The position numbers and the translations under genes were made by a program. From assembly GCF_040448685.1 (NCBI RefSeq), contig NZ_CP159290.1:1054001-1118000 (forward strand): a DNA stretch of 64,000 nucleotides. The letters run 5' to 3'. Of the stretch, positions 1 to 64,000 are shown piece after piece. Under the pieces are notes generated by a model. That model made no database searches and was not told the DNA's origin. It saw only the letters and a list, made by a program, of their open reading frames with translations. Within the stretch, counting starts at the first letter, position 1; the number at the start of each line of letters is the position of its first letter. The DNA comes from Cellulosimicrobium sp. ES-005. Its GTDB lineage: Bacteria; Actinomycetota; Actinomycetes; Actinomycetales; Cellulomonadaceae.

Positions 1-3000
1 CTGGATGCGGCCGCCTTGAGGCGCAGCAGCTGCTTCGGCGTGAAGACGATGAGCGGACGGCGCGGGCGGGCGTACGCCTGCTGGCGCAGCAGGTGGAAGT
101 ACGACGCGGGCGTCGACGGCTGCGCGATCGTCATGTTGTCCTCGGCCGCGAGCTGCAGGAACCGCTCGATGCGCGCGGACGAGTGGTCCGGCCCCTGGCC
201 CTCGTAGCCGTGGGGGAGGAGCATGACGACCGAGGAGTGCTGGCCCCACTTCTGCTCGGCGGACGAGATGAACTCGTCGATCACCGTCTGGGCGCCGTTG
301 ACGAAGTCGCCGAACTGCGCCTCCCACAGCACGAGCGCGTCCGGGCGCTCGACGGAGTAGCCGTACTCGAAGCCGAGCGCGGCGTACTCGGACAGGGACG
401 AGTCGTAGACCCAGAACTTGGCCTGGTCCGCCGACAGGTACAGCAGCGGCGTCCACTCGGCGCCCGTCTCGCGGTCGTGCAGGACGGCGTGGCGCTGCAC
501 GAACGTGCCGCGGCGCGAGTCCTGCCCGGCGAGGCGCACGGGCGTGCCCTCCACGAGGAGCGAGCCGAACGCGGCGAGCTCGCCGAAGCCCCAGTCGATG
601 CCGCCCTCGACGGACATCTGCCGGCGCTTCTCGAGGAGCTGCGCGAGCTTGGGGTGGACGGTGAAGCCCTCCGGCGGCGCGACGTGGACCTGGCCGACGC
701 GCTCGAGGACCGAGCGGTCGATCGCCGTCTTCCAGCCGACCATCGTGCCCGCGTCCTCGAGCTGGGACTCCGGGCGCTCGAGGCCGGCGATCGGCTCGCG
801 GTCCGCGGCGGGCGTGAAGCCGCCCTCCTTGGTCTCGGTGAACACGCGCTCGAGCTGGGCCTGGTAGTCCTGGAGGACGTGCTCGGCCTCCTCGAGCGTG
901 ATGTCGCCGCGCGCGACGAGGTTCTCGGTGTAGAGCTTGCGCACCGAGCGCTTGGCCTCGATGAGGTTGTACATGAGCGGCTGCGTCATCGAGGGGTCGT
1001 CGCCCTCGTTGTGACCGCGGCGGCGGTAGCAGATCATGTCGATGATCACGTCGCGGTCGAACTGCTCGCGGAAGGCGAAGGCCAGCTCCGCGACGCGCAC
1101 GCACGCCTCCGGGTCGTCGCCGTTCACGTGGAAGATCGGGACCTGGTAGCCCTTGGCGACGTCGGTCGCGTACGTCGTCGAGCGCGACGACGACGGGCCG
1201 GTGGTGAAGCCGACCTGGTTGTTGATGAGGACGTGCACCGTGCCGCCCGTGCGGTACCCGCGCAGCTGCGCGAGGTTGAGCACCTCGGGCACGACGCCCT
1301 GGCCCGCGAAGGCCGCGTCGCCGTGGATGAGGATCGGCAGGACGGAGAACCCGTCGCCGCCCAGGTCGATGCGGTCCTGCTTGGCGCGCACGATGCCCTC
1401 GAGCACCGGGTCGACCGCCTCGAGGTGCGACGGGTTGGCGGCGAGGTAGACCTTGGTCGTCGCGCCGGTCTCGGCGGTGAAGACGCCCTCGGTGCCGAGG
1501 TGGTACTTCACGTCGCCCGAGCCCTGCACGCTCTTCGGGTCGAGGTTGCCCTCGAACTCGGCGAAGATCTGCGCGTAGCTCTTGCCCGCGATGTTGGCCA
1601 GCACGTTGAGGCGACCGCGGTGGGCCATGCCGATGCCGACCTCGTCGAGGCCGTTCTCCGCCGCCTTCGACAGGATCGCGTCGAGCAGCGGGATGAGCGC
1701 CTCGCCGCCCTCGAGGGAGAAGCGCTTCTGCCCGACGAACTTCGTCTGGAGGAAGGTCTCGAACGCCTCGGCCGAGTTGAGGCGGCGCAGGATGCGGAGC
1801 TGGTCCTCGCGCGGCGTGCGCGCGTACCCGGACTCGAGGCGCTCCTGGAGCCACTTGCGCTGCGTGCGGTCGGCCAGGTGCATGTACTCGACGCCGACGG
1901 TCCGGCAGTACGAGTCGCGCAGGAGGCCGAGGATGTCGCGCAGCGAGGACTTCGTCTTGCCGCCGAAGCCGCCCGTGGGGAACGTGCGGTCCAGGTCCCA
2001 CAGCGTCATGCCGTGGTTCTGGATGTCCAGGTCGCCGTGCTTGCGCTGCCGGTACGCGAGCGGGTCGGTGTCGGCCATGAGGTGCCCGCGCGACCGGTAC
2101 GAGTGGATGAGCTCGGCGATCTTGGCGGGCTTGGCCGCCTCGATCTCGGCGTCCGTGGTGTTGTCGCGGACCCAGCGCACCGGCTCGTACGGGATGCGCA
2201 GCGCCGCGAACACGCGGTCGTAGAAGCCGTCCTCGCCGAGGAGCTTCTGCGACAGGATCCGGAGGAACTCGCCGGACTGCGCGCCCTGGATGATGCGGTG
2301 GTCGTAGGTCGACGTGATCGTCAGGACCTTCGAGATGCCGAGGCGCGCGAGGCGCTCGGTGGACGCGCCCGCGAACTCCGCGGGGTAGTCCATCGCGCCG
2401 ACGCCGATGATCGTGCCCTGACCCGCCATGAGGCGCGGCACCGAGTGGACGGTGCCGATGCCGCCGGGGTTGGTCAGCGAGATCGTGGTCCCGGCGAAGT
2501 CGTCGACGCCGAGCTTGCCGCCGCGCGCCCGGCGGACGAGGTCCTCGTAGGCCGCCCAGAACTGGGCGAAGTCCATCGTCTCGGCCTTCTTGATGCTCGG
2601 CACGAGGAGCTGGCGCGACCCGTCCGGCTTGGCCAGGTCGATGGCGAGCCCGAAGTTGACGTGCGCCGGCTGGTTCACCGCGGGCTTGCCGTCGAGCTGC
2701 GTGTAGCTCGCGTTCATGATCGGCATGTCCGCCAGCGCCTCGACGAGCGCGAACCCGATGAGATGCGTGAACGAGATCTTGCCGCCGCGGCCGCGCGCGA
2801 GGTGGTTGTTGATGACGATCCGGTTGTCGACCATGAGCTTGGCCGGCACCGCGCGCACCGACGTCGCCGTCGGCACCTGGATGCTGGCCTCCATGTTCGT
2901 CACGACGCGCGCCGCGGGGCCGCGGAGCTTCTGCACGTCGTCCGCCACGGTCTCCGCCTCGGCCGTCGGCGCGCCGGCGACCTTGCGGGCCGGGACCTGC

Positions 3001-3410
3001 GCGTACGGCGCGGTCGCGGGCTGGGCGGTCGCGACGGGCCGCGTCGCCCGGACGGCCTCGGCGGCGGCGTTGACCGCGGGGTCGGCAGGGAGCTTCGGGG
3101 GCTTGACGCGCTGCGCCGCCTCGGCGGCGGCCGAGCCGTCCGTCACGGCGGCGGGGGCGACCGGCGCGGAGGGGGCCGCGGCGGGCGCCGCGGAGGACCC
3201 GTTCACGGGCGTCGACGGCGCGGCGGCCGTCGTGGCTGCTGCCTCGGCACGCTCCGCCGGACGGTAGTCCTCGAAGAAGTCCCACCACGCGGGGTCCACC
3301 GCGTTCTTGTCCAGGAGATACTGCTCGTACAGCTCGTCGACCAGCCACTCGTTCGCTCCGAACACGGAGCTTGCGTCGCTGATCGCCTCTGACTCAGCCT
3401 TCGGGGACAC
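1..3410 (-). CDS. kgd: Multifunctional 2-oxoglutarate decarboxylase/dehydrogenase E1 with E2-like domain, partial
   Basis: Oxidises or decarboxylates 2-oxoglutarate in the TCA cycle. The gene is read leftward and runs off the window, so about 1,136 residues are visible. Comparison with mycobacterial Kgd suggests roughly the last 150 residues are missing. In order one sees a short N-terminal helical segment ([12 protein letters not shown]), an Ala/Pro-rich linker (about 50-130), a succinyltransferase-like domain with the DHR...G catalytic motif near residue 370, and the thiamine-diphosphate E1 domain with a GD...NN cofactor motif around 695-735. The E2-E1 fusion is typical of actinobacteria. 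I chose GTG at 3410 (VSPKAESEA); another in-frame GTG lies 15 bases upstream. The + strand frame opposite is a high-GC shadow. Confidence 0.95.
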
Positions 3411-3719
3411 GCGAGGATCGCCCACTTTCACACACAGGTCGCTGTCGGTCACAGTCTGCGAGCAGGCGTGCGGCGGCACGCGCGAGGCGTGCGGCCGACG
3501 TCGGCGCAGACTCGTCCGGATTCCGGACCACTCCAGCCTAGGCCCTCGGCGGCGGCCCGGGGGGCTGCGCGGGGCGTTCGCGCGCGGCCTGTTCGCGGGT
3601 TCTTCACGCCGCGTCTGGGCCAGGCAAAAGTGATCCCACGCGGACCTCGTCGGACGGCAAGATCGCGGAATTCCACGCCATCGCGAGGTATCCGGGGCGG
3701 GCGGTGTGACGGATCTCAC
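3411..3719. other. Intergenic region between kgd and the two-component genes
   Basis: About 350 bases without a gene lie between the kgd start and the stop of the sensor kinase. The part next to kgd should hold its promoter, but I could not place confident -35/-10 boxes. The rest is GC-rich with no recognisable coding potential or repeat. A palindrome near the kinase stop is listed separately. Confidence 0.5.
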
Positions 3720-3739
3720 GCACGCCCGCGCGGGCGTGC
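3720..3739 (-). terminator. Palindrome downstream of the sensor kinase, possible terminator
   Basis: A perfect 20-bp palindrome with arms GCACGCCCGC and GCGGGCGTGC starts 20 bases after the kinase stop codon. As RNA it could fold as a 7-bp stem with a 6-base loop. No T-tract follows, so Rho-independent termination is only a possibility. Confidence 0.4.
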
Positions 3740-3759
3740 CCGCGCTGTCAGCCGCGGGC

Positions 3760-4965
3760 TCAGGGGGTCGTCGGGCCCTCGGGGCCGGGCGCCGGCTCGC
3801 CGAGCAGGTCGGGCTCGACGGCGTGGGCGTGCGCCGGGAGCGTGACGCGCATCGTCGCCCCGCTGCGCGAGTCCGCGACCTCGATCCGCCCGCCGTGCAG
3901 GTCGATCGCCCACCGGACGATCGCCAGGCCGATGCCCGTCCCGCCCGTCGAGCCGCCGGTCGTCGTGTGCGTGCCGGTCGCGCTGGCCCGGGCGAAGCGC
4001 TCGAAGATGCGCTCGCGGTCCTCCTTCGCGATCCCCGGGCCCTCGTCCACGATCTCGAGCACGACGTCGTCGTCCACCGGGTACGCCTCGAGCCGGATCT
4101 CGCCCCCCTGCGGGGAGTGCCGGATCGCGTTCTGCAGCAGGTTCGTCACGACCTGGTGCAGCCGCTCGCGGTCCGCCTCGAGCACGAGGTCGGGGGGCGT
4201 GACGTCCACGACGTACCGGAGCTGCTTCCCGGCCTCCACCATCGACACCGCCTCGGCGTTCTCCTCGAGGAAGTCGCCCACGTCGATCTCGGTGATGTTG
4301 AGGGCCGCCGCGCCCGCCTCGATGCGCGACAGGTCCAGGAGGTAGGAGACGAGGCGCGTGAGGCGCTCCGTCTGCGCCAGGGCCATCTCCATCGTCGCGG
4401 GCGTCGGCTGCGTGACGCCGTCGACGACGTTCTCGAGCTGCGCCTGGAGCGCCGCGATCGGCGTCCGCAGCTCGTGCGACACGTTCGCGATGAGCTCGCG
4501 TCGCACCTGGTCGCTCGTCGCGAGGTCCTCCGCCATGACGTTGAACGCGACGGCGAGCTGGCCCACCTCGTCGCGGCTCGTCGCCCGCACCCGCCGCGTG
4601 TAGTCGCCGTCGGCCATCGCGCGCGCCGCCGCCGTCATCTCGCGCAGCGGCGACGTCATGCCCCGCGCGAGGAGCTGGGTGAGCAGCAGCGACAGGACGA
4701 TCGCGAGCGGGAACGTGCGCGACGGCCCGAGCTGGTTCTGCAGCCCGATCCACGTGATGAGGACCGCGAGCGTGACGGTCGCGGCCACGAGCACGCCGAG
4801 CTTGATCTTCAGCGAGCGGAACGAGTCGAGCGGACGGACGTCGGGCAGGTGCGGGCGGATCGTGTGCGCGCGGTGCGCGCCGTTGCGCGGCGGAGCGCTC
4901 GGGCCGCCCGGGCCCCGGCCCGCGCCGTCGACCGGGTCGGCAGGGTCAGCGGGGTGGGAGGTCAT
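3760..4965 (-). CDS. Two-component sensor histidine kinase (HAMP-HisKA-HATPase)
   Basis: Membrane histidine kinase of 401 residues that should phosphorylate the response regulator encoded just upstream. After a Pro-rich cytoplasmic N-terminus come two membrane helices (about 53-74 and 83-100) separated by only about 8 residues, so there is almost no extracellular sensor loop. A HAMP segment (about 100-153) follows, then the phosphoacceptor motif NVSHELRTP (His164), and the ATPase with an N box ([11 protein letters not shown]), G1 box ([10 protein letters not shown]) and G2 box ([12 protein letters not shown]). The ATG at 4965 overlaps the regulator stop by 4 bases, so the two are translationally coupled. 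The signal is unknown; the short loop suggests sensing in the membrane or through a partner. Confidence 0.92.
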
Positions 4966-5765
4966 CCGGCGGGCGGCTCGAACGCGTAGCCGACGCCGTG
5001 GACCGTGCGGATGAGGTCCGCGCCGAGCTTGCGGCGCAGCGCCTTGATGTGCGAGTCGACGGTGCGCGTCCCGCTCGCGTCCGCCCAGTCCCAGACCTCC
5101 GCGAGGAGACGCTCGCGCGTGAGCACGGTCTTGGGCGAGCTCGCCAGCATGACGAGGAGCTCGAACTCGGTGGGCGTGAGGTGGACCTCGTCGCCCGCGC
5201 GGTAGACGCGGCGCTGAGCCTTGTCGATCGTCACGTCGCCGACCGTCATGGGCGGGTCGGTCGGCGCGGCGCTCGCGGCCTGCGTGGCACGGTCGACCCG
5301 GCGCAGCAGCGCCTTGATGCGCGCGACGAGCTCGCGCATCGAGAAGGGCTTCGTCATGTAGTCGTCCGCACCCACGCCGAGCCCGATGAGCATGTCGGTC
5401 TCGTCGTCGCGCGCGGTGAGCATGAGGATCGGCACGGGCTGCTCGGCCTGGATGCGCCGGGTGACCTCGAGGCCGTCGATGCCGGGCAGCATGACGTCGA
5501 GCACGATCACGTCCGGGCGCAGCCGCGTCGCGGCATCGACGCCGGAGAGCCCGTCGCGCGCGACCTCGACGCGCCAGCCCTCGGCGCTCAGGCGCTGCGC
5601 GATCGCCGTCGCGATGGCGGGCTCGTCCTCGACGACGAGGACCGTGGCCGCCTGCTGCGGGGTGCCGCCCGTCAACGGCGCCGTCGTGGGCACGGGCCCG
5701 CGGCCCGGGACGGGACCGGCGCCCGCGCCGGTCGGTGATGCGCTCGCTGCCCTCGGATCTGCCAT
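4962..5765 (-). CDS. OmpR/PhoB-family response regulator
   Basis: Transcription factor of 267 residues in an operon with the overlapping sensor kinase. A disordered Ala/Gly/Pro N-terminus of about 40 residues precedes the receiver domain. That domain shows the acidic pocket (VVEDE), phosphoacceptor Asp90 in VIVLDVMLPG and the conserved Lys139 in MTKPF. The C-terminal winged helix (about 170-265) contains LTPTEFELLVML and the wing motif RTVHGVGYAF. The ATG at 5765 (MADPRAASAS) fits; the first 35 or so residues are poorly conserved in this family, so a later start cannot be excluded. It is divergent from the CNNM genes, with 138 bases between them. Confidence 0.92.
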   Translation of the reverse strand: MADPRAASASPTGAGAGPVPGRGPVPTTAPLTGGTPQQAATVLVVEDEPAIATAIAQRLSAEGWRVEVARDGLSGVDAATRLRPDVIVLDVMLPGIDGLEVTRRIQAEQPVPILMLTARDDETDMLIGLGVGADDYMTKPFSMRELVARIKALLRRVDRATQAASAAPTDPPMTVGDVTIDKAQRRVYRAGDEVHLTPTEFELLVMLASSPKTVLTRERLLAEVWDWADASGTRTVDSHIKALRRKLGADLIRTVHGVGYAFEPPAG

Positions 5766-5903
5766 GGGATACAGCGTGGCACACGTCGGCCCAGGTCGGC
5801 CGGATTTCCCCGCCGCCGAGCGGCCGGGCGCCGCACGCCCGGGCGCCCCGGGGGGAGCGGGCGCTAGCATCGTCGGCACGATGAAGAGCACCTCTCGATA
5901 TCG

Positions 5904-7292
5904 GTGGAGCACCTCGTGGTAGGCGACTGGGTCATGGTCGCGCTCGGGGTGCTCCTCACCGCAGGCACCGCCGTCTTCGTGGCCAGCGAGTTCTCCCTGG
6001 TCACCCTCGACCCCGCCGTCCTCCCCGCCGGTGACGACCCCGACCAGGAGGGCGACAGACGCGGATCCCCGCCCTCCGGCGGGAGGCCGCGTGCCGACCG
6101 GCGCGACCGCAGCGTCCGGGCCGGCCTCAAGCACCTGTCGACCGAGCTGTCGTCCGCGCAGGTCGGCATCACGCTCACCACGATCCTCCTCGGCTACACG
6201 GCGCAGCCGGCGCTGCTCTCGCTGTTCGGCGCCGGGCTGGGCGCCACCGCGCTCGGGCAGGCGGCCTCGGCGGTCCTCGCCGGGGTCCTGGCCCTCCTCG
6301 TCGTGAACTTCGTCTCGATGCTCTTCGGCGAGCTCATCCCCAAGAACTTCGCCCTCAGCGCGCCCTACGCGACGGCCCGGCAGGTCGTGCCGGTGCAGCG
6401 CCAGTTCACCAAGCTGTTCCGGCCCGTGATCGCCGTGCTCAACGGCTCGGCGAACGCGATCCTGCGCCGCGTCGGCGTCGAGCCGCGCGAGGAGCTGTCG
6501 GGCGCGCGCTCCGCCTCCGAGCTCGCCGCGCTCGTCCGCCGCTCGGCCCAGGAGGGCACGCTCGACGTGTCCGTCGCGACGCTCCTCACCAACTCCATCG
6601 AGCTCGACGAGCTGAGCGCGGTCGACGTCATGACGGACCGGATGCGGATGGTCGTCGTGGACCGCGACGCGACGGCCGCGGACGTCGTCGACGCCGCGCG
6701 CCGGACCGGGCACTCCCGCTTCCCGGTCATCGGCGAGGACCGGGACGACGTCGTCGGCCTCGTCCACCTGCGCCGCGCCGTCGCCGTCCCGTACGAGCGG
6801 CGCGAGGAGGTCCCGGCGGCGGCGCTCATGGTCGAGGCGCCCCGGGTGCCGGAGACCGTGCGCCTCGGCCCGCTGCTCGTCGAGCTGCGCGGCTTCGGGC
6901 TCCAGATGGCGGTCGTCGTCGACGAGTACGGCGGCACCTCCGGCGTCGTGACCCTCGAGGACGTCGTCGAGGAGCTCGTGGGGGACGTGGCGGACGAGCA
7001 CGACCCGCGGCGCGCGGGGGCGGCCCGCCGTGCGGACGGCTCCTGGCTCGTCCCGGGCGTCATGCGGCCCGACGAGCTCACCGAGGTCACCGGGCTCCGT
7101 GCGCCCGAGGACGGCGCGTACGAGACGCTCGGCGGCCTCGTCATGGCGCGGCTCGGGCGCGTGCCGGAGCCGGGCGACGAGGTCGTCGCGGGCGACGATC
7201 GCGACCGCGTCGTGCTGCGCGTGGAGGCGATGGAGGGTCGGCGGGTCGAGCGGCTCTCCGTTCGTGCGGCCCCCGAGGAGGTGGAGTCGTGA
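5904..7292 (+). CDS. CNNM/CorC-HlyC family transmembrane protein (DUF21 + CBS)
   Basis: Predicted membrane protein of 462 residues in the CNNM/CorC family, implicated in Mg2+ or Co2+ efflux or homeostasis. The N-terminal DUF21 domain has about four hydrophobic helices, including LLVVNFVSMLFGELIPKN with the conserved GE.(I/V)PK motif. A tandem CBS region follows (VMTDRMRM..., then SRFPVIGEDRDDVVG and VVDEYGGTSGVVTLEDVVEE), and a C-terminal CorC_HlyC domain (DGSWLVPGVMRPDEL). GTG at 5904 gives a good N-terminus (MEHLVVGDWV); another in-frame GTG is at 5916. The stop overlaps the start of the second CNNM gene by 4 bases. Substrate specificity is unknown. Confidence 0.88.
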   Translation: MEHLVVGDWVMVALGVLLTAGTAVFVASEFSLVTLDPAVLPAGDDPDQEGDRRGSPPSGGRPRADRRDRSVRAGLKHLSTELSSAQVGITLTTILLGYTAQPALLSLFGAGLGATALGQAASAVLAGVLALLVVNFVSMLFGELIPKNFALSAPYATARQVVPVQRQFTKLFRPVIAVLNGSANAILRRVGVEPREELSGARSASELAALVRRSAQEGTLDVSVATLLTNSIELDELSAVDVMTDRMRMVVVDRDATAADVVDAARRTGHSRFPVIGEDRDDVVGLVHLRRAVAVPYERREEVPAAALMVEAPRVPETVRLGPLLVELRGFGLQMAVVVDEYGGTSGVVTLEDVVEELVGDVADEHDPRRAGAARRADGSWLVPGVMRPDELTEVTGLRAPEDGAYETLGGLVMARLGRVPEPGDEVVAGDDRDRVVLRVEAMEGRRVERLSVRAAPEEVES

Positions 7293-8332
7293 GCTCGACC
7301 ACCGCGCTCCTCGTCGCCGTCCTCCTGCTCGCGGGGAACGCGTTCTTCGTCGGCGCCGAGTTCGCCGTCATCTCCGCCCGGCGCTCGGCGATCGAGCCGC
7401 TCGCCGCGCAGGGCAACCGCCGGGCGCAGACGGTCCTGTGGGCGATGGAGAACGTGTCGCTCATGCTCGCGTGCGCCCAGCTCGGGGTGACGGTCTGCTC
7501 CACGGGCCTCGGCGTGGTCGCCGAGCCGGCGCTCGCGCACCTCATCGAGGACCCGTTGCACGCCCTCGGCGTGAGCACGTCGCTCGCCCACCCGATCGCG
7601 TTCGTCGTCGCGCTCGCGATCGTCGTCTACCTGCACGTGGTGGTGGGCGAGATGGTCCCGAAGAACCTCGCGGTCGCGGGTCCCGAAACGGCGGTCATGT
7701 GGTTCGGGCCGCCGCTCGTGTGGATCGGGCGCGTGCTGCGCCCCGTCATCGTCGCGCTCAACTGGCTCGCGAACCACGCGGTCCGGGCGACGGGGGTCGA
7801 GCCCAAGGACGAGGTCGCCTCCGCGTTCACCGCGGAGGAGGTCCAGTCGATCGTCGAGCACTCCCAGGCGGAGGGCGTGCTGCGGGACGAGCAGGGCCTC
7901 CTCTCGGGCGCGATCGAGTTCTCCGAGCGCACCGCGCAGGACGTCATGGTGCCGGTCGCGGACCTCGTCACCGTCACCGAGGGCTGCACGCCCGAGGAGG
8001 TCGAGCGCCTCGTCGCCAAGACCGGGTTCTCGCGGTTCGCGGTCGCCGACGTCTCGGGCGAGCTCGTGGGCTACCTCCACGTCAAGGACGTGCTGTACGC
8101 GGACGAGACGACGCGCGGGGCCCCCGTCCCGTCGTGGCGCGTGCGCGCGCTCGCGACCGCCGCCCCCGGCGACGAGGTCGAGGACGCGCTCCGGGCGATG
8201 CAGCGCTCGGGCGCGCACCTGGCGCGCGTCGACGCGCCCGCGGGCGGCGGAGCCCTCGGCGTCGTGTTCCTCGAGGACATCCTCGAAGAGCTCGTGGGGG
8301 AGGTGCGCGACGCGATGCAGCGTCGTCCGTGA
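7289..8332 (+). CDS. Second CNNM/CorC-HlyC family transmembrane protein
   Basis: A 347-residue paralogue of the preceding protein, coupled to it by a GTGA overlap. The DUF21 membrane domain contains LHVVVGEMVPKNLAV with the family GE.VPK motif. The CBS pair includes AQDVMVPVADLVTV and ends with LGVVFLEDILEELVGEV. Unlike its neighbour it stops after the CBS region and has no obvious C-terminal CorC_HlyC domain. This long/short tandem arrangement is common in actinobacteria and suggests the two proteins act together, perhaps as a heterodimer. The exact ion is not determined by the sequence. Confidence 0.88.
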   Translation: MSSTTALLVAVLLLAGNAFFVGAEFAVISARRSAIEPLAAQGNRRAQTVLWAMENVSLMLACAQLGVTVCSTGLGVVAEPALAHLIEDPLHALGVSTSLAHPIAFVVALAIVVYLHVVVGEMVPKNLAVAGPETAVMWFGPPLVWIGRVLRPVIVALNWLANHAVRATGVEPKDEVASAFTAEEVQSIVEHSQAEGVLRDEQGLLSGAIEFSERTAQDVMVPVADLVTVTEGCTPEEVERLVAKTGFSRFAVADVSGELVGYLHVKDVLYADETTRGAPVPSWRVRALATAAPGDEVEDALRAMQRSGAHLARVDAPAGGGALGVVFLEDILEELVGEVRDAMQRRP

Positions 8333-8339
8333 GGCACGC

Positions 8340-8357
8340 GCGGGCCTCCGGCCCCGC
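8340..8357 (+). terminator. Weak hairpin after the CNNM pair
   Basis: A short stem of arms GGGCC and GGCCC with a TCC loop lies just after the second CNNM gene and before the next promoter. There is no T-run, so the terminator call is weak. Confidence 0.3.
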
Positions 8358-8372
8358 CCCTGAACAGGGGAC

Positions 8373-8401
8373 TTGGCATCGTCGGAGTGCTTCGTTACTG
8401 T
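8373..8401 (+). promoter_or_regulatory. Sigma-A type promoter of the M15 peptidase gene
   Basis: TTGGCA (8373-8378), a 17-base spacer and TACTGT (8396-8401) form one of the best vegetative promoters in the window. Transcription should begin near 8408. That places an upstream in-frame GTG at 8387 outside the mRNA and supports the later start at 8465. Confidence 0.65.
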
Positions 8402-8407
8402 TCCGTG

Positions 8408-8464
8408 ATTGATCGGTCGTCGGTGGCCCGAGAGCCACCCCGAAGGGTGAGAGGCAGGTGGCGG
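8408..8464 (+). promoter_or_regulatory. Short leader with alternative pairing, candidate RNA switch
   Basis: The predicted 57-base leader holds three complementary segments: GGTGGC (8422-8427), GCCACC (8434-8439) and GGTGGC (8457-8462). The middle segment can pair with the first, leaving the ribosome-binding area free, or with the third, which sits directly before the GTG start at 8465. A second small hairpin, ACCC/GGGT (8437-8448), also competes for the middle segment. The layout resembles a translational on/off switch. It is too short and lacks the motifs to be the c-di-AMP (ydaO) riboswitch often found before actinobacterial wall hydrolases. Function is inferred only. Confidence 0.4.
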
Positions 8465-9274
8465 GTGGAGTCGCAGCAGGCCGACGCACCCGCCCTCGAG
8501 TCCCGACGGGCCCGGCGCGAGGCGGAGCAGGGTTCCCGCCGTCGTCGCCCCCAGGCACAGGTCTCCAGCCAGCACCGCTGGATGCCGCGCATCGCCGTCC
8601 TCGGGACGCTCGCCGCCGCGACGATCGCCATGCCCCTCTCCGCCGGCGCGGACGACGGGCTGGGCACCGGTTCGCCCTTCGAGCCCGACACGCGACCGCT
8701 GGGTCCCAGCGCCCTCGACCTGGCGACCGCCGCGTCGACCGCACCCGCGGTCTCGCAGAGCGTCGCCGCCGCCCCCCGCGTCGAGGTGCGGCGCGAGGCC
8801 GCCTCCCGGTCCGCCGCGCGCGACCCGCTCCCCGGCTGCGACCCCACGGTCCGCCCCGCGGGCACCAACGGCAAGCTCGACGAGCACGCGCTGTGCGAGC
8901 TCTGGCAGGCGGGCGAGCACCTGCGGCCCGACGCCGCGGTCTCGCTGTCGGCCATGAACGAGGCCTTCCGGGCGACGTTCGGTCGTGACCTGTGCCTCGT
9001 CTCGTCGTACCGCACGCTCTCGACGCAGGTGTCGCTCAAGTCCTCCCGCGGCGCGTTCGCCGCGCCCCCCGGCTGGTCCATGCACGGGTGGGGGCTCGCG
9101 ATCGACCTGTGCTCGGTCGAGACCGGCTCGCGCGAGGTCTACGCGTGGATCAACCAGAACGGTGCCACCTACGGCTGGGCCAACCCCGCCTGGGCCAAGC
9201 GCGGCGGCAGCGGCGCCTACGAGCCGTGGCACTTCGAGTTCGTCCAGGGCGTCGAGGAGATCCAGAACTCCTGA
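8465..9274 (+). CDS. M15 family D-alanyl-D-alanine carboxypeptidase-like protein (VanY type)
   Basis: Secreted or membrane-tethered zinc peptidase of 269 residues that probably trims peptidoglycan stem peptides. A basic N-terminus of about 40 residues precedes one hydrophobic signal/anchor segment (RIAVLGTLAAATIAMPLSAG). An Ala-rich linker follows, then the C-terminal catalytic domain. The M15B zinc motif SMHGWGLAIDL supplies His207 and Asp214. EPWHFEF supplies the catalytic Glu253 and third zinc ligand His256. GTG at 8465 is preferred because the likely promoter fires near 8408 and the AGGCAGG ribosome site lies just upstream; an earlier GTG at 8387 lies inside the promoter. It is transcribed alone. 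The substrate (D-Ala-D-Ala or another peptide) is not determined. Confidence 0.88.
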   Translation: MESQQADAPALESRRARREAEQGSRRRRPQAQVSSQHRWMPRIAVLGTLAAATIAMPLSAGADDGLGTGSPFEPDTRPLGPSALDLATAASTAPAVSQSVAAAPRVEVRREAASRSAARDPLPGCDPTVRPAGTNGKLDEHALCELWQAGEHLRPDAAVSLSAMNEAFRATFGRDLCLVSSYRTLSTQVSLKSSRGAFAAPPGWSMHGWGLAIDLCSVETGSREVYAWINQNGATYGWANPAWAKRGGSGAYEPWHFEFVQGVEEIQNS

Positions 9275-9323
9275 CGCGCCCGGCACCCTCCGCCGCGGCC
9301 CTCTCCGCCGTATCGTCGGAACC

Positions 9324-9887
9324 GTGGCCGACCTGCTCCTCGCCGCGGTCGTCCTGCGCCGTCCCGAGCACGCGCTCGCCGCGCAGGTGCTGAGTCTCGC
9401 GCTCGCCGGCCTCGTCCGGGTGGAGCCGACGGCGGCCGGCTCGCCTCCCGTGCTCGTCCTCCTCGACGCATCGCCCGCGTCCGAGCGCGAGCGCCTCGCA
9501 CTGACCGCGCTGCTGGGCGACGACGCCCGTGCAGGCGCGCGCGTCGCGCTCGACCCCCGGGACGACGCCCTCCGCGACCGCGTGCACGCCGCGTCGCGCC
9601 GCGTCGTTCAGGGCGCGCGTCGCGACGGCTACCTCGAGCCCGGCCGGGCGCGTCGCCTCACGGAGAAGGGCGAGGCCGTGCGGGCCGAGCTCGTGGCGCT
9701 GGAGGACGCGGTCGAGCGAGAGGTCGCGGACGCCCGGGCGCGCGACCACGCGCGCGAGCACGTCTCCTCCGGTGCGCTGCCGTGGGCGGTGCTGTTCGGG
9801 CACGAGCCCGGGTGGGTCCCGGTCGACCGCCGGACGGTCCGGTTCGACGTCGCCGCCGTGTGCGCCGCCGCGGACGCGCTGCGCTGA
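9324..9887 (+). CDS. Soluble protein resembling the cytoplasmic domain of DUF2207 proteins
   Basis: A 187-residue protein with no signal peptide or membrane segment. The pattern LAAQVLSLALAGLVRVE, a central helical region and the C-terminal SGALPWAVLFGHEPGWV resemble the cytoplasmic part of DUF2207 membrane proteins, which ends with a similar LPYAVALGVEKRW-like motif. The membrane and extracellular parts of that family are absent here. GTG at 9324 follows a TATCGT box (9311-9316) by 7 bases, so the mRNA may be leaderless. The gene converges with the CYTH gene 36 bases away. Function is unknown; the DUF2207 assignment is from memory of motif shape and is tentative. Confidence 0.7.
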   Translation: MADLLLAAVVLRRPEHALAAQVLSLALAGLVRVEPTAAGSPPVLVLLDASPASERERLALTALLGDDARAGARVALDPRDDALRDRVHAASRRVVQGARRDGYLEPGRARRLTEKGEAVRAELVALEDAVEREVADARARDHAREHVSSGALPWAVLFGHEPGWVPVDRRTVRFDVAAVCAAADALR

Positions 9888-9904
9888 CCGGGGTGCCGGC
9901 GGGC

Positions 9905-9924
9905 GCCACGCGCAGCGCGGTGGC
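9905..9924. terminator. Hairpin between two convergent genes
   Basis: Arms GCCAC (9905-9909) and GTGGC (9920-9924), extended by inner GCGC/GCGC pairing, fill the short gap between the DUF2207-like gene and the convergent CYTH gene. This may serve both strands. Confidence 0.4.
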
Positions 9925-10556
9925 TACGGGCCGGAGAGCCGCTCGTTGCGGCCGAAGTCCTGGAGGAACCGGGGACCGGCCGCCGCGAGCTCGGCCTCGA
10001 AGTCGTCGCGCCACGCGCCGTAGGGCCGGCTCGCGAGGGCGTCGTTGGAGAACCGGGGGTCGTCCGTGAGCTCGGTGACGCAGAACGCGGGGATCTGCAG
10101 GTCCGTCACGGGTCCGGTCCGCTCGCACTCCGCGACGACGAGCGGGTGGTTCGCCCCGCCGAACACGTCGACCACCCAGCCGTCCGCCCCGACCCAGACC
10201 GAGTACCGCGTCTTGACGACGCGTGCGCCGCCACGGCGGATCATCTGCACGCCCACCGCGACGTCGACCTCACGCTCCGCCTCGTAGCGCGTGCCGCCCG
10301 CCATCGGACCCTTGACGGTGAGGGTGCACAGGTCGACCGCGGGCGCGTAGCGGTCCAGGAGGTGCACGGGGTCCGTCGCCGGGTCCATCGTCGCGTCCAC
10401 GGTCGGGACCTTGGCGCGCAGCCGCAGCGCGTAGCCCTCGTCGGCGAGGTAGTAGCTCTGCACGATGAGCGCCGGTGCGTCGCGCAGGTCCTCGGGCAGG
10501 TCGCGCACGAGGAACCGGCGCTCGAACTCGAAGTCCCCGTAGCCGCCGTCGGTCAT
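9924..10556 (-). CDS. CYTH domain protein
   Basis: A 210-residue cytoplasmic protein of the CYTH (triphosphate tunnel metalloenzyme) superfamily, which act on inorganic or organic triphosphates or, in the CyaB branch, make cAMP. The N-terminal signature is FEFERRFLV, where the usual ExExK motif reads ExExR (EFERR). Further tunnel strands are visible as QSYYLADEGYALRLRAK, LTVKGPMAGGTRYEAERE and KTRYSVWVGADGWVVDVF, with alternating charged residues. The second acidic strand near the C-terminus (PLVVAECE) is typical. The true substrate is not predictable from the sequence. The gene stands alone beside the tRNA gene. ATG at 10556 is the only sensible start. Confidence 0.85.
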   Translation of the reverse strand: MTDGGYGDFEFERRFLVRDLPEDLRDAPALIVQSYYLADEGYALRLRAKVPTVDATMDPATDPVHLLDRYAPAVDLCTLTVKGPMAGGTRYEAEREVDVAVGVQMIRRGGARVVKTRYSVWVGADGWVVDVFGGANHPLVVAECERTGPVTDLQIPAFCVTELTDDPRFSNDALASRPYGAWRDDFEAELAAAGPRFLQDFGRNERLSGP

Positions 10557-10664
10557 GGCCCCACCGTAGCGGGCGCGCGGGACGGGGCGCGGGAGCAGCC
10601 GGGCCCGGAGACGACGCGAGCCCGGCCGCCGGAGGCGGGCCAGGCTCGTCAGAGCGGAGCGCGG

Positions 10665-10737
10665 TGCCCTCGATAGGATTCGAACCTACGACCTTCTGCT
10701 CCGGAGGCAGACGCTCTATCCACTGAGCTACGAGGGC
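10665..10737 (-). tRNA. tRNA-Arg (anticodon CCG)
   Basis: A complete 73-base cloverleaf on the minus strand. The acceptor stem is GCCCTCG/CGAGGGC, the D-arm region reads TAGCTCAGTGGATAGAGC, and the anticodon loop CTCCGGA gives CCG, reading CGG codons. The T-arm has GGTTCGAATCC and the discriminator base is A. CCA is not encoded. It lies 150 bases from argS and points away from it, the arrangement I recall next to mycobacterial argS. Confidence 0.95.
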
Positions 10738-10875
10738 GAGCGCCGACGGTGTCCGCCGACGCGATGCACGAGACTACCAGCACGTCCGGGGTGCGTGCGC
10801 CCGTCGGCGTCCGGTGGTCGGGACGCCCCGCGGGCCTCGCGCGAAATGCCGCGACGGAGGGTGCTCGTGCCTCGG

Positions 10876-10881
10876 TAGAAT
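10876..10881 (+). promoter_or_regulatory. -10 element of argS, leaderless start
   Basis: TAGAAT ends 6 bases before the argS GTG at 10888, so transcription probably begins at the start codon itself. No Shine-Dalgarno sequence is visible, consistent with leaderless translation, which is common in actinobacteria. No convincing -35 was found. Confidence 0.5.
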
Positions 10882-10887
10882 CGCCCG

Positions 10888-12573
10888 GTGACCCCCGACG
10901 AGCTCTCCGAAGCGCTGAGCGCTGCCCTGGCCGCCGCCGTCGCCGACGGCACCCTCGCCCTGGACCCGACCGCGGTCCCCGAGCGCGTCCACGTGGAGCG
11001 ACCCCGCCAGCGCGAGCACGGCGACTGGGCCACGAACGTCGCGCTGCAGCTCGCCAAGAAGGCGGGCACGACGCCGCGCGCCCTCGCCGAGGACCTCGCG
11101 ACGCGGCTCGCCGCGACCCCGGGCGTCAAGGCCGTGGACGTCGCCGGCCCGGGCTTCCTCAACATCACGCTCGACGCGGCCGCCGCGGGCGAGCTCGCGC
11201 GCACGATCGTCGACGCGGGCCCGGCCTACGGGCGCAACGACTCGAAGGCGGGCACGAAGGTCAACCTCGAGTTCGTCTCGGCCAACCCGACCGGCCCCAT
11301 CCACATCGGTGGCGTCCGCTGGGCCGCCGTCGGCGACTCGCTCGCGCGCGTGCTCGAGGCGAGCGGCGCGGACGTGACGCGCGAGTACTACTTCAACGAC
11401 CACGGCGCGCAGATCGACAGGTTCGCCCGCTCGCTCCTCGCGCGCGCCCGCGGCCTGGAGGCGCCCGAGGACGGGTACGGCGGCGAGTACATCACCGAGA
11501 TCGCGGAGGCGGTGATCGCCGACGCGCTCGCCGCGGGCGACCCCGACCCGCGCACGCTCCCGGACGCCGAGGCGCAGGAGGTCTTCCGGTCGCGGGGCGT
11601 CGAGCGCATGTTCGGCGAGATCAAGGCGTCGCTGCACGACTTCGGCGTCGACTTCGACGTGTACTTCCACGAGGACTCGCTGCACGAGTCGGGCGCGGTG
11701 GAGCGGGCCGTCGAGCGCCTGCGCGCGTCGGGCCACATGTTCGAGCAGGACGGCGCGACCTGGCTGCGCACGACCGACTTCGGCGACGACAAGGACCGCG
11801 TCGTCATCAAGTCGGACGGCGACGCCGCGTACATCGCGGGCGACATCGCCTACTACCTCGACAAGCGCGAGCGCGGCTTCGACGAGGTCATCATCATGCT
11901 CGGCGCCGACCACCACGGGTACGTCGGCCGCATGATGGCGGTCTGCGCGGCGTTCGGCGACACCCCGGGGAAGAACCTCCAGCTCCTCATCGGGCAGATG
12001 GTCAACCTCGTCAAGGACGGCCAGCCCGTGCGCATGTCCAAGCGCGCCGGGACCGTCGTGACGCTCGAGGACCTCGTGGACGCCGTCGGCGTCGACGCGG
12101 CGCGGTACTCGCTCGCGCGCTCGTCGACGGACCAGAACATCGACCTCGACCTCGACCTGCTCGCGCGGGCGACGAACGAGAACCCGGTCTACTACGTGCA
12201 GTACGCGCACTCGCGCACGGCAGCGGTGGACCGCAACGCGGCCGACCGCGGCGTCGCGCGCGCCGACAGCTTCGAGCCCGCGCTGCTCGACCACCCGAGC
12301 GAGGCCGCGCTCATCGGTCGCCTGACGGAGTTCCCGCGCATCGTGGCCCAGGCGGCGGAGCTGCGCGAGCCGCACCGCGTCGCGCGCTACCTCGAGGCGC
12401 TCGCCGGCGACTACCACACGTGGTACCAGCAGAAGTCGCAGCGCGTCCTGCCCTACCCCGACGAGGAGGTCACGGACACGCACCGCACGCGCCTGTGGCT
12501 CAACGACGCGGTGCGCCAGGTGCTCGCCAACGGCCTCGGCCTGCTCGGCGTCTCCGCGCCGGAGCGCATGTGA
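10888..12573 (+). CDS. argS: Arginyl-tRNA synthetase
   Basis: Class I synthetase of 561 residues that charges tRNA-Arg. It shows the N-terminal Add-1 domain with [17 protein letters not shown], the HIGH-like motif in [11 protein letters not shown], the motif VRMSKRAG in place of KMSKS, and the C-terminal DALR anticodon-binding region ([17 protein letters not shown]). The length is normal for bacterial ArgRS. GTG at 10888 immediately follows the -10 box. Its stop overlaps the lysA start by 4 bases, giving the conserved actinobacterial argS-lysA pair. Confidence 0.98.
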
Positions 12574-13958
12574 GCACCGGTCTGCCGGGGTACCCCGGCG
12601 AGCCGTGGTCGCGGGGCGTGCGCCGCGGCGAGGACGGGGTGGTGGAGGTCGCGGGCGTCGGCGTCCACGACCTCGCGGCCGAGCACGGCACGCCCGCGTA
12701 CGTGCTCGACGAGGCGGACTTCCGCACGCGCGCCCGGGCGTACCGCACGGCGTTCGAGGCGGCGTTCCGCGCCGTCGGGTCGGACGTCGACGTGTACTAC
12801 GCGGGCAAGGCCCTGCTCACGGTGGCCATCGCGCGCTGGGCGCGCGAGGAGGGACTGCGCGTCGACACCGCGAGCGGGGGAGAGCTCGCCGTCGCGCTGC
12901 GCGCGGGCGTCCCCGGCCCGGAGATCGGGCTGCACGGCAACAACAAGTCCGACGCCGAGATCGGCCGGGCGCTCGACGAGGGCGTGGGCCGGATCATCGT
13001 CGACTCGCTCGTCGAGGTCGAGCGGGTCGCGCGCCTCGCGGGGGAGCGCGGCGTCGTCGCGCCCGTCATGGTGCGCGTGACGACCGGCGTCCACGCGGGC
13101 GGGCACGAGTACATCTCGACCGCGCACGAGGACCAGAAGTTCGGCCTGTCGATCGCGGCGCCCCGCGGCGCGGACGGCGGCCCGGCCGGCGACTCGCCGG
13201 CCATGGTCGCGCTGCTCGACGTCGTCGCCCGGCCCGAGCTGCACCTGCTCGGGATCCACTCGCACATCGGCTCGCAGATCCTCGACCCCTCGGGCTTCGA
13301 GGTCGCCGCGCGCGCGGTGCTGGAGCTGCGGGCGCGGCTCGCGGACCGCTCGGGCGTGCTCGTCGACGAGGTCGACATCGGCGGGGGCTACGGCATCGCC
13401 TACCTCCCCGGCGAGGTCGCGCTCGACCCCGAGCGTGTGGCGAAGGACGTCGCCGCCGCCGTCGACGCGGTGGCCGCGGAGCTCGGCACGCCGCTGCCGC
13501 GGTTCTCGATCGAGCCCGGTCGTGCGATCGTCGGGCCGGCCGGCCTCACGCTCTACACCGTGGGCACGGTCAAGCCCGTGACGCTCGACGACGGCCGCGT
13601 GCGCACGTACGTGTCGGTCGACGGCGGCATGAGCGACAACATCCGCCCGGCGCTCTACGCGGCGCAGTACCACGCGGAGATCGTCGGCCGGGCGTCGGAC
13701 GCGGAGCCGGTGCTCGCGCGCGTCGTCGGCAAGCACTGCGAGAGCGGCGACATCGTCGTCCACGAGGTGCATCTCCCGGTCGACGTGCGTGCGGGGGACC
13801 TCCTCGCCGTCCCGGCGACGGGCGCCTACGGCCGGTCGATGGCGTCGAACTACAACCTGCTGACGCGCCCGCCCGTCGTCGCGGTGCGCGACGGCGCGAG
13901 CCGGGTGCTCGTGCGCCGCGAGACCGTCGACGACCTCCTCGCGCTCGACGAGGGCTGA
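12570..13958 (+). CDS. lysA: Diaminopimelate decarboxylase
   Basis: PLP-dependent decarboxylase of 462 residues that converts meso-diaminopimelate to lysine, the last step of lysine biosynthesis. The alanine-racemase-fold barrel carries the PLP lysine in [10 protein letters not shown] (Lys80). [20 protein letters not shown] and [11 protein letters not shown] are the family phosphate and substrate motifs. The C-terminal domain has KHCESGDI, with the active-site Cys donated across the dimer, and the late Tyr in [15 protein letters not shown] at 12570 overlaps the argS stop. A strong hairpin follows. Confidence 0.98.
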
Positions 13959-13979
13959 CCCGCCCCGAACGCACCTCGT

Positions 13980-14017
13980 GCGACGGCCCGTGACCTGCCA
14001 AGGTCACGGGCCGTCGC
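13980..14017 (+). terminator. Strong terminator hairpin after lysA
   Basis: A perfect stem of at least 15 bp (13982-13996 with 14001-14015; outer arm starts GACGGCCCG) closes a GCCA loop. Two more G-C pairs extend it to 13980-14017. It separates the argS-lysA operon from the haem island. No long T-tract is present, as usual in high-GC genomes. Confidence 0.8.
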
Positions 14018-14095
14018 CGTGCGTGGGCGCGGTCCGAGCGACGCGGGCGCGGCCCGGGGTGACGGGTGCCACAGTTCTGGCGCTCTGTCAGATAC

Positions 14096-14124
14096 TTGTC
14101 AGGTTAGCCTTCACTAAATAAGGT
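14096..14124 (+). promoter_or_regulatory. Promoter of hmuT overlapped by an IdeR/DtxR iron box
   Basis: TTGTCA (14096-14101), a 17-base spacer and TAAGGT (14119-14124) form a good promoter. The spacer is almost filled by TCAGGTTAGCCTTCACTAA (14099-14117), which matches the 19-bp DtxR/IdeR consensus TTAGGTTAGCCTAACCTAA at 15 positions. Iron-loaded IdeR bound here would block RNA polymerase, so the haem genes should be induced by iron starvation. Site identity is by comparison with the known consensus. Confidence 0.8.
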
Positions 14125-14196
14125 AAGGCACGGCTTACTTCAGATCGTCCGCGTGCGCACCCCCGGTGGAGCGCGCCGAACCGGAGCACCGCACCC

Positions 14197-15357
14197 ATGC
14201 CTCAGGACCCTCCCCGTCCGACCCGCACCGCCCCGTCCTCACGCCCCGCCCGTCGCAGCGCCCGCCCCGTCCCGGTGGTCGTCCTCGGTGCGGTGCTCGC
14301 CGTCCTGACCGCCTGCTCCCTGACCGGCGCGGCCGGCAACGGTGCCGCCGCCGGGGCCGTCGACACCACGCCGCTCACCGAGCTCGACGCTCTGGACGAC
14401 CCCCGGTCGTACGTGGGGGAGTCGACCGCGGTCCTCGCGGACGCTGCGGTCGATCCCGTCGCGGACGACCCGCAGCCGACGCTGCCCGCCACGGTGACCG
14501 ACACGCAGGGCACCGAGGTCACCGTCACCGACACGAGCCGCATCCTCGCGCTCGACCTCTACGGCTCCACGTCGCGCGTCGTGTTCGAGCTCGGCCTGGG
14601 GGACAACGTCGTCGGGCGCGACCTGTCGTCAGGGTTCGAGGAGATCGCCGACGAGCCGCTCGTCACGACGAACGGGCACGAGCTGAGCGGCGAGGCGATC
14701 CTCGAGCTCGCCCCGACGGTGATCATCACCGACACGACGCTCGGGCCGTGGGACGTGGTCCTCCAGATGCGCGACGCGGGGATCCCCGTCGTCGTCGTGG
14801 ACTCGCACCGGAACCTGGACAACGTCGGCACGCTGATTCAGCAGGTCGCCGACGCGCTGGGCGTCCCCGAGGAGGGCGCGGTGCTCGCGGAGCGCACGCA
14901 GGCCGAGATCGACGCGAAGCTCACGGAGATCGCGGCGCTCGTCCCGCAGGACCCGGCGGACCGCCTGCGCATCGCGTTCCTCTACGTGCGTGGTCAGGCC
15001 GGGGTGTACTACCTGTTCGGCTCCGGCTCCGGCGCGGACTCGCTCGTCAGCGCCCTGGGCGGGGTCGACGTCGCGACCGAGATCGGCTGGGACGGGATGC
15101 GACCGGTCAACGACGAGGGCCTCGTCGCGATGCAGCCGGACCTCCTCCTCATGATGACGAAGGGCCTCGAGTCCGTCGACGGCGTGGACGGCCTGCTCGA
15201 GCAGCTCCCGGCGATCGCCCAGACGCCCGCGGGCCAGCACCGACGCATCGTCGACATGGCGGACACCGAGATCCTCAGCTACGGCCCGAACACCGCGGGC
15301 GTGCTCGACGCCCTCGCCCGCGCGATCTACGCCCCGGCGCCCGGGGGCGCCTCGTGA
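14197..15357 (+). CDS. hmuT: Haem ABC transporter substrate-binding lipoprotein HmuT
   Basis: Surface lipoprotein of 386 residues that receives haem from cell-wall proteins and delivers it to HmuUV. A twin basic N-terminus and hydrophobic stretch end in the lipobox LTAC (Cys40). An acidic linker precedes the two-lobe TroA-type fold. NGHELSGEAILELAPTVI contains His161, and FLYVRGQAG contains a Tyr near 263; corynebacterial HmuT uses one His and one Tyr for haem, so these are plausible ligands. It is first in the operon, directly behind the iron box, and overlaps hmuU by 4 bases. Confidence 0.93.
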   Translation: MPQDPPRPTRTAPSSRPARRSARPVPVVVLGAVLAVLTACSLTGAAGNGAAAGAVDTTPLTELDALDDPRSYVGESTAVLADAAVDPVADDPQPTLPATVTDTQGTEVTVTDTSRILALDLYGSTSRVVFELGLGDNVVGRDLSSGFEEIADEPLVTTNGHELSGEAILELAPTVIITDTTLGPWDVVLQMRDAGIPVVVVDSHRNLDNVGTLIQQVADALGVPEEGAVLAERTQAEIDAKLTEIAALVPQDPADRLRIAFLYVRGQAGVYYLFGSGSGADSLVSALGGVDVATEIGWDGMRPVNDEGLVAMQPDLLLMMTKGLESVDGVDGLLEQLPAIAQTPAGQHRRIVDMADTEILSYGPNTAGVLDALARAIYAPAPGGAS

Positions 15358-16499
15358 CGACGACGCACGTCCCGCGGGACGCGACCACCGCCGCCGACAC
15401 CACCACCGATACGGCCGTCGCGACGCTGCGGGACCTCGACGGACCGGTCGCGCTCCCGCCGGCCCGGCCCGCGCGCGTGACCGCGCTCTTCGTCGCCCTC
15501 GCCCTCCTGCTCGTCGTCCTCGGGCTGGTCTCCGCCGGGATCGGGCAGCTCCACGTGCCGCCGTTCGAGGTGCTCGGATCGGTCCTGCACCGGCTCGGGC
15601 TCGACGTCGGGCCGATGCCCTCGCACCCCAACGGTGACGCGGCGCTGTGGACCATCCGGTTCCCGCGTGTCGTCATGGCGATGACGGTGGGCGCGGCGCT
15701 CGCGACCGCGGGCGCCGTCATGCAGGGCGTGTTCGGCAACCCGCTCGCCGAGCCGGGGGTCGTGGGGGTCTCGGCGGGGGCCGCCGTCGCCGCGTGCTCG
15801 ACGATCGTCTTCGGCATCACCGTGCTCGGCCCGTGGACCATCGCGGTCGCCGCGTTCGTCGGCGGGCTGCTCACGACGCTCCTCGTCTACGCGCTCGCGC
15901 GGTCCCAGGGCCGCACCGAGGTCGTCACGCTCGTCCTCACGGGCGTCGCGGTCAACGCCGTGTGCGGCGCGGGCCTGGCTTTCCTCACGTTCCTCGGCGA
16001 CACGCAGGCGCGCGAGCAGATCGTCTTCTGGCAGCTCGGCAGCCTCAACGGCACCCGGTGGCCGTACGTCGCGATCGTCCTGCCGCTCGTGCTCGTCGGG
16101 ATCGGCGTGGCCGTCGTGCTCGCGCGCCGGCTCGACCTGCTCTCGCTCGGCGAGCGCGCCGCGCGCCACCTCGGGGTCGACGTCGAGCGGCTGCGGATCG
16201 TGTGCATCGTCGCGGTCGCGCTGCTCACGGGCGCGGCGGTCGCGTTCTGCGGGATCATCGCGTTCGTCGGGCTCGTCGTGCCGCACCTCGTGCGCATGGT
16301 CGTGGGGCCGGGGCACCGCGTGCTGGTCCCCGCGAGCGCGCTCGGCGGCGCGGTGCTGCTCACCGGCGCCGACCTGGTCGCCCGCACCGCGGTGCCGTAC
16401 GCGGACCTGCCGCTCGGCATGCTCACCGCGCTCGTCGGCGGGCCGTTCTTCTTCTGGCTCCTGCGCCGCACGCGCCGTACGGCGGGGGGCTGGGCATGA
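15354..16499 (+). CDS. hmuU: Haem ABC transporter permease HmuU
   Basis: FecCD/BtuC-type permease of 381 residues, with a cytoplasmic N-terminus of about 40 residues and roughly ten hydrophobic helices. Family motifs include WTIRFPRVVMAMTVGAALA, GNPLAEPGVVGVSAGAA and the ATPase-contact region CGIIAFVGLVVPHLVRM. It forms the membrane channel for haem together with HmuV. GTG at 15354 overlaps the hmuT stop, and its own stop overlaps the hmuV ATG, so the three genes are tightly coupled. Confidence 0.93.
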   Translation: MTTTHVPRDATTAADTTTDTAVATLRDLDGPVALPPARPARVTALFVALALLLVVLGLVSAGIGQLHVPPFEVLGSVLHRLGLDVGPMPSHPNGDAALWTIRFPRVVMAMTVGAALATAGAVMQGVFGNPLAEPGVVGVSAGAAVAACSTIVFGITVLGPWTIAVAAFVGGLLTTLLVYALARSQGRTEVVTLVLTGVAVNAVCGAGLAFLTFLGDTQAREQIVFWQLGSLNGTRWPYVAIVLPLVLVGIGVAVVLARRLDLLSLGERAARHLGVDVERLRIVCIVAVALLTGAAVAFCGIIAFVGLVVPHLVRMVVGPGHRVLVPASALGGAVLLTGADLVARTAVPYADLPLGMLTALVGGPFFFWLLRRTRRTAGGWA

Positions 16500-17317
16500 C
16501 CGCGACCGTGAACCCGCCCGTGCTGTCCGCCCGGGGCGTCGGCGTGCGGATCGAGGGCGCGACGATCCTCGCGGACGTCGACCTCGACGCGCTCGCGGGC
16601 GAGGTGCTCGTGCTCGTCGGACCCAACGGCGCGGGAAAGTCGACCCTGCTGGGCGTCCTCGCGGGCGACACGGCGCCGACGAGCGGGACCGTCGCGTGGG
16701 AGGGCGAGCCCCTCGCCGCGGTCGGCGTCGCCGAGCTCGCCCGACGTCGGGCGGTGCTCCTGCAGGAGACGCGCCTCAGCTTCCCGTTCCGCGTCGTCGA
16801 CGTCGTCCGCATGGGTCGCGCGCCGTGGCGGGGCACGGCGCGCGAGGAGCACGACGACGAGGCCGTGGCGCGCGCGCACGTCACCGCCGACGTCCTGCAC
16901 CTCGCCGCGCGCCGGTTCCCGAGCCTGTCGGGAGGGGAGAAGGCCCGCGCGTCGTTCGCGCGCGTCCTCGCCCAGGAGCCCCGGCTCCTGCTCCTCGACG
17001 AGCCGACCGCCGCCCTCGACATCCGCCACCAGGAGTACGTCCTCGCCCAGGCGCGCGAGCGTGCCGGGGTGGGCGACGCCGTCGTGGTCGTGCTGCACGA
17101 CCTCTCGCTCGCCGCCGCGTGGGCGGACCGCGTCGTCGTGCTCGACGGCGGTCGGGTCGCCGGCGTGGGGACGCCCGACGAGGTGCTCACGGACGACCTC
17201 CTGACCCGCGTCTACCGCCATCCCGTGCGCACGCTGCGCCACCCCGAGACCGGCGAGCTGCTCGTCCTCCCGGCCCGCACCGCCACCCTGCCGACCCCGG
17301 AGCCGTCCCTCCCATGA
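16496..17317 (+). CDS. hmuV: Haem ABC transporter ATP-binding protein HmuV
   Basis: ATPase of 273 residues that powers haem import. It has Walker A GPNGAGKST, a Q-loop (LLQETRLSF), the signature LSGGEKARASFARVL, Walker B RLLLLDEPTAALD, and the switch His in VVVVLHDLSLAAAW. The C-terminus carries VYRHPVRTLRHPETGE, a feature seen in haem-type HmuV proteins. ATG at 16496 overlaps the hmuU stop, and its stop overlaps the start of the next secreted protein by 4 bases. Confidence 0.95.
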   Translation: MTATVNPPVLSARGVGVRIEGATILADVDLDALAGEVLVLVGPNGAGKSTLLGVLAGDTAPTSGTVAWEGEPLAAVGVAELARRRAVLLQETRLSFPFRVVDVVRMGRAPWRGTAREEHDDEAVARAHVTADVLHLAARRFPSLSGGEKARASFARVLAQEPRLLLLDEPTAALDIRHQEYVLAQARERAGVGDAVVVVLHDLSLAAAWADRVVVLDGGRVAGVGTPDEVLTDDLLTRVYRHPVRTLRHPETGELLVLPARTATLPTPEPSLP

Positions 17318-18699
17318 CCACCTCGACGATCCCGACAGCACACCCTCCCGTCCGCGCCCCGCGGCGGCCCGTCGCGCGCATCGCGCTCGCCGCGCTGCTC
17401 GCCCTCGTCGTGACCACGTCCGCGACCGTCGTCGGCACGGTCGTCGGTGCCGCTCCCGCGCACGCGGCGGCGCGCGTGACCGTGACGAACGACCAGGGCC
17501 GCGCGGAGGCTGATGCGACGTACGCGACGACGCTCACGCTCAGCGGCTCCGGGTTCCAGTCGATCCAGGGGGCGTTCGGCGGCGTGTACGTGTTCTTCGG
17601 CTGGGTGTCCGACCCCGCGGGCGGGTCGTGGGCACCGAGCCGCGGCGGCAGCACCGGCGCGGACTACCGGTACGTGCCCGACTCGGAGCAGGCCGACAAC
17701 CAGGGCTTCCAGAAGTTCGTCGCCTTCCCGGGCTCGGACACGGAGTACGCCGCGAACGGCGGCGTGGTCGCCGCGGACGGGACGTGGTCGACGCGGCTCG
17801 TGGTCCCGGGCCCGACGTTCCAGGCGCTCGACCGCGGCGGGAACGCCGTGACCGTCGACTGCCGCGAGGTGCAGTGCGGGGTCATCACGATCGGCGCGCA
17901 CGGCGTGCCGAACGCCAACAACGAGACGTTCACGCCGGTCGCGTTCACCGACGCCCAGGCGGGAGGCGGCACCGCCGCCGGCACGACGCCGGGCGCAGCG
18001 GACCAGGGCACGGTGGCGCAGGGCGAGACCGGCGATGCCACGCCACCGCCCGCACCCGCGGCCGCGGCCGGCACGGCGACGATCGGCGTCGACCAGGCGA
18101 CCGCCGTCGCGGGCCGCGCGCTGAGCTTCGTGGCGCAGGGCTTCCAGCCGGGGGAGCAGGTCGTGGGGGTCCTGGACGACGGCGTGCTCGCCATCGGGCC
18201 GCTCACGGCCGGGAACCAGGGCGAGGTCGCGGGCCTGCTCGAGCTGCCCGCGGACCTACGGGTCGGGACGCACGTCCTCCGCCTGACGGGTGCCGGGTCG
18301 GGCCTCGCGCCCGAGGTCGAGATCACGGTCCGCAAGGACCCCGCCGCGGTGGCCGCGGAGGAGGCCGCGGCCGAGGCCGCCGCGAGCGCCGGGCAGGGGT
18401 ACTCGCCGGCCGAGATCGCCGTCGGCGTGGCGGCGCTCGTCCTGCTCCTCGTGCTCGTCTCGTCGTTCGTCTCCGCACGTCGGCGGCGCCGCGCGGCGCG
18501 CCCGGGCGCGGCAGCGTCCGGCGAGGCCGAGGCCGCGCAGGAGGCGACGGCGGACGTCGGACCCGGGGGCGGGGCGGTGGCACCACCGGTCCCGGCCTTC
18601 CACGGCGGCCCGCGCGTCGACGCTCGCGACGACGCGCCGACCCAGAGCCTGCCGCCCGTGGTCGTCCCGCAGGGTGAGCCCGTGGGACGGCACGCATGA
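17314..18699 (+). CDS. Membrane-anchored secreted protein of the haem island
   Basis: A 461-residue exported protein of unknown precise role, coupled to hmuV. After a signal peptide ending near AHAA comes a beta-rich domain that starts VTVTNDQG and ends with a Cys pair (DCREVQCGVITIGAHG). The phrase VITIGAHG...ETFTPV recalls the fold ending seen in neocarzinostatin-like or Ig-like domains. A second Ig-like domain (about residues 248-345, ATIGVDQATAVAGRALSF onward) is followed by an EAAAEAAA stretch, one membrane helix (VAALVLLLVLVSSFVSA) and a basic, then acidic cytoplasmic tail. It lacks a clear HtaA domain. Position suggests a cell-surface accessory in haem capture or relay; this is inference. 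Confidence 0.8.
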   Translation: MTTSTIPTAHPPVRAPRRPVARIALAALLALVVTTSATVVGTVVGAAPAHAAARVTVTNDQGRAEADATYATTLTLSGSGFQSIQGAFGGVYVFFGWVSDPAGGSWAPSRGGSTGADYRYVPDSEQADNQGFQKFVAFPGSDTEYAANGGVVAADGTWSTRLVVPGPTFQALDRGGNAVTVDCREVQCGVITIGAHGVPNANNETFTPVAFTDAQAGGGTAAGTTPGAADQGTVAQGETGDATPPPAPAAAAGTATIGVDQATAVAGRALSFVAQGFQPGEQVVGVLDDGVLAIGPLTAGNQGEVAGLLELPADLRVGTHVLRLTGAGSGLAPEVEITVRKDPAAVAAEEAAAEAAASAGQGYSPAEIAVGVAALVLLLVLVSSFVSARRRRRAARPGAAASGEAEAAQEATADVGPGGGAVAPPVPAFHGGPRVDARDDAPTQSLPPVVVPQGEPVGRHA

Positions 18700-20081
18700 G
18701 CGCCGGGACGCGCGCGCGGCGCTGGGTCGCCCGGGTCGCGGCGCTCGCGGGGATCGGGCTGGTGGCGCTCGCGGGCACGGTCGGGCCCGGGGCGGCCGCC
18801 GCGACCGCGACGGGTGGGAGCCTCGGTACGGGGCTGGGCATCGACGACGACGGCCGACCGGACTCGGCGGGGCTGCCGGTGACGGTGACGGTCCCGACGC
18901 TGGACGCCGCCGGCGGGCCGTTCACCGTGTCCGACGCCCAGCTCCGGTGGGGCCTCAACCACGAGGCGGGCAGCGCCGCGTTCTTCGGTGGCTGCAACTT
19001 CCTCATGGCGGGCGTGCCCGGGAGAGACGGCGACACGCACGGCGGCACGGTCTGGACCGAGGCCCACGGCTTCTACCGCGCGAGCGAGGGCGACGTCCGC
19101 GTCGTGCGCACCGACGCGTCCGGCGTGGAGCGCACCGCGAGCTTCGCGACGCGGTGCCAGGCGCCCGACGGGCAGCAGGTGTCGCTCGCGAACAACCTCA
19201 GCACGGGCGGGCAGGTCGTCGTCGACGGCGGCGTCGGGACCGTGGACCCCGAGGCCGGGACCGCGACGATCCGGTGGAAGGGCACCTTCACGACCGTCTT
19301 CTACGGCGGCCTGACCTACTGGTGGGCCAGCGATCCCGTGCTCACCGTCCGGGCCGACGGCACGGGCGAGCTCACCGCGACCGCGGGCGGGTTCGGCACG
19401 TCCATGGAGGACATGACCCGGTGGGAGCGGCTGCCCGCGACGCAGGTCGTGCTCGCGGACCTCGAGAAGGTCCTGCTGGGCGACCGCGCCGGCTTCCGCG
19501 CCGTGCCGCGCTACCTCGGCGTCACGACGGCCGCGACCGGCCTCACCGTGCGGCAGGCGGCACGGACGAGCGACAACGCCGCCCACTGGGGGGCCTTCCC
19601 CACGAGCTTCGTGCAGTTCCAGGTGCGGACCGGGCAGGCCGCGTACTGGTACACGTCGGGCGGCCAGCGCGACTGGGCGAAGGTCGCGGCGCCGCTGTAC
19701 GTGAGCTACGACGCCGACGCGCCCGTCCCGCAGGAGCCGGGCGGCGGGGCGACGCCGCCGGTGGGGACGGTGTCCAACCCCGTGCTCACGCCCCCCGGCG
19801 TCCGCACCGGGCCCGGCGCGGGGACCGGGAGCGGCTCGTCCGTCCCCCGGGCGCCGTCGTCGCTCGGACCGCCGACGGACACGGCCGCGCCCGTCGCGTT
19901 CCTCGCGAGCCCCGCCGCCACGATCGGCGCAACGCGCACCGGGCTCGTGCCTGAGCTCGCGGACGCCCTGCGCGACCCGTCGCAACGGCTCGCGCTCATG
20001 ACCACCGGGCTGCTGCTCGCCTCCGCGGGCACTGTCGTCGGGTTCCGGAAGGGCTGGCTCGTCCTGCCCTTCCGGGGATAG
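18696..20081 (+). CDS. HtaA-like haem-binding surface protein
   Basis: A 461-residue exported protein with a signal peptide, one HtaA-like domain and a C-terminal membrane helix (LALMTTGLLLASAGTVVGF) with a very short tail. The domain begins LRWGLNHEAGSAAFFGG, close to the W-G-(V/L)-N/K start of corynebacterial HtaA domains. It ends with YYGG/YWWASDPVLTVRADGT-type strands (actual: FYGGLTYWWASDP). HtaA proteins bind haem or haemoglobin through Tyr and His and pass haem to HmuT. I cannot assign the ligands without an alignment. Cys residues in GGCNF and TRCQA may form a disulfide. The start overlaps the previous stop by 4 bases. Confidence 0.82.
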   Translation: MSAGTRARRWVARVAALAGIGLVALAGTVGPGAAAATATGGSLGTGLGIDDDGRPDSAGLPVTVTVPTLDAAGGPFTVSDAQLRWGLNHEAGSAAFFGGCNFLMAGVPGRDGDTHGGTVWTEAHGFYRASEGDVRVVRTDASGVERTASFATRCQAPDGQQVSLANNLSTGGQVVVDGGVGTVDPEAGTATIRWKGTFTTVFYGGLTYWWASDPVLTVRADGTGELTATAGGFGTSMEDMTRWERLPATQVVLADLEKVLLGDRAGFRAVPRYLGVTTAATGLTVRQAARTSDNAAHWGAFPTSFVQFQVRTGQAAYWYTSGGQRDWAKVAAPLYVSYDADAPVPQEPGGGATPPVGTVSNPVLTPPGVRTGPGAGTGSGSSVPRAPSSLGPPTDTAAPVAFLASPAATIGATRTGLVPELADALRDPSQRLALMTTGLLLASAGTVVGFRKGWLVLPFRG

Positions 20082-20085
20082 AGGT

Positions 20086-20135
20086 CCGCCCCGCCGTCGG
20101 ACCCGGGCTGGCACCCGGACCCGACGGCAGGGCGG
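20086..20135 (+). terminator. Long hairpin between the two HtaA-like genes
   Basis: Outer arms CCGCCC and GGGCGG, then GCCGTCGG and CCGACGGC, then CCGGG and CCCGG, with small mismatches, form a 50-base hairpin starting 5 bases after the stop codon. It may terminate part of the transcripts or stabilise the upstream mRNA, giving different levels of the later genes. Confidence 0.6.
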
Positions 20136-20245
20136 TCGCGCCGGCTCGTCCGGCATCGCGCGCGCGGGCAGCGCGCGCACCCACCACTCACGAGAGCACC
20201 ACTCACGGAGCACAGGAGCCGGCACGGCCGGCACGAGAGGACATC

Positions 20246-21628
20246 ATGCACACGCACAGACATCGGACGCGACCCACGCACCGGCTGGTCGCCGGCGCCG
20301 CCGTCGCCGCGATCGGCCTCGGCACGGTCTGGGTCGCCGCGCCCGCCCAGGCGGCCGAGCAGACCGTCGAGGGGGCCTCCTTCGTGTGGGGCCTCAACGG
20401 CTACGCGCAGAAGGGCATCTTCGGCCCCTGGTCGTACAAGAACCTCACGGGCGACGCCGCCCAGCTCGTCGGGAGCGTCTCCGGCGGGACGCAGTCCGAG
20501 TACGTCGTCGACCCGGTCCCGGCCACGTCGTTCCCGGCCGAGCACGCGGGCAAGACCCCCAACGCGGTCAAGTTCACCGAGGGCTCCGGCACGTACGACG
20601 CGGACACGCACGAGCTCGCTCTCGCGTGGTCCGGCAGCTACACGGTCAACGCCTACCCGGCCCAGTTCGGCGCTCCCGACGAGATCTACGCGAACCCGCA
20701 GCTCGTCGTCGAGGCGGACGGCTCCGGCTCGTTCAGCGCGGAGTTCACGCTCGGCGCAGGCATCGACATGTCCGGCAACCCCGTCGACGAGCAGAGCTAC
20801 GGACGCCTCGACCTCGTGACGTTCTCCCCGGGCTCGGTCGATGTCGTCGACGCCGACACGGTCCGCATCACGCCCGACTTCCAGGGCATCGAGGTCGACC
20901 CCGCCGACAGCTCGCCGCAGACGCGCAACTGCGTCGCGTCGGGCACCGCGACGGGCTGGTGGGGCTCGTGGGCGCCCGAGTTCGTCAACACGCTGCCGGG
21001 CAGCGTCCGCCCGCACTTCTACTCGACCGGCTGCGGCGGCATGCAGGACCTCAAGCCGGCCCTGCCGATCGACGTCACCTACGCGGTCGACGCCGGCCCC
21101 GTCGACCCGGGTGGTCCGGGTGAGCCCGAGGAGCCCGGCGAGGGCGACGTGCCGATCGACGTGACCGTGCCCGAGGTCGAGGAGCCCGAGGAGCCGGGCG
21201 AGTTCGTCTGGACGATCGAGGGCGGCACCCCGGCCGTGAGCCTCGGCACCGCGACCGTGCGCGACGGCTCGTTCGTCGCGAGCGGCGTGCTGCCGAAGGT
21301 GACGATCACCGACACGCGCGCGGGCCAGCCTGCGTGGGCGATCAACGGGTCCGTGAGCGACTTCGCGTCGGGCAGCAAGACGTTCTCCGGCAAGTACCTC
21401 GGCTGGGGCCCGGCGCTCGCCGGGGACAACACGGTGGGCGCGGGCAACGGCCGCGTCGTCGTCGCGGGCGAGGGCGAGGGCCTCAAGGCGTCCTCCACGC
21501 TCGCGTCGGCTCCTGCCGGCCACCCGAAGGGCTCGGTCCAGGCCGAGGCCGCGATCGACCTGCGCCTGCCGCTCGACACGGGGGCCGGGGACTACACCGG
21601 CATCCTGACCCTCACCGCGGTGGGCTGA
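20246..21628 (+). CDS. Secreted HtaA-like protein with a C-terminal WxL-like domain
   Basis: A 460-residue secreted protein with a signal peptide (cleavage near AQAA, about residue 37) and no membrane anchor or sortase motif. Residues about 40-280 form an HtaA-like domain, starting FVWGLNGYAQKGIF and containing NAYPAQFGAPDEIYANPQL. Cys229 and Cys263 could pair. An acidic Pro/Glu linker (about 283-318) follows. The last 140 residues contain TITDTRAGQPAWAINGSVSDF and end GAGDYTGILTLTAVG, which recalls WxL wall-binding domains (W-x-L then YT..LTWTL near the end), although the second Trp is replaced. The next gene encodes a DUF916-like protein, the usual WxL partner. A good ribosome site (AGAGGA) precedes ATG 20246. 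Confidence 0.8.
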   Translation: MHTHRHRTRPTHRLVAGAAVAAIGLGTVWVAAPAQAAEQTVEGASFVWGLNGYAQKGIFGPWSYKNLTGDAAQLVGSVSGGTQSEYVVDPVPATSFPAEHAGKTPNAVKFTEGSGTYDADTHELALAWSGSYTVNAYPAQFGAPDEIYANPQLVVEADGSGSFSAEFTLGAGIDMSGNPVDEQSYGRLDLVTFSPGSVDVVDADTVRITPDFQGIEVDPADSSPQTRNCVASGTATGWWGSWAPEFVNTLPGSVRPHFYSTGCGGMQDLKPALPIDVTYAVDAGPVDPGGPGEPEEPGEGDVPIDVTVPEVEEPEEPGEFVWTIEGGTPAVSLGTATVRDGSFVASGVLPKVTITDTRAGQPAWAINGSVSDFASGSKTFSGKYLGWGPALAGDNTVGAGNGRVVVAGEGEGLKASSTLASAPAGHPKGSVQAEAAIDLRLPLDTGAGDYTGILTLTAVG

Positions 21629-21636
21629 CCGGACCG

Positions 21637-22917
21637 ATGAACCGAGACGCCGCCGCCCCCGTCCGTACGCACCGCCCCGCACGGGGCGCGGCGGCGCTCG
21701 TCGGTGCGCTCGCCGCCCTGCTCGCGCTCGTCCCTGCCGGGGCGGCGCGGGCGGGGGGCGAGGTGCCCACGGTGCCCGTGGCGCCCGTGGTCTCCGCCCT
21801 CACGGGGGACACCACGGGCGACCTGAGCTGGGGTCTGCTGCCCGCCGACAACGACCACGGCACCGACCGGCCCAACTTCTCCTACGCCGTCGGACGCGGA
21901 GACACGATCTCCGACACCGTCGTCCTGACCAACCACTCCGCGCAGCGCCTCGAGCTGCGCACCTATGCCGCCGACGCGTTCACGACGACGTCAGGGCAGC
22001 TCGACCTGCTCCCCGCCGGGGAGACGTCCACGGACCTCGGGTCGTGGATCGCCCTGGGGGCCGGCACGGTCACGGTCGACCCTGGCCAGTCCCTCGACGT
22101 CCCGTTCACGATCACCGTGCCCGACGACGCCTCGCCCGGCGACCACTCCGCCGGGGTCATCACCTCCCTCGTCCAGCAGGCGTCCGCGTCCACCGTCGCG
22201 CTCGACCGGCGTCTGGCGCTGCGCGTGCACGCGCGCGTCGAGGGTGCCCTGGCCCCGACGGTCGAGGTGAGCGACGTGGAGGTGGTCCACCACGACGTCG
22301 CGAACCCTTTCGGCACGTCGTCAGCGACCGTGCGGTACACCCTGACCAACACGGGGAACGCGCGCGTCGTGCCGGCCGAGTCCGTCACCGTGACCGGGCC
22401 GTTCGGCTGGGCGACCATCACCGGGGGTGACGGTGAGCTGCCGGAGCTGCTCCCCGGCTCGGCGCTCGAGCGCGAGGTCGCCGTGACCGGGGTGCGACCC
22501 CTGGGCCGCGCCGACGCCTCGGTGGCCGTCACCGCCACAGCCGTCGGGATCGGCGGGGGAGCGACGGCGAGCGACGACGGCGGCGCGCAGACCTGGGCGG
22601 TCCCGTGGGCCGCTCTCGCGCTCGTCAGTCTGGTGCTGCTCGTCGCGCTGCGCGGCCCGGCGCTCGTCGCCGCGCTCCGTCGTCGTCGGGCCGCGAGGGC
22701 CGCCGCGGGAGGCGGCCGGGCGGCCGGCCCCGCGACCTCGACCTCGGGCGCGGTCCCGGAGAGCTCGGCGGCGGACCCCGCCCCGGAGGCGGGTGCCGCC
22801 GCGCCGGACCCGTCCGCGCTGACCACCGACCAGCTCGAGGAAGCCCTGGAACGCGCCCGCGCCGAGGGCCGCGCGCAGACGCTCGCGGAGCGCGGCGGCC
22901 GCGAACCGGAGGCCTGA
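21637..22917 (+). CDS. DUF916/WxL-interacting-like membrane protein
   Basis: A 426-residue exported protein. A signal peptide is followed by two beta-sandwich regions. The first (about 55-190) has LSWGLLPADN, RGDTISDTVVLTNHS, YAADAFTTTSGQLDLL and PGDHSAGVITSL, matching the pattern of the DUF916 (WxL-interacting, peptidoglycan-binding) domain known from Firmicutes. A second Ig-like domain leads to a membrane helix (PWAALALVSLVLLVALRG), a basic stop-transfer segment and a cytoplasmic tail ending in a helical DQLEEALERARAEG segment. The ATG follows the HtaA-WxL-like gene by 8 bases, so the pair is cotranscribed. It probably anchors that secreted protein at the wall. Assignment rests on motif shape. 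Confidence 0.78.
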   Translation: MNRDAAAPVRTHRPARGAAALVGALAALLALVPAGAARAGGEVPTVPVAPVVSALTGDTTGDLSWGLLPADNDHGTDRPNFSYAVGRGDTISDTVVLTNHSAQRLELRTYAADAFTTTSGQLDLLPAGETSTDLGSWIALGAGTVTVDPGQSLDVPFTITVPDDASPGDHSAGVITSLVQQASASTVALDRRLALRVHARVEGALAPTVEVSDVEVVHHDVANPFGTSSATVRYTLTNTGNARVVPAESVTVTGPFGWATITGGDGELPELLPGSALEREVAVTGVRPLGRADASVAVTATAVGIGGGATASDDGGAQTWAVPWAALALVSLVLLVALRGPALVAALRRRRAARAAAGGGRAAGPATSTSGAVPESSAADPAPEAGAAAPDPSALTTDQLEEALERARAEGRAQTLAERGGREPEA

Positions 22918-22972
22918 CTCCCGCGGTGGTCCGACACGTGGTCGGGCGGCGCCGTCGCGAGGGGTGGACACG

Positions 22973-22978
22973 TATCCT
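22973..22978 (+). promoter_or_regulatory. Likely -10 of the hom-thrC-thrB operon
   Basis: TATCCT lies about 115 bases before the hom start in the gap after the haem island. No clear -35 is visible. Its position implies a leader of roughly 110 bases. Confidence 0.4.
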
Positions 22979-23092
22979 GTCGCTGCCGCTCCCACGCCCG
23001 ACCCGTCGCCCCGCGCGACGGCGCGGCACCGGTCACCCGTGACCGGTCCCGGGCCCGGGAGCTCGCCCGCCCGTCCCCGAGGAAGGTCCGTC

Positions 23093-24433
23093 GTGCCCCC
23101 TGCCGCCGAGTCCCACCCGCCCCTGCGCGTCGCCCTGCTGGGGTGCGGCGTCGTCGGCACCCAGGTCGCGCGGCTGCTGACGGAGCAGGCGGACGACCTC
23201 GCCTCGCGCGTGGGCGCCCGCCTCGAGCTCGTCGGGATCGCGGTACGGAACGCGGCCGCGCCGCGCGCCGCGTCGGTCGACCGCTCGCTCCTGACCGAGG
23301 ACGCGGAGGATCTCGTCGCGCGCGCCGACATCGTCGTCGAGGTCATGGGCGGCATCGAGCCCGCCCGGTCGCTCCTGCTGCGCGCGATCGACGCCGGCGC
23401 CGCCGTCGTCACGGCGAACAAGGCGCTGCTCGCCGAGGACGGGCCGACGCTCTACAAGGCCGCCGACGCGGCCGGCGTCGACATCTACTTCGAGGCCGCC
23501 GTCGCGGGCGCGATCCCCATCGTGCGCCCGGTGCGCGAGTCGCTCGCGGGCGACCGCGTGCGCCGCGTGCTCGGCATCGTCAACGGGACCACGAACTACG
23601 TCCTCGACCAGATGGCCACCACGGGCATGGACCTCGAGGAGGCCGTCAAGGAGGCGCAGGACCTCGGCTACGCGGAGGCGGACCCGACGGCCGACGTCGA
23701 GGGCTACGACGCCGCGGCCAAGGCCGCGATCCTCGCGAGCCTCGCCTTCCACACCCGCGTCTCCCTCGACGACGTCGCGCGCGAGGGCATCATGTCCGTC
23801 ACCGCCGACGACGTCGCGTGGGCGGCGCAGACCGGCCACGTCATCAAGCTCCTCGCCATCGCGGAGCGGCGCGAGGGCGCCTCGGTGGGCGCGTCGGCCG
23901 GCGTCTCGGTGCGCGTGCACCCGGCGCTCGTGCCGACGTCGCACCCCCTCGCGAACGTCCGCGGGTCGTTCAACGCGGTGTTCGTCGAGGCGGAGTCCGC
24001 GGGCGAGCTCATGTTCTACGGGCGGGGCGCCGGCGGCGCGCCCACGGCGTCGGCGGTCCTGGGCGACGTGGTCTCGGCCGCGCGCCACCGCGTGCTCGGG
24101 GGCAAGGGCCCGCAGGAGTCCACCTACGCCGAGCTCGCGATCCTCCCGGCGAGCGCGGCCGTGACCCGCTACCAGGTGCGCCTCGACGTCGACGACCGCC
24201 CGGGCGTGCTCGCGCAGGTCGCGCACGCGCTCGCCGAGCACGACGTCTCCATCGAGGCCGTCCGCCAGCCCGCGGCACCGGGCGGTGCGGGCGTCGCGGA
24301 GCCCGGGGTCGCCGAGCTCCTCATCACCACGCACGCGGCGCCGGAGTCGGCGCTGTCCGCGACCGTCGCGGCGGTCGCCGAGCTCGAGCCCGTCCGCACG
24401 ATCACGTCCGTCCTGAGAGTCGAGGGAGCCTGA
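23093..24433 (+). CDS. hom: Homoserine dehydrogenase
   Basis: NAD(P)H-dependent enzyme of 446 residues that reduces aspartate semialdehyde to homoserine for threonine and methionine. The N-terminal Rossmann motif is [20 protein letters not shown] and [10 protein letters not shown] with [20 protein letters not shown] are the catalytic-domain signatures. A C-terminal ACT domain ([20 protein letters not shown]) suggests feedback control by threonine. GTG at 23093 has a GAGGAAGG ribosome site 7 bases upstream; a longer frame upstream is Pro-rich and unlikely to be translated. It is followed by thrC with a TGATG overlap. Confidence 0.97.
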
Positions 24434-25536
24434 TGGCCCACCAGTGGAGAGGCATCATCTCCGAGTACCGCGACCGTCTGCCGGCGCACGTCGCCGAGCG
24501 GATCGTCACGCTCGGCGAGGGCGGCACGCCGCTCGTCGAGGCCCCGGCGCTCTCGGAGCGCACCGGCGCGCAGGTCTTCGTCAAGGTCGAGGGCATGAAC
24601 CCCACGGGGTCCTTCAAGGACCGCGGCATGACGACGGCGATCTCCGCGGCCGCGGGCCGCGGCGCGCAGGCGGTCGTGTGCGCGTCCACGGGCAACACGT
24701 CGGCGTCGGCCGCCGCGTACGCCGTGCGCGCCGGGATGACGTGCGCCGTGCTCGTCCCGGACGGCAAGATCGCCATGGGCAAGCTGAGCCAGGCGATCGC
24801 GCACGGCGCGCGCCTGCTCCAGGTCGACGGCAACTTCGACGACTGCCTCGTCGCCGCGCGCAAGCTCGCCGACTCCTACCCGGTCGAGCTCGTCAACTCG
24901 GTGAACCCCGACCGGATCGAGGGCCAGAAGACCGGCGCGTTCGAGATCGTCGACGCGCTGGGCGACGCGCCCGACATCCACGCGCTGCCCGTCGGCAACG
25001 CGGGGAACATCACCGCGTACTGGAAGGGCTTCCGCGAGTACGCGGGCCAGGGCGCGCCGGGTCACGCGGGCGAGGGGCTGCCGGCCGTGTCCACGCACGT
25101 CCCGCAGATGTGGGGCTTCCAGGCCGCGGGCGCCGCGCCGATCGTCGCGGGCCACCCGATCACCGAGCCGGAGACGATCGCGACCGCGATCCGCATCGGC
25201 AACCCCGCGTCGTGGGAGCTCGCCGAGGCGGTGCGCGACGAGTCGGGCGGCGTCATCGAGGCCGTCACGGACGAGCAGATCCTCGCGGCCCACCGGGTCC
25301 TGTCGAGCGAGGTCGGCGTGTTCGTCGAGCCCGCGTCGGCGGCCGGTGTCGCCGGGATCCTCTCGCGCGCCGAGCGCGGGCTCGTCCCCGCGGGCGCGCG
25401 CATCGTCGTCACGGTCACGGGCCACGGGCTCAAGGACCCGCAGTGGGCGCTGCGCACGCTCGACGGGAGCGAGGTCACCCCGACGCGCGTGAGCGCCGAC
25501 GTCGTGTCCATCGCCGACGCCCTCGGGCTCGACTGA
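24433..25536 (+). CDS. thrC: Threonine synthase
   Basis: PLP enzyme of 367 residues that converts O-phosphohomoserine to threonine, the final step of the pathway. The PLP lysine lies in [26 protein letters not shown] is the phosphate-binding and Asn region, and [15 protein letters not shown] is the glycine-rich cofactor loop. Length fits the short bacterial ThrC type. ATG shares one base with the hom stop, and the same TGATG junction joins it to thrB. Confidence 0.97.
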
Positions 25537-26462
25537 TGCAGCTCGGCGCGGACCACGTGCGGGTGCGCGTCCCGGCGACGAGCGCCAACCTCGGCCCCGG
25601 CTTCGACGCGCTGGGGCTGGCGCTCGCTCTCCACGACGTGCTCGAGGTGCGTGCGCTCGCGAGCGACGACGTGGTCGTCGACGTCGAGGGAGAGGGCGCG
25701 GGGGAGGTGCCCGGCGACGCGTCCCACCTCGTGGTGCGCGCCCTGCGGGCCGCGCTCGACGTCGCGGGCGCGCCGCAGACGGGCCTGCACCTGACCTGCG
25801 TGAACCGCGTCCCGCACGGGCGCGGCCTCGGGTCCTCGGCGGCGGCCGTCGTCGCGGGCATCGTGGCCGCGCGGGCGCTCGTCGCCGACCCGTCGGTGCT
25901 CGACGACGACGTGGCCCTCGACCTCGCGACCGCCATCGAGGGGCACCCGGACAACGCGGCGCCCGCGCTCCTGGGCGGTGCCACCGTGGCGTGGGACGCC
26001 GGGTCTGAGGCGGGCGCCCGCGCGGTGCGGCTCGACGTGCACGCCGAGCTGCGCGCGACCGTGCTCGTGCCCTCGGCGCGGCTCGCGACCAGCCGGGCGC
26101 GGGGCGTGCTCCCGGCCCAGGTGCCGCACGCCGACGCCGCCTTCAACGCCGGGCGCGCCGCGCTCCTCGTCGAGGCGCTCACCCGGCGGCCCGACCTGCT
26201 GCTCGACGCCACGGACGACCGTCTGCACCAGGCGTACCGGGCGGACGTCATGCCGTCGTCGTTCGAGCTCGTCCAGGCGTTGCGCGCCCGCGGCCTCGCG
26301 GCGACCGTCTCGGGAGCCGGCCCGACCGTCCTCGTGCTCTCGGCGGCCGACGGGCTGGAGGAGGTCGCGCGCGTCGCGGACTCCCTCGTCGGGGGGACCG
26401 CCGACTGGGCCGTGCGCCGCCTCGACGTCGACACGCGGGGCGTCGTGGCCGAACGGCTCTGA
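25536..26462 (+). CDS. thrB: Homoserine kinase
   Basis: GHMP-family kinase of 308 residues that phosphorylates homoserine for ThrC. It shows the N-terminal VPATSANLGPGFD motif, the ATP-binding loop PHGRGLGSSAAAVV and the C-terminal VSGAGPTVLVL motif. It ends the hom-thrC-thrB operon, in the same gene order as Mycobacterium thrA-thrC-thrB. Confidence 0.97.
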   Translation: MQLGADHVRVRVPATSANLGPGFDALGLALALHDVLEVRALASDDVVVDVEGEGAGEVPGDASHLVVRALRAALDVAGAPQTGLHLTCVNRVPHGRGLGSSAAAVVAGIVAARALVADPSVLDDDVALDLATAIEGHPDNAAPALLGGATVAWDAGSEAGARAVRLDVHAELRATVLVPSARLATSRARGVLPAQVPHADAAFNAGRAALLVEALTRRPDLLLDATDDRLHQAYRADVMPSSFELVQALRARGLAATVSGAGPTVLVLSAADGLEEVARVADSLVGGTADWAVRRLDVDTRGVVAERL

Positions 26463-26723
26463 CCTCGGTCGCGCCGGTGCTAGGATGATTCCAGCCTTCG
26501 GTCACGCTCTCGCACCAGTACGTCCGCCCGCAGAGCGCGCTCTCATCCACCGGGTGTGCTGCGACCGAGCAGTCCGAGAGAAGGCAATCCAGCCCCGCGT
26601 CAGATGACGTCGTCGTACCACTGACGCGTGGCGACACCTACGCACCGGCCGTCACGGCCGGGCGTCGACCACCCGCGGCCCGCCCTCTGAGCGGCGGGCG
26701 CAAACGAGGGGGAAGGGTCCTTC
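26463..26723 (+). promoter_or_regulatory. rho leader with two hairpins
   Basis: A 261-base gap before rho. TAGGAT at 26481-26486 is a plausible -10, implying a leader of about 230 bases. Two hairpins are clear: CCGGCCG/CGGCCGG (26645-26651 with 26655-26661) and GCCCGCC/GGCGGGC (26678-26684 with 26693-26699). The second ends shortly before the GGGGGAAGG ribosome site. Long leaders used for autoregulated termination are known for rho in other bacteria; that role here is inferred. Confidence 0.45.
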
Positions 26724-28862
26724 GTGACAGACACCATCGACACCGCCACGAGCAGCGCGACCGGTTCGGCCGCTGCCGGCGGGACCGCCCGGACCGGCGC
26801 GCTCTCCACGCTGCGCCTCCCGGAGCTGCAGGCGCTCGCCTCGCAGCTCGGGGTCAAGGGCACGTCCAAGATGCGCAAGGGCGATCTTGTGGACGTCATC
26901 CGCGCCCGCACCGGCGAGCAGAGCGCCTCCGAGCGCCCCGCCGCGCCGCGGCGCGACACGGACGGGGCGAACGCCTCGGGCCGTGAGACGAGCGAGGCGC
27001 CCGCCGCCTCCGGGCGCGGCCGCAGCCGCCGCGCCGAGCGTCCCGCCGCGAGCCCGGCGGCCACCACCGACAGCGCCGCGACGGCGCGCCAGGACGCGCC
27101 GTCGGCCGCGAGCCGCGAGGAGCGGACGGCCGCCCCCGTGCTCGACCTGCCCGTGCGCGCCGACGAGCAGCGCACGGAACAGCGCGGCGAGCGTCGCGAC
27201 GGTCGTCGTGACTCCCGCTCGGAGGCCGCCGCCGCGGTCGCCGAGGCGCTCGGCGAGCAGGGCGTGCGCACGCGCGACACCTCGAACGAGTCCGCCGACG
27301 AGCGCGCCGCGCGCGCCGCCGCGGCGGTCGGCCTCGTCACGGGCGAGCGCGGCTCGCGCCGTGCGGGTCGCGGCGCCGGCGCACCCCGGAACGGCGAGGG
27401 CGACGGCGACGCGACGCGCGCCGACCGTCAGCGCGACCAGCAGGGCGGCGAGCGCCAGCGCGACCAGCAGGGCGGCGCCCCGCAGCGTGAGCAGCAGAGC
27501 GGTGGCCAGGGTCGCGGCGAGCGTCAGGGCGACCGGCGGGACGACCGCCAGCTGCTGGATGACGAGCGCGGCGGCCGACGCCGCCGGGGTCGTGACCGCG
27601 GCCGCGAGCGCGACCGCAAGCGTGGCCGCAACCGCCAGGGACCGGACCTCGCGGGCCTCGACGACATCGAGGTCAACGAGGACGACGTCCTGCTCCCCGT
27701 CGCCGGCATCCTCGACATCCTCGACAACTACGCGTTCGTGCGCACGAGCGGGTACCTGCCGGGCCAGAACGACGTCTACGTCTCGCTCGGCCAGGTGAAG
27801 AAGGCCGGCCTGCGCCGCGGTGACGCCGTCACCGGCGCGGTGCGCCAGCCGCGCGAGGGCGAGAACCAGGGCAACACGGCGCGCCAGAAGTTCAACGCGC
27901 TCGTCCGCCTGGACTCGGTCAACGGCATGTCGCCCGAGGAGGCGCGCCAGCGTCCCGAGTTCACCAAGCTCACGCCCCTGTACCCGCAGGAGCGCCTGCG
28001 CCTCGAGAACTCCGAGGCCACGCGCCTGACGCCGCGCGTCATCGACATCGTCGCGCCGATCGGCAAGGGTCAGCGCGGCCTCATCGTCGCGCCGCCCAAG
28101 GCCGGCAAGACGATCATCATGCAGCAGATCGCGAACGCGATCACGGCCAACAACCCCGAGGTCCACCTCATGGTGGTGCTCGTGGACGAGCGGCCCGAAG
28201 AGGTCACGGACATGGAGCGGACGGTGAAGGGCGAGGTCATCGCCTCGACGTTCGACCGCCCCGCGTCCGACCACACGATCGTCGCCGAGCTCGCGATCGA
28301 GCGCGCGAAGCGCCTGGTCGAGCTCGGCCAGGACGTCGTCGTGCTCCTCGACTCGCTGACCCGCCTGTCGCGTGCGTACAACCTCGCGGCGCCCGCCTCG
28401 GGCCGCATCCTGTCCGGTGGTGTGGACGCGTCCGCGCTCTACCCGCCCAAGCGGTTCTTCGGCGCGGCCCGCAACATCGAGAACGGCGGCTCGCTGACGA
28501 TCCTCGCCTCGGCGCTCGTGGAGACGGGCTCCAAGATGGACGAGGTCATCTTCGAGGAGTTCAAGGGCACGGGGAACATGGAGCTCCGCCTGTCCCGCAA
28601 CCTCGCCGACAAGCGGATCTTCCCGGCCGTGGACGTCAACGCGTCCGGTACGCGCCGCGAGGAGATCCTCCTGTCGCCGGACGAGCTGAAGATCGTCTAC
28701 AAGCTCCGCCGCGTGATGGGCGCGCTCGACCAGCAGCAGGCGATCGAGCTGCTGCTCGGCCAGCTCAAGAAGACCCAGACGAACGTCGAGTTCCTGCTCC
28801 ACGTCCAGAAGACGACGCCCGGCGGTCTCGCGGACGACGAGAACGTCGGCCGCACGATCTGA
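26724..28862 (+). CDS. rho: Transcription termination factor Rho
   Basis: Hexameric RNA helicase of 712 residues that ends transcripts and clears stalled polymerase. It is far longer than E. coli Rho (419) because of an actinobacterial-type insertion. The SAP-like N-terminus ([15 protein letters not shown]) is separated from the RNA-binding domain by about 250 residues rich in Arg, Gly, Gln and Ala, including the short repeat [15 protein letters not shown]. The RNA-binding fold starts near [20 protein letters not shown], Walker A is APPKAGKT (about residue 455) and the Q/R-loop region follows. GTG at 26724 has a strong ribosome site. Confidence 0.97.
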
Positions 28863-28885
28863 CGGTCGGTCGGCAGGAGCCGACG

Positions 28886-28919
28886 GCGGGCGGCCCCGGG
28901 AAGTTCTCGGGGCGCCCGC
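28886..28919 (+). terminator. Terminator hairpin after rho
   Basis: Stem arms GCGGGC/GCCCGC and GCCCCG/CGGGGC with one bulged G enclose a 9-base loop. It begins 23 bases past the rho stop and precedes the rpmE promoter region. Confidence 0.7.
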
Positions 28920-29028
28920 GCGTTCTGGCACAATGGTTCGTCGGCCTGCGTCCGTCAGGCCGTGTGTCGCCGGTTCACAGGTGCGGTCGCCGCACCTGAC
29001 CCGGAGACGTCACCCCAAGGAGAAAACC

Positions 29029-29247
29029 GTGAAGTCTGGTATCCACCCCGAGTACGTCGTCACCGAGGTGACCTGCACCTGTGGGAACACCTTCGTGACG
29101 CGCAGCACCGAGGCGTCGGGCAAGATCAGCTCCGACGTGTGCAGCGCCTGCCACCCGTTCTACACGGGCAAGCAGAAGATCCTCGACACCGGTGGCCGTG
29201 TGGCCCGCTTCGAGGCCCGCTACGGCAAGAAGGCCGCCGACAAGTAG
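29029..29247 (+). CDS. rpmE: 50S ribosomal protein L31, zinc-binding form
   Basis: Large-subunit protein of 72 residues. Four Cys (16, 18, 38 and 41, in CTC and CSAC) mark the zinc-containing C+ form rather than the zinc-free paralogue induced under zinc starvation. It begins [17 protein letters not shown] at 29029 has the ribosome site AAGGAG 8 bases upstream. A hairpin follows, so it is mostly its own transcription unit. Confidence 0.97.
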
Positions 29248-29255
29248 CGACACCG

Positions 29256-29322
29256 CAGCGCCGGTGGTCCGATCCCGACAACCTCTCCAGGGGCAGTCGG
29301 CGAGGTCGGACCACCGGCGCTG
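29256..29322 (+). terminator. Large terminator hairpin between rpmE and prfA
   Basis: A perfect 17-bp stem (29256-29272 with 29306-29322; arm starts CAGCGCCGG) encloses a 33-base loop that can itself pair (CCGAC with GTCGG). The T-rich stretch TTGCTTTG follows. This is the most classical intrinsic terminator in the window. Confidence 0.8.
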
Positions 29323-29406
29323 TTGCTTTGCCCGAGCGATCCTCCCGATCCTCGCGCGGTCGCGCCTCCCGACGACCGCGACCCGCCCGTCACCGAGGAG
29401 CCGTCC

Positions 29407-30510
29407 GTGACCGAGTCGTTCGCCGCCGTCGAGCCGCTGCTGGCCGAGCACGCCGACATCGAGACCCAGCTCGCCGACCCCGCCGTCCACGCCGACGCGG
29501 GTCGCGCGCGCACGCTCGGGCGGCGCTACGCCGAGCTGAACCAGGTCGTCGGCGCGTACCGCGCGTGGCGCGAGGCGAGCGACGACGCCGAGGCCGCCGC
29601 GGAGCTCGCGACCCTCGGCGGGGAGGACGGGGAGGCGTTCGCCGCGGAGCTCCCCGGACTGCGCGCCGCCGAGGAGGAGGCGCGCGAGCGCCTGCGCCGC
29701 GTGCTCGTCCCGCGCGACCCGGACGACGGCCGCGACGTCATCCTCGAGATCAAGGCGGGCGAGGGCGGCGAGGAGTCGGCGTTGTTCGCGGGGGACCTGC
29801 TGCGCATGTACCTGCGGTACGCGGAGCGACGCGGCTGGAAGACGGAGGTCCTCGAGTCGACCGACTCCGACCTCGGCGGCTTCAAGGACGTCCAGGTGGC
29901 GGTCAAGGCGCGCAGCACGCCGTCCGACCCCGCGGACGGCGTCTGGGCGAACCTCAAGTACGAGGGCGGCGTGCACCGGGTCCAGCGCGTCCCCGTGACC
30001 GAGTCGCAGGGACGGATCCACACGTCGGCGGCCGGGGTGCTCGTCTTCCCCGAGGTCGAGGACGCGGGCGAGGTCGAGATCGACCCGAACGACCTGCGCA
30101 TCGACGTCTACCGCTCGTCCGGCCCGGGCGGGCAGTCCGTCAACACCACCGACTCCGCCGTGCGCATCACGCACCTGCCGACCGGCATCGTCGTGTCGAT
30201 GCAGAACGAGAAGTCGCAGCTCCAGAACCGCGAGCAGGCGATGCGCGTCCTGCGCGCGCGCCTGCTCGCCGCCCAGCAGGAGGCTGCCGCCGCCGAGGCC
30301 GCCGACCTGCGCCGCTCCCAGGTCCGCACCGTCGACCGCTCCGAGCGCATCCGCACCTACAACTTCCCGGAGAACCGCATCGCGGACCACCGCACCGGGT
30401 ACAAGGCGTACAACCTCGACCAGGTGCTCGACGGCGACCTCGACCCGGTCGTGCGCTCGGCGGTCGAAGCCGACGAGGCGGCGCGTCTCGCGAGCGCCGG
30501 CGATGCCTGA
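29407..30510 (+). CDS. prfA: Peptide chain release factor 1
   Basis: Class I release factor of 367 residues that recognises UAA and UAG. The GGQ peptidyl-hydrolysis motif is at residues 241-243 in [12 protein letters not shown], and its Gln is the target of the methylase encoded next. The C-terminal region has [19 protein letters not shown], typical of RF1. I chose GTG at 29407, with GAGGAG about 7 bases upstream; a longer frame upstream overlaps the terminator and is unlikely. The stop overlaps prmC by 8 bases. Confidence 0.96.
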
Positions 30511-31492
30511 GCCGCTCGGTCCGACCCCGCCGTCGGACGGCGGCACCTCCGCCTGGCTGCGCTGGGCGACGGCGGTGCTCGACGCCGCCGGGGTGCCCTC
30601 GGCGCGCGCGGACGCCGAGCTCCTGCTCGCCCACGCCCTCGCGGTGCCCCGCGCCGAGGTGGCCCGTCGCGCGGTCCTCGGCACGCCCGTGCCGGACGAC
30701 GTCGCGCCCGCCCTCGCGCAGCTCGTCGCCCGGCGCGCGCAGCGCGTGCCGCTCCAGCACCTCGTGGGCACCGCGCCGTTCCGGCACCTCGAGCTGGCCG
30801 TCGGACCGGGCGTCTTCGTCCCGCGGCCGGAGACCGAGCAGGTCGCGCAGGTCGCCGTCGACGAGGCCCGCGCGGTCGTGGCCGGAACGGGGCGCGCGAC
30901 CGTGGTCGACCTGTGCACCGGCTCGGCGGCGATCGCGCTCGCCGTCGCGACGGAGGTCGCCGGGACCGACGTGCACGCGGTCGAGCTCGACGCCGCCGCC
31001 CACGCCTGGGCCGAGCGGAACGTGACGGCCGTGCGGGAGGCGAGCGGCGTCGTCGTGCGCCTGGTGCGGGGCGACGCCCGCACGGCGCTCGCCGGGCCCG
31101 CCGCCGACGGTGGTCTCGACGGCGTGGTCGACGTCGTCGTGTCCAACCCGCCGTACGTGCCCCCCGGCGCCGTCCCGCGCGACCCCGAGGTGGCCGACCA
31201 CGACCCCGGCGTGGCGCTCTACGGCCTCGGGCCCGACGGTCTCGAGGTGCCGCGGGGGATCACGGCCGCGGCCGCGCGGCTCCTGCGTCCCGGCGGCCTC
31301 TACGTCATGGAGCACGCCGAGGTCCAGGCCGGCGCCGCGCGGGACATGGTCGCGGCGACCGGCGCGTTCGTCGACGTCCGCACCGTCGTCGACCTCACGG
31401 GACGCGACCGCATGGTCGTGGCCCGGCGCTCGGGACCCGAGCACGCCGGTGACCCGGAGCCCGCCCCCGAGCGTGGAAGGATGGACCCGTGA
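30503..31492 (+). CDS. prmC: Peptide chain release factor N5-glutamine methyltransferase
   Basis: SAM-dependent methylase of 329 residues that modifies the GGQ glutamine of release factors. The helical N-terminal domain contains [19 protein letters not shown]. The Rossmann domain has the SAM motif [16 protein letters not shown] and the catalytic NPPY at residues 215-218. It overlaps both prfA and the downstream tsaC gene, forming one translational unit. The C-terminal tail of about 20 residues ([15 protein letters not shown]) is an extension. Confidence 0.96.
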
Positions 31493-32193
31493 GCTCCGTC
31501 CACCCCGTGACCGACCCGAACACCTGGGGCGCCGGCATCGACGAGGCGGTCAACGCGATCTCCCGCGGTGGCCTCGTCGTGCTGCCCACCGACACCGTCT
31601 ACGGCATCGGCGCCGACGCGTTCGACGCCGAGGCCGTCGCCGCGCTCCTCGCGGCCAAGGGCCGCGGCCGGCACATGCCGCCGCCCGTGCTCGTGCCCGA
31701 CGCGCGCACGCTCGACGGTCTCGCCACCGACGTGCCCGACGCCGCGCGCCGCCTCGTCGAGGCCTTCTGGCCCGGAGGCTTCACCATCATCCTGCGGGCG
31801 CAGCCCTCGCTGGCCTGGGACCTGGGGGAGATGCACGGGACCGTCGCGCTGCGCATGCCCGACCACCCGGCGGCGCTCGCGCTCCTGCGCCGCACGGGCC
31901 CACTAGCGGTGTCGTCGGCGAACGCGACCGGACGTCCCGCGGCCCTCGACGTCGACGACGCGCGGGCACAGCTCGGCGAGGCCGTGGCGGTCTACCTCGA
32001 CGGCGGCGCGGCGACCGGCGGGGTGGCGTCGACCATCGTCGACGCGACGTCCGACACGCTGCGCGTCGTGCGCCAGGGCGCGGTCACGCTCGACCGCCTC
32101 CGCGAGGTCGCGGACGTCGCGGGCCCGGACGACCCGCCCGCCGACGCCCAGACCGCCGACGACGCCGGGGAGCCGGAGGCGAACGGCGGGTGA
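31489..32193 (+). CDS. tsaC: L-threonylcarbamoyladenylate synthase (TsaC/Sua5 family)
   Basis: YrdC-fold enzyme of 234 residues that makes threonylcarbamoyl-AMP for the t6A37 modification of tRNAs reading ANN codons. GGLVVLPTDTVYGIGADAF is the family start, LAAKGRGRHMPPPVLV the KxR...SxN-type nucleotide region, and PLAVSSANATGRPAA the conserved Ser-Asn motif. It lacks the extra C-terminal Sua5 domain but has an acidic disordered tail. GTG at 31489 overlaps prmC by 4 bases, and the stop overlaps the next gene. Confidence 0.94.
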   Translation: MSSVHPVTDPNTWGAGIDEAVNAISRGGLVVLPTDTVYGIGADAFDAEAVAALLAAKGRGRHMPPPVLVPDARTLDGLATDVPDAARRLVEAFWPGGFTIILRAQPSLAWDLGEMHGTVALRMPDHPAALALLRRTGPLAVSSANATGRPAALDVDDARAQLGEAVAVYLDGGAATGGVASTIVDATSDTLRVVRQGAVTLDRLREVADVAGPDDPPADAQTADDAGEPEANGG

Positions 32194-33446
32194 GGGTCTA
32201 CCTGCTCGTGATGCTCGTCGCCGCCGTGGTGACGTTCCTCACGACGCCCTTCGCGCGCTGGGTCGCGCTGCGCACCGGTGCGATCACCGCCGTGCGCGAC
32301 CGCGACGTCCACACGATCCCGACCCCCCGCCTCGGCGGCCTCGCGATGCTGCTGGGCCTCGTGGTGGCGGTCGTCTTCGCGTCGCAGATGCCGTTCCTCG
32401 AGAGCGTGTTCGTCGGCGAGGTCGCGGGCCGGCTCGTGGCCGACCCGCGGATCTGGGGGATCGTCGGCGGGGCGGCGATCGTCTGCCTGCTCGGGATCGC
32501 CGACGACATCTGGGACCTCGACTGGATGACGAAGCTCGCGGGGCAGGTGCTCGCGGCAGGGCTGATGGCCACGCAGGGCGTCGTCCTGTACCGGCTGCCC
32601 CTCGGGATCGGGGACCAGCAGCTCATCTGGTCCTCGCGCCTCCAGCTCGCCGCGACGATCCTCGTGGTGGTCGTCGCGATGAACGCGGTCAACTTCGTCG
32701 ACGGCCTGGACGGCCTCGCCGCGGGGCTCGTCGCGATCGGCGGCACGGCGTTCTTCGTCTACTCGTACGTGCTCACGCAGAAGGCGAGCGCCGACGACTA
32801 CTCGAGCCTCGCGACGCTCGTGATCGCCGCGCTCGTCGGCATCTGCGTCGGCTTCCTGCCGCACAACTTCCATCCCGCGCGCATCTTCATGGGGGACTCG
32901 GGCTCGATGGTCCTCGGGCTCGTCATGTCGGCCGCGGCGATCGTCGTGACCGGCAAGATCGAGACCGACGCGCTCTCCGGCGCGCAGCAGATACCGGCCT
33001 TCATCCCGATCCTGCTGCCGCTCGCGGTGATCCTCCTGCCCCTGCTCGACATGGGCATGGCGGTGGTGCGCCGCGTCGCGCGGGGGAAGTCGCCGTTCCA
33101 CCCGGACCGCATGCACCTGCACCACCGGATGCTCGCGATCGGGCACTCGCACCGGCGCGCCGTGCTCATCCTCTACGTCTGGACGGCGGTGTTCGCCTTC
33201 GCCGCCGTCGCGCTGGTGCAGTGGCACTGGCACGGCGTCGCCGTGGGCCTCGCCGTCGCCGTCCTGATCGCCGCGGTCCTCACCCTCGGCCCGCTGCGCA
33301 CGCGTGGCCGGTTCCTGGACGACGACGCCGCGACCACGACGTCGTCCGTGCCCGTCACGACCACCACCTCCGACGACGACCCGAGCCCGGCCGCCCCGTC
33401 GGCCGCGCCCGCCGTCACGACACCGCCGAAGGAAGCCCTGAGATGA
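32190..33446 (+). CDS. WecA/MraY-family undecaprenyl-phosphate sugar-1-phosphate transferase
   Basis: Polytopic membrane enzyme of 418 residues, with about ten helices, that transfers a sugar-1-phosphate (probably GlcNAc-1-P) from a UDP-sugar onto the lipid carrier, starting a cell-wall glycan. Conserved cytoplasmic loops are visible: IPTPRLGGLAML, LLGIADDIWDLDWMTKLAGQ, NAVNFVDGLDGLAAGL and the His-rich SPFHPDRMHLHHRML. It corresponds in position to Mycobacterium rfe/wecA, which starts arabinogalactan linker synthesis. The polymer in this organism is not known. A Thr/Ser/Asp-rich tail of about 55 residues ends the protein. Confidence 0.92.
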   Translation: MRVYLLVMLVAAVVTFLTTPFARWVALRTGAITAVRDRDVHTIPTPRLGGLAMLLGLVVAVVFASQMPFLESVFVGEVAGRLVADPRIWGIVGGAAIVCLLGIADDIWDLDWMTKLAGQVLAAGLMATQGVVLYRLPLGIGDQQLIWSSRLQLAATILVVVVAMNAVNFVDGLDGLAAGLVAIGGTAFFVYSYVLTQKASADDYSSLATLVIAALVGICVGFLPHNFHPARIFMGDSGSMVLGLVMSAAAIVVTGKIETDALSGAQQIPAFIPILLPLAVILLPLLDMGMAVVRRVARGKSPFHPDRMHLHHRMLAIGHSHRRAVLILYVWTAVFAFAAVALVQWHWHGVAVGLAVAVLIAAVLTLGPLRTRGRFLDDDAATTTSSVPVTTTTSDDDPSPAAPSAAPAVTTPPKEALR

Positions 33447-33925
33447 CCACGAGCCAGCCCGATCCCGCCCAGCCGGACGGCGGGCAGCCCGCCGAGCAGA
33501 CGATCGGCCCGCACGGCCAGGCCGTGCGCGCGGTCTTCCGGACCGCGCTGCGGGACGTCCTCGTGCTGCTGGGCGCGCTCACGGTCCTCGGCGTCGCGAT
33601 CGGTGCGCTCGTCGCCGGGCTGCCGGGAGTGTGGGGCGCGCTCCTGGGCGTCGGCGTCGCGCTGCTCTTCTCGGCGACCACGGTCTGGGCGATGCTGCGC
33701 ACGGTGGACGCGAGCCCGACGACGACCGCGGCGGTCGTCATGGGGAGCTGGCTCGCGAAGATGGTCGTGCTCATCGTCATCCTCGTGGTCCTGCGCGGCA
33801 TGGACTTCTACGACCGGTGGGTCTTCGCCGGGGTCCTGCTCGTCGGCGTCGTCGGCTCCGCGGTGCTCGACTACCGGGCCGTGAGCAGGGGGCGGATCCC
33901 GTACGTCGAGCCCGACGCCCGCTGA
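33443..33925 (+). CDS. AtpI-like small membrane protein
   Basis: A 160-residue protein with four predicted membrane helices in two pairs (VLVLLGALTVLGVAIGALVAG, WGALLGVGVALLFSATTV, SWLAKMVVLIVILVVL and VFAGVLLVGVVGSAVL). Its place just before atpB, as in Mycobacterium, and its topology suggest an AtpI-like factor that helps assemble the c-ring or supplies ions. Sequence similarity to AtpI is weak, as is usual. ATG overlaps the previous stop by 4 bases, so it belongs to the upstream operon, while atpB seems to have its own promoter. Confidence 0.8.
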   Translation: MTTSQPDPAQPDGGQPAEQTIGPHGQAVRAVFRTALRDVLVLLGALTVLGVAIGALVAGLPGVWGALLGVGVALLFSATTVWAMLRTVDASPTTTAAVVMGSWLAKMVVLIVILVVLRGMDFYDRWVFAGVLLVGVVGSAVLDYRAVSRGRIPYVEPDAR

Positions 33926-34011
33926 CCGACCACGCCCCTACCAGGTGGGCGGCGCCCGGGCCAGGGACCAGTTGCCCGGAGCGCATGAGCAAAATGTCAC
34001 AAGCGCCGCCA

Positions 34012-34046
34012 GATCGGCGTGAGCACGCCGATCCATACGTTAGGCT
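34012..34046 (+). promoter_or_regulatory. Palindrome and -10 element before the atp operon
   Basis: A perfect 22-bp inverted repeat with arms GATCGGCGTG and CACGCCGATC separated by AG spans 34012-34033. TAGGCT (34041-34046) is a good -10 just behind it, so the palindrome covers the -35 position, where no TTGACA-like hexamer exists. A two-base loop is too tight for an RNA hairpin, and the site would lie upstream of the transcript. It therefore looks like a protein-binding operator or activator site. The regulator is unknown. Confidence 0.5.
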
Positions 34047-34154
34047 ACTGGCGAATCCATGACGGCCAGGTCCGACGGCGTGCCCACCAACGAGTGACGG
34101 CTGCCCGGACCACACGACCATTGGGAGTCCACCCTGTCCACGCTTGCGACCCCC

Positions 34155-34949
34155 GTGCTCCTCGCTGCTTCCGAGAGCGAAGGTGGCTTCCACGCGCCGT
34201 CGATCGCCGACTTCTTTCCGCCGGCCATCCTCTTCGAGGGCACGATCTTCCAGATCGACCGCATCTGGATCGTCCGCGTCGTCGCGACGATCGTCCTGCT
34301 GTCGATCTTCGTCATCGCGGCGCGCCGCGCGAAGCTCGTCCCCGGCCGGTTCCAGAACGCCATCGAGATGATCCTCGACTTCGTGCGCGTGCAGGTCGTC
34401 GAGGAGATCATGGGCAAGGAGAACGCGAAGCGCTTCGTGCCCATGATCACGACGATCTTCTGCGCGATCCTCGCGTTCAACATCACGGGCATCATCACCG
34501 GCCTCAACATGGCCGGCACCGCCCGGATCGGCATCCCGCTGCTCCTCGCCCTCTGGGTCTTCGTGACCTACTGGTACGTCGGCATCAAGAAGCACGGCCT
34601 CGGCGGCTACCTCAAGAGCAACCTCTTCCCCCCGGGGATCCCGGCGCCGATCTACCTGATCGTCACGCCGATCGAGCTGCTCCAGATCCTCATCATCCGG
34701 CCGGCCTCGCTGGCCATCCGTCTCGTCGCCAACATGGTCGCCGGGCACATCATGCTCGTCCTGTGCTTCGCGGCCACGCAGTACTTCTTCTTCGAGGCGG
34801 CTCCCGCGATGAAGGCGCTCGGGGTCCTCAGCCTGGCCGGCGGCTTCGCCTTCACGCTCTTCGAGATCCTGGTCGCCGCGCTGCAGGCGTACATCTTCGC
34901 CCTGCTCGCCGCGGTCTACATCAACATGTCGCTCGAGGAAGAGCACTGA
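34155..34949 (+). CDS. atpB: F1Fo ATP synthase subunit a
   Basis: Membrane subunit of 264 residues from this start that forms the proton half-channels next to the c-ring. The essential Arg lies in ASLAIRLVANMVAGH, and about six hydrophobic helices are present. GTG at 34155 is the first standard start, but no ribosome site precedes it. Seven codons upstream, CTG at 34134 lies 6 bases after TTGGGAG and would give an N-terminus MSTLATPVLLAASES, which resembles related proteins as I recall them. The real start may therefore be CTG. First gene of the atpBEFHAGDC operon. Confidence 0.95.
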   Translation: MLLAASESEGGFHAPSIADFFPPAILFEGTIFQIDRIWIVRVVATIVLLSIFVIAARRAKLVPGRFQNAIEMILDFVRVQVVEEIMGKENAKRFVPMITTIFCAILAFNITGIITGLNMAGTARIGIPLLLALWVFVTYWYVGIKKHGLGGYLKSNLFPPGIPAPIYLIVTPIELLQILIIRPASLAIRLVANMVAGHIMLVLCFAATQYFFFEAAPAMKALGVLSLAGGFAFTLFEILVAALQAYIFALLAAVYINMSLEEEH

Positions 34950-34954
34950 CCTGA

Positions 34955-35894
<940 letters not shown>

Positions 35895-35895
<1 letters not shown>

Positions 35896-36710
35896 TGCGC
35901 GGAACGAGCGGCGAGTCCCTGACGCAGGCGCGGGACCGGTTCGAGCCGGTCCTGCGCTCGGCGGGCGAGGGCGCGCTGGCGCTGGGCGAGCAGCTCTTCG
36001 CGGTCACCGCGGCGTTCGACGAGTCCGCGCCGCTGCGGCGCTCGCTCGCGGACCCGTCGCGGTCCGGCGCGGACAAGGCGGCCCTCGTGACCGCCGTCCT
36101 CGCGTCGGGCTTCGACGAGCGGGTCGTGGACCTCGTGGCCGGTCTCGTCCGGTCGCGCTGGACCCGCGAGGGTGACCTCGCGGACGCGACCGAGCGCCTG
36201 GGCCTGGACGCGGTCCTCGCGTCGGCCGAGGCCCGCGGTGCTCTGGAGAAGGTCGAGGACGAGCTGTTCCGGACGTCGCGCGCGCTCGTCGGGCAGCGCG
36301 AGGCGCGACAGGTCCTCTCCGACGACACGACCGACCCCGAGCGTCGCGCCGCGTTCCTGCACGCGCTGCTCGACGGCAAGGTCGACACGGTCACCGAGGT
36401 GCTCGCGGTCCACGCGACGCGCGCGCTGCGCGGTCGCCGGTTCGTCCCGACGCTGGGCTGGATCGGGGAGATCGCGGCCGAGCGCCGGCAGCGTCTCGTC
36501 GCCTCGGTCACGTCGGCCACGGTGCTCACGCAGGTCCAGCTCGACCGTCTCGCGACGCTGCTCGAGCGGGCCTACGGCCGCGCGGTGCAGCTCAACGTGA
36601 CGGTGGACCCGGCCGTGCTCGGCGGGCTCCGCGTCCAGGTGGGCGCCGACGTCGTGGACTCCACCGTGCTCTCCCGGCTCGCCGACGCGCGCCGACGTCT
36701 CGTGAGCTGA
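35895..36710 (+). CDS. atpH: F1Fo ATP synthase subunit delta
   Basis: Stator subunit of 271 residues linking the b stalk to the top of F1. It is longer than E. coli delta (177), as in other actinobacteria. The conserved C-terminal part reads [25 protein letters not shown] and [25 protein letters not shown]. Here b and delta are separate proteins; mycobacteria have a b-delta fusion instead. ATG shares a base with the atpF stop. Confidence 0.95.
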
Positions 36711-36819
36711 CGAGCCGACCCTTCCGACCGACGACCGTCCTGCCGGCCACCGGCCGCACAACCGACAAACGTTCGACCGCACCCGAACCACGAGGTGCGG
36801 CCACGACAGGAGAAGAGCA

Positions 36820-38451
<1,632 letters not shown>

Positions 38452-38453
38452 GC

Positions 38454-40923
<2,470 letters not shown>

Positions 40924-40934
40924 TCCGACGCACG

Positions 40935-40966
40935 CGCGGGGCCGGGCCGGTCGGTCCGGCCCCGCG
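40935..40966 (+). terminator. Hairpin between atpD and atpC
   Basis: An 11-bp perfect stem (CGCGGGGCCGG with CCGGCCCCGCG) and a 10-base loop lie 12 bases after atpD. It could attenuate transcription or stabilise the upstream message, lowering epsilon relative to the three-copy beta subunit. Confidence 0.5.
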
Positions 40967-41056
40967 GGCGTCGCACCCGGACCCGGACCGCGGCACGCGG
41001 GCCGGGCGTCGTCCCGGACACCACACCGGGCATGAACCGCCCATGAAGGAGTTCCC

Positions 41057-41323
41057 GTGGCACAGCTGAACGTCGACCTCGTGGCGGCGGACCGCAAGAT
41101 CTGGTCGGGCCGCGCACAGCGGGTCACGGCCCCCGCGGCGGACGGTGAGATCGGCATCCTCGCGGACCACTCGCCGCTGCTCTCCGTGCTGCGCGAGGGG
41201 TCGGTGCGCATCGTGGCCGAGGGCGAGACCCTCGACGTGCGCGTCTCCGGAGGGTTCCTCTCCGTCGACTCGAACCAGGTCACGATCGTCGCGGACTCGG
41301 TCGAGTCCGTACCGGCCCGCTGA
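41057..41323 (+). CDS. atpC: F1Fo ATP synthase subunit epsilon (short form)
   Basis: Rotor subunit of 88 residues comprising only the N-terminal beta-sandwich (LNVDLVAADRKIWSG ... EIGILADHSPLL). The C-terminal helical hairpin of E. coli epsilon (139 residues), which inhibits hydrolysis, is absent. The ribosome site is AAGGAG, 7 bases before GTG 41057. It ends the atp operon, although the next two genes may be read through. Confidence 0.95.
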   Translation: MAQLNVDLVAADRKIWSGRAQRVTAPAADGEIGILADHSPLLSVLREGSVRIVAEGETLDVRVSGGFLSVDSNQVTIVADSVESVPAR

Positions 41324-41336
41324 CCTTCGCACGACC

Positions 41337-41753
41337 ATGACGCCCCTGGCCTGGCTCGCGATCGGACTGCTCGTCCTCGTCCTTCTCGCGATCGGGCTGG
41401 GGGCGTGGCGTCTGCGCGCCCTGTCCCACCGCGTCGGCTCGTTCGAGTGCGGGGCGCGGCGCGCGGGTGCGGCCGGTGCGCCCTGGGTCGCGGGCATCGC
41501 GCACTACGGCGTCGGCCGCATCGACTGGTGGCGGCTGTGGTCGGTGTCGATCCGCCCCGCCCGGACGTGGTCCCGCTACGACCTCGTCATCGCGGGCCGC
41601 GAGCCGTTCGCCGGCGACGGGCCCGACACCTACCTCGTCCGGTGCCGGTACCACGGTCAGGACTTCGAGCTCACGATGTCGCGCGCCGCGTACGAGGGGC
41701 TGGCCTCCTGGCTGGAGGCCGCGCCGCCCGGCCGCCGCGACGTCGTCGTCTGA
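41337..41753 (+). CDS. DUF2550 family membrane protein
   Basis: A 138-residue protein with one N-terminal membrane helix (LAWLAIGLLVLVLLAIGLGAW) and a cytoplasmic domain containing SFECGARR, ARTWSRYDLVIAGREPF and VRCRYHGQDFELTMSRAAYEGLASWLE. The DUF2550 assignment follows its sequence pattern and its place after atpC, as in mycobacteria. Function is unknown. It starts 13 bases after atpC. Confidence 0.85.
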   Translation: MTPLAWLAIGLLVLVLLAIGLGAWRLRALSHRVGSFECGARRAGAAGAPWVAGIAHYGVGRIDWWRLWSVSIRPARTWSRYDLVIAGREPFAGDGPDTYLVRCRYHGQDFELTMSRAAYEGLASWLEAAPPGRRDVVV

Positions 41754-41817
41754 GGCGTCGCCCGTGGGCTGACGCCGCGACCCGGACCGCCCACCACCGA
41801 CCCGGAGGACCTGCCTC

Positions 41818-42513
41818 ATGCGTCTCGTCGTCGCCCGCTGCTCCGCCCGCTACACCGGCCGTCTCTCGGCGCACCTGCCGCTCGCGACACGCGTGCTCAT
41901 CGTCAAGGCCGACGGGAGCGTGCTGCTGCACTCCGACGGCGGGTCGTACAAGCCGCTCAACTGGATGAGCCCGCCGTGCTCGCTCGCGGTGCGCGAGCCG
42001 TCCGAGGAGGCGCGCGAGCGCGGCGTGACCGAGGTCTGGGCCGTGCAGCACGCGAAGAGCGACGACCGCCTCGAGATCGAGCTCCACGAGGTCCAGCACG
42101 ACAGCTCTCACGAGCTCGGCATCGACCCGGGGCTGGTCAAGGACGGCGTCGAGGCGCACCTGCAGGAGATGCTCGCCGCGCAGATCGAGCTGCTCGGGTC
42201 GGGCCACACGCTCGTCCGCCGGGAGTACCCGACCGCGATCGGCCCGGTGGACATCCTCGCCAAGGACGCGACCGGGGCGACCGTCGCGGTCGAGATCAAG
42301 CGCCGGGGCGACATCGACGGCGTCGAGCAGCTCACGCGCTACCTCGAGCTCCTCAACCGCGACCCGCTGCTCGCGCCCGTGCGCGGCGTGTTCGCCGCGC
42401 AGGAGATCAAGCCCCAGGCGCGCGTGCTCGCGACGGACCGGGGGATCGGCTGCCTCGTCCTCGACTACGACGCGATGCGCGGCGTCGACGACGTGGACTC
42501 CCGCCTCTTCTGA
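41818..42513 (+). CDS. nucS: Mismatch-specific endonuclease NucS
   Basis: DNA repair nuclease of 231 residues (EndoMS/NucS) that cuts mismatched DNA and replaces MutSL in actinobacteria. The N-terminal DNA-binding/dimer domain contains the [11 protein letters not shown] segment. The C-terminal nuclease has the D-(E-x-K) site in GPVDILAKD and VAVEIKRRG, and the conserved EQLTRYLE helix. The C-terminus SRLF matches the short sliding-clamp binding tail. The ribosome site GGAGG precedes ATG 41818. Confidence 0.96.
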
Positions 42514-42529
42514 CGCGCGACCCGCCGAG

Positions 42530-42577
42530 CAGGCGGTCGTGGCTCGTCCCGCAGCGAGGACGAGCCACGACCGCCTG
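42530..42577. terminator. Bidirectional terminator between nucS and the glycosidase gene
   Basis: A perfect 20-bp stem (42530-42549 with 42558-42577; arm starts CAGGCGGTCG) closes an 8-base loop. It sits between two convergent genes and can act on both strands. It marks the border between the conserved block and the accessory region. Confidence 0.8.
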
Positions 42578-42612
42578 GTCGACGAGTCAGGGCCGTGGGA
42601 TCGGCCCTGCGG

Positions 42613-45600
42613 TCAGCAGGTGACGGCCGCGAACGGCGCCGTGTGCTCGGTGACCGTCCCTGCGGCGTCGGTCACGCGGACCGTCGCCGTGCCCGCCGCG
42701 AGCGACGCGGCGCGCGCCGAGAACGACTGGTAGGCGTTGGCACCCGGCGCGACGCCCGTGACCGTGCGCGTCCCGAACGGCGTGACGAGCTCGACGTCCA
42801 CCGGGTCGCCCGCCCCGGCGCCGCCCGTGCCGACGTACGCCGCCCGGACCGCGACGTAGGCCGTGCCGGCGAGGCAGCGCGGGACGGCGGTGACGTCGAC
42901 CTCGGGCGCGGGCGTCGCGGCGGACCGGGAGCGCACCTCGAACGACGCGATGCTCACCGTCCCACGGTCGGCACGGAAGCCGATCGTCGGCAGGAGCCCG
43001 GCGAGCACGTCGGGGTCGGACGTGTCGAGCGCGCCGCCGGTCGTCGTGCCGCCGTACCAGGCCCACTCGCCGTCCTCCTCGGCGAACACGTCGACGCGCG
43101 CGCCGTTCACCTGGAGCGCGATCCGGTCGCCGGGGCCGTATCCCCGGATGCCGAAGTACGGCGACGACCCGTCCGCGCCCCCGACGTAGTCGAGGCCGGA
43201 CGCGACGTTCGTGTGGTTGAACCAGGCGAGCGCGTAGGTGCGGTCCGCGGCGGCGAGACCGAGGAACAGCGAGTCCTCCTGCGTCCCCGCGCCGGAGAAC
43301 GCGCCGATCTCGGCGACCACCACCGACGACGGCGTCGCGCGGGCCGTGCGGTGGCCGTACAGCCCCCAGTAGCGCGCGTCTCCGGTCGCGGCGAGCACCC
43401 CGTCCCCGGCCGCGACGGCGGGCAGCGCCTCGCCGGAGGGCTGCAGGGTCGCGTAGTCCGCCGTGGTGTCGGCGTCGAAGTCGTCGTGCAGCACGACGTC
43501 GTCGTACCAGTCCGGGTCGAACGCGAGCCGGGTGGTCGTGGTCGCGCGCGTCTCCTCGGGAGCGCTCGACCCGCCCCAGCGCACGACGGCGCCGACCCGC
43601 GCCTCGCTGCCGGGGACGGCGTCGGACCCGGGCATGACCTCCCATGACCGGGTCGCGCGGTCCCACGCCCCGAGGTCGACCGGGCCCGCCTCGCCCACGG
43701 CGACGGCCGTCCAGCCGGCCGGGAGGTCGGGCGCGACCTCGACGTCGGCGACGGCGTCCGCGCGCGTCGACACGGTCACGTCCACGCGCGAGGCGCGCCC
43801 GACGGCGGGCTCCGCGGCCTCGACGCGCGCGGAGACGGCCCGTGACACGGGGCTCCACGACTCGAGCTCGGTCACCCCGACGGACTTCCCGGGCGCGGCG
43901 TCGAACGTGACGCGGTAGCTCGTCGTCTCGAGCGGCGGGAACGTGATGCGGTTCAGGCCGTTGCCGACGGGCTGCTCGGGCACGCGCGTCTGGTCGGGGA
44001 CGACCTGCCAGGCCGCGCCGTCCCAGTACTCGAGCTCGTAGCCGACGGCGGGCTGGACGGCGTCGGCGTCCTGGTATCCGTGGAAGCGGACGTCGCCGAT
44101 CGTCGTCGGCTCGGCGAACTCGACGCCCACCCAGTCGCGGGCGTTCGGCGAGGAGTAGTTGGACCAGCGCGTGTTCTGCGGCACCTCGTCGTACCAGACC
44201 TTGCCGTCGAGGACCCGCCACGCGTCGTCGTACCGCCACGTGTACGACGCGACAGGGCGCGGGTAGGCGTTCCGGAGCGGGTTCGCCGACGTGTTGACGG
44301 CGTGGGGGAGACGCTGCGGCTCGCCGCTCGGCACCGGCACCTCGACCGGGTCGGCGCCCTCGGAGAGCGCGTCGGCGTCCGCGCGCAGCGCCTGCTCGCC
44401 GTCCACGTAGACGCGCAGGCCGGAGCCCGCCCCGTAGCGCGAGCCGTCGCGGTCGAACAGGACCGTGACGTTCCGCCCGTGGTACGGCACGTTCTCCGCG
44501 GCGAACCAGTCCCAGTCGGCCGGCACGAGCGGGTCGAGCACGAGCGAGTCGTCGGACTGCGGCTGGAGGCCGAGGAGGTCCTGGAGCACGAGGTCCACGT
44601 AGCTGGAGTGCAGGTAGTCCTCGGAGTGGTTGTTCCCGTCGTAGATCCAGCGGTCCTCGTCGGGGTGGTGCGCCTCGGCGACGTACGGCTCGCCGTCGCG
44701 GAACTGCGTGCGCACGTAGGTGTCGAACAGGTCGAGGTAGTCCGCGCGCGTGAGGTCGCCCGCGGCGTCGTCGCGCAGCGCGGTCGCGACGCCGTCGAGC
44801 GTGAGCGACGTCGAGAACGGCCACGACGGCCCGTCCCACTTGCAGCAGCCCTGGTCGGCCGAGCGCCAGAAGTCGGGGGAGCGGCGCTCGGTCACCGTCG
44901 GGCCGTACGGCGCCGCGAACCCCTGCGGGTCGAGGAGCTGGTCGAGGGCGACGGCCTGCTCGGGCGAGGCGAGGCCGAACTTCCACGGGACGAACCCGAC
45001 GTCGAGCCGGTCGCGCAGCCGCTCGTGGTCCGGGTTCTCCCAGTCCACGACGTCGTAGTAGAACGCGCGCTCGTCGTCCCAGAGGTAGGTGTCCACGGCC
45101 TCGCGCAGCGCGGCGGCGCGGTCGCGGTACTCGGTCGCGGTCGCCTCGTCGCCGTTGAGCGTCGCGACCTCGGCGAGCGCGAGCATGTCGCCGTAGAGGT
45201 AGGCGTTGATCGACGGCCGGAACGTGTGGCGGCCCGCGTAGTCGCGGTCGGTCGCGTACGACGCGGGCGAGCTCTCCTTGGCGTCGTACTCGGGCGTCTG
45301 CCAGTAGAGCCCGAGGTCGGCGTCGAACTGGTTCCCCCAGTCCTCGACGAAGGTCTCCAGCTCGGGCTGGAGCGCGCGCAGGCGGTCGAGGTTCCCGGTG
45401 ACCTTCGCGCGCTCGACGATCGCGGTCACGGCCCAGAACGAGTACTGGTGCGCCCAGTCGGCGGCCTCGGGGTTCTGCGCGGGCTCGATCTGGCCGGGGC
45501 CGGTGAGCCAGTAGTCCTCGTAGTCGTCCAGGTAGCGCTGGTCGCGCAGCCACCGGCCCTCGGCGAGCTGGTGGCCCGCCGCGGCGTTGATGGCCTGGTA

Positions 45601-45993
45601 CGGCGCGGCGTAGCCGCAGCAGTCGAGGAACTCCGTGAGCACCCAGCCCGTGCCGGGCTCGGTGTAGCGCAGGTGCTCCTTGAGCACGCGCCAGCGGTAG
45701 TAGTAGACCGCCTCGGCGTCCGCGTCGGGGAGGTCCACGACGGGGACGTTGGCTGCGTACCAGTCGGGGTCGGCGTAGCCGTCGAGCTTCTCGCGGACGT
45801 CGACGAACGAGGTCCCCGGCCCGACCTCGGGCCGGTCGAGGGGCGTGGTCGGGTCGTCGGTCGTGGCGCCCGGGGACGTGGGCGGGGCTGACGCGGGGAC
45901 CGGCGGCGTCGCCGCGACCGCCGGGGCCGCGAGGGCCAGGGCCAGGAGGCCGGAGGCGAGCGCCAGGGCGCCCGTCGAGCGTGGTCGTCGCAT
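42613..45993 (-). CDS. Large secreted multidomain glycosidase (MGH1/GH63-like catalytic domain)
   Basis: A secreted protein of 1,126 residues. A signal peptide (LALASGLLALALAAPAVAA) leads to an (alpha/alpha)6-barrel catalytic domain with RPSINAYLYGDMLALAEVA, WDDERAFYYDVVDWENP and GNNHSEDYLHSSYVDLVL. This pattern resembles GH63/mannosylglycerate-hydrolase-like enzymes. Next come a discoidin-like carbohydrate-binding region (WSNYSSPNARDWVGVEF ... NRITFPPLETTSYRVTF), a NEW3-like domain (VEVAPDLPAGWTAVAVG), a laminin-G-like sandwich and a final Ig-like domain ending in Cys. ATG 45993 has AAGGA 6 bases upstream. It is divergent from the TetR gene. The glycan target and the exact catalytic acids are not determined. 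Confidence 0.85.
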   Translation of the reverse strand: MRRPRSTGALALASGLLALALAAPAVAATPPVPASAPPTSPGATTDDPTTPLDRPEVGPGTSFVDVREKLDGYADPDWYAANVPVVDLPDADAEAVYYYRWRVLKEHLRYTEPGTGWVLTEFLDCCGYAAPYQAINAAAGHQLAEGRWLRDQRYLDDYEDYWLTGPGQIEPAQNPEAADWAHQYSFWAVTAIVERAKVTGNLDRLRALQPELETFVEDWGNQFDADLGLYWQTPEYDAKESSPASYATDRDYAGRHTFRPSINAYLYGDMLALAEVATLNGDEATATEYRDRAAALREAVDTYLWDDERAFYYDVVDWENPDHERLRDRLDVGFVPWKFGLASPEQAVALDQLLDPQGFAAPYGPTVTERRSPDFWRSADQGCCKWDGPSWPFSTSLTLDGVATALRDDAAGDLTRADYLDLFDTYVRTQFRDGEPYVAEAHHPDEDRWIYDGNNHSEDYLHSSYVDLVLQDLLGLQPQSDDSLVLDPLVPADWDWFAAENVPYHGRNVTVLFDRDGSRYGAGSGLRVYVDGEQALRADADALSEGADPVEVPVPSGEPQRLPHAVNTSANPLRNAYPRPVASYTWRYDDAWRVLDGKVWYDEVPQNTRWSNYSSPNARDWVGVEFAEPTTIGDVRFHGYQDADAVQPAVGYELEYWDGAAWQVVPDQTRVPEQPVGNGLNRITFPPLETTSYRVTFDAAPGKSVGVTELESWSPVSRAVSARVEAAEPAVGRASRVDVTVSTRADAVADVEVAPDLPAGWTAVAVGEAGPVDLGAWDRATRSWEVMPGSDAVPGSEARVGAVVRWGGSSAPEETRATTTTRLAFDPDWYDDVVLHDDFDADTTADYATLQPSGEALPAVAAGDGVLAATGDARYWGLYGHRTARATPSSVVVAEIGAFSGAGTQEDSLFLGLAAADRTYALAWFNHTNVASGLDYVGGADGSSPYFGIRGYGPGDRIALQVNGARVDVFAEEDGEWAWYGGTTTGGALDTSDPDVLAGLLPTIGFRADRGTVSIASFEVRSRSAATPAPEVDVTAVPRCLAGTAYVAVRAAYVGTGGAGAGDPVDVELVTPFGTRTVTGVAPGANAYQSFSARAASLAAGTATVRVTDAAGTVTEHTAPFAAVTC

Positions 45994-46148
45994 GCGTGTC
46001 CTTCGTCGTCGAAGAGCGGGTCCCGCGCGCTCCAGGGCACGGGGACGTGACTGCGCTGTCGGCCACAGATTCCCACAAGAGCGAACAGAAAACAACAGCC
46101 CCCGCCGGTGCTGACCCCTCGCGCCGACCGGATGTCCCACGTGGTAGT

Positions 46149-46166
46149 TTTTGAACATGTTCAAAA
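46149..46166. promoter_or_regulatory. Perfect 18-bp TetR-type operator
   Basis: TTTTGAACATGTTCAAAA is an exact palindrome ending 13 bases before the TetR ATG at 46180. It is strikingly AT-rich for this genome. Position and symmetry suggest that the regulator binds here to repress its own operon, and perhaps the divergent glycosidase 155 bases away. Confidence 0.7.
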
Positions 46167-46179
46167 GTGGCCTCGTCGC

Positions 46180-46911
46180 ATGAGCGCGACGCCGAAGTCC
46201 GAGCGGACGCGCGCCCACCTGCGCGACGTCGCGGTCCGGATGCTGCGCGACGTCGGGTACGAGCGCACGACCATGCGCGCCGTCGCCGCCGCGGCGGGGG
46301 TGAGCACCGGGAACGCCTACTACCACTTCCCGTCCAAGGACGCGCTCGTCCAGGAGCTCTACCTCGAGGTGCAGCGCGAGCACGCCGAGCGCGCCGCGCC
46401 CGTGCTCGCCGCGGGCGGCTCGCTCGCCGAGCGGCTGCGCGGCGTCTGGGGAGCGTCGGTCGACGCGTTCGCCCCCTTCCACGCGTTCGGCGGCGAGTTC
46501 GTGTCCGTCGCGATCCGCCCGGGCTCGGACGCGAGCCCCTTCTCCGCGGCCTCCGCCGCCTCGCGCGACCTCTCGCGCGACCTGTTCGAGCGGGTCGTCG
46601 CCGGGGCGTCGACGCGCGTCCCCGAGCGGCTGCGCGCCCAGCTCCCCGAGCTGCTGTGGTTGGCCCAGCTCGGCATCACCCTGTTCTGGGTCCACGACAC
46701 CTCGCCCGGGTTCGCGCGCACGCGCCGGCTCGTCGACGGCGGGGCGGCGCTCGTCGGCAGCCTCGTCCGGCTCGCGCGGCTGCCCGTCGCACGCGGGGTG
46801 GTCGACGACGTCCTGCGCCTCGTGCGTGCGGTCCACCCGGGAGCGCCCGGGGCGTCCGCTGCGGCCGATGCGGCCCGCGAGCGCGCGGACGGGCCGGAGG
46901 CGGGCGCGTGA
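46180..46911 (+). CDS. TetR/AcrR-family transcriptional regulator
   Basis: A 243-residue repressor. The N-terminal helix-turn-helix reads RTRAHLRDVAVRMLRDVGYERTTMRAVAAAAGVSTGNAYYHF in pattern, with the family F/Y-x-x-T-(T/S)-x-x-x-I/V-A and G-x-x-x-G-x-x-Y-x-H-F features. The C-terminal ligand domain is not diagnostic. A tail rich in Ala, Arg and Asp follows. ATG 46180 is chosen because the N-terminus then fits the family and the operator lies just upstream. It overlaps the YndJ-like gene by 4 bases, so the ligand is probably tied to that module. Ligand unknown. Confidence 0.88.
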   Translation: MSATPKSERTRAHLRDVAVRMLRDVGYERTTMRAVAAAAGVSTGNAYYHFPSKDALVQELYLEVQREHAERAAPVLAAGGSLAERLRGVWGASVDAFAPFHAFGGEFVSVAIRPGSDASPFSAASAASRDLSRDLFERVVAGASTRVPERLRAQLPELLWLAQLGITLFWVHDTSPGFARTRRLVDGGAALVGSLVRLARLPVARGVVDDVLRLVRAVHPGAPGASAAADAARERADGPEAGA

Positions 46912-47957
46912 GCCCCGCCGGCGCAGCCCTCGTCTCGGGCCTGGTGATCCTCGGCATGGTCGTGGTCCTGCCGCTCGGCCTCCGGCTCCTGGGGCCCGAC
47001 GTCGTCCCGGCGCCGCGCAGCGTGGCGTGGCCGCTCGCGGGAGTCGCCGGGTCGGTGAGCCTCGTGCTGCCGCACGGCACCGCGTCCGTGCTCCTCGCGC
47101 TCGTCCTCGCGACGGCGACCGTCGTGCTCGCCGGCGCCGGCGGGCGTCTGGCGGTGCGCACGGCGCGCGACCTGCGCGACGGGCGGGTCGGCGCGGCAGG
47201 TCTCGCCTCGCGTGCGGCGACCGCGACCGCGCTGGTCATGCCGGCGGTCGGCGCGAGCGCGCTGGTCGCCGAGCGCGCCGGGTGGGGGCTCCTCGGGTTC
47301 TCCGGGACGTATCTCGCGCTCACGGTCCCGCACATGCTCTACGCCGGGTTCGGCGCGGCACTCGTCGCGGGAACGGTCGCACGTCTCGCGGTCACCGACC
47401 GGCTCGCGGTCGTCGGCGCGTGGGGCGTGCCGCTCGGGACGGTGCTCGTGCTCGTCGGCTACCTCGTCGGCGACGCGGCCGAGCTCGTCGGCGCGGGGGT
47501 GCTCACGCTCGCCCTGTGGGCGACCGCGGTCGCGGCGGTCTGCTCGCTCGCGCGGACCGCCGGTCCGGCCGACCAGGTCGACGGCGTCGGCCCGGACGAC
47601 GCGCACCGGACCGTCGGTGCGCGCTCCACCGGCTCCGTGAGCGCGGGGAGCGCCGCGGGCGCCCGCGCGCTGCTCGGCGCGGGTGCGGTCGTCGTCGGGC
47701 TGTCGATGCTGCTCGCGCTCTGGTGGGCCGCGGGCGAGGCGCTCGGGTTCGCGCACCCGAGCCTCGACGTCATGGCGGCGACGCACGGCGTCGCGAACGC
47801 GTTCGGGTTCGTGCTCTGCACCCTCCTCGGGCTGCGGGTCCTCGCGGCCCGGCCGGAGCTCCCGCGCGGGGCGGAGAGCGCGGACGAGGAGCACCGCGAC
47901 GCAGGGCAGGACACGACACGTGGGCCCGGGCGGGCCCCGGAGGGGAGTGCGGCATGA
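46908..47957 (+). CDS. YndJ-like multi-pass membrane protein
   Basis: A 349-residue protein with about nine or ten hydrophobic helices (for example ALVSGLVILGMVVVLPLGL, HMLYAGFGAALVAGTVA and ATHGVANAFGFVLCTLLGLR). The HPSLDVMAATHGVANAFGF segment, with its His-x-x-x-Asn pattern, is what I associate with YndJ-family membrane proteins. One loop (about 225-265) is Asp/Ser-rich. It lies in a three-gene operon with overlapping ends (TetR, this gene, DUF1990). Function is unknown. Confidence 0.7.
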   Translation: MSPAGAALVSGLVILGMVVVLPLGLRLLGPDVVPAPRSVAWPLAGVAGSVSLVLPHGTASVLLALVLATATVVLAGAGGRLAVRTARDLRDGRVGAAGLASRAATATALVMPAVGASALVAERAGWGLLGFSGTYLALTVPHMLYAGFGAALVAGTVARLAVTDRLAVVGAWGVPLGTVLVLVGYLVGDAAELVGAGVLTLALWATAVAAVCSLARTAGPADQVDGVGPDDAHRTVGARSTGSVSAGSAAGARALLGAGAVVVGLSMLLALWWAAGEALGFAHPSLDVMAATHGVANAFGFVLCTLLGLRVLAARPELPRGAESADEEHRDAGQDTTRGPGRAPEGSAA

Positions 47958-48475
47958 CGTTCACGTACCCGGAGGTCGGCTCGACCCGGACCGGCGACCG
48001 GCCCGCGGGGTACCGCTACCTGCACGTGCGCCGTCGGCTCACCGACCGGCCGCGCACGCCCGACGACCTCGCGTGGCTCGGCGAGCAGCTCCTCACGTGG
48101 CGCGTGCACGCCGCGGCGCGCGTGCGCCTCGAGACCGCGGCGCCCGTCGCCGAGCCCGGTGCGCGCGTGACGACGCTGCTCGGCGTCGGGCGGCTGCGGC
48201 TGCACGAACCGTGCGAGGTCGTGTGGGTCGAGCGGTCCGCGCGCCGTGTCGCGTTCGGGTACGGCACCCTGCCTGGGCACGCGTTCGTGGGGGAGGAGCG
48301 CTTCGCCGTCGAGCGCGACGACGCGGGCGACCTGTGGTGGAGCATCGACGTGTTCAGCCGCCCGGTGCTGTGGTGGGTGCGCCCGCTCGCGTTCGCCGTG
48401 CCCACGTTCCAGCGGCTCTTCGCCCTGCACCTCGGACGCGGCGCACGGCGGCTGCTCGCCGCGCGCGACCGCTGA
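47954..48475 (+). CDS. DUF1990 family protein
   Basis: A 173-residue soluble protein. FTYPEVGSTRTGDRPAGYRYLHVRRRL is the family-type N-terminus in pattern, followed by ARVTTLLGVGRLRLHEPCEVVWVE and RVAFGYGTLPGHAFVGEERF and WWSIDVFSRPVLW. The length fits DUF1990. The family is uncharacterised; its fold may resemble lipid- or ligand-binding barrels. It overlaps the YndJ-like gene by 4 bases, and this pairing recurs in actinobacteria as far as I recall. Confidence 0.82.
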   Translation: MTFTYPEVGSTRTGDRPAGYRYLHVRRRLTDRPRTPDDLAWLGEQLLTWRVHAAARVRLETAAPVAEPGARVTTLLGVGRLRLHEPCEVVWVERSARRVAFGYGTLPGHAFVGEERFAVERDDAGDLWWSIDVFSRPVLWWVRPLAFAVPTFQRLFALHLGRGARRLLAARDR

Positions 48476-48490
48476 CGTCTCGCCTCACGA

Positions 48491-48516
48491 CCCGCGCGCG
48501 TCCACGGCCGCGCGGG
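48491..48516 (+). terminator. Terminator hairpin after the DUF1990 gene
   Basis: Perfect arms CCCGCGCG (48491-48498) and CGCGCGGG (48509-48516) with a 10-base loop, followed by TTTG. It separates the TetR operon from nagA. Confidence 0.6.
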
Positions 48517-48555
48517 TTTGCACGCCGGGTGTACGAAGTGCGCCAGAATGGGGCC

Positions 48556-49833
48556 ATGACCGACGCCCGCAGCCCTCGTCCCGACCAGCAGACCGGCACC
48601 GCACGAGTCCTCGTGGGCCGCGTCGTCACCCCGACGGGGGTGCTCGAGGACGGTGTCGTGGCCCTGGAGGACGGGCGCGTCGCGTGGGTCGGGACCCGCG
48701 CGCAGGCCGCCGACGCCGGGTACGCGAACCTGCCCGCGGGCGACGGTGCGACGCTGCTCCCGGGCCTCGTCGACGTGCACGACCACGGCGGCGGCGGGTC
48801 GAGCTTCCCCGACGCGACGAGCGTCGACGAGGCGCGCGTCGCCGCGCGCGAGCACCTGCGCCACGGCACGACGAGCCTCGTCGCGTCGCTCGTCACCGCG
48901 CCGCGCGACGTGCTGCTCGAGCGCACGGCGAACCTCGCGGACCTCGCCGACGCGGGCGAGATCGTCGGCATCCACCTCGAGGGCCCGTTCCTCTCCGAGG
49001 TGCGGTGCGGCGCGCAGAACCCGCACGACATGCTCGAGGGCGACCCGGAGCTCGTGCGGGCGATCGCCGCGGCCGCGCGCGGTTACCTGCGCACCATGAC
49101 GGTCGCGCCCGAGGTGCCGGGCGTCGTCGGCGCCGGGGGCGTGATCGAGACCCTCGTCGAGGTGGGGGCCCTCCCGTCCATCGGGCACACCGACGCGAGC
49201 ACCGAGCAGACCGAGGCGGCGATCGCGGCCGGCGTCGCGGCGCTCGCGGCCGCCGGGCGGCCCGGCGCGCGCCTGACCGCGACCCACCTGTTCAACGGCA
49301 TGCGCCCCCTGCACCACCGTGAGCCCGGCCCCATCGCGGCGTGCCTCGCGGCGGCCGCGCGCGGCGAGCTCGTCGTCGAGCTCGTGGCCGACGGCACGCA
49401 CCTCGCGCACGGCACGATCCGCAGCGTCGTCGAGCTGGTCGGGTCGCACGTCGGTGCCGACGGCGCCGTCGCGGGGCCGGACGCCGTCGCGCTCGTCACC
49501 GACGCGATGGCCGCGGCGGGCATGGCCGACGGCGCGTACGAGCTCGGACCCATGCGCGTGACCGTCGCGCACGGCGTCGCGCGGCTCACCGAGGGCGGGT
49601 CCATCGCGGGCGGCACGTACCACCTGCTCGACGTCGTGCGCGAGACGGTCGAGGCCGGGGTGCCGCTCGTCGACGCGGTCCGCGCCGCCTCCTGGACCCC
49701 GGCCGGCGTGCTCGGCCTCGACGACCGCGGCGGCCTCGTCGCGGGCCGCCGCGCCGACGTCGTCGTCACGGACGCCGACCTGCGCGTCCGCGAGGTCCTG
49801 CGCGCCGCCGCCCCGGTCGACCTCGCACTCTGA
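48556..49833 (+). CDS. nagA: N-acetylglucosamine-6-phosphate deacetylase
   Basis: Amidohydrolase of 425 residues that removes acetate from GlcNAc-6-phosphate in amino-sugar use and wall recycling. Metal and catalytic motifs are HDHGGGG after PGLVDV, the Glu in GIHLEGPFLS, the His in SIGHTDAS and ATHLFNGMRPL, and the catalytic Asp in LVTDAMAAAGM. A CAGAAT box ends 6 bases before ATG 48556, so the mRNA may be leaderless. It stands alone; no nagB or PTS gene is adjacent. Confidence 0.93.
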   Translation: MTDARSPRPDQQTGTARVLVGRVVTPTGVLEDGVVALEDGRVAWVGTRAQAADAGYANLPAGDGATLLPGLVDVHDHGGGGSSFPDATSVDEARVAAREHLRHGTTSLVASLVTAPRDVLLERTANLADLADAGEIVGIHLEGPFLSEVRCGAQNPHDMLEGDPELVRAIAAAARGYLRTMTVAPEVPGVVGAGGVIETLVEVGALPSIGHTDASTEQTEAAIAAGVAALAAAGRPGARLTATHLFNGMRPLHHREPGPIAACLAAAARGELVVELVADGTHLAHGTIRSVVELVGSHVGADGAVAGPDAVALVTDAMAAAGMADGAYELGPMRVTVAHGVARLTEGGSIAGGTYHLLDVVRETVEAGVPLVDAVRAASWTPAGVLGLDDRGGLVAGRRADVVVTDADLRVREVLRAAAPVDLAL

Positions 49834-49970
49834 CCCCCTGCGCGGCCGTCGCGTGCCCGACTGCACCGCCGAACCCGGGGTCGGCGCGTCGTCGGCGTGC
49901 AGATCGGGCGCGCGTCGTCGCAGGTCGGGAGTGCGTCCGGAATCGGAGAGCGCGTTCTTGCTTCTCGGGC

Positions 49971-50045
49971 TTGACTCTCGTCATTTGTTCATCGAATACT
50001 CGTAACAGCGAAGCGCTTCGACGATGCGTTTCGACGAAGCGCTTC
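49971..50045 (+). promoter_or_regulatory. Promoter and twin operators of the LacI regulator gene
   Basis: TTGACT (49971-49976), an 18-base spacer and AATACT (49995-50000) form the promoter. Downstream lie two identical perfect palindromes, GAAGCGCTTC, at 50010-50019 and 50036-50045, 26 bp centre to centre. They have the CG-centred symmetry of LacI-family sites and lie just after the expected transcription start, so the regulator probably represses itself and the operon behind it. Confidence 0.75.
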
Positions 50046-50087
50046 GACGGCCGAGGCGCGGAACCGGACCACAGGGGAGTGGTGACG

Positions 50088-51143
50088 ATGGCGACGATGC
50101 AGGACGTGGCGCGACGCGCGCAGGTCTCGCTGAGCACGGTCTCCTATGCGCTGTCCGGGACCCGTCCCGTCTCCGACGCCACACGGCGCCGCATCGAGGA
50201 CGCCATGGCCGAGCTCGGCTACCAGCCCAACGCGATGGCCCGCGGGCTCGCGTCGCGCCGCAGCCACGTGCTCGCGCTCATCTACCCCGCGATGGAGAAG
50301 GGGCTGGGCGGCACCGTCGCCGAGTTCGTCTCGTCCGCCGCGGAGACGGCGCGCGAGAACGGGTACCACCTCGTCCTCTGGCCCTTCCGCACGACCCAGG
50401 CCCCGGAGGTCCGCGACCTCGTGCGCCAGGGGATGGCAGACGGCGTCCTGCTCATGGAGGTCGCGCTCGACGACGCCCGCGTCGACGTGCTCGACGAGGC
50501 CGGGGTGCCGTACACGATGATCGGCCGCACGCGCGACGTCACGGACCGGCCGTCCGTGGACATCGACTTCGAGCGCACGACGGACGACGCGGTCCAGCAC
50601 CTCGTCGACCTCGGGCACCGGCACGTTGCCCTCGTGAACCACTCGCAGGCGACGGCGGACGACGGCTATGCGCCCACGTTCCGGGCCGAGGAGGGCTTCG
50701 AGGCGGCGATGCGTCGGCGCGGGCTCGAGCCGGTCTCGCTGCGCGTCGACGAGTCCCCGCGCGCGGGCCGCGACGCGGTCACGACGCTCCTGGGGCGCGA
50801 GCCCCGCCTGACGGCCTTCGTCACCATGAACGAGATCGCGACGTTCGGCGTCGTCGCCGAGCTGCAGCAGCGCGGCGTCGCGATCCCCGCGGACATGTCG
50901 ATCCTGTCGATCGTCACGTCCCCCGGCGTCGGGGAGATGAGCAACCCGCCGCTGACCACGATGCACGCGCCCGGGGCCGAGCTCGGCCGCCTGGGCGTGC
51001 AGAAGCTGCTGTCCCTCGTGGACGGCTCCCGTCCGAGCACGCCGAACGTGCTCATCCCGTGCGTCCTCGAACCCGGCAGCAGCGTCGCCCCCGCGGCCCG
51101 CCGGGCGCCGGACGACGACGACCGCGAGCCCCAGGCTCGCTGA
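50088..51143 (+). CDS. LacI-family transcriptional regulator
   Basis: A 351-residue sugar-responsive repressor. The N-terminal helix-turn-helix is TMQDVARRAQVSLSTVSYAL, with the hinge helix NAMARGLASRR. The periplasmic-binding-like core follows (LGHRHVALVNHS, FVTMNEIATFGVVAEL and DMSILSIVTSPG). ATG 50088 lies 8 bases after AGGGGAG; GTG at 50082 is too close to it. It precedes the ABC transporter genes by 72 bases and is probably cotranscribed with them, so it should sense the transported sugar or a product of the two glycosidases downstream. Confidence 0.93.
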   Translation: MATMQDVARRAQVSLSTVSYALSGTRPVSDATRRRIEDAMAELGYQPNAMARGLASRRSHVLALIYPAMEKGLGGTVAEFVSSAAETARENGYHLVLWPFRTTQAPEVRDLVRQGMADGVLLMEVALDDARVDVLDEAGVPYTMIGRTRDVTDRPSVDIDFERTTDDAVQHLVDLGHRHVALVNHSQATADDGYAPTFRAEEGFEAAMRRRGLEPVSLRVDESPRAGRDAVTTLLGREPRLTAFVTMNEIATFGVVAELQQRGVAIPADMSILSIVTSPGVGEMSNPPLTTMHAPGAELGRLGVQKLLSLVDGSRPSTPNVLIPCVLEPGSSVAPAARRAPDDDDREPQAR

Positions 51144-51215
51144 ACCGACCGGCCGGGCCACGGGCCCGGTCGCCCTCCGGCTCCAGCGCCGGAACTCGAT
51201 GAGGAGGACACGCAC

Positions 51216-52517
51216 ATGCTGCGATCCCGGAAGATCTCGCTCGTCGCTGCCGTGGTAGCGCTCCCACTCGCCCTGGCGGCGTGCGGGGGCTCCGGCGGCA
51301 GCGGCGGGTCCGACGACCAGACCCTGACGATCTGGCACTACGAGAACGAGGACTCGGCCATGGGCCAGGCCTGGGCCAAGGCGATCGAGATCTTCGAGGA
51401 GGAGAACCCGGACGTCGACGTCGTCGTCGAGAAGCAGACGTTCGAGCAGATCCAGAAGAACGCCAAGATCGTCCTCACCGGCGACGACGTGCCCGACGTC
51501 ATGGAGTACAACAAGGGCAACGCGACCGCCGGCCAGCTCGCGGCGCAGGGCCTGCTGACCCCGCTCACCGACGCGGCGACCGAGCGCGGCTGGGACGAGA
51601 AGCTCAGCGGCTCGCTCCAGACGACCGCGACCTACGACGACCAGGGCCTCATGGGCTCGGGCGAGTGGTACGGCGTCCCGAACTACGGCGAGTTCGTGCA
51701 GGTCTACTACAACAAGGACATGTTCGCCCAGTACGGGCTCGAGGTGCCGACGACGCTCGACGAGCTCGAGAGCGTCATGCAGGCCTTCAAGGACCAGGGC
51801 GTGACGCCGCTCGCCGAGGCCGGCGCCGAGTACCCGATGGGCCAGCTCTGGTACGAGCTCGTGCTCGCGAACTCCGAGCGCGACTTCGTCGACCAGTACC
51901 AGCTCTTCGACGGCGACCCGGACTTCCACGGCCCGGAGATGACGCAGGCCACCGAGAAGCTCGACTCCTGGATCAAGGACGGCTTCGTCGCGTCCGACTC
52001 CGCCGCGCTGACCGCCGAGGACATGGGCGTCTCCTTCATCAACGGCACGTACCCGATGATGGTCTCCGGCTCGTGGTGGTTCGGCCGCATCGTCGAGGAG
52101 ATGGACGCCGACTGGGGCCAGTTCAACTTCCCCGGCAACACGCTCCAGGTCGGCTCGTCCGGCAACCTCTGGGTCGTCCCGGCGAACGCGGACTCGCCCG
52201 ACCTCGCCGAGGAGTTCATCGACATCACGCTGCGCCCCGAGGTGCAGAACATCCTCGCGGAGAAGGGCGGCCTGCCCGTCGCCGGTGACGCGTCGGTCAT
52301 CACGGACGAGCGCACGCAGCAGCTCACCGAGAACTTCCAGGCGATCCTCGACGACGACGGCCTCGCGTTCTACCCCGACTGGCCCGTGCCCGGCTACTAC
52401 GACGTGATCGTCAGCGAGCTCCAGTCGCTCATCAACCAGTCGAAGTCGCCGACCGAGGTGCTCGACGGCCTCGAGTCCGCGTACGTGGACGGCAAGGCGG
52501 ACCTGCTCGACAGCTGA
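51216..52517 (+). CDS. Sugar ABC transporter substrate-binding lipoprotein
   Basis: Extracellular solute-binding protein of 433 residues (family 1, MalE-like). The signal peptide ends in the lipobox LAAC (Cys23), then a Gly/Ser linker. The core contains TIWHYENEDSAMGQAW, DVPDVMEYNKGNATAGQLA, YGVPNYGEFVQVYYNKDMF and GSSGNLWVVPANADSPD. GAGGAGGA is the ribosome site. Neighbouring alpha-xylosidase and beta-glucosidase genes suggest xyloglucan-type or related oligosaccharides as ligand; this is inference. Confidence 0.93.
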   Translation: MLRSRKISLVAAVVALPLALAACGGSGGSGGSDDQTLTIWHYENEDSAMGQAWAKAIEIFEEENPDVDVVVEKQTFEQIQKNAKIVLTGDDVPDVMEYNKGNATAGQLAAQGLLTPLTDAATERGWDEKLSGSLQTTATYDDQGLMGSGEWYGVPNYGEFVQVYYNKDMFAQYGLEVPTTLDELESVMQAFKDQGVTPLAEAGAEYPMGQLWYELVLANSERDFVDQYQLFDGDPDFHGPEMTQATEKLDSWIKDGFVASDSAALTAEDMGVSFINGTYPMMVSGSWWFGRIVEEMDADWGQFNFPGNTLQVGSSGNLWVVPANADSPDLAEEFIDITLRPEVQNILAEKGGLPVAGDASVITDERTQQLTENFQAILDDDGLAFYPDWPVPGYYDVIVSELQSLINQSKSPTEVLDGLESAYVDGKADLLDS

Positions 52518-52530
52518 GCGGACGCACGCG

Positions 52531-52575
52531 CCCGGCCGGCCGGGGCCGATCCCACGATCGCCCCGGCCGGCCCGG
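52531..52575 (+). promoter_or_regulatory. Long intergenic hairpin after the binding-protein gene
   Basis: CGATC/GATCG (52547-52551 with 52556-52560) continues into GGCCGGGG/CCCCGGCC (52538-52545 with 52561-52568) with one bulge. Such hairpins between a binding-protein gene and its permeases commonly stabilise the upstream mRNA or attenuate downstream reading, giving excess binding protein. Confidence 0.6.
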
Positions 52576-52612
52576 CACCCCCACCCGAGGACCTCCCGCG
52601 AAAGAGACCGTC

Positions 52613-53602
52613 ATGACCACCCGCACCGACACCGTGCCCGACGCCGGGCCCGGCCCCGCGCGCGAGGCGTCGCGCGCGACCGCGGCGCCCCGCCGCCGTC
52701 GCCGGCCCGCCTGGCTCCCGTACCTGCCCTACCTCCTGCCCGGCGCGGTGGCGTTCGTCGTCGTGATCGGCTACCCGTTCGTGATGAACGTCTACTACAG
52801 CCTGTTCAAGTGGCGCGGCGGCATGGCGCCGATGCGCTGGTACGGGCTGGGGAACTACGCCGACCTCCTGCACGACTCGGCGTTCTGGACCTCGTTCCAG
52901 AACTCCATCGCGATGATCCTCGCGATGGTCGTCGTGCCGACCCTCATCGGCCTCGTCCTCGCGGCCGTGCTGTTCGACTACCTCGGCCGGCGCTTCGGCC
53001 CGCGCGTCGCGGCCTTCCTGCGCGCCACGTACTACCTGCCGCAGATCCTGCCTGTCGCCGTCGCCGGCGTGCTGTGGAACTGGATCCTCAACGCCCAGAC
53101 CGGTGCGCTCAACGTGATCCTGCGCGGGATCGGCATCGAGAACCCGCCCAACTGGCTCGGCGACACGACGACCGCGCTGCCGAGCGTCATGCTCGTGCTC
53201 ATCTGGGTGCAGATCGGCTACCCCGTCGTCATCTTCATGTCGGCGCTCCAGCGCGTGGACCCCGAGCTGTACGAGGCAGCCGAGCTCGACGGCGCGGGCT
53301 GGTGGCGCCGCTTCGGGGCCATCACGATCCCGCAGATCCGTCCCGAGACGTTCGTCGTCACGCTCACGTGCACGGTCGCCGCGCTCAAGGTGTTCGGTCC
53401 CATCTACGTGCTCACGCGCGGCGGGCCGGAGAGCTCGACGCTCGTCCCGAGCTACTACTCGTACCTCAACTTCTTCGACAAGTCGAAGGTCGGCTACGGC
53501 GCCGCGGTGGCGACCGTGCTGACCCTCGTCATCATCGTCGTCGCCGTCGTGATCCTCGCGCTGCAGAGCCGCGCCGAGCGTCGTGAGCAGGAGGGCCGCT
53601 GA
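52613..53602 (+). CDS. Sugar ABC transporter permease (MalF type)
   Basis: Inner-membrane permease of 329 residues with six main helices after a basic N-terminus. The ATPase-contact EAA loop is EAAELDGAGWWRRFGAITIP. It pairs with the next permease to form the sugar channel. The stop overlaps the start of that gene by one base (TGATG). No ATPase gene occurs in the cluster, so a shared MsiK-like ATPase encoded elsewhere is expected. Confidence 0.94.
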   Translation: MTTRTDTVPDAGPGPAREASRATAAPRRRRRPAWLPYLPYLLPGAVAFVVVIGYPFVMNVYYSLFKWRGGMAPMRWYGLGNYADLLHDSAFWTSFQNSIAMILAMVVVPTLIGLVLAAVLFDYLGRRFGPRVAAFLRATYYLPQILPVAVAGVLWNWILNAQTGALNVILRGIGIENPPNWLGDTTTALPSVMLVLIWVQIGYPVVIFMSALQRVDPELYEAAELDGAGWWRRFGAITIPQIRPETFVVTLTCTVAALKVFGPIYVLTRGGPESSTLVPSYYSYLNFFDKSKVGYGAAVATVLTLVIIVVAVVILALQSRAERREQEGR

Positions 53603-54525
53603 TGTCCACCGTCACCACCACCCCCGCGGACGCCGTGGCGCCGGGCGCCGACGCGTCCAGCCCCCGCCGCGCCCTGCGCGCCACGCGGCAGGACGAGCGC
53701 TACCGCCGCGGCGTCGGCCGCTGGTTCGTGCTCGCCGCCGCGATCCTCGTCGCCCTGCTCATGCTGTCGCCGTTCGTCATCATGGTGCTCAACGCGTTCA
53801 AGTCGCCGGCCGAGTACTCCCAGGACGGCCCGCTGAGCATCCCGAAGGAGCTCTACCTCGACGGCGTGCAGAACTTCTGGACGCGGACGAACTTCCCGCA
53901 GAAGCTCTGGAACTCCGTCTTCATCTCGGCGCTCGTCGCCGTGTTCGGCACGCTCCTGTCGCTGCTCAGCGCGTACGCGATCGGCGTCGGCCGCATCAAG
54001 GGCCGCCTCTGGATCGTCACGCTGTTCCTCGTGGCGAACATGCTGCCGCAGGAGGCGCTCATCTACCCGCTGTTCGACATGGCTCAGAAGGTCGGCCTGT
54101 CGAACTCGCAGTGGTCGATCATCATCATCTTCACGGTCATCCAGGCGGCGTTCGGCACGTACCTGCTCGCGTCCGTGCTCGGGACGTTCCCGCCCGCGCT
54201 GCTCGAGGCGGCCCAGCTCGACGGCGCCGGACGCTGGCGCATCCTGTGGCAGGTCGTCTACCCGATCGTCAAGCCCACGCTCGGCGTCCTCATGATCTTC
54301 TTCTTCATCTGGACGTGGAACGAGTTCTTCATCCCGCTGGTCATGCTGACGACCAACGACACCCAGACGATCCCCATCGCGCTCGCGTCGCTCCAGGGCG
54401 ACCGGATGATGGACGCCCCGACGACCAACGCGGGCGCGCTCGTGTCGCTGATCCCCGCGCTGGTCTTCTTCCTCATCTTCCAGCGGACCCTCACCCGGGG
54501 CGTCACGGCGGGCGCCGTGAAGTGA
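53602..54525 (+). CDS. Sugar ABC transporter permease (MalG type)
   Basis: Second permease of 307 residues with six helices. The family pattern [20 protein letters not shown] precedes the ATPase-contact loop [21 protein letters not shown], and a final helix ends [22 protein letters not shown] in pattern (AGAVK is the usual MalG-type end). It is translationally coupled to the MalF-type gene. The alpha-xylosidase follows after 77 bases. Confidence 0.94.
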
Positions 54526-54602
54526 CGCTCTTCGTGTGATGCCGAGCCGCCCCGGGGCGGCCCCCGAGACACCTGAACGCACCGACGAAGGAAGCACCAC
54601 CC

Positions 54603-56900
54603 ATGAAGTTCACCGACGGGTACTGGCAGGTCCGGCCCGGCATGCACCCGCTCTACGCGGTCGAGGTCGACGACGTCCGCGCGGACGAGGCGGCCGGCAC
54701 GCTCACCGTGTACGCGCCGACGGCGAAGATCCGCGGCCGCGGCGACACTCTCAACCGCCCGATGCTCACGACGACGTACTCCTCGCCCGCACCCGGCGTG
54801 ATCCGGGTGCGCGTGGAGCACCACCAGGGTGCGGTGCGCCGGGGCCCGGCGTTCGAGGTGACCGGCGAGCCCGGGTTCCGGCCCGAGGTCGAGGTGCACG
54901 ACGACGTCGCGGTCCTGCGGTCCAAGGACCTCGCGGTGCGCGTGCACCGGGGCGACCGCTGGCGCGTCGACTTCGAGGCGGACGGCGAGGTGCTGACCTC
55001 CTCGCTGCCGAAGTCCGTCGGGCACGTCACGGCCGACGACGGCCGCGCCTGGACGCACGAGCAGCTCGCGCTCGAGCCCGGCGAGCTCGTCTACGGCCTG
55101 GGGGAGCGGTTCGGCCCGTTCGTCAAGAACGGCCAGGTCGTGGACATCTGGAACGAGGACGGCGGGACGTCGAGCGAGCAGGCGTACAAGTCCGTGCCGC
55201 TCTACCTCACGACCAAGGGCTACGGGGTGTTCGTCGAGCACCCGGAGAAGGTGTCGTTCGAGGTCGCCTCCGAGGTGAACACGCGCGTCCAGTTCTCCGT
55301 CGAGGGGCAGTCGCTCGAGTACCTGGTCATCCAGGGCCCGACGCCCAAGGACGTGCTGCGCCGGTACACGGCGCTGACGGGCCGCCCCGCGCGCGTGCCG
55401 GCGTGGTCGTTCGGCCTGTGGCTCACGACGTCGTTCACGACGAGCTACGACGAGCAGACGGTGAACGGGTTCATCGACGGCATGGCCGAGCGCGACCTGC
55501 CGCTGTCGGTGTTCCACTTCGACTGCTTCTGGATGCGCGAGTACCAGTGGGTCGACTTCGAGTGGGACCCGCGCACGTTCCCCGACCCCGAGGGCATGCT
55601 GCGCCGCCTGCACGACCGCGGGCTCAAGGTGTGCGTGTGGATCAACCCCTACGTCGCGCAGCGCTCGCCGCTCTTCGCGGAGGCCGCGGAGCAGGGCTTC
55701 CTCGTGAAGCGCGAGGACGGGTCGGTCTGGCAGTGGGACCTGTGGCAGGCGGGCATGGGGCTGGTGGACTTCACCAACCCCGACGCGACCGCGTGGTACG
55801 TCGGCAAGCTCGAGGGCCTGCTCGACCAGGGCGTCGACTGCTTCAAGACCGACTTCGGCGAGCGGATCCCCGTCGACGGGATCGCGTGGCACGACGGCTC
55901 CGACCCGCGCAAGATGCACAACTACTACGCCCAGCTCTACAACGAGGCGGTCTTCCGGCTGCTCGAGCGCACGCGCGGCGAGGGCGAGGCGGTCCTGTTC
56001 GCGCGGTCCGCGACGGCGGGCGGCCAGCAGTTCCCCGTGCACTGGGGCGGCGACTGCGACTCGACGTACGCGTCGATGGCCGAGTCGCTGCGCGGCGGCC
56101 TCTCGATGTCGATGTCGGGGTTCGGCTACTGGAGCCACGACATGGGCGGCTTCGAGGGCACGCCGGACCCGGGCGTGTTCAAGCGCTGGACGGCGTTCGG
56201 CCTCCTCTCGTCGCACTCGCGCCTGCACGGCTCGGGCTCGGTGCGGGTCCCGTGGGCGTTCGACGACGAGGCCGTCGACGTCACGCGCAAGTTCACGCAC
56301 CTCAAGCTTTCGCTCATGCCGTACCTCGGGCGGGTGGCCGAGGAGGCGCACACCGACGGCGTGCCGATGATGCGGCCGCTCGTGCTCGAGCTCCCGCACG
56401 ACCGCGCCGGGTACACCGCGGACACGCAGTACCTGCTGGGCGACGCGCTCCTCGTCGCGCCGGTGTTCCGCGCGGACGGCCGCGTGGAGTACTACGTGCC
56501 GGAGGGCACGTGGACGCGTCTCGTGCAGCCCGACGACGGCCCCGCCCTGAGCGAGACCGTGACGGGCCCGCGCTGGGTCACCGAGACCCACGGGTTCGAC
56601 TCGCTCCCGGTGCTCGTGCGCCCGGGCACCGTCCTGCCGGTCGGCGCCCGCACGGACCGGCCGGACTACGCCTGGGCCGACGGCGTCACGCTGCACGCGT
56701 TCGAGCTGCCCGACGGGTACGACGAGCTCGTGGTCGTCCCGCCGTCGGACGGCGCGCCCGGGGCCACGTTCCGCGTCCGCCGGTCGGGCGCGACGCTCAC
56801 CGTCTCGTCCGACGACGCCCCTGCGGCCTGGTCCGTCCGGGCCGGCTCCGCGGCGGCCGAGGCGCACGGCGCGACGAGCGTGACGATCGACCTCGGCTGA
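54603..56900 (+). CDS. yicI: GH31 alpha-xylosidase (YicI-like)
   Basis: Cytoplasmic glycosidase of 765 residues that removes alpha-linked xylose, for instance from isoprimeverose or xyloglucan oligosaccharides. No signal peptide is present. The nucleophile is Asp417 in [11 protein letters not shown] and the acid/base is Asp484 in HWGGDCDST, very near E. coli YicI numbering (416 and 482). The N-terminus [14 protein letters not shown] is typical of YicI. It is in line with the ABC transporter, implying intracellular hydrolysis of imported oligosaccharide. The ribosome site is GAAGGA. Confidence 0.94.
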
Positions 56901-56905
56901 GGACG

Positions 56906-56952
56906 TATCCTGGGCGAGCATGTCATGGAAGCGCTCCCATGGCATGCTCGCC
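56906..56952 (+). promoter_or_regulatory. Promoter and 40-bp palindrome with CebR-like operator before the GH1 gene
   Basis: TATCCT (56906-56911) is the likely -10. Right behind it, 56913-56952 form a palindrome with 18 of 20 arm positions matching. Its centre TGGAAGCGCTCCCA (56926-56939) differs at one base from TGGGAGCGCTCCCA, the operator of the cellobiose repressors CebR/CelR. The outer arms (CGAGCATG and CATGCTCG) are unusual additions. As RNA the site could also fold into a hairpin that ends yicI transcripts, which stop 12 bases upstream. Confidence 0.7.
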
Positions 56953-57058
56953 CTGCACTTCCCGCGCGTGCCGCGCTCGCACCCACCGAGACGCACGCGC
57001 ACCCACCGACCACCCGTCGCGGACCGCGTCGTCCGACGACCGACCAGCGAGGACCCTC

Positions 57059-58549
57059 GTGACCACCGACACCACCGCCCCCGTCGCCGTCGACGCGCAG
57101 GCCGCGCCCGCGTCGTCGGGCCGCCGCACGTTCCCCACCGACTTCCTCTGGGGCTCCGCCACCGCCGCCTACCAGATCGAGGGCGCCGCCGCCGAGGGCG
57201 GCCGCACGCCGTCCATCTGGGACACCTACTCCCACACCCCGGGCCGCACGCTCAACGGCGACACGGGCGACGTCGCGGACGACCACTACCACCGGTGGCA
57301 GGAGGACGTGCAGCACATCGCGGACCTCGGCCTCGGGGCGTACCGGTTCTCCATCTCGTGGTCGCGCGTCCAGCCGGGCGGCACCGGCCCGCTCAACCCC
57401 GAGGGCGTCGCGTTCTACTCGCGCCTCGTCGACGCGCTCCTCGAGAAGGGCGTCAAGCCCGTCGTCACGCTCTACCACTGGGACCTCCCGCAGGAGCTGG
57501 AGGACGCCGGGGGCTGGGCCAACCGCGACACCGCGCACGCGTTCGCCGAGTATGCCCGCCACATGGCGCGCGAGCTCGGCGACCGGGTCGACACCTGGAC
57601 GACCCTCAACGAGCCGTGGTGCTCCGCCTACCTCGGCTACGGCTCCGGCGTGCACGCGCCCGGCCGCACCGAGCCCGCCGCGGCGCTCGCGGCCGTGCAC
57701 CACCTGAACCTCGCGCACGGCCTCGCCGTCCAGGCGATCCGCGACGAGCTCGGCGAGGACGCGAAGACGTCCGTCACGCTCAACCTGCACGTCATCCGCC
57801 CCGACGACCCGTCGTCGGCCGCGGACCTCGACGCGGTGCGGAAGATCGACGCGCTCGCCAACCGCGCGTTCCTCGCGCCCATGCTCGACGGCGAGTACCC
57901 TGCCGACCTGCTCGCCGACACCGCGCACGTGAGCGACTGGTCGTTCGTGCGGGAGGGCGACCTCGAGACGGTGCGCCAGCCGCTGTCGATCCTCGGCGTC
58001 AACTACTACTCGACCGTGCGCGTGCGCCACTTCTCCGGCGAGGGCGAGCGGTCCGAGAACGACGGCCACGGCGCGTCGAGCCACAGCCCGTGGATCGGCG
58101 TCGACGACGTGGAGTTCGTCCAGCAGCCCGGCCCGTACACCGCCATGGGCTGGAACATCGAGCCCGCCGGCATGACCGAGCTGCTCGTGTCGGTGGCGAC
58201 GACGTACCCGCACCAGCCGATGATGGTCACCGAGAATGGCGCCGCGTTCGCCGACGAGGTCACGGTCGACGCCGACGGGACCCCCCGCGTGCACGACGAC
58301 CGCCGCGTCGCCTACCTGCACGACCACGTCGACGCCGTGGGCGCCGCGATCGACGCGGGCGCCGACGTGCGCGGGTACTTCGCGTGGTCCCTGCTCGACA
58401 ACTTCGAGTGGGGCTACGGCTACGACCGCCGGTTCGGCATCATCCGCGTCGACTACGACACGCTCGAGCGCACGTGGAAGGACTCCGCGCACTGGTACCG
58501 CCGCCTCGTGACGTCGAACGAGCTCCCCGCGGTCGACGAGACCGCCTGA
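57059..58549 (+). CDS. GH1 beta-glucosidase
   Basis: Cytoplasmic family 1 glycosidase of 496 residues, likely hydrolysing cellobiose or other short beta-glucosides. [19 protein letters not shown] is the family start. The acid/base is Glu185 in TLNEPW and the nucleophile Glu392 in [10 protein letters not shown], with [13 protein letters not shown] as aglycone-site motif. There is no signal peptide. GTG 57059 follows AGCGAGGA by 6 bases, giving a leader of about 140 bases. It has its own promoter and CebR-like site, so it may respond to cellobiose as well as to the local cluster. Confidence 0.94.
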
Positions 58550-58595
58550 CCGCGGTCGACGGCACCGCCCGTCGCTGAAGCAGACAGTCGCTGGA

Positions 58596-58630
58596 CGAGG
58601 GCCCGCCCGGTCGCACCGGGCGGGCCCTCG
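58596..58630 (+). terminator. Terminator hairpin after the GH1 gene
   Basis: A perfect 16-bp stem (58596-58611 with 58615-58630; arm starts CGAGGGCCCG) around a CGC loop, 46 bases after the stop. Its 3' arm runs into the tandem repeat block. Confidence 0.8.
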
Positions 58631-58748
58631 CGTGCCCTGGTGGGCCGAGATTGGGCCTTGGTGAACCGAGGTAGAGCCCTGGTGGGCCGAGGTAGAGCCC
58701 TGGTGCGCGGAGGTGGAGCCCTGGTCGGCCGAGGGAGCGCGGTGGTCG
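58623..58748. repeat. Six 21-bp tandem repeats
   Basis: Units of 21 bases start at 58623, 58644, 58665, 58686, 58707 and 58728. The central units share GCCGAGGTAGAGCCCTGGTG with few changes; the outer units have diverged. Because 21 is a multiple of three, every frame reads a seven-residue repeat, but none belongs to a convincing gene. It looks like an intergenic minisatellite directly behind a terminator. Confidence 0.85.
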
Positions 58749-59117
58749 ATGATCGGCGCGAGCGGGGTGACCTTTCTCGCATGCCTCGCACTCGCCGCGC
58801 GACACGCCGAAGGAACGCGACACGCCGACGAGTCGGACGTTCGTCGCGCCCGGATTGGGGTGTTTCGTCGGCCGCCGGCGCGGGACCGCGCGACGGCGGA
58901 GGTGGCCCCGCAGGGCAGCCTCACCGGACCTCACAGGGTGTGGATCGACGTCGTCCCCACCCTGTGGACGATGCCCCGCGGTCCGCGAGAGGACGCCGTT
59001 CGTGGTGCTTCCGAGCGGTGGACGACGGGCTGTGGACGAGGGGCCTCGGAGGCGTGTCAGAGGGTGGTGGGACCATGGACTCATGGCTCCTAGCACACGC
59101 GGAGGGGTGAAGTTCGA
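58749..59117. other. Non-coding stretch between the repeats and the nrd promoter
   Basis: About 370 bases with no convincing gene: frames present are Arg-rich or have no supporting ribosome site. Three TGTGGA-containing sites (58939-58947, 58963-58971 and 59031-59039) resemble actinobacterial DnaA boxes (TGTGGACAA) at 7 or 8 of 9 positions. This is otherwise empty as far as I can see. Confidence 0.45.
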
Positions 59118-59165
59118 CCACGACATCTAGTGCGGTGGCGCGGTGTCGACCACTAGGTATAGTGG
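59118..59165 (+). promoter_or_regulatory. Two NrdR boxes and the nrdHIEF promoter
   Basis: CCACTAGGTATAGTGG (59150-59165) is a near-perfect NrdR-type palindrome, and CCACGACATCTAGTGC (59118-59133) is a weaker one 32 bp upstream, the three-turn spacing typical of NrdR pairs. TATAGT (59158-59163) inside the first box is the likely -10. ATP/dATP-loaded NrdR would repress ribonucleotide reductase from here. Confidence 0.78.
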
Positions 59166-59301
59166 TTGCACACCCAGGGGGCCGGAGGCCTTCTGGCGAA
59201 TCACACAGACGTAGTTCCACCGGTGTCCTTCGAGGTCAGAGACGTATCTCCCTCCCCGAGGACCGATCCCGGACAGAGCGCGAGAGACGAGGAGTCACCC
59301 C

Positions 59302-59547
59302 ATGAGCGTCACGGTCTACAGCAAGCCGGCTTGCGTTCAGTGCGACGCGACGTACCGCGCTCTCGACAAGAAGGGCATCGAGTACTCCGTCGTGGACATC
59401 AGCCAGGACGCCGAGGCGCTCGAGCTCGTGCGCGGGCTCGGCTACCTGCAGGCGCCCGTGGTCGTGGCCGGGGACGAGCACTGGTCCGGGTTCCGTCCCG
59501 ACCAGATCAACGCTCTCGCGCAGAAGGTCTCGCCGGTCGTCGCCTGA
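59302..59547 (+). CDS. nrdH: Glutaredoxin-like protein NrdH
   Basis: Thioredoxin-fold electron donor of 81 residues for the class Ib ribonucleotide reductase. The redox pair is CVQC at 11-14, and SGFRPDQINAL near the C-terminus is the NrdH signature (W/F-S-G-F-R-P-D). It is reduced by thioredoxin reductase. The ribosome site is AGGAG. First gene of nrdHIEF, with about 140 bases of leader behind the NrdR-controlled promoter. Confidence 0.96.
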   Translation: MSVTVYSKPACVQCDATYRALDKKGIEYSVVDISQDAEALELVRGLGYLQAPVVVAGDEHWSGFRPDQINALAQKVSPVVA

Positions 59548-59628
59548 CCGGCCTCCCCGGGGCGCCGTGAGGTGCCCCGGAACTCGTACGGAAGCAGGCG
59601 GAGCAGGGCAGGACGGAGGTGCGTCCCC

Positions 59629-60060
59629 GTGGGGTCGCTCGTGTACTTCTCCAGCGTCAGCGAGAACACGCACCGGTTCGTCCAGCGGCTCGACCTGCCG
59701 GCCCTCGGCATGGACGTGCAGCGCATCCCGCTGCGTCCCACCGAGGGCTTCCTGCGCGTCGAGGAGCCGTACGTGCTCATGGTCCCGACCTACGGGGGCG
59801 GCAACGAGGGCGGTGCCGTCCCGCGTCAGGTCGTGAAGTTCCTCAACGACGTGCACAACCGGTCGTTGATCCGCGGCGTCATCGCCGCGGGCAACACCAA
59901 CTTCGGCGACGCCTACTGCATCGCCGGCGACATCATCTCCGCGAAGTGCCAGGTGCCCTACCTGTACGCCTTCGAACTCCTGGGAACAGCCGAGGACGCC
60001 GCGCGCGTCCGCGACGGATTGGGACGATTTTGGCAACGACAGTCACGGATTCCGGCGTGA
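59629..60060 (+). CDS. nrdI: Flavodoxin-like NrdI
   Basis: FMN protein of 143 residues that supplies oxidant to assemble the Mn-tyrosyl radical cofactor of NrdF. It starts [18 protein letters not shown], has the FMN loops [17 protein letters not shown] and [18 protein letters not shown], and lies between nrdH and nrdE as usual. GTG 59629 has GGAGG 9 bases upstream; a longer frame to 59572 lacks a site. Confidence 0.95.
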
Positions 60061-62216
60061 GCGTGGCAGGCGGTGGCACGGTCACCGAGGTGCCCCTGGC
60101 GAGCGCGCAGCTCGACTACCACGCGCTCAACGCGATGCTGAACCTCTACGGCCCGAACGGCGAGATCCAGTTCGACAAGGACCGCGAGGCGGCGCGCGCG
60201 TACTTCCTCCAGCACGTCAACCAGAACACGGTCTTCTTCCACGACCTGCAGGAGAAGCTCGACTACCTCGTCGAGAACAAGTACTACGACCCGGCCGTGC
60301 TGGCGAAGTACGACCGCGCGTTCGTGAAGTCGCTGTTCGAGTTCGCGTACGCCAAGAAGTTCCGCTTCGAGACGTTCCTCGGCGCCTTCAAGTACTACAC
60401 GTCGTACACGCTCAAGACGTTCGACGGGAAGCGGTACCTCGAGCGCTTCGAGGACCGCGTCTGCATGGTCGCGCTCGGCCTCGCGGACGGGAACGAGCAG
60501 GCCGCGCTCGACATCGTCGAGGAGGTCATCTCGGGCCGCTTCCAGCCCGCGACCCCCACGTTCCTCAACGTCGGCAAGGCGCAGCGCGGCGAGCCCGTGT
60601 CCTGCTTCCTGCTGCGCATCGAGGACAACATGGAGTCCATCGCGCGCGGCATCAACTCCGCGCTGCAGCTCTCCAAGCGTGGTGGCGGCGTCGCCCTGCT
60701 CCTGTCGAACATCCGCGAGCACGGCGCGCCGATCAAGCACATCGAGAACCAGTCGTCCGGCGTCATCCCCGTGATGAAGCTGCTCGAGGACTCGTTCTCC
60801 TACGCGAACCAGCTCGGCGCGCGCCAGGGCGCCGGTGCGGTGTACCTGCACGCGCACCACCCGGACATCCTGCGGTTCCTCGACACCAAGCGCGAGAACG
60901 CGGACGAGAAGATCCGCATCAAGACGCTGTCGCTCGGCGTCGTGATCCCGGACATCACGTTCGAGCTGGCCAAGAAGAACGAGGACATGTACCTCTTCTC
61001 GCCGTACGACGTCGAGCGCGTCTACGGCAAGCCGTTCGCCGACGTCTCGGTCACCGAGAAGTACGACGAGATGGTGGACGACTCGCGCATCCGCAAGACG
61101 AAGATCAAGGCGCGCGACTTCTTCCAGACGATCGCCGAGCTGCAGTTCGAGTCCGGCTACCCGTACATCATGTTCGAGGACACGGTGAACAAGGCGAACC
61201 CGATCAAGGGCCGCATCACCCACTCGAACCTGTGCTCGGAGATCCTCCAGGTCTCGACGCCCTCGACGTTCAACGAGGACCTCTCGTACGACCACGTCGG
61301 CCGCGACATCTCCTGCAACCTCGGCTCGCTGAACATCGCCAAGACGATGGACTCGCCGGACTTCGCGAAGACGATCGACACCGCGATCCGCGCGCTCACC
61401 GCCGTCTCGGACCAGACGAGCATCGAGTCGGTGCCGTCGGTCAAGCGCGCGAACGAGTCGGGCCACGCGATCGGCCTCGGCCAGATGAACCTCCACGGCT
61501 ACCTCGCGCGCGAGCGGATCCACTACGGGTCCGAGGAGGGCATCGACTTCACGAACATCTACTTCTACACGGTCGCCTACCACGCGATCGCGGCGTCGAA
61601 CCGCCTCGCGATCGAGCGCGGTCGCGCGTTCGGCGGCTTCGAGGACTCGAAGTACGCGACGGGGGAGTACTTCGACAAGTACACCGACCAGGTGTGGGAG
61701 CCCGCGACCGACCGCGTGCGCCAGCTCTTCGCGGACGCCGGCGTGCACATCCCGACGCAGGAGGACTGGACGGCGCTCAAGGCCTCGGTCATGGAGCACG
61801 GGATCTACAACCAGAACCTCCAGGCCGTCCCGCCGACCGGCTCGATCTCCTACATCAACAACTCGACGTCCTCGATCCACCCGGTGCCGTCGAAGATCGA
61901 GATCCGCAAGGAGGGCAAGATCGGGCGCGTCTACTACCCGGCGCCCTACCTGACGAACGACAACCTCGAGTACTACGAGGACGCGTACGAGATCGGCTAC
62001 GAGAAGATCATCGACACGTACGCCGCCGCGACGCAGCACGTCGACCAGGGCCTGAGCCTCACGCTGTTCTTCAAGGACACGGTCACGACGCGCGACGTCA
62101 ACCGCGCGCAGATCTACGCGTGGCGCAAGGGCATCAAGACGCTCTACTACATCCGTCTCCGCCAGATGGCCCTGGAGGGCACGGAGGTCGAGGGTTGCGT
62201 CAGCTGCATGCTGTAG
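60057..62216 (+). CDS. nrdE: Class Ib ribonucleotide reductase large subunit
   Basis: Catalytic subunit of 719 residues (E. coli NrdE has 714) that reduces ribonucleoside diphosphates. It begins near [19 protein letters not shown]. Active-site motifs include [18 protein letters not shown], the NLCSEIL region with the NxCxE triad, and the C-terminal redox pair in GCVSCML. The N-terminal ATP cone that gives dATP inhibition in class Ia is missing, as usual for NrdE. GTG 60057 overlaps nrdI; TTG at 60030 ([11 protein letters not shown]) is a possible alternative start. Confidence 0.97.
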
Positions 62217-63335
<1,119 letters not shown>

Positions 63336-63370
63336 GCCGCTCTCAGGAGCAGCAGGCCGGAGCACGTCGA

Positions 63371-63410
63371 AGGGGCCCGGAGCCGCAGGACGCTGCGGCT
63401 CCGGGCCCCT
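63371..63410. terminator. Bidirectional terminator after nrdF
   Basis: A perfect 18-bp stem (63371-63388 with 63393-63410; arm starts AGGGGCCCGG) with a GACG loop lies between nrdF and the convergent hydrolase gene. On the + strand it ends the nrd operon. Confidence 0.82.
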
Positions 63411-63413
63411 CGC

Positions 63414-64000
63414 TCACCGTCCGGCACCGGACGGTTCGAGCGCCGACCTCGCCAGGAAGTCCCTCAGCAGGCGGACGAACTCCGGAGCGTGCTCCACCGC
63501 CGGCACGTGCCCGCATCGCCCGAGCACGTGCAGGCGGACGTCGCTCAGGTGATCGAGGAGCGGCAGCGCCGTGGTCCTCAAGGGGGTGACGCGGTCCTGC
63601 GCGCCGTGGACGAGCAGGACGGGCGCGCGGACCGCGGAGAGCTGACGCGTCGACAGGGTCAGGTCCTCCGACCACCGCGCCCGGGGCGGCGGGAACATCG
63701 ACGCGAACGCCTCCGCCCCGGCGCGCATCGCGGCCGCCCGTGCGTCGACGGCCGACCCGGTGACGTGCGCCGGGTCGAGGAACAGCCGGCTCAGCATCTC
63801 CCGCGCCCCGGCTCGGTCGGGGGAGGCGGCCCAGACGGCGTCGAGGTCCGCCGACAGGGGCGCCCCCGGTGCGCCCATCGCCGAGACACCCACGACGGAC
63901 GTGACGTTCCGGGGGCGTGCGGCCGCCAGCGCCAGAGCCACGGCACCACCCATCGAGTGCCCCACCACGGCGTAGGACTCGAGGCCGAGGGCGTCCATGA
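63414..64000 (-). CDS. Alpha/beta hydrolase, partial
   Basis: C-terminal 195 residues or so of an alpha/beta-fold hydrolase read leftward; the start lies beyond the window. The nucleophile elbow is GHSMGGAVAL. The catalytic acid is likely the Asp in VHGAQDRVTPL, and the His is in GRCGHVPAVEHAPEF. A cap region (about VWAASPDRAGAREML to FPPPRARW) lies between. Resemblance is to MhpC/BphD-like or esterase-type members. Substrate unknown. It converges with nrdF. Confidence 0.88.
   Translation of the reverse strand, partial: MDALGLESYAVVGHSMGGAVALALAAARPRNVTSVVGVSAMGAPGAPLSADLDAVWAASPDRAGAREMLSRLFLDPAHVTGSAVDARAAAMRAGAEAFASMFPPPRARWSEDLTLSTRQLSAVRAPVLLVHGAQDRVTPLRTTALPLLDHLSDVRLHVLGRCGHVPAVEHAPEFVRLLRDFLARSALEPSGAGR

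Follow-up and report, generated by a model that had tools for sequence, protein, structure and literature searches.

Two adjacent genes of the soil bacterium Cellulosimicrobium sp. ES-005, encoding the secreted protein P0001 and its DUF916-type partner P0002, probably form that end of an iron-repressed haem importer which docks in the envelope; in this scheme P0001 would capture the ligand, its WxL domain would hold it, P0002 would dock it and haem would be handed inward. The pair lies within a 64 kb stretch of DNA (the window), and the start codon of P0002 (21637) falls 8 bases past the stop of P0001 (Table 1). Computation established the homologies, the predicted folds, the gene order, the iron-box match and the pairing of the two proteins.

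As regards wall or partner binding, ligand, iron control and hand-over, we infer the following scheme. P0001 would be secreted and its N-terminal domain, which resembles HbpA and HtaA, may capture a haemoprotein or haem, while a divergent WxL domain at the other end would keep the protein in the cell envelope without the help of sortase. P0002 would be a dedicated DUF916/WxLIP partner, tethered by its membrane helix, which would hold P0001 through the WxL domain, probably by β-strand donation. Captured haem might then pass to the type II protein (18696-20081), from there to the binding protein and finally to the permease with its HmuV ATPase. It is possible, if not what we favour, that the docking is purely a matter of protein-protein contact, the WxL-like domain having no peptidoglycan binding and being held only by helix-anchored P0002. 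However, WxL domains of Firmicutes are described as binding the wall (PMC5817068, citing Brinster 2007), and the Trp motifs of WxL domains are presented as largely structural (PMC9772566), so that an altered motif need not abolish wall binding.

Table 1. Features of the haem-import cluster, in window coordinates.
Feature	Position	Strand	Details
Iron box, taken to be DtxR/IdeR-like	14099..14117	+	79 bp 5' of the binding-protein gene
ABC importer substrate-binding lipoprotein, HmuT-like by position	14197..15357	+	PF01497, 110 bits
FecCD-family permease, HmuU-like by position	15354..16499	+	PF01032, 317 bits
Haem ABC transporter ATPase HmuV	16496..17317	+	NF010068 equivalog, 296.3 bits, cut-off 261
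GVYVxFG-domain secreted protein, C-terminal membrane helix	17314..18699	+	Helix from residue 368; synteny
Type II HbpA/HtaA-like protein, membrane-tethered	18696..20081	+	Alignment (A6) with the P0001 N-terminal domain; C-terminal helix from residue 432
P0001: signal peptide, HbpA-like CR domain, acidic linker, predicted divergent WxL-superfamily domain	20246..21628	+	460 aa
HbpA/HtaA-like domain of P0001, residues 37-286	20354..21103	+	
Predicted divergent WxL domain of P0001, residues 318-460	21197..21628	+	D356-T-R358-x5-W364-A-I; end YTGILTLTAVG
P0002: PF06030 (DUF916 / WxLIP peptidoglycan-binding domain) protein with membrane helix	21637..22917	+	426 aa; PF06030, 33.2 bits

The haem-uptake setting proposed in a first-pass annotation is upheld by the HmuV equivalog, the iron boxes, the conserved gene order and the haem oxygenase genes found near some of the islands. 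The ATPase is the sole importer subunit to score over a haem-specific cut-off (NF010068); the best NCBIfam models for the permease were those of BtuC, below cut-off, and the binding protein (14197..15357) had no NCBIfam model over cut-off, its match being to the generic PF01497. The order permease, ATPase, GVYVxFG protein, type II protein, WxL fusion and DUF916 partner recurs in 17 of 18 islands, the window included, and the eighteenth (L077) starts at a contig end. The GVYVxFG protein (17314..18699) had no Pfam match, and the motif of its domain is also found within 13 of 100 WxL-like proteins of relatives. The island was seen in Cellulosimicrobium cellulans PW (where the query stretch is 100% identical), C. 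arenosum, Oerskovia flava and two Luteimicrobium, and parts of it on two Bifidobacteriaceae MAG contigs; a search of Microbacterium rhizomatis turned up the domain with its partner, but the remaining island genes that were looked for gave no match.

The iron box upstream of the binding-protein gene, which we take to be DtxR/IdeR-like, departs from a DtxR/IdeR consensus by 3 mismatches and is the single match in the 64 kb, with 0 matches in 100 shuffles. Similar boxes (3-4 mismatches) precede the binding-protein gene by no more than about 100 bp in all five of the named islands that reach that gene, one of the five being nearly identical to the window, and the background amounted to 1 match in 729 kb from 82 other loci. 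Two more box matches (L204 and L205) stand 86 and 87 bases before haem-oxygenase matches, by arithmetic on their positions. In 6 of the 18 islands a haem oxygenase gene lies no more than 8 kb from the fusion. Counted by genome, 16 of the 18 with an island encode the enzyme, yet so do 90 of 149 genomes overall; that of the ES-005 genome lies 2.4 Mb from the cluster. A scan for promoters and terminators returned no promoter-like site and one terminator-like site, the latter near chance level.

P0001 starts with a segment that resembles a signal peptide, followed by an N-terminal domain of ~250 residues, an acidic linker and the C-terminal domain. Its description as HtaA-like stood as far as the CR fold is concerned, which is supported by structure comparison, whereas its score against PF04213 (HtaA) is 20 bits, below the cut-off of 24; the orthologous fusion L041 scores 62.4. 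The nearest fold is that of the haemoglobin receptor HbpA, at 14% identity and with a weak sequence match. Ten of the 18 orthologous fusions carry the classical HtaA ligand motif, and one HtaA-WxL orthologue of the classical type is that of Oerskovia flava (L203), but haem capture, as proposed in the first-pass annotation, is not evident for P0001 itself, where the axial haem Tyr of the S-x3-Y helix motif is missing and the sequence reads WGLNGYAQKGIF. As this ligand motif is absent, we rejected the candidate reading of P0001 as a haem-ligating HtaA. Phmmer searches against the PDB returned one chance-level match for P0001 and none for P0002, and an NCBIfam search of the pair gave nothing of note. 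The missing Tyr motif, together with a permease closest to BtuC models and a binding protein of generic family, would suit an island that is not for haem, in which the pair handles a siderophore, cobalamin or a non-haem protein; we regard this as unlikely in view of the HmuV equivalog, the HbpA/HtaA folds, the iron box, the haem oxygenases within 8 kb of six fusions and the ten fusions of classical HtaA type.

Beyond the signal peptide, a hydropathy scan of P0001 found no second 19-residue stretch with hydropathy >1.2, and a motif scan found no LPXTG-type sortase motif, in agreement with the earlier remark that the protein lacks both kinds of anchor. Without a covalent anchor P0001 could be a freely secreted haemophore, as some HtaA and ChtA of C. 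diphtheriae is reported to be secreted (PMC12494546), and its C-terminal domain only a folding or export module that P0002 stabilises during exit. This seems to us quite improbable, given that the WxL homologues of Firmicutes are described as wall-associated (PMC5817068) and that P0002, which usually accompanies the domain, carries a membrane helix. This helix (from residue 320, hydropathy 2.34) is the only one in P0002 besides the signal peptide, and by a hydropathy rule such a helix is present in 88 of 92 partner sequences, P0002 among them. P0002 also has an internal LPGSA at residue 272, which is not where a sortase signal sits.

The placing of P0002 in DUF916, and of a DUF916-type gene 8 bases downstream of P0001, was confirmed, its PF06030 score being above the cut-off of 27.3 bits. 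In the reverse direction, a profile of the 92 actinobacterial partners run against the ORFs of two E. raffinosus regions found three DUF916 proteins (E 7e-10 to 1e-4), and hhalign of the partners against these three Firmicutes proteins gave 93.6%, or 95.1% for the first domain alone. PF11797 (DUF3324/HBD) had no match in P0002 at E 10, and at the sequence level hhalign of the second domain of the partners against the Firmicutes HBD gave 0.5%, no better than shuffles. A reading of P0002 as a full WxLIP was rejected, the HBD not being detected.

Judged by its sequence, the C-terminal domain of P0001 is a WxL homologue, albeit a variant with one defining motif lost and not a canonical member. The domain (141 residues) was searched for in 149 genomes, comprising the own genome, genus, family and order, and was found at 105 places in 58 of them, the own genome included; these genomes are kin of one another and the counts are therefore not independent events. 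The sequences of 100 places were fetched and five were not, and 65 were kept as representatives (alignment A1) after a 75% identity filter. At all 100 fetched places the domain alignment stops 0-6 aa before the stop codon.

The relationship to WxL emerges at the level of profiles. A direct comparison of P0001 with PF13731, of the kind that had been suggested, gave no match at E 10. A PF13731 search of the own genome likewise gave none at the P0001 site, its two weak matches (13.3 and 9.8 bits, both below threshold) lying elsewhere. Among the A1 representatives PF13731 is the commonest family, present at E <=1 in 25 of 65 (best 6.7e-6); other weak families were DUF4402 (11/65, best 0.0092) and PF22680 (9/65, best 0.036). 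In a sample of 396 Actinomycetota genomes PF13731 at E 0.01 picked out 17 genomes with 23 places between them, 8 of these genomes being above cut-off. The A1 profile at E 0.001 picked out 30 genomes with 54 places and recovered 17 of the 23 found by PF13731. Our Firmicutes reference was a plasmid of Enterococcus raffinosus (1.14 Mb) with 8 PF13731 domains. The two matches of the A1 profile in it (E 6.6e-5 and 0.057) each fall on a WxL site, and 6 of the 8 domains were missed. Hhalign of A1 against the eight Enterococcus WxL sequences, the only Firmicutes sequences in the comparison, gave 88.7% (E 2.6e-6, 140 columns). As controls, 20 column shuffles gave <=0.2%, a reversed alignment 0.3%, and DUF916 alignments, which represent other β-sandwiches, 6.2% and 0.2%.

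In the first WxL motif an Asp and an Arg precede the first Trp by 8 and 6 residues (PMC9772566). Both are invariant across the 65 rows of A1 (D356 and R358, with W364, in P0001), and over the 100 places the Trp position holds W in 95 and F in 5, with L, I or V two residues on in 92 of the 95; P0001 has W-A-I, with I in place of L. The LG[WVL]xP motif is retained at 98 of 100 places. In the second WxL motif, Y-x3-[LIV]-T-W-x-L, the Trp is found at none of the 100 places, and P0001 has Y-TGI-L-T-L-T-A. Thus the W-x-I and the final YTGILTLT first noticed in P0001 are both there and the WxL-like character of the domain stands at the level of homology, but with PF13731 silent on P0001 and the second Trp lost it is a variant and not a canonical WxL domain. 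An AF2 model of the domain has a mean pLDDT of 94, and a Foldseek search with it ranked GH123 chains first (E 5.9e-5). Fold searches of solved structures had no entry named WxL among the matches listed, and the A1 profile against PDB sequences found nothing under 0.06 and no WxL chain.

The domain and the partner travel together. PF06030 has 105 places in 60 of the 149 genomes at E 0.01; 89 of the 105 domain places are followed on their own strand by a PF06030 match that starts <2 kb downstream. Counted from the other side, 89 of the 105 PF06030 places are preceded by the domain in that arrangement, and 56 genomes hold both. This pairing is far above chance. Of the 16 domain places without such a PF06030 match 10 were re-examined, and 4 of these gain a profile-detected partner, one (L055) is at a contig end and 5 have no partner in the fetched stretch. 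Among the 16 PF06030 places without an upstream domain, 7 gain one by profile, 1 has it in reversed order and 2 sit at contig ends; a further 2 are missed by the partner profile, and the last 4 have no domain within about 3 kb. Across the phylum sample the pairing is weaker, with PF06030 <2 kb downstream of 33 of the 54 A1 places (37 within 5 kb) and A1 upstream of 31 of 60 PF06030 places. The own genome has a second pair, consisting of a domain-only protein of 204 aa (C1:4642060-4642557) and its own PF06030 gene, so that the domain occurs in a small as well as a large form, as it does in Firmicutes; in the haem cluster one WxL-like gene was found and no small WxL gene. That the domain is some other β-sandwich (a GH123 N-terminal or a pilin-like domain) which converged on the WxL motifs would agree with the Foldseek ranking and the weak DUF4402 and PF22680 matches of relatives, but we consider it very improbable and rejected it on the controls to the full-length hhalign comparison, with PF13731 the commonest and best-E family among the 65 representatives, the PF13731 and A1 profiles picking out the same places and DUF916 downstream at 89 of 105.

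The cargo of the domain was surveyed in 59 full-length proteins (set A5), made up of 57 of the 65 representatives plus L079 and L094. Eight representatives were left out since their starts looked doubtful by a crude hydropathy rule, and L070, which was included, seems truncated, so that fused domains may be undercounted. PF13731 itself is found at E 0.001 in 3 of the 59. At the same threshold Pfam identified HtaA in 8, the purple acid phosphatase N-terminal domain in 5, metallophosphoesterase in 5 and alkaline phosphatase in 4, with single cases of phosphodiesterases, glycosidases, peptidases and others. The WxL-like domain therefore seems to serve display in general, the haem receptor being one of several cargoes; the module is not haem-specific, and on this point the reading in the first-pass annotation needs correction. 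More tentatively, and with some doubt on our part, actinobacteria might use a general sortase-independent display in which an incomplete Ig-like (pilin/TasA-like) WxL domain would be completed by a strand from membrane-tethered DUF916, comparable to the donor-strand lock of chaperone and pilin; its cargo would be proteins that scavenge nutrients (haemoprotein receptors, phosphatases of the purple-acid and alkaline kinds, phosphodiesterases, glycosidases), each as a rule encoded together with a partner of its own. Metallophosphatases and DUF916 are reported among the neighbours of the Ang-2 metal-binding domain family (PMC12537917), and the link to phosphatases has thus in part already been glimpsed.

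The arrangement resembles the WxL/WxLIP (Csc) clusters of Lactobacillales and Bacillales (PF13731 with PF06030-PF11797) in its C-terminal D-x-R-x5-W-x-[LIV] domain, in having large (fused) and small (domain-only) forms and in the nearby DUF916 protein with a membrane helix. It differs in that the second W-x-L motif is replaced and most members are missed by PF13731, in that a single WxL-like gene stands by the partner where Csc clusters have small and large ones, in the HBD, which was undetected, and in a cargo that includes haem receptors and phosphatases. With the Corynebacterium hmu and HtaA-HtaB-ChtA systems it shares CR-fold proteins, an Hmu-type importer, a DtxR-type box and a haem oxygenase in the genome, whereas the tether described for the corynebacterial proteins is a C-terminal membrane helix (PMC12494546) and the receptor here has a WxL-type domain at its end, served by a separate partner. 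P0001 is only 14% identical to HbpA of C. diphtheriae, its likeness being one of fold and a weak sequence match, and for HbpA the available portions of PMC12494546 and PMC12445094 mention no WxL domain.

WxL proteins are said to belong almost entirely to Lactobacillales and Bacillales and have been linked to host binding and virulence (PMC10599100); of 938 WxL proteins over 91% were in Firmicutes, with the remainder unnamed in the accessible text (PMC9772566). The genome survey in PMC10599100 is described as a search with PF13731 and related models under an E limit of 1e-10, and the best PF13731 value among our 65 representatives is 6.7e-6. In the open PMC literature we found no paper that links WxL with HtaA or with Cellulomonas, and for WxL with Cellulosimicrobium only work that was, judged by title, unrelated. 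The surface-display system seems largely unrecognised in actinobacteria, although actinobacterial entries may already sit in the supplementary tables of WxL surveys. A divergent WxL/DUF916 pair is common in the relatives of this organism (58 of 149 genomes have the domain) and is present elsewhere in the phylum, where the profile finds the domain in 30 of 396 genomes. Its haem-receptor and phosphatase cargo suggests nutrient capture as a role for WxL platforms and would add a mode of anchoring haem receptors to that by membrane helix, and these proteins may offer non-lactic systems in which to study WxL-DUF916 docking.

A short motif, LG[WVL]xP, is near-invariant in the WxL-like domains of this group, being found in 98 of the 100 fetched, all of which lack the tryptophan of the second W-x-L motif, and the tryptophan of LG[WVL]xP might replace the lost residue spatially.

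Further genes extend the picture around the HtaA-like fusion protein P0001 and its DUF916 partner. The GVYVxFG domain, carried by a secreted, membrane-tethered protein encoded upstream of the pair, recurs as its motif inside 13 of the 100 WxL-like proteins, where it lies upstream of the WxL-like domain, and may be an unrecognised haem-relay domain. Between the intervening type II gene, which encodes a tethered HtaA-like protein, and P0001, a GC-rich inverted repeat (14 bp, imperfect, lacking a T run) was noted by eye and may mark the divide between two transcription units.

Features of the window, the rest of the genome (C1) and related loci
Feature	Position	Strand	Pfam match
Secreted, membrane-tethered protein with GVYVxFG domain	17314-18699	+	none
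Inverted repeat	20094-20127
Second WxL-like/PF06030 pair (L116)	C1:4642060-4643182
Separate frame with HtaA domains	C1:3592620-3596663		PF04213
P0001-type capture-domain frame	L068:6816-9024
Iron-box-like match	L204:10496-10514
Iron-box-like match	L205:12319-12337

Elsewhere in the same genome, the first gene of the second pair encodes a secreted 204-aa protein consisting of the WxL-like domain alone, followed by another PF06030 gene. Since three HtaA domains in a separate 1680-residue frame exceed the PF04213 cut-off, CR domains that belong to Pfam's HtaA type are also present in this genome. In one relative, L068, a capture domain like that of P0001, at 60% identity, occupies a separate open frame that follows the DUF916 gene, beside a classical HtaA-WxL fusion. 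By conversion of coordinates, the iron-box-like matches lie 86 (L204) and 87 (L205) bases before haem-oxygenase matches beside the respective haem-import islands.

The cargo of the WxL-like domain in relatives also includes purple acid phosphatases, alkaline phosphatases and phosphodiesterases (for example at L088-L091, L059, L060 and L094, where families were placed by eye from called protein starts), which suggests a surface phosphate-scavenging set.
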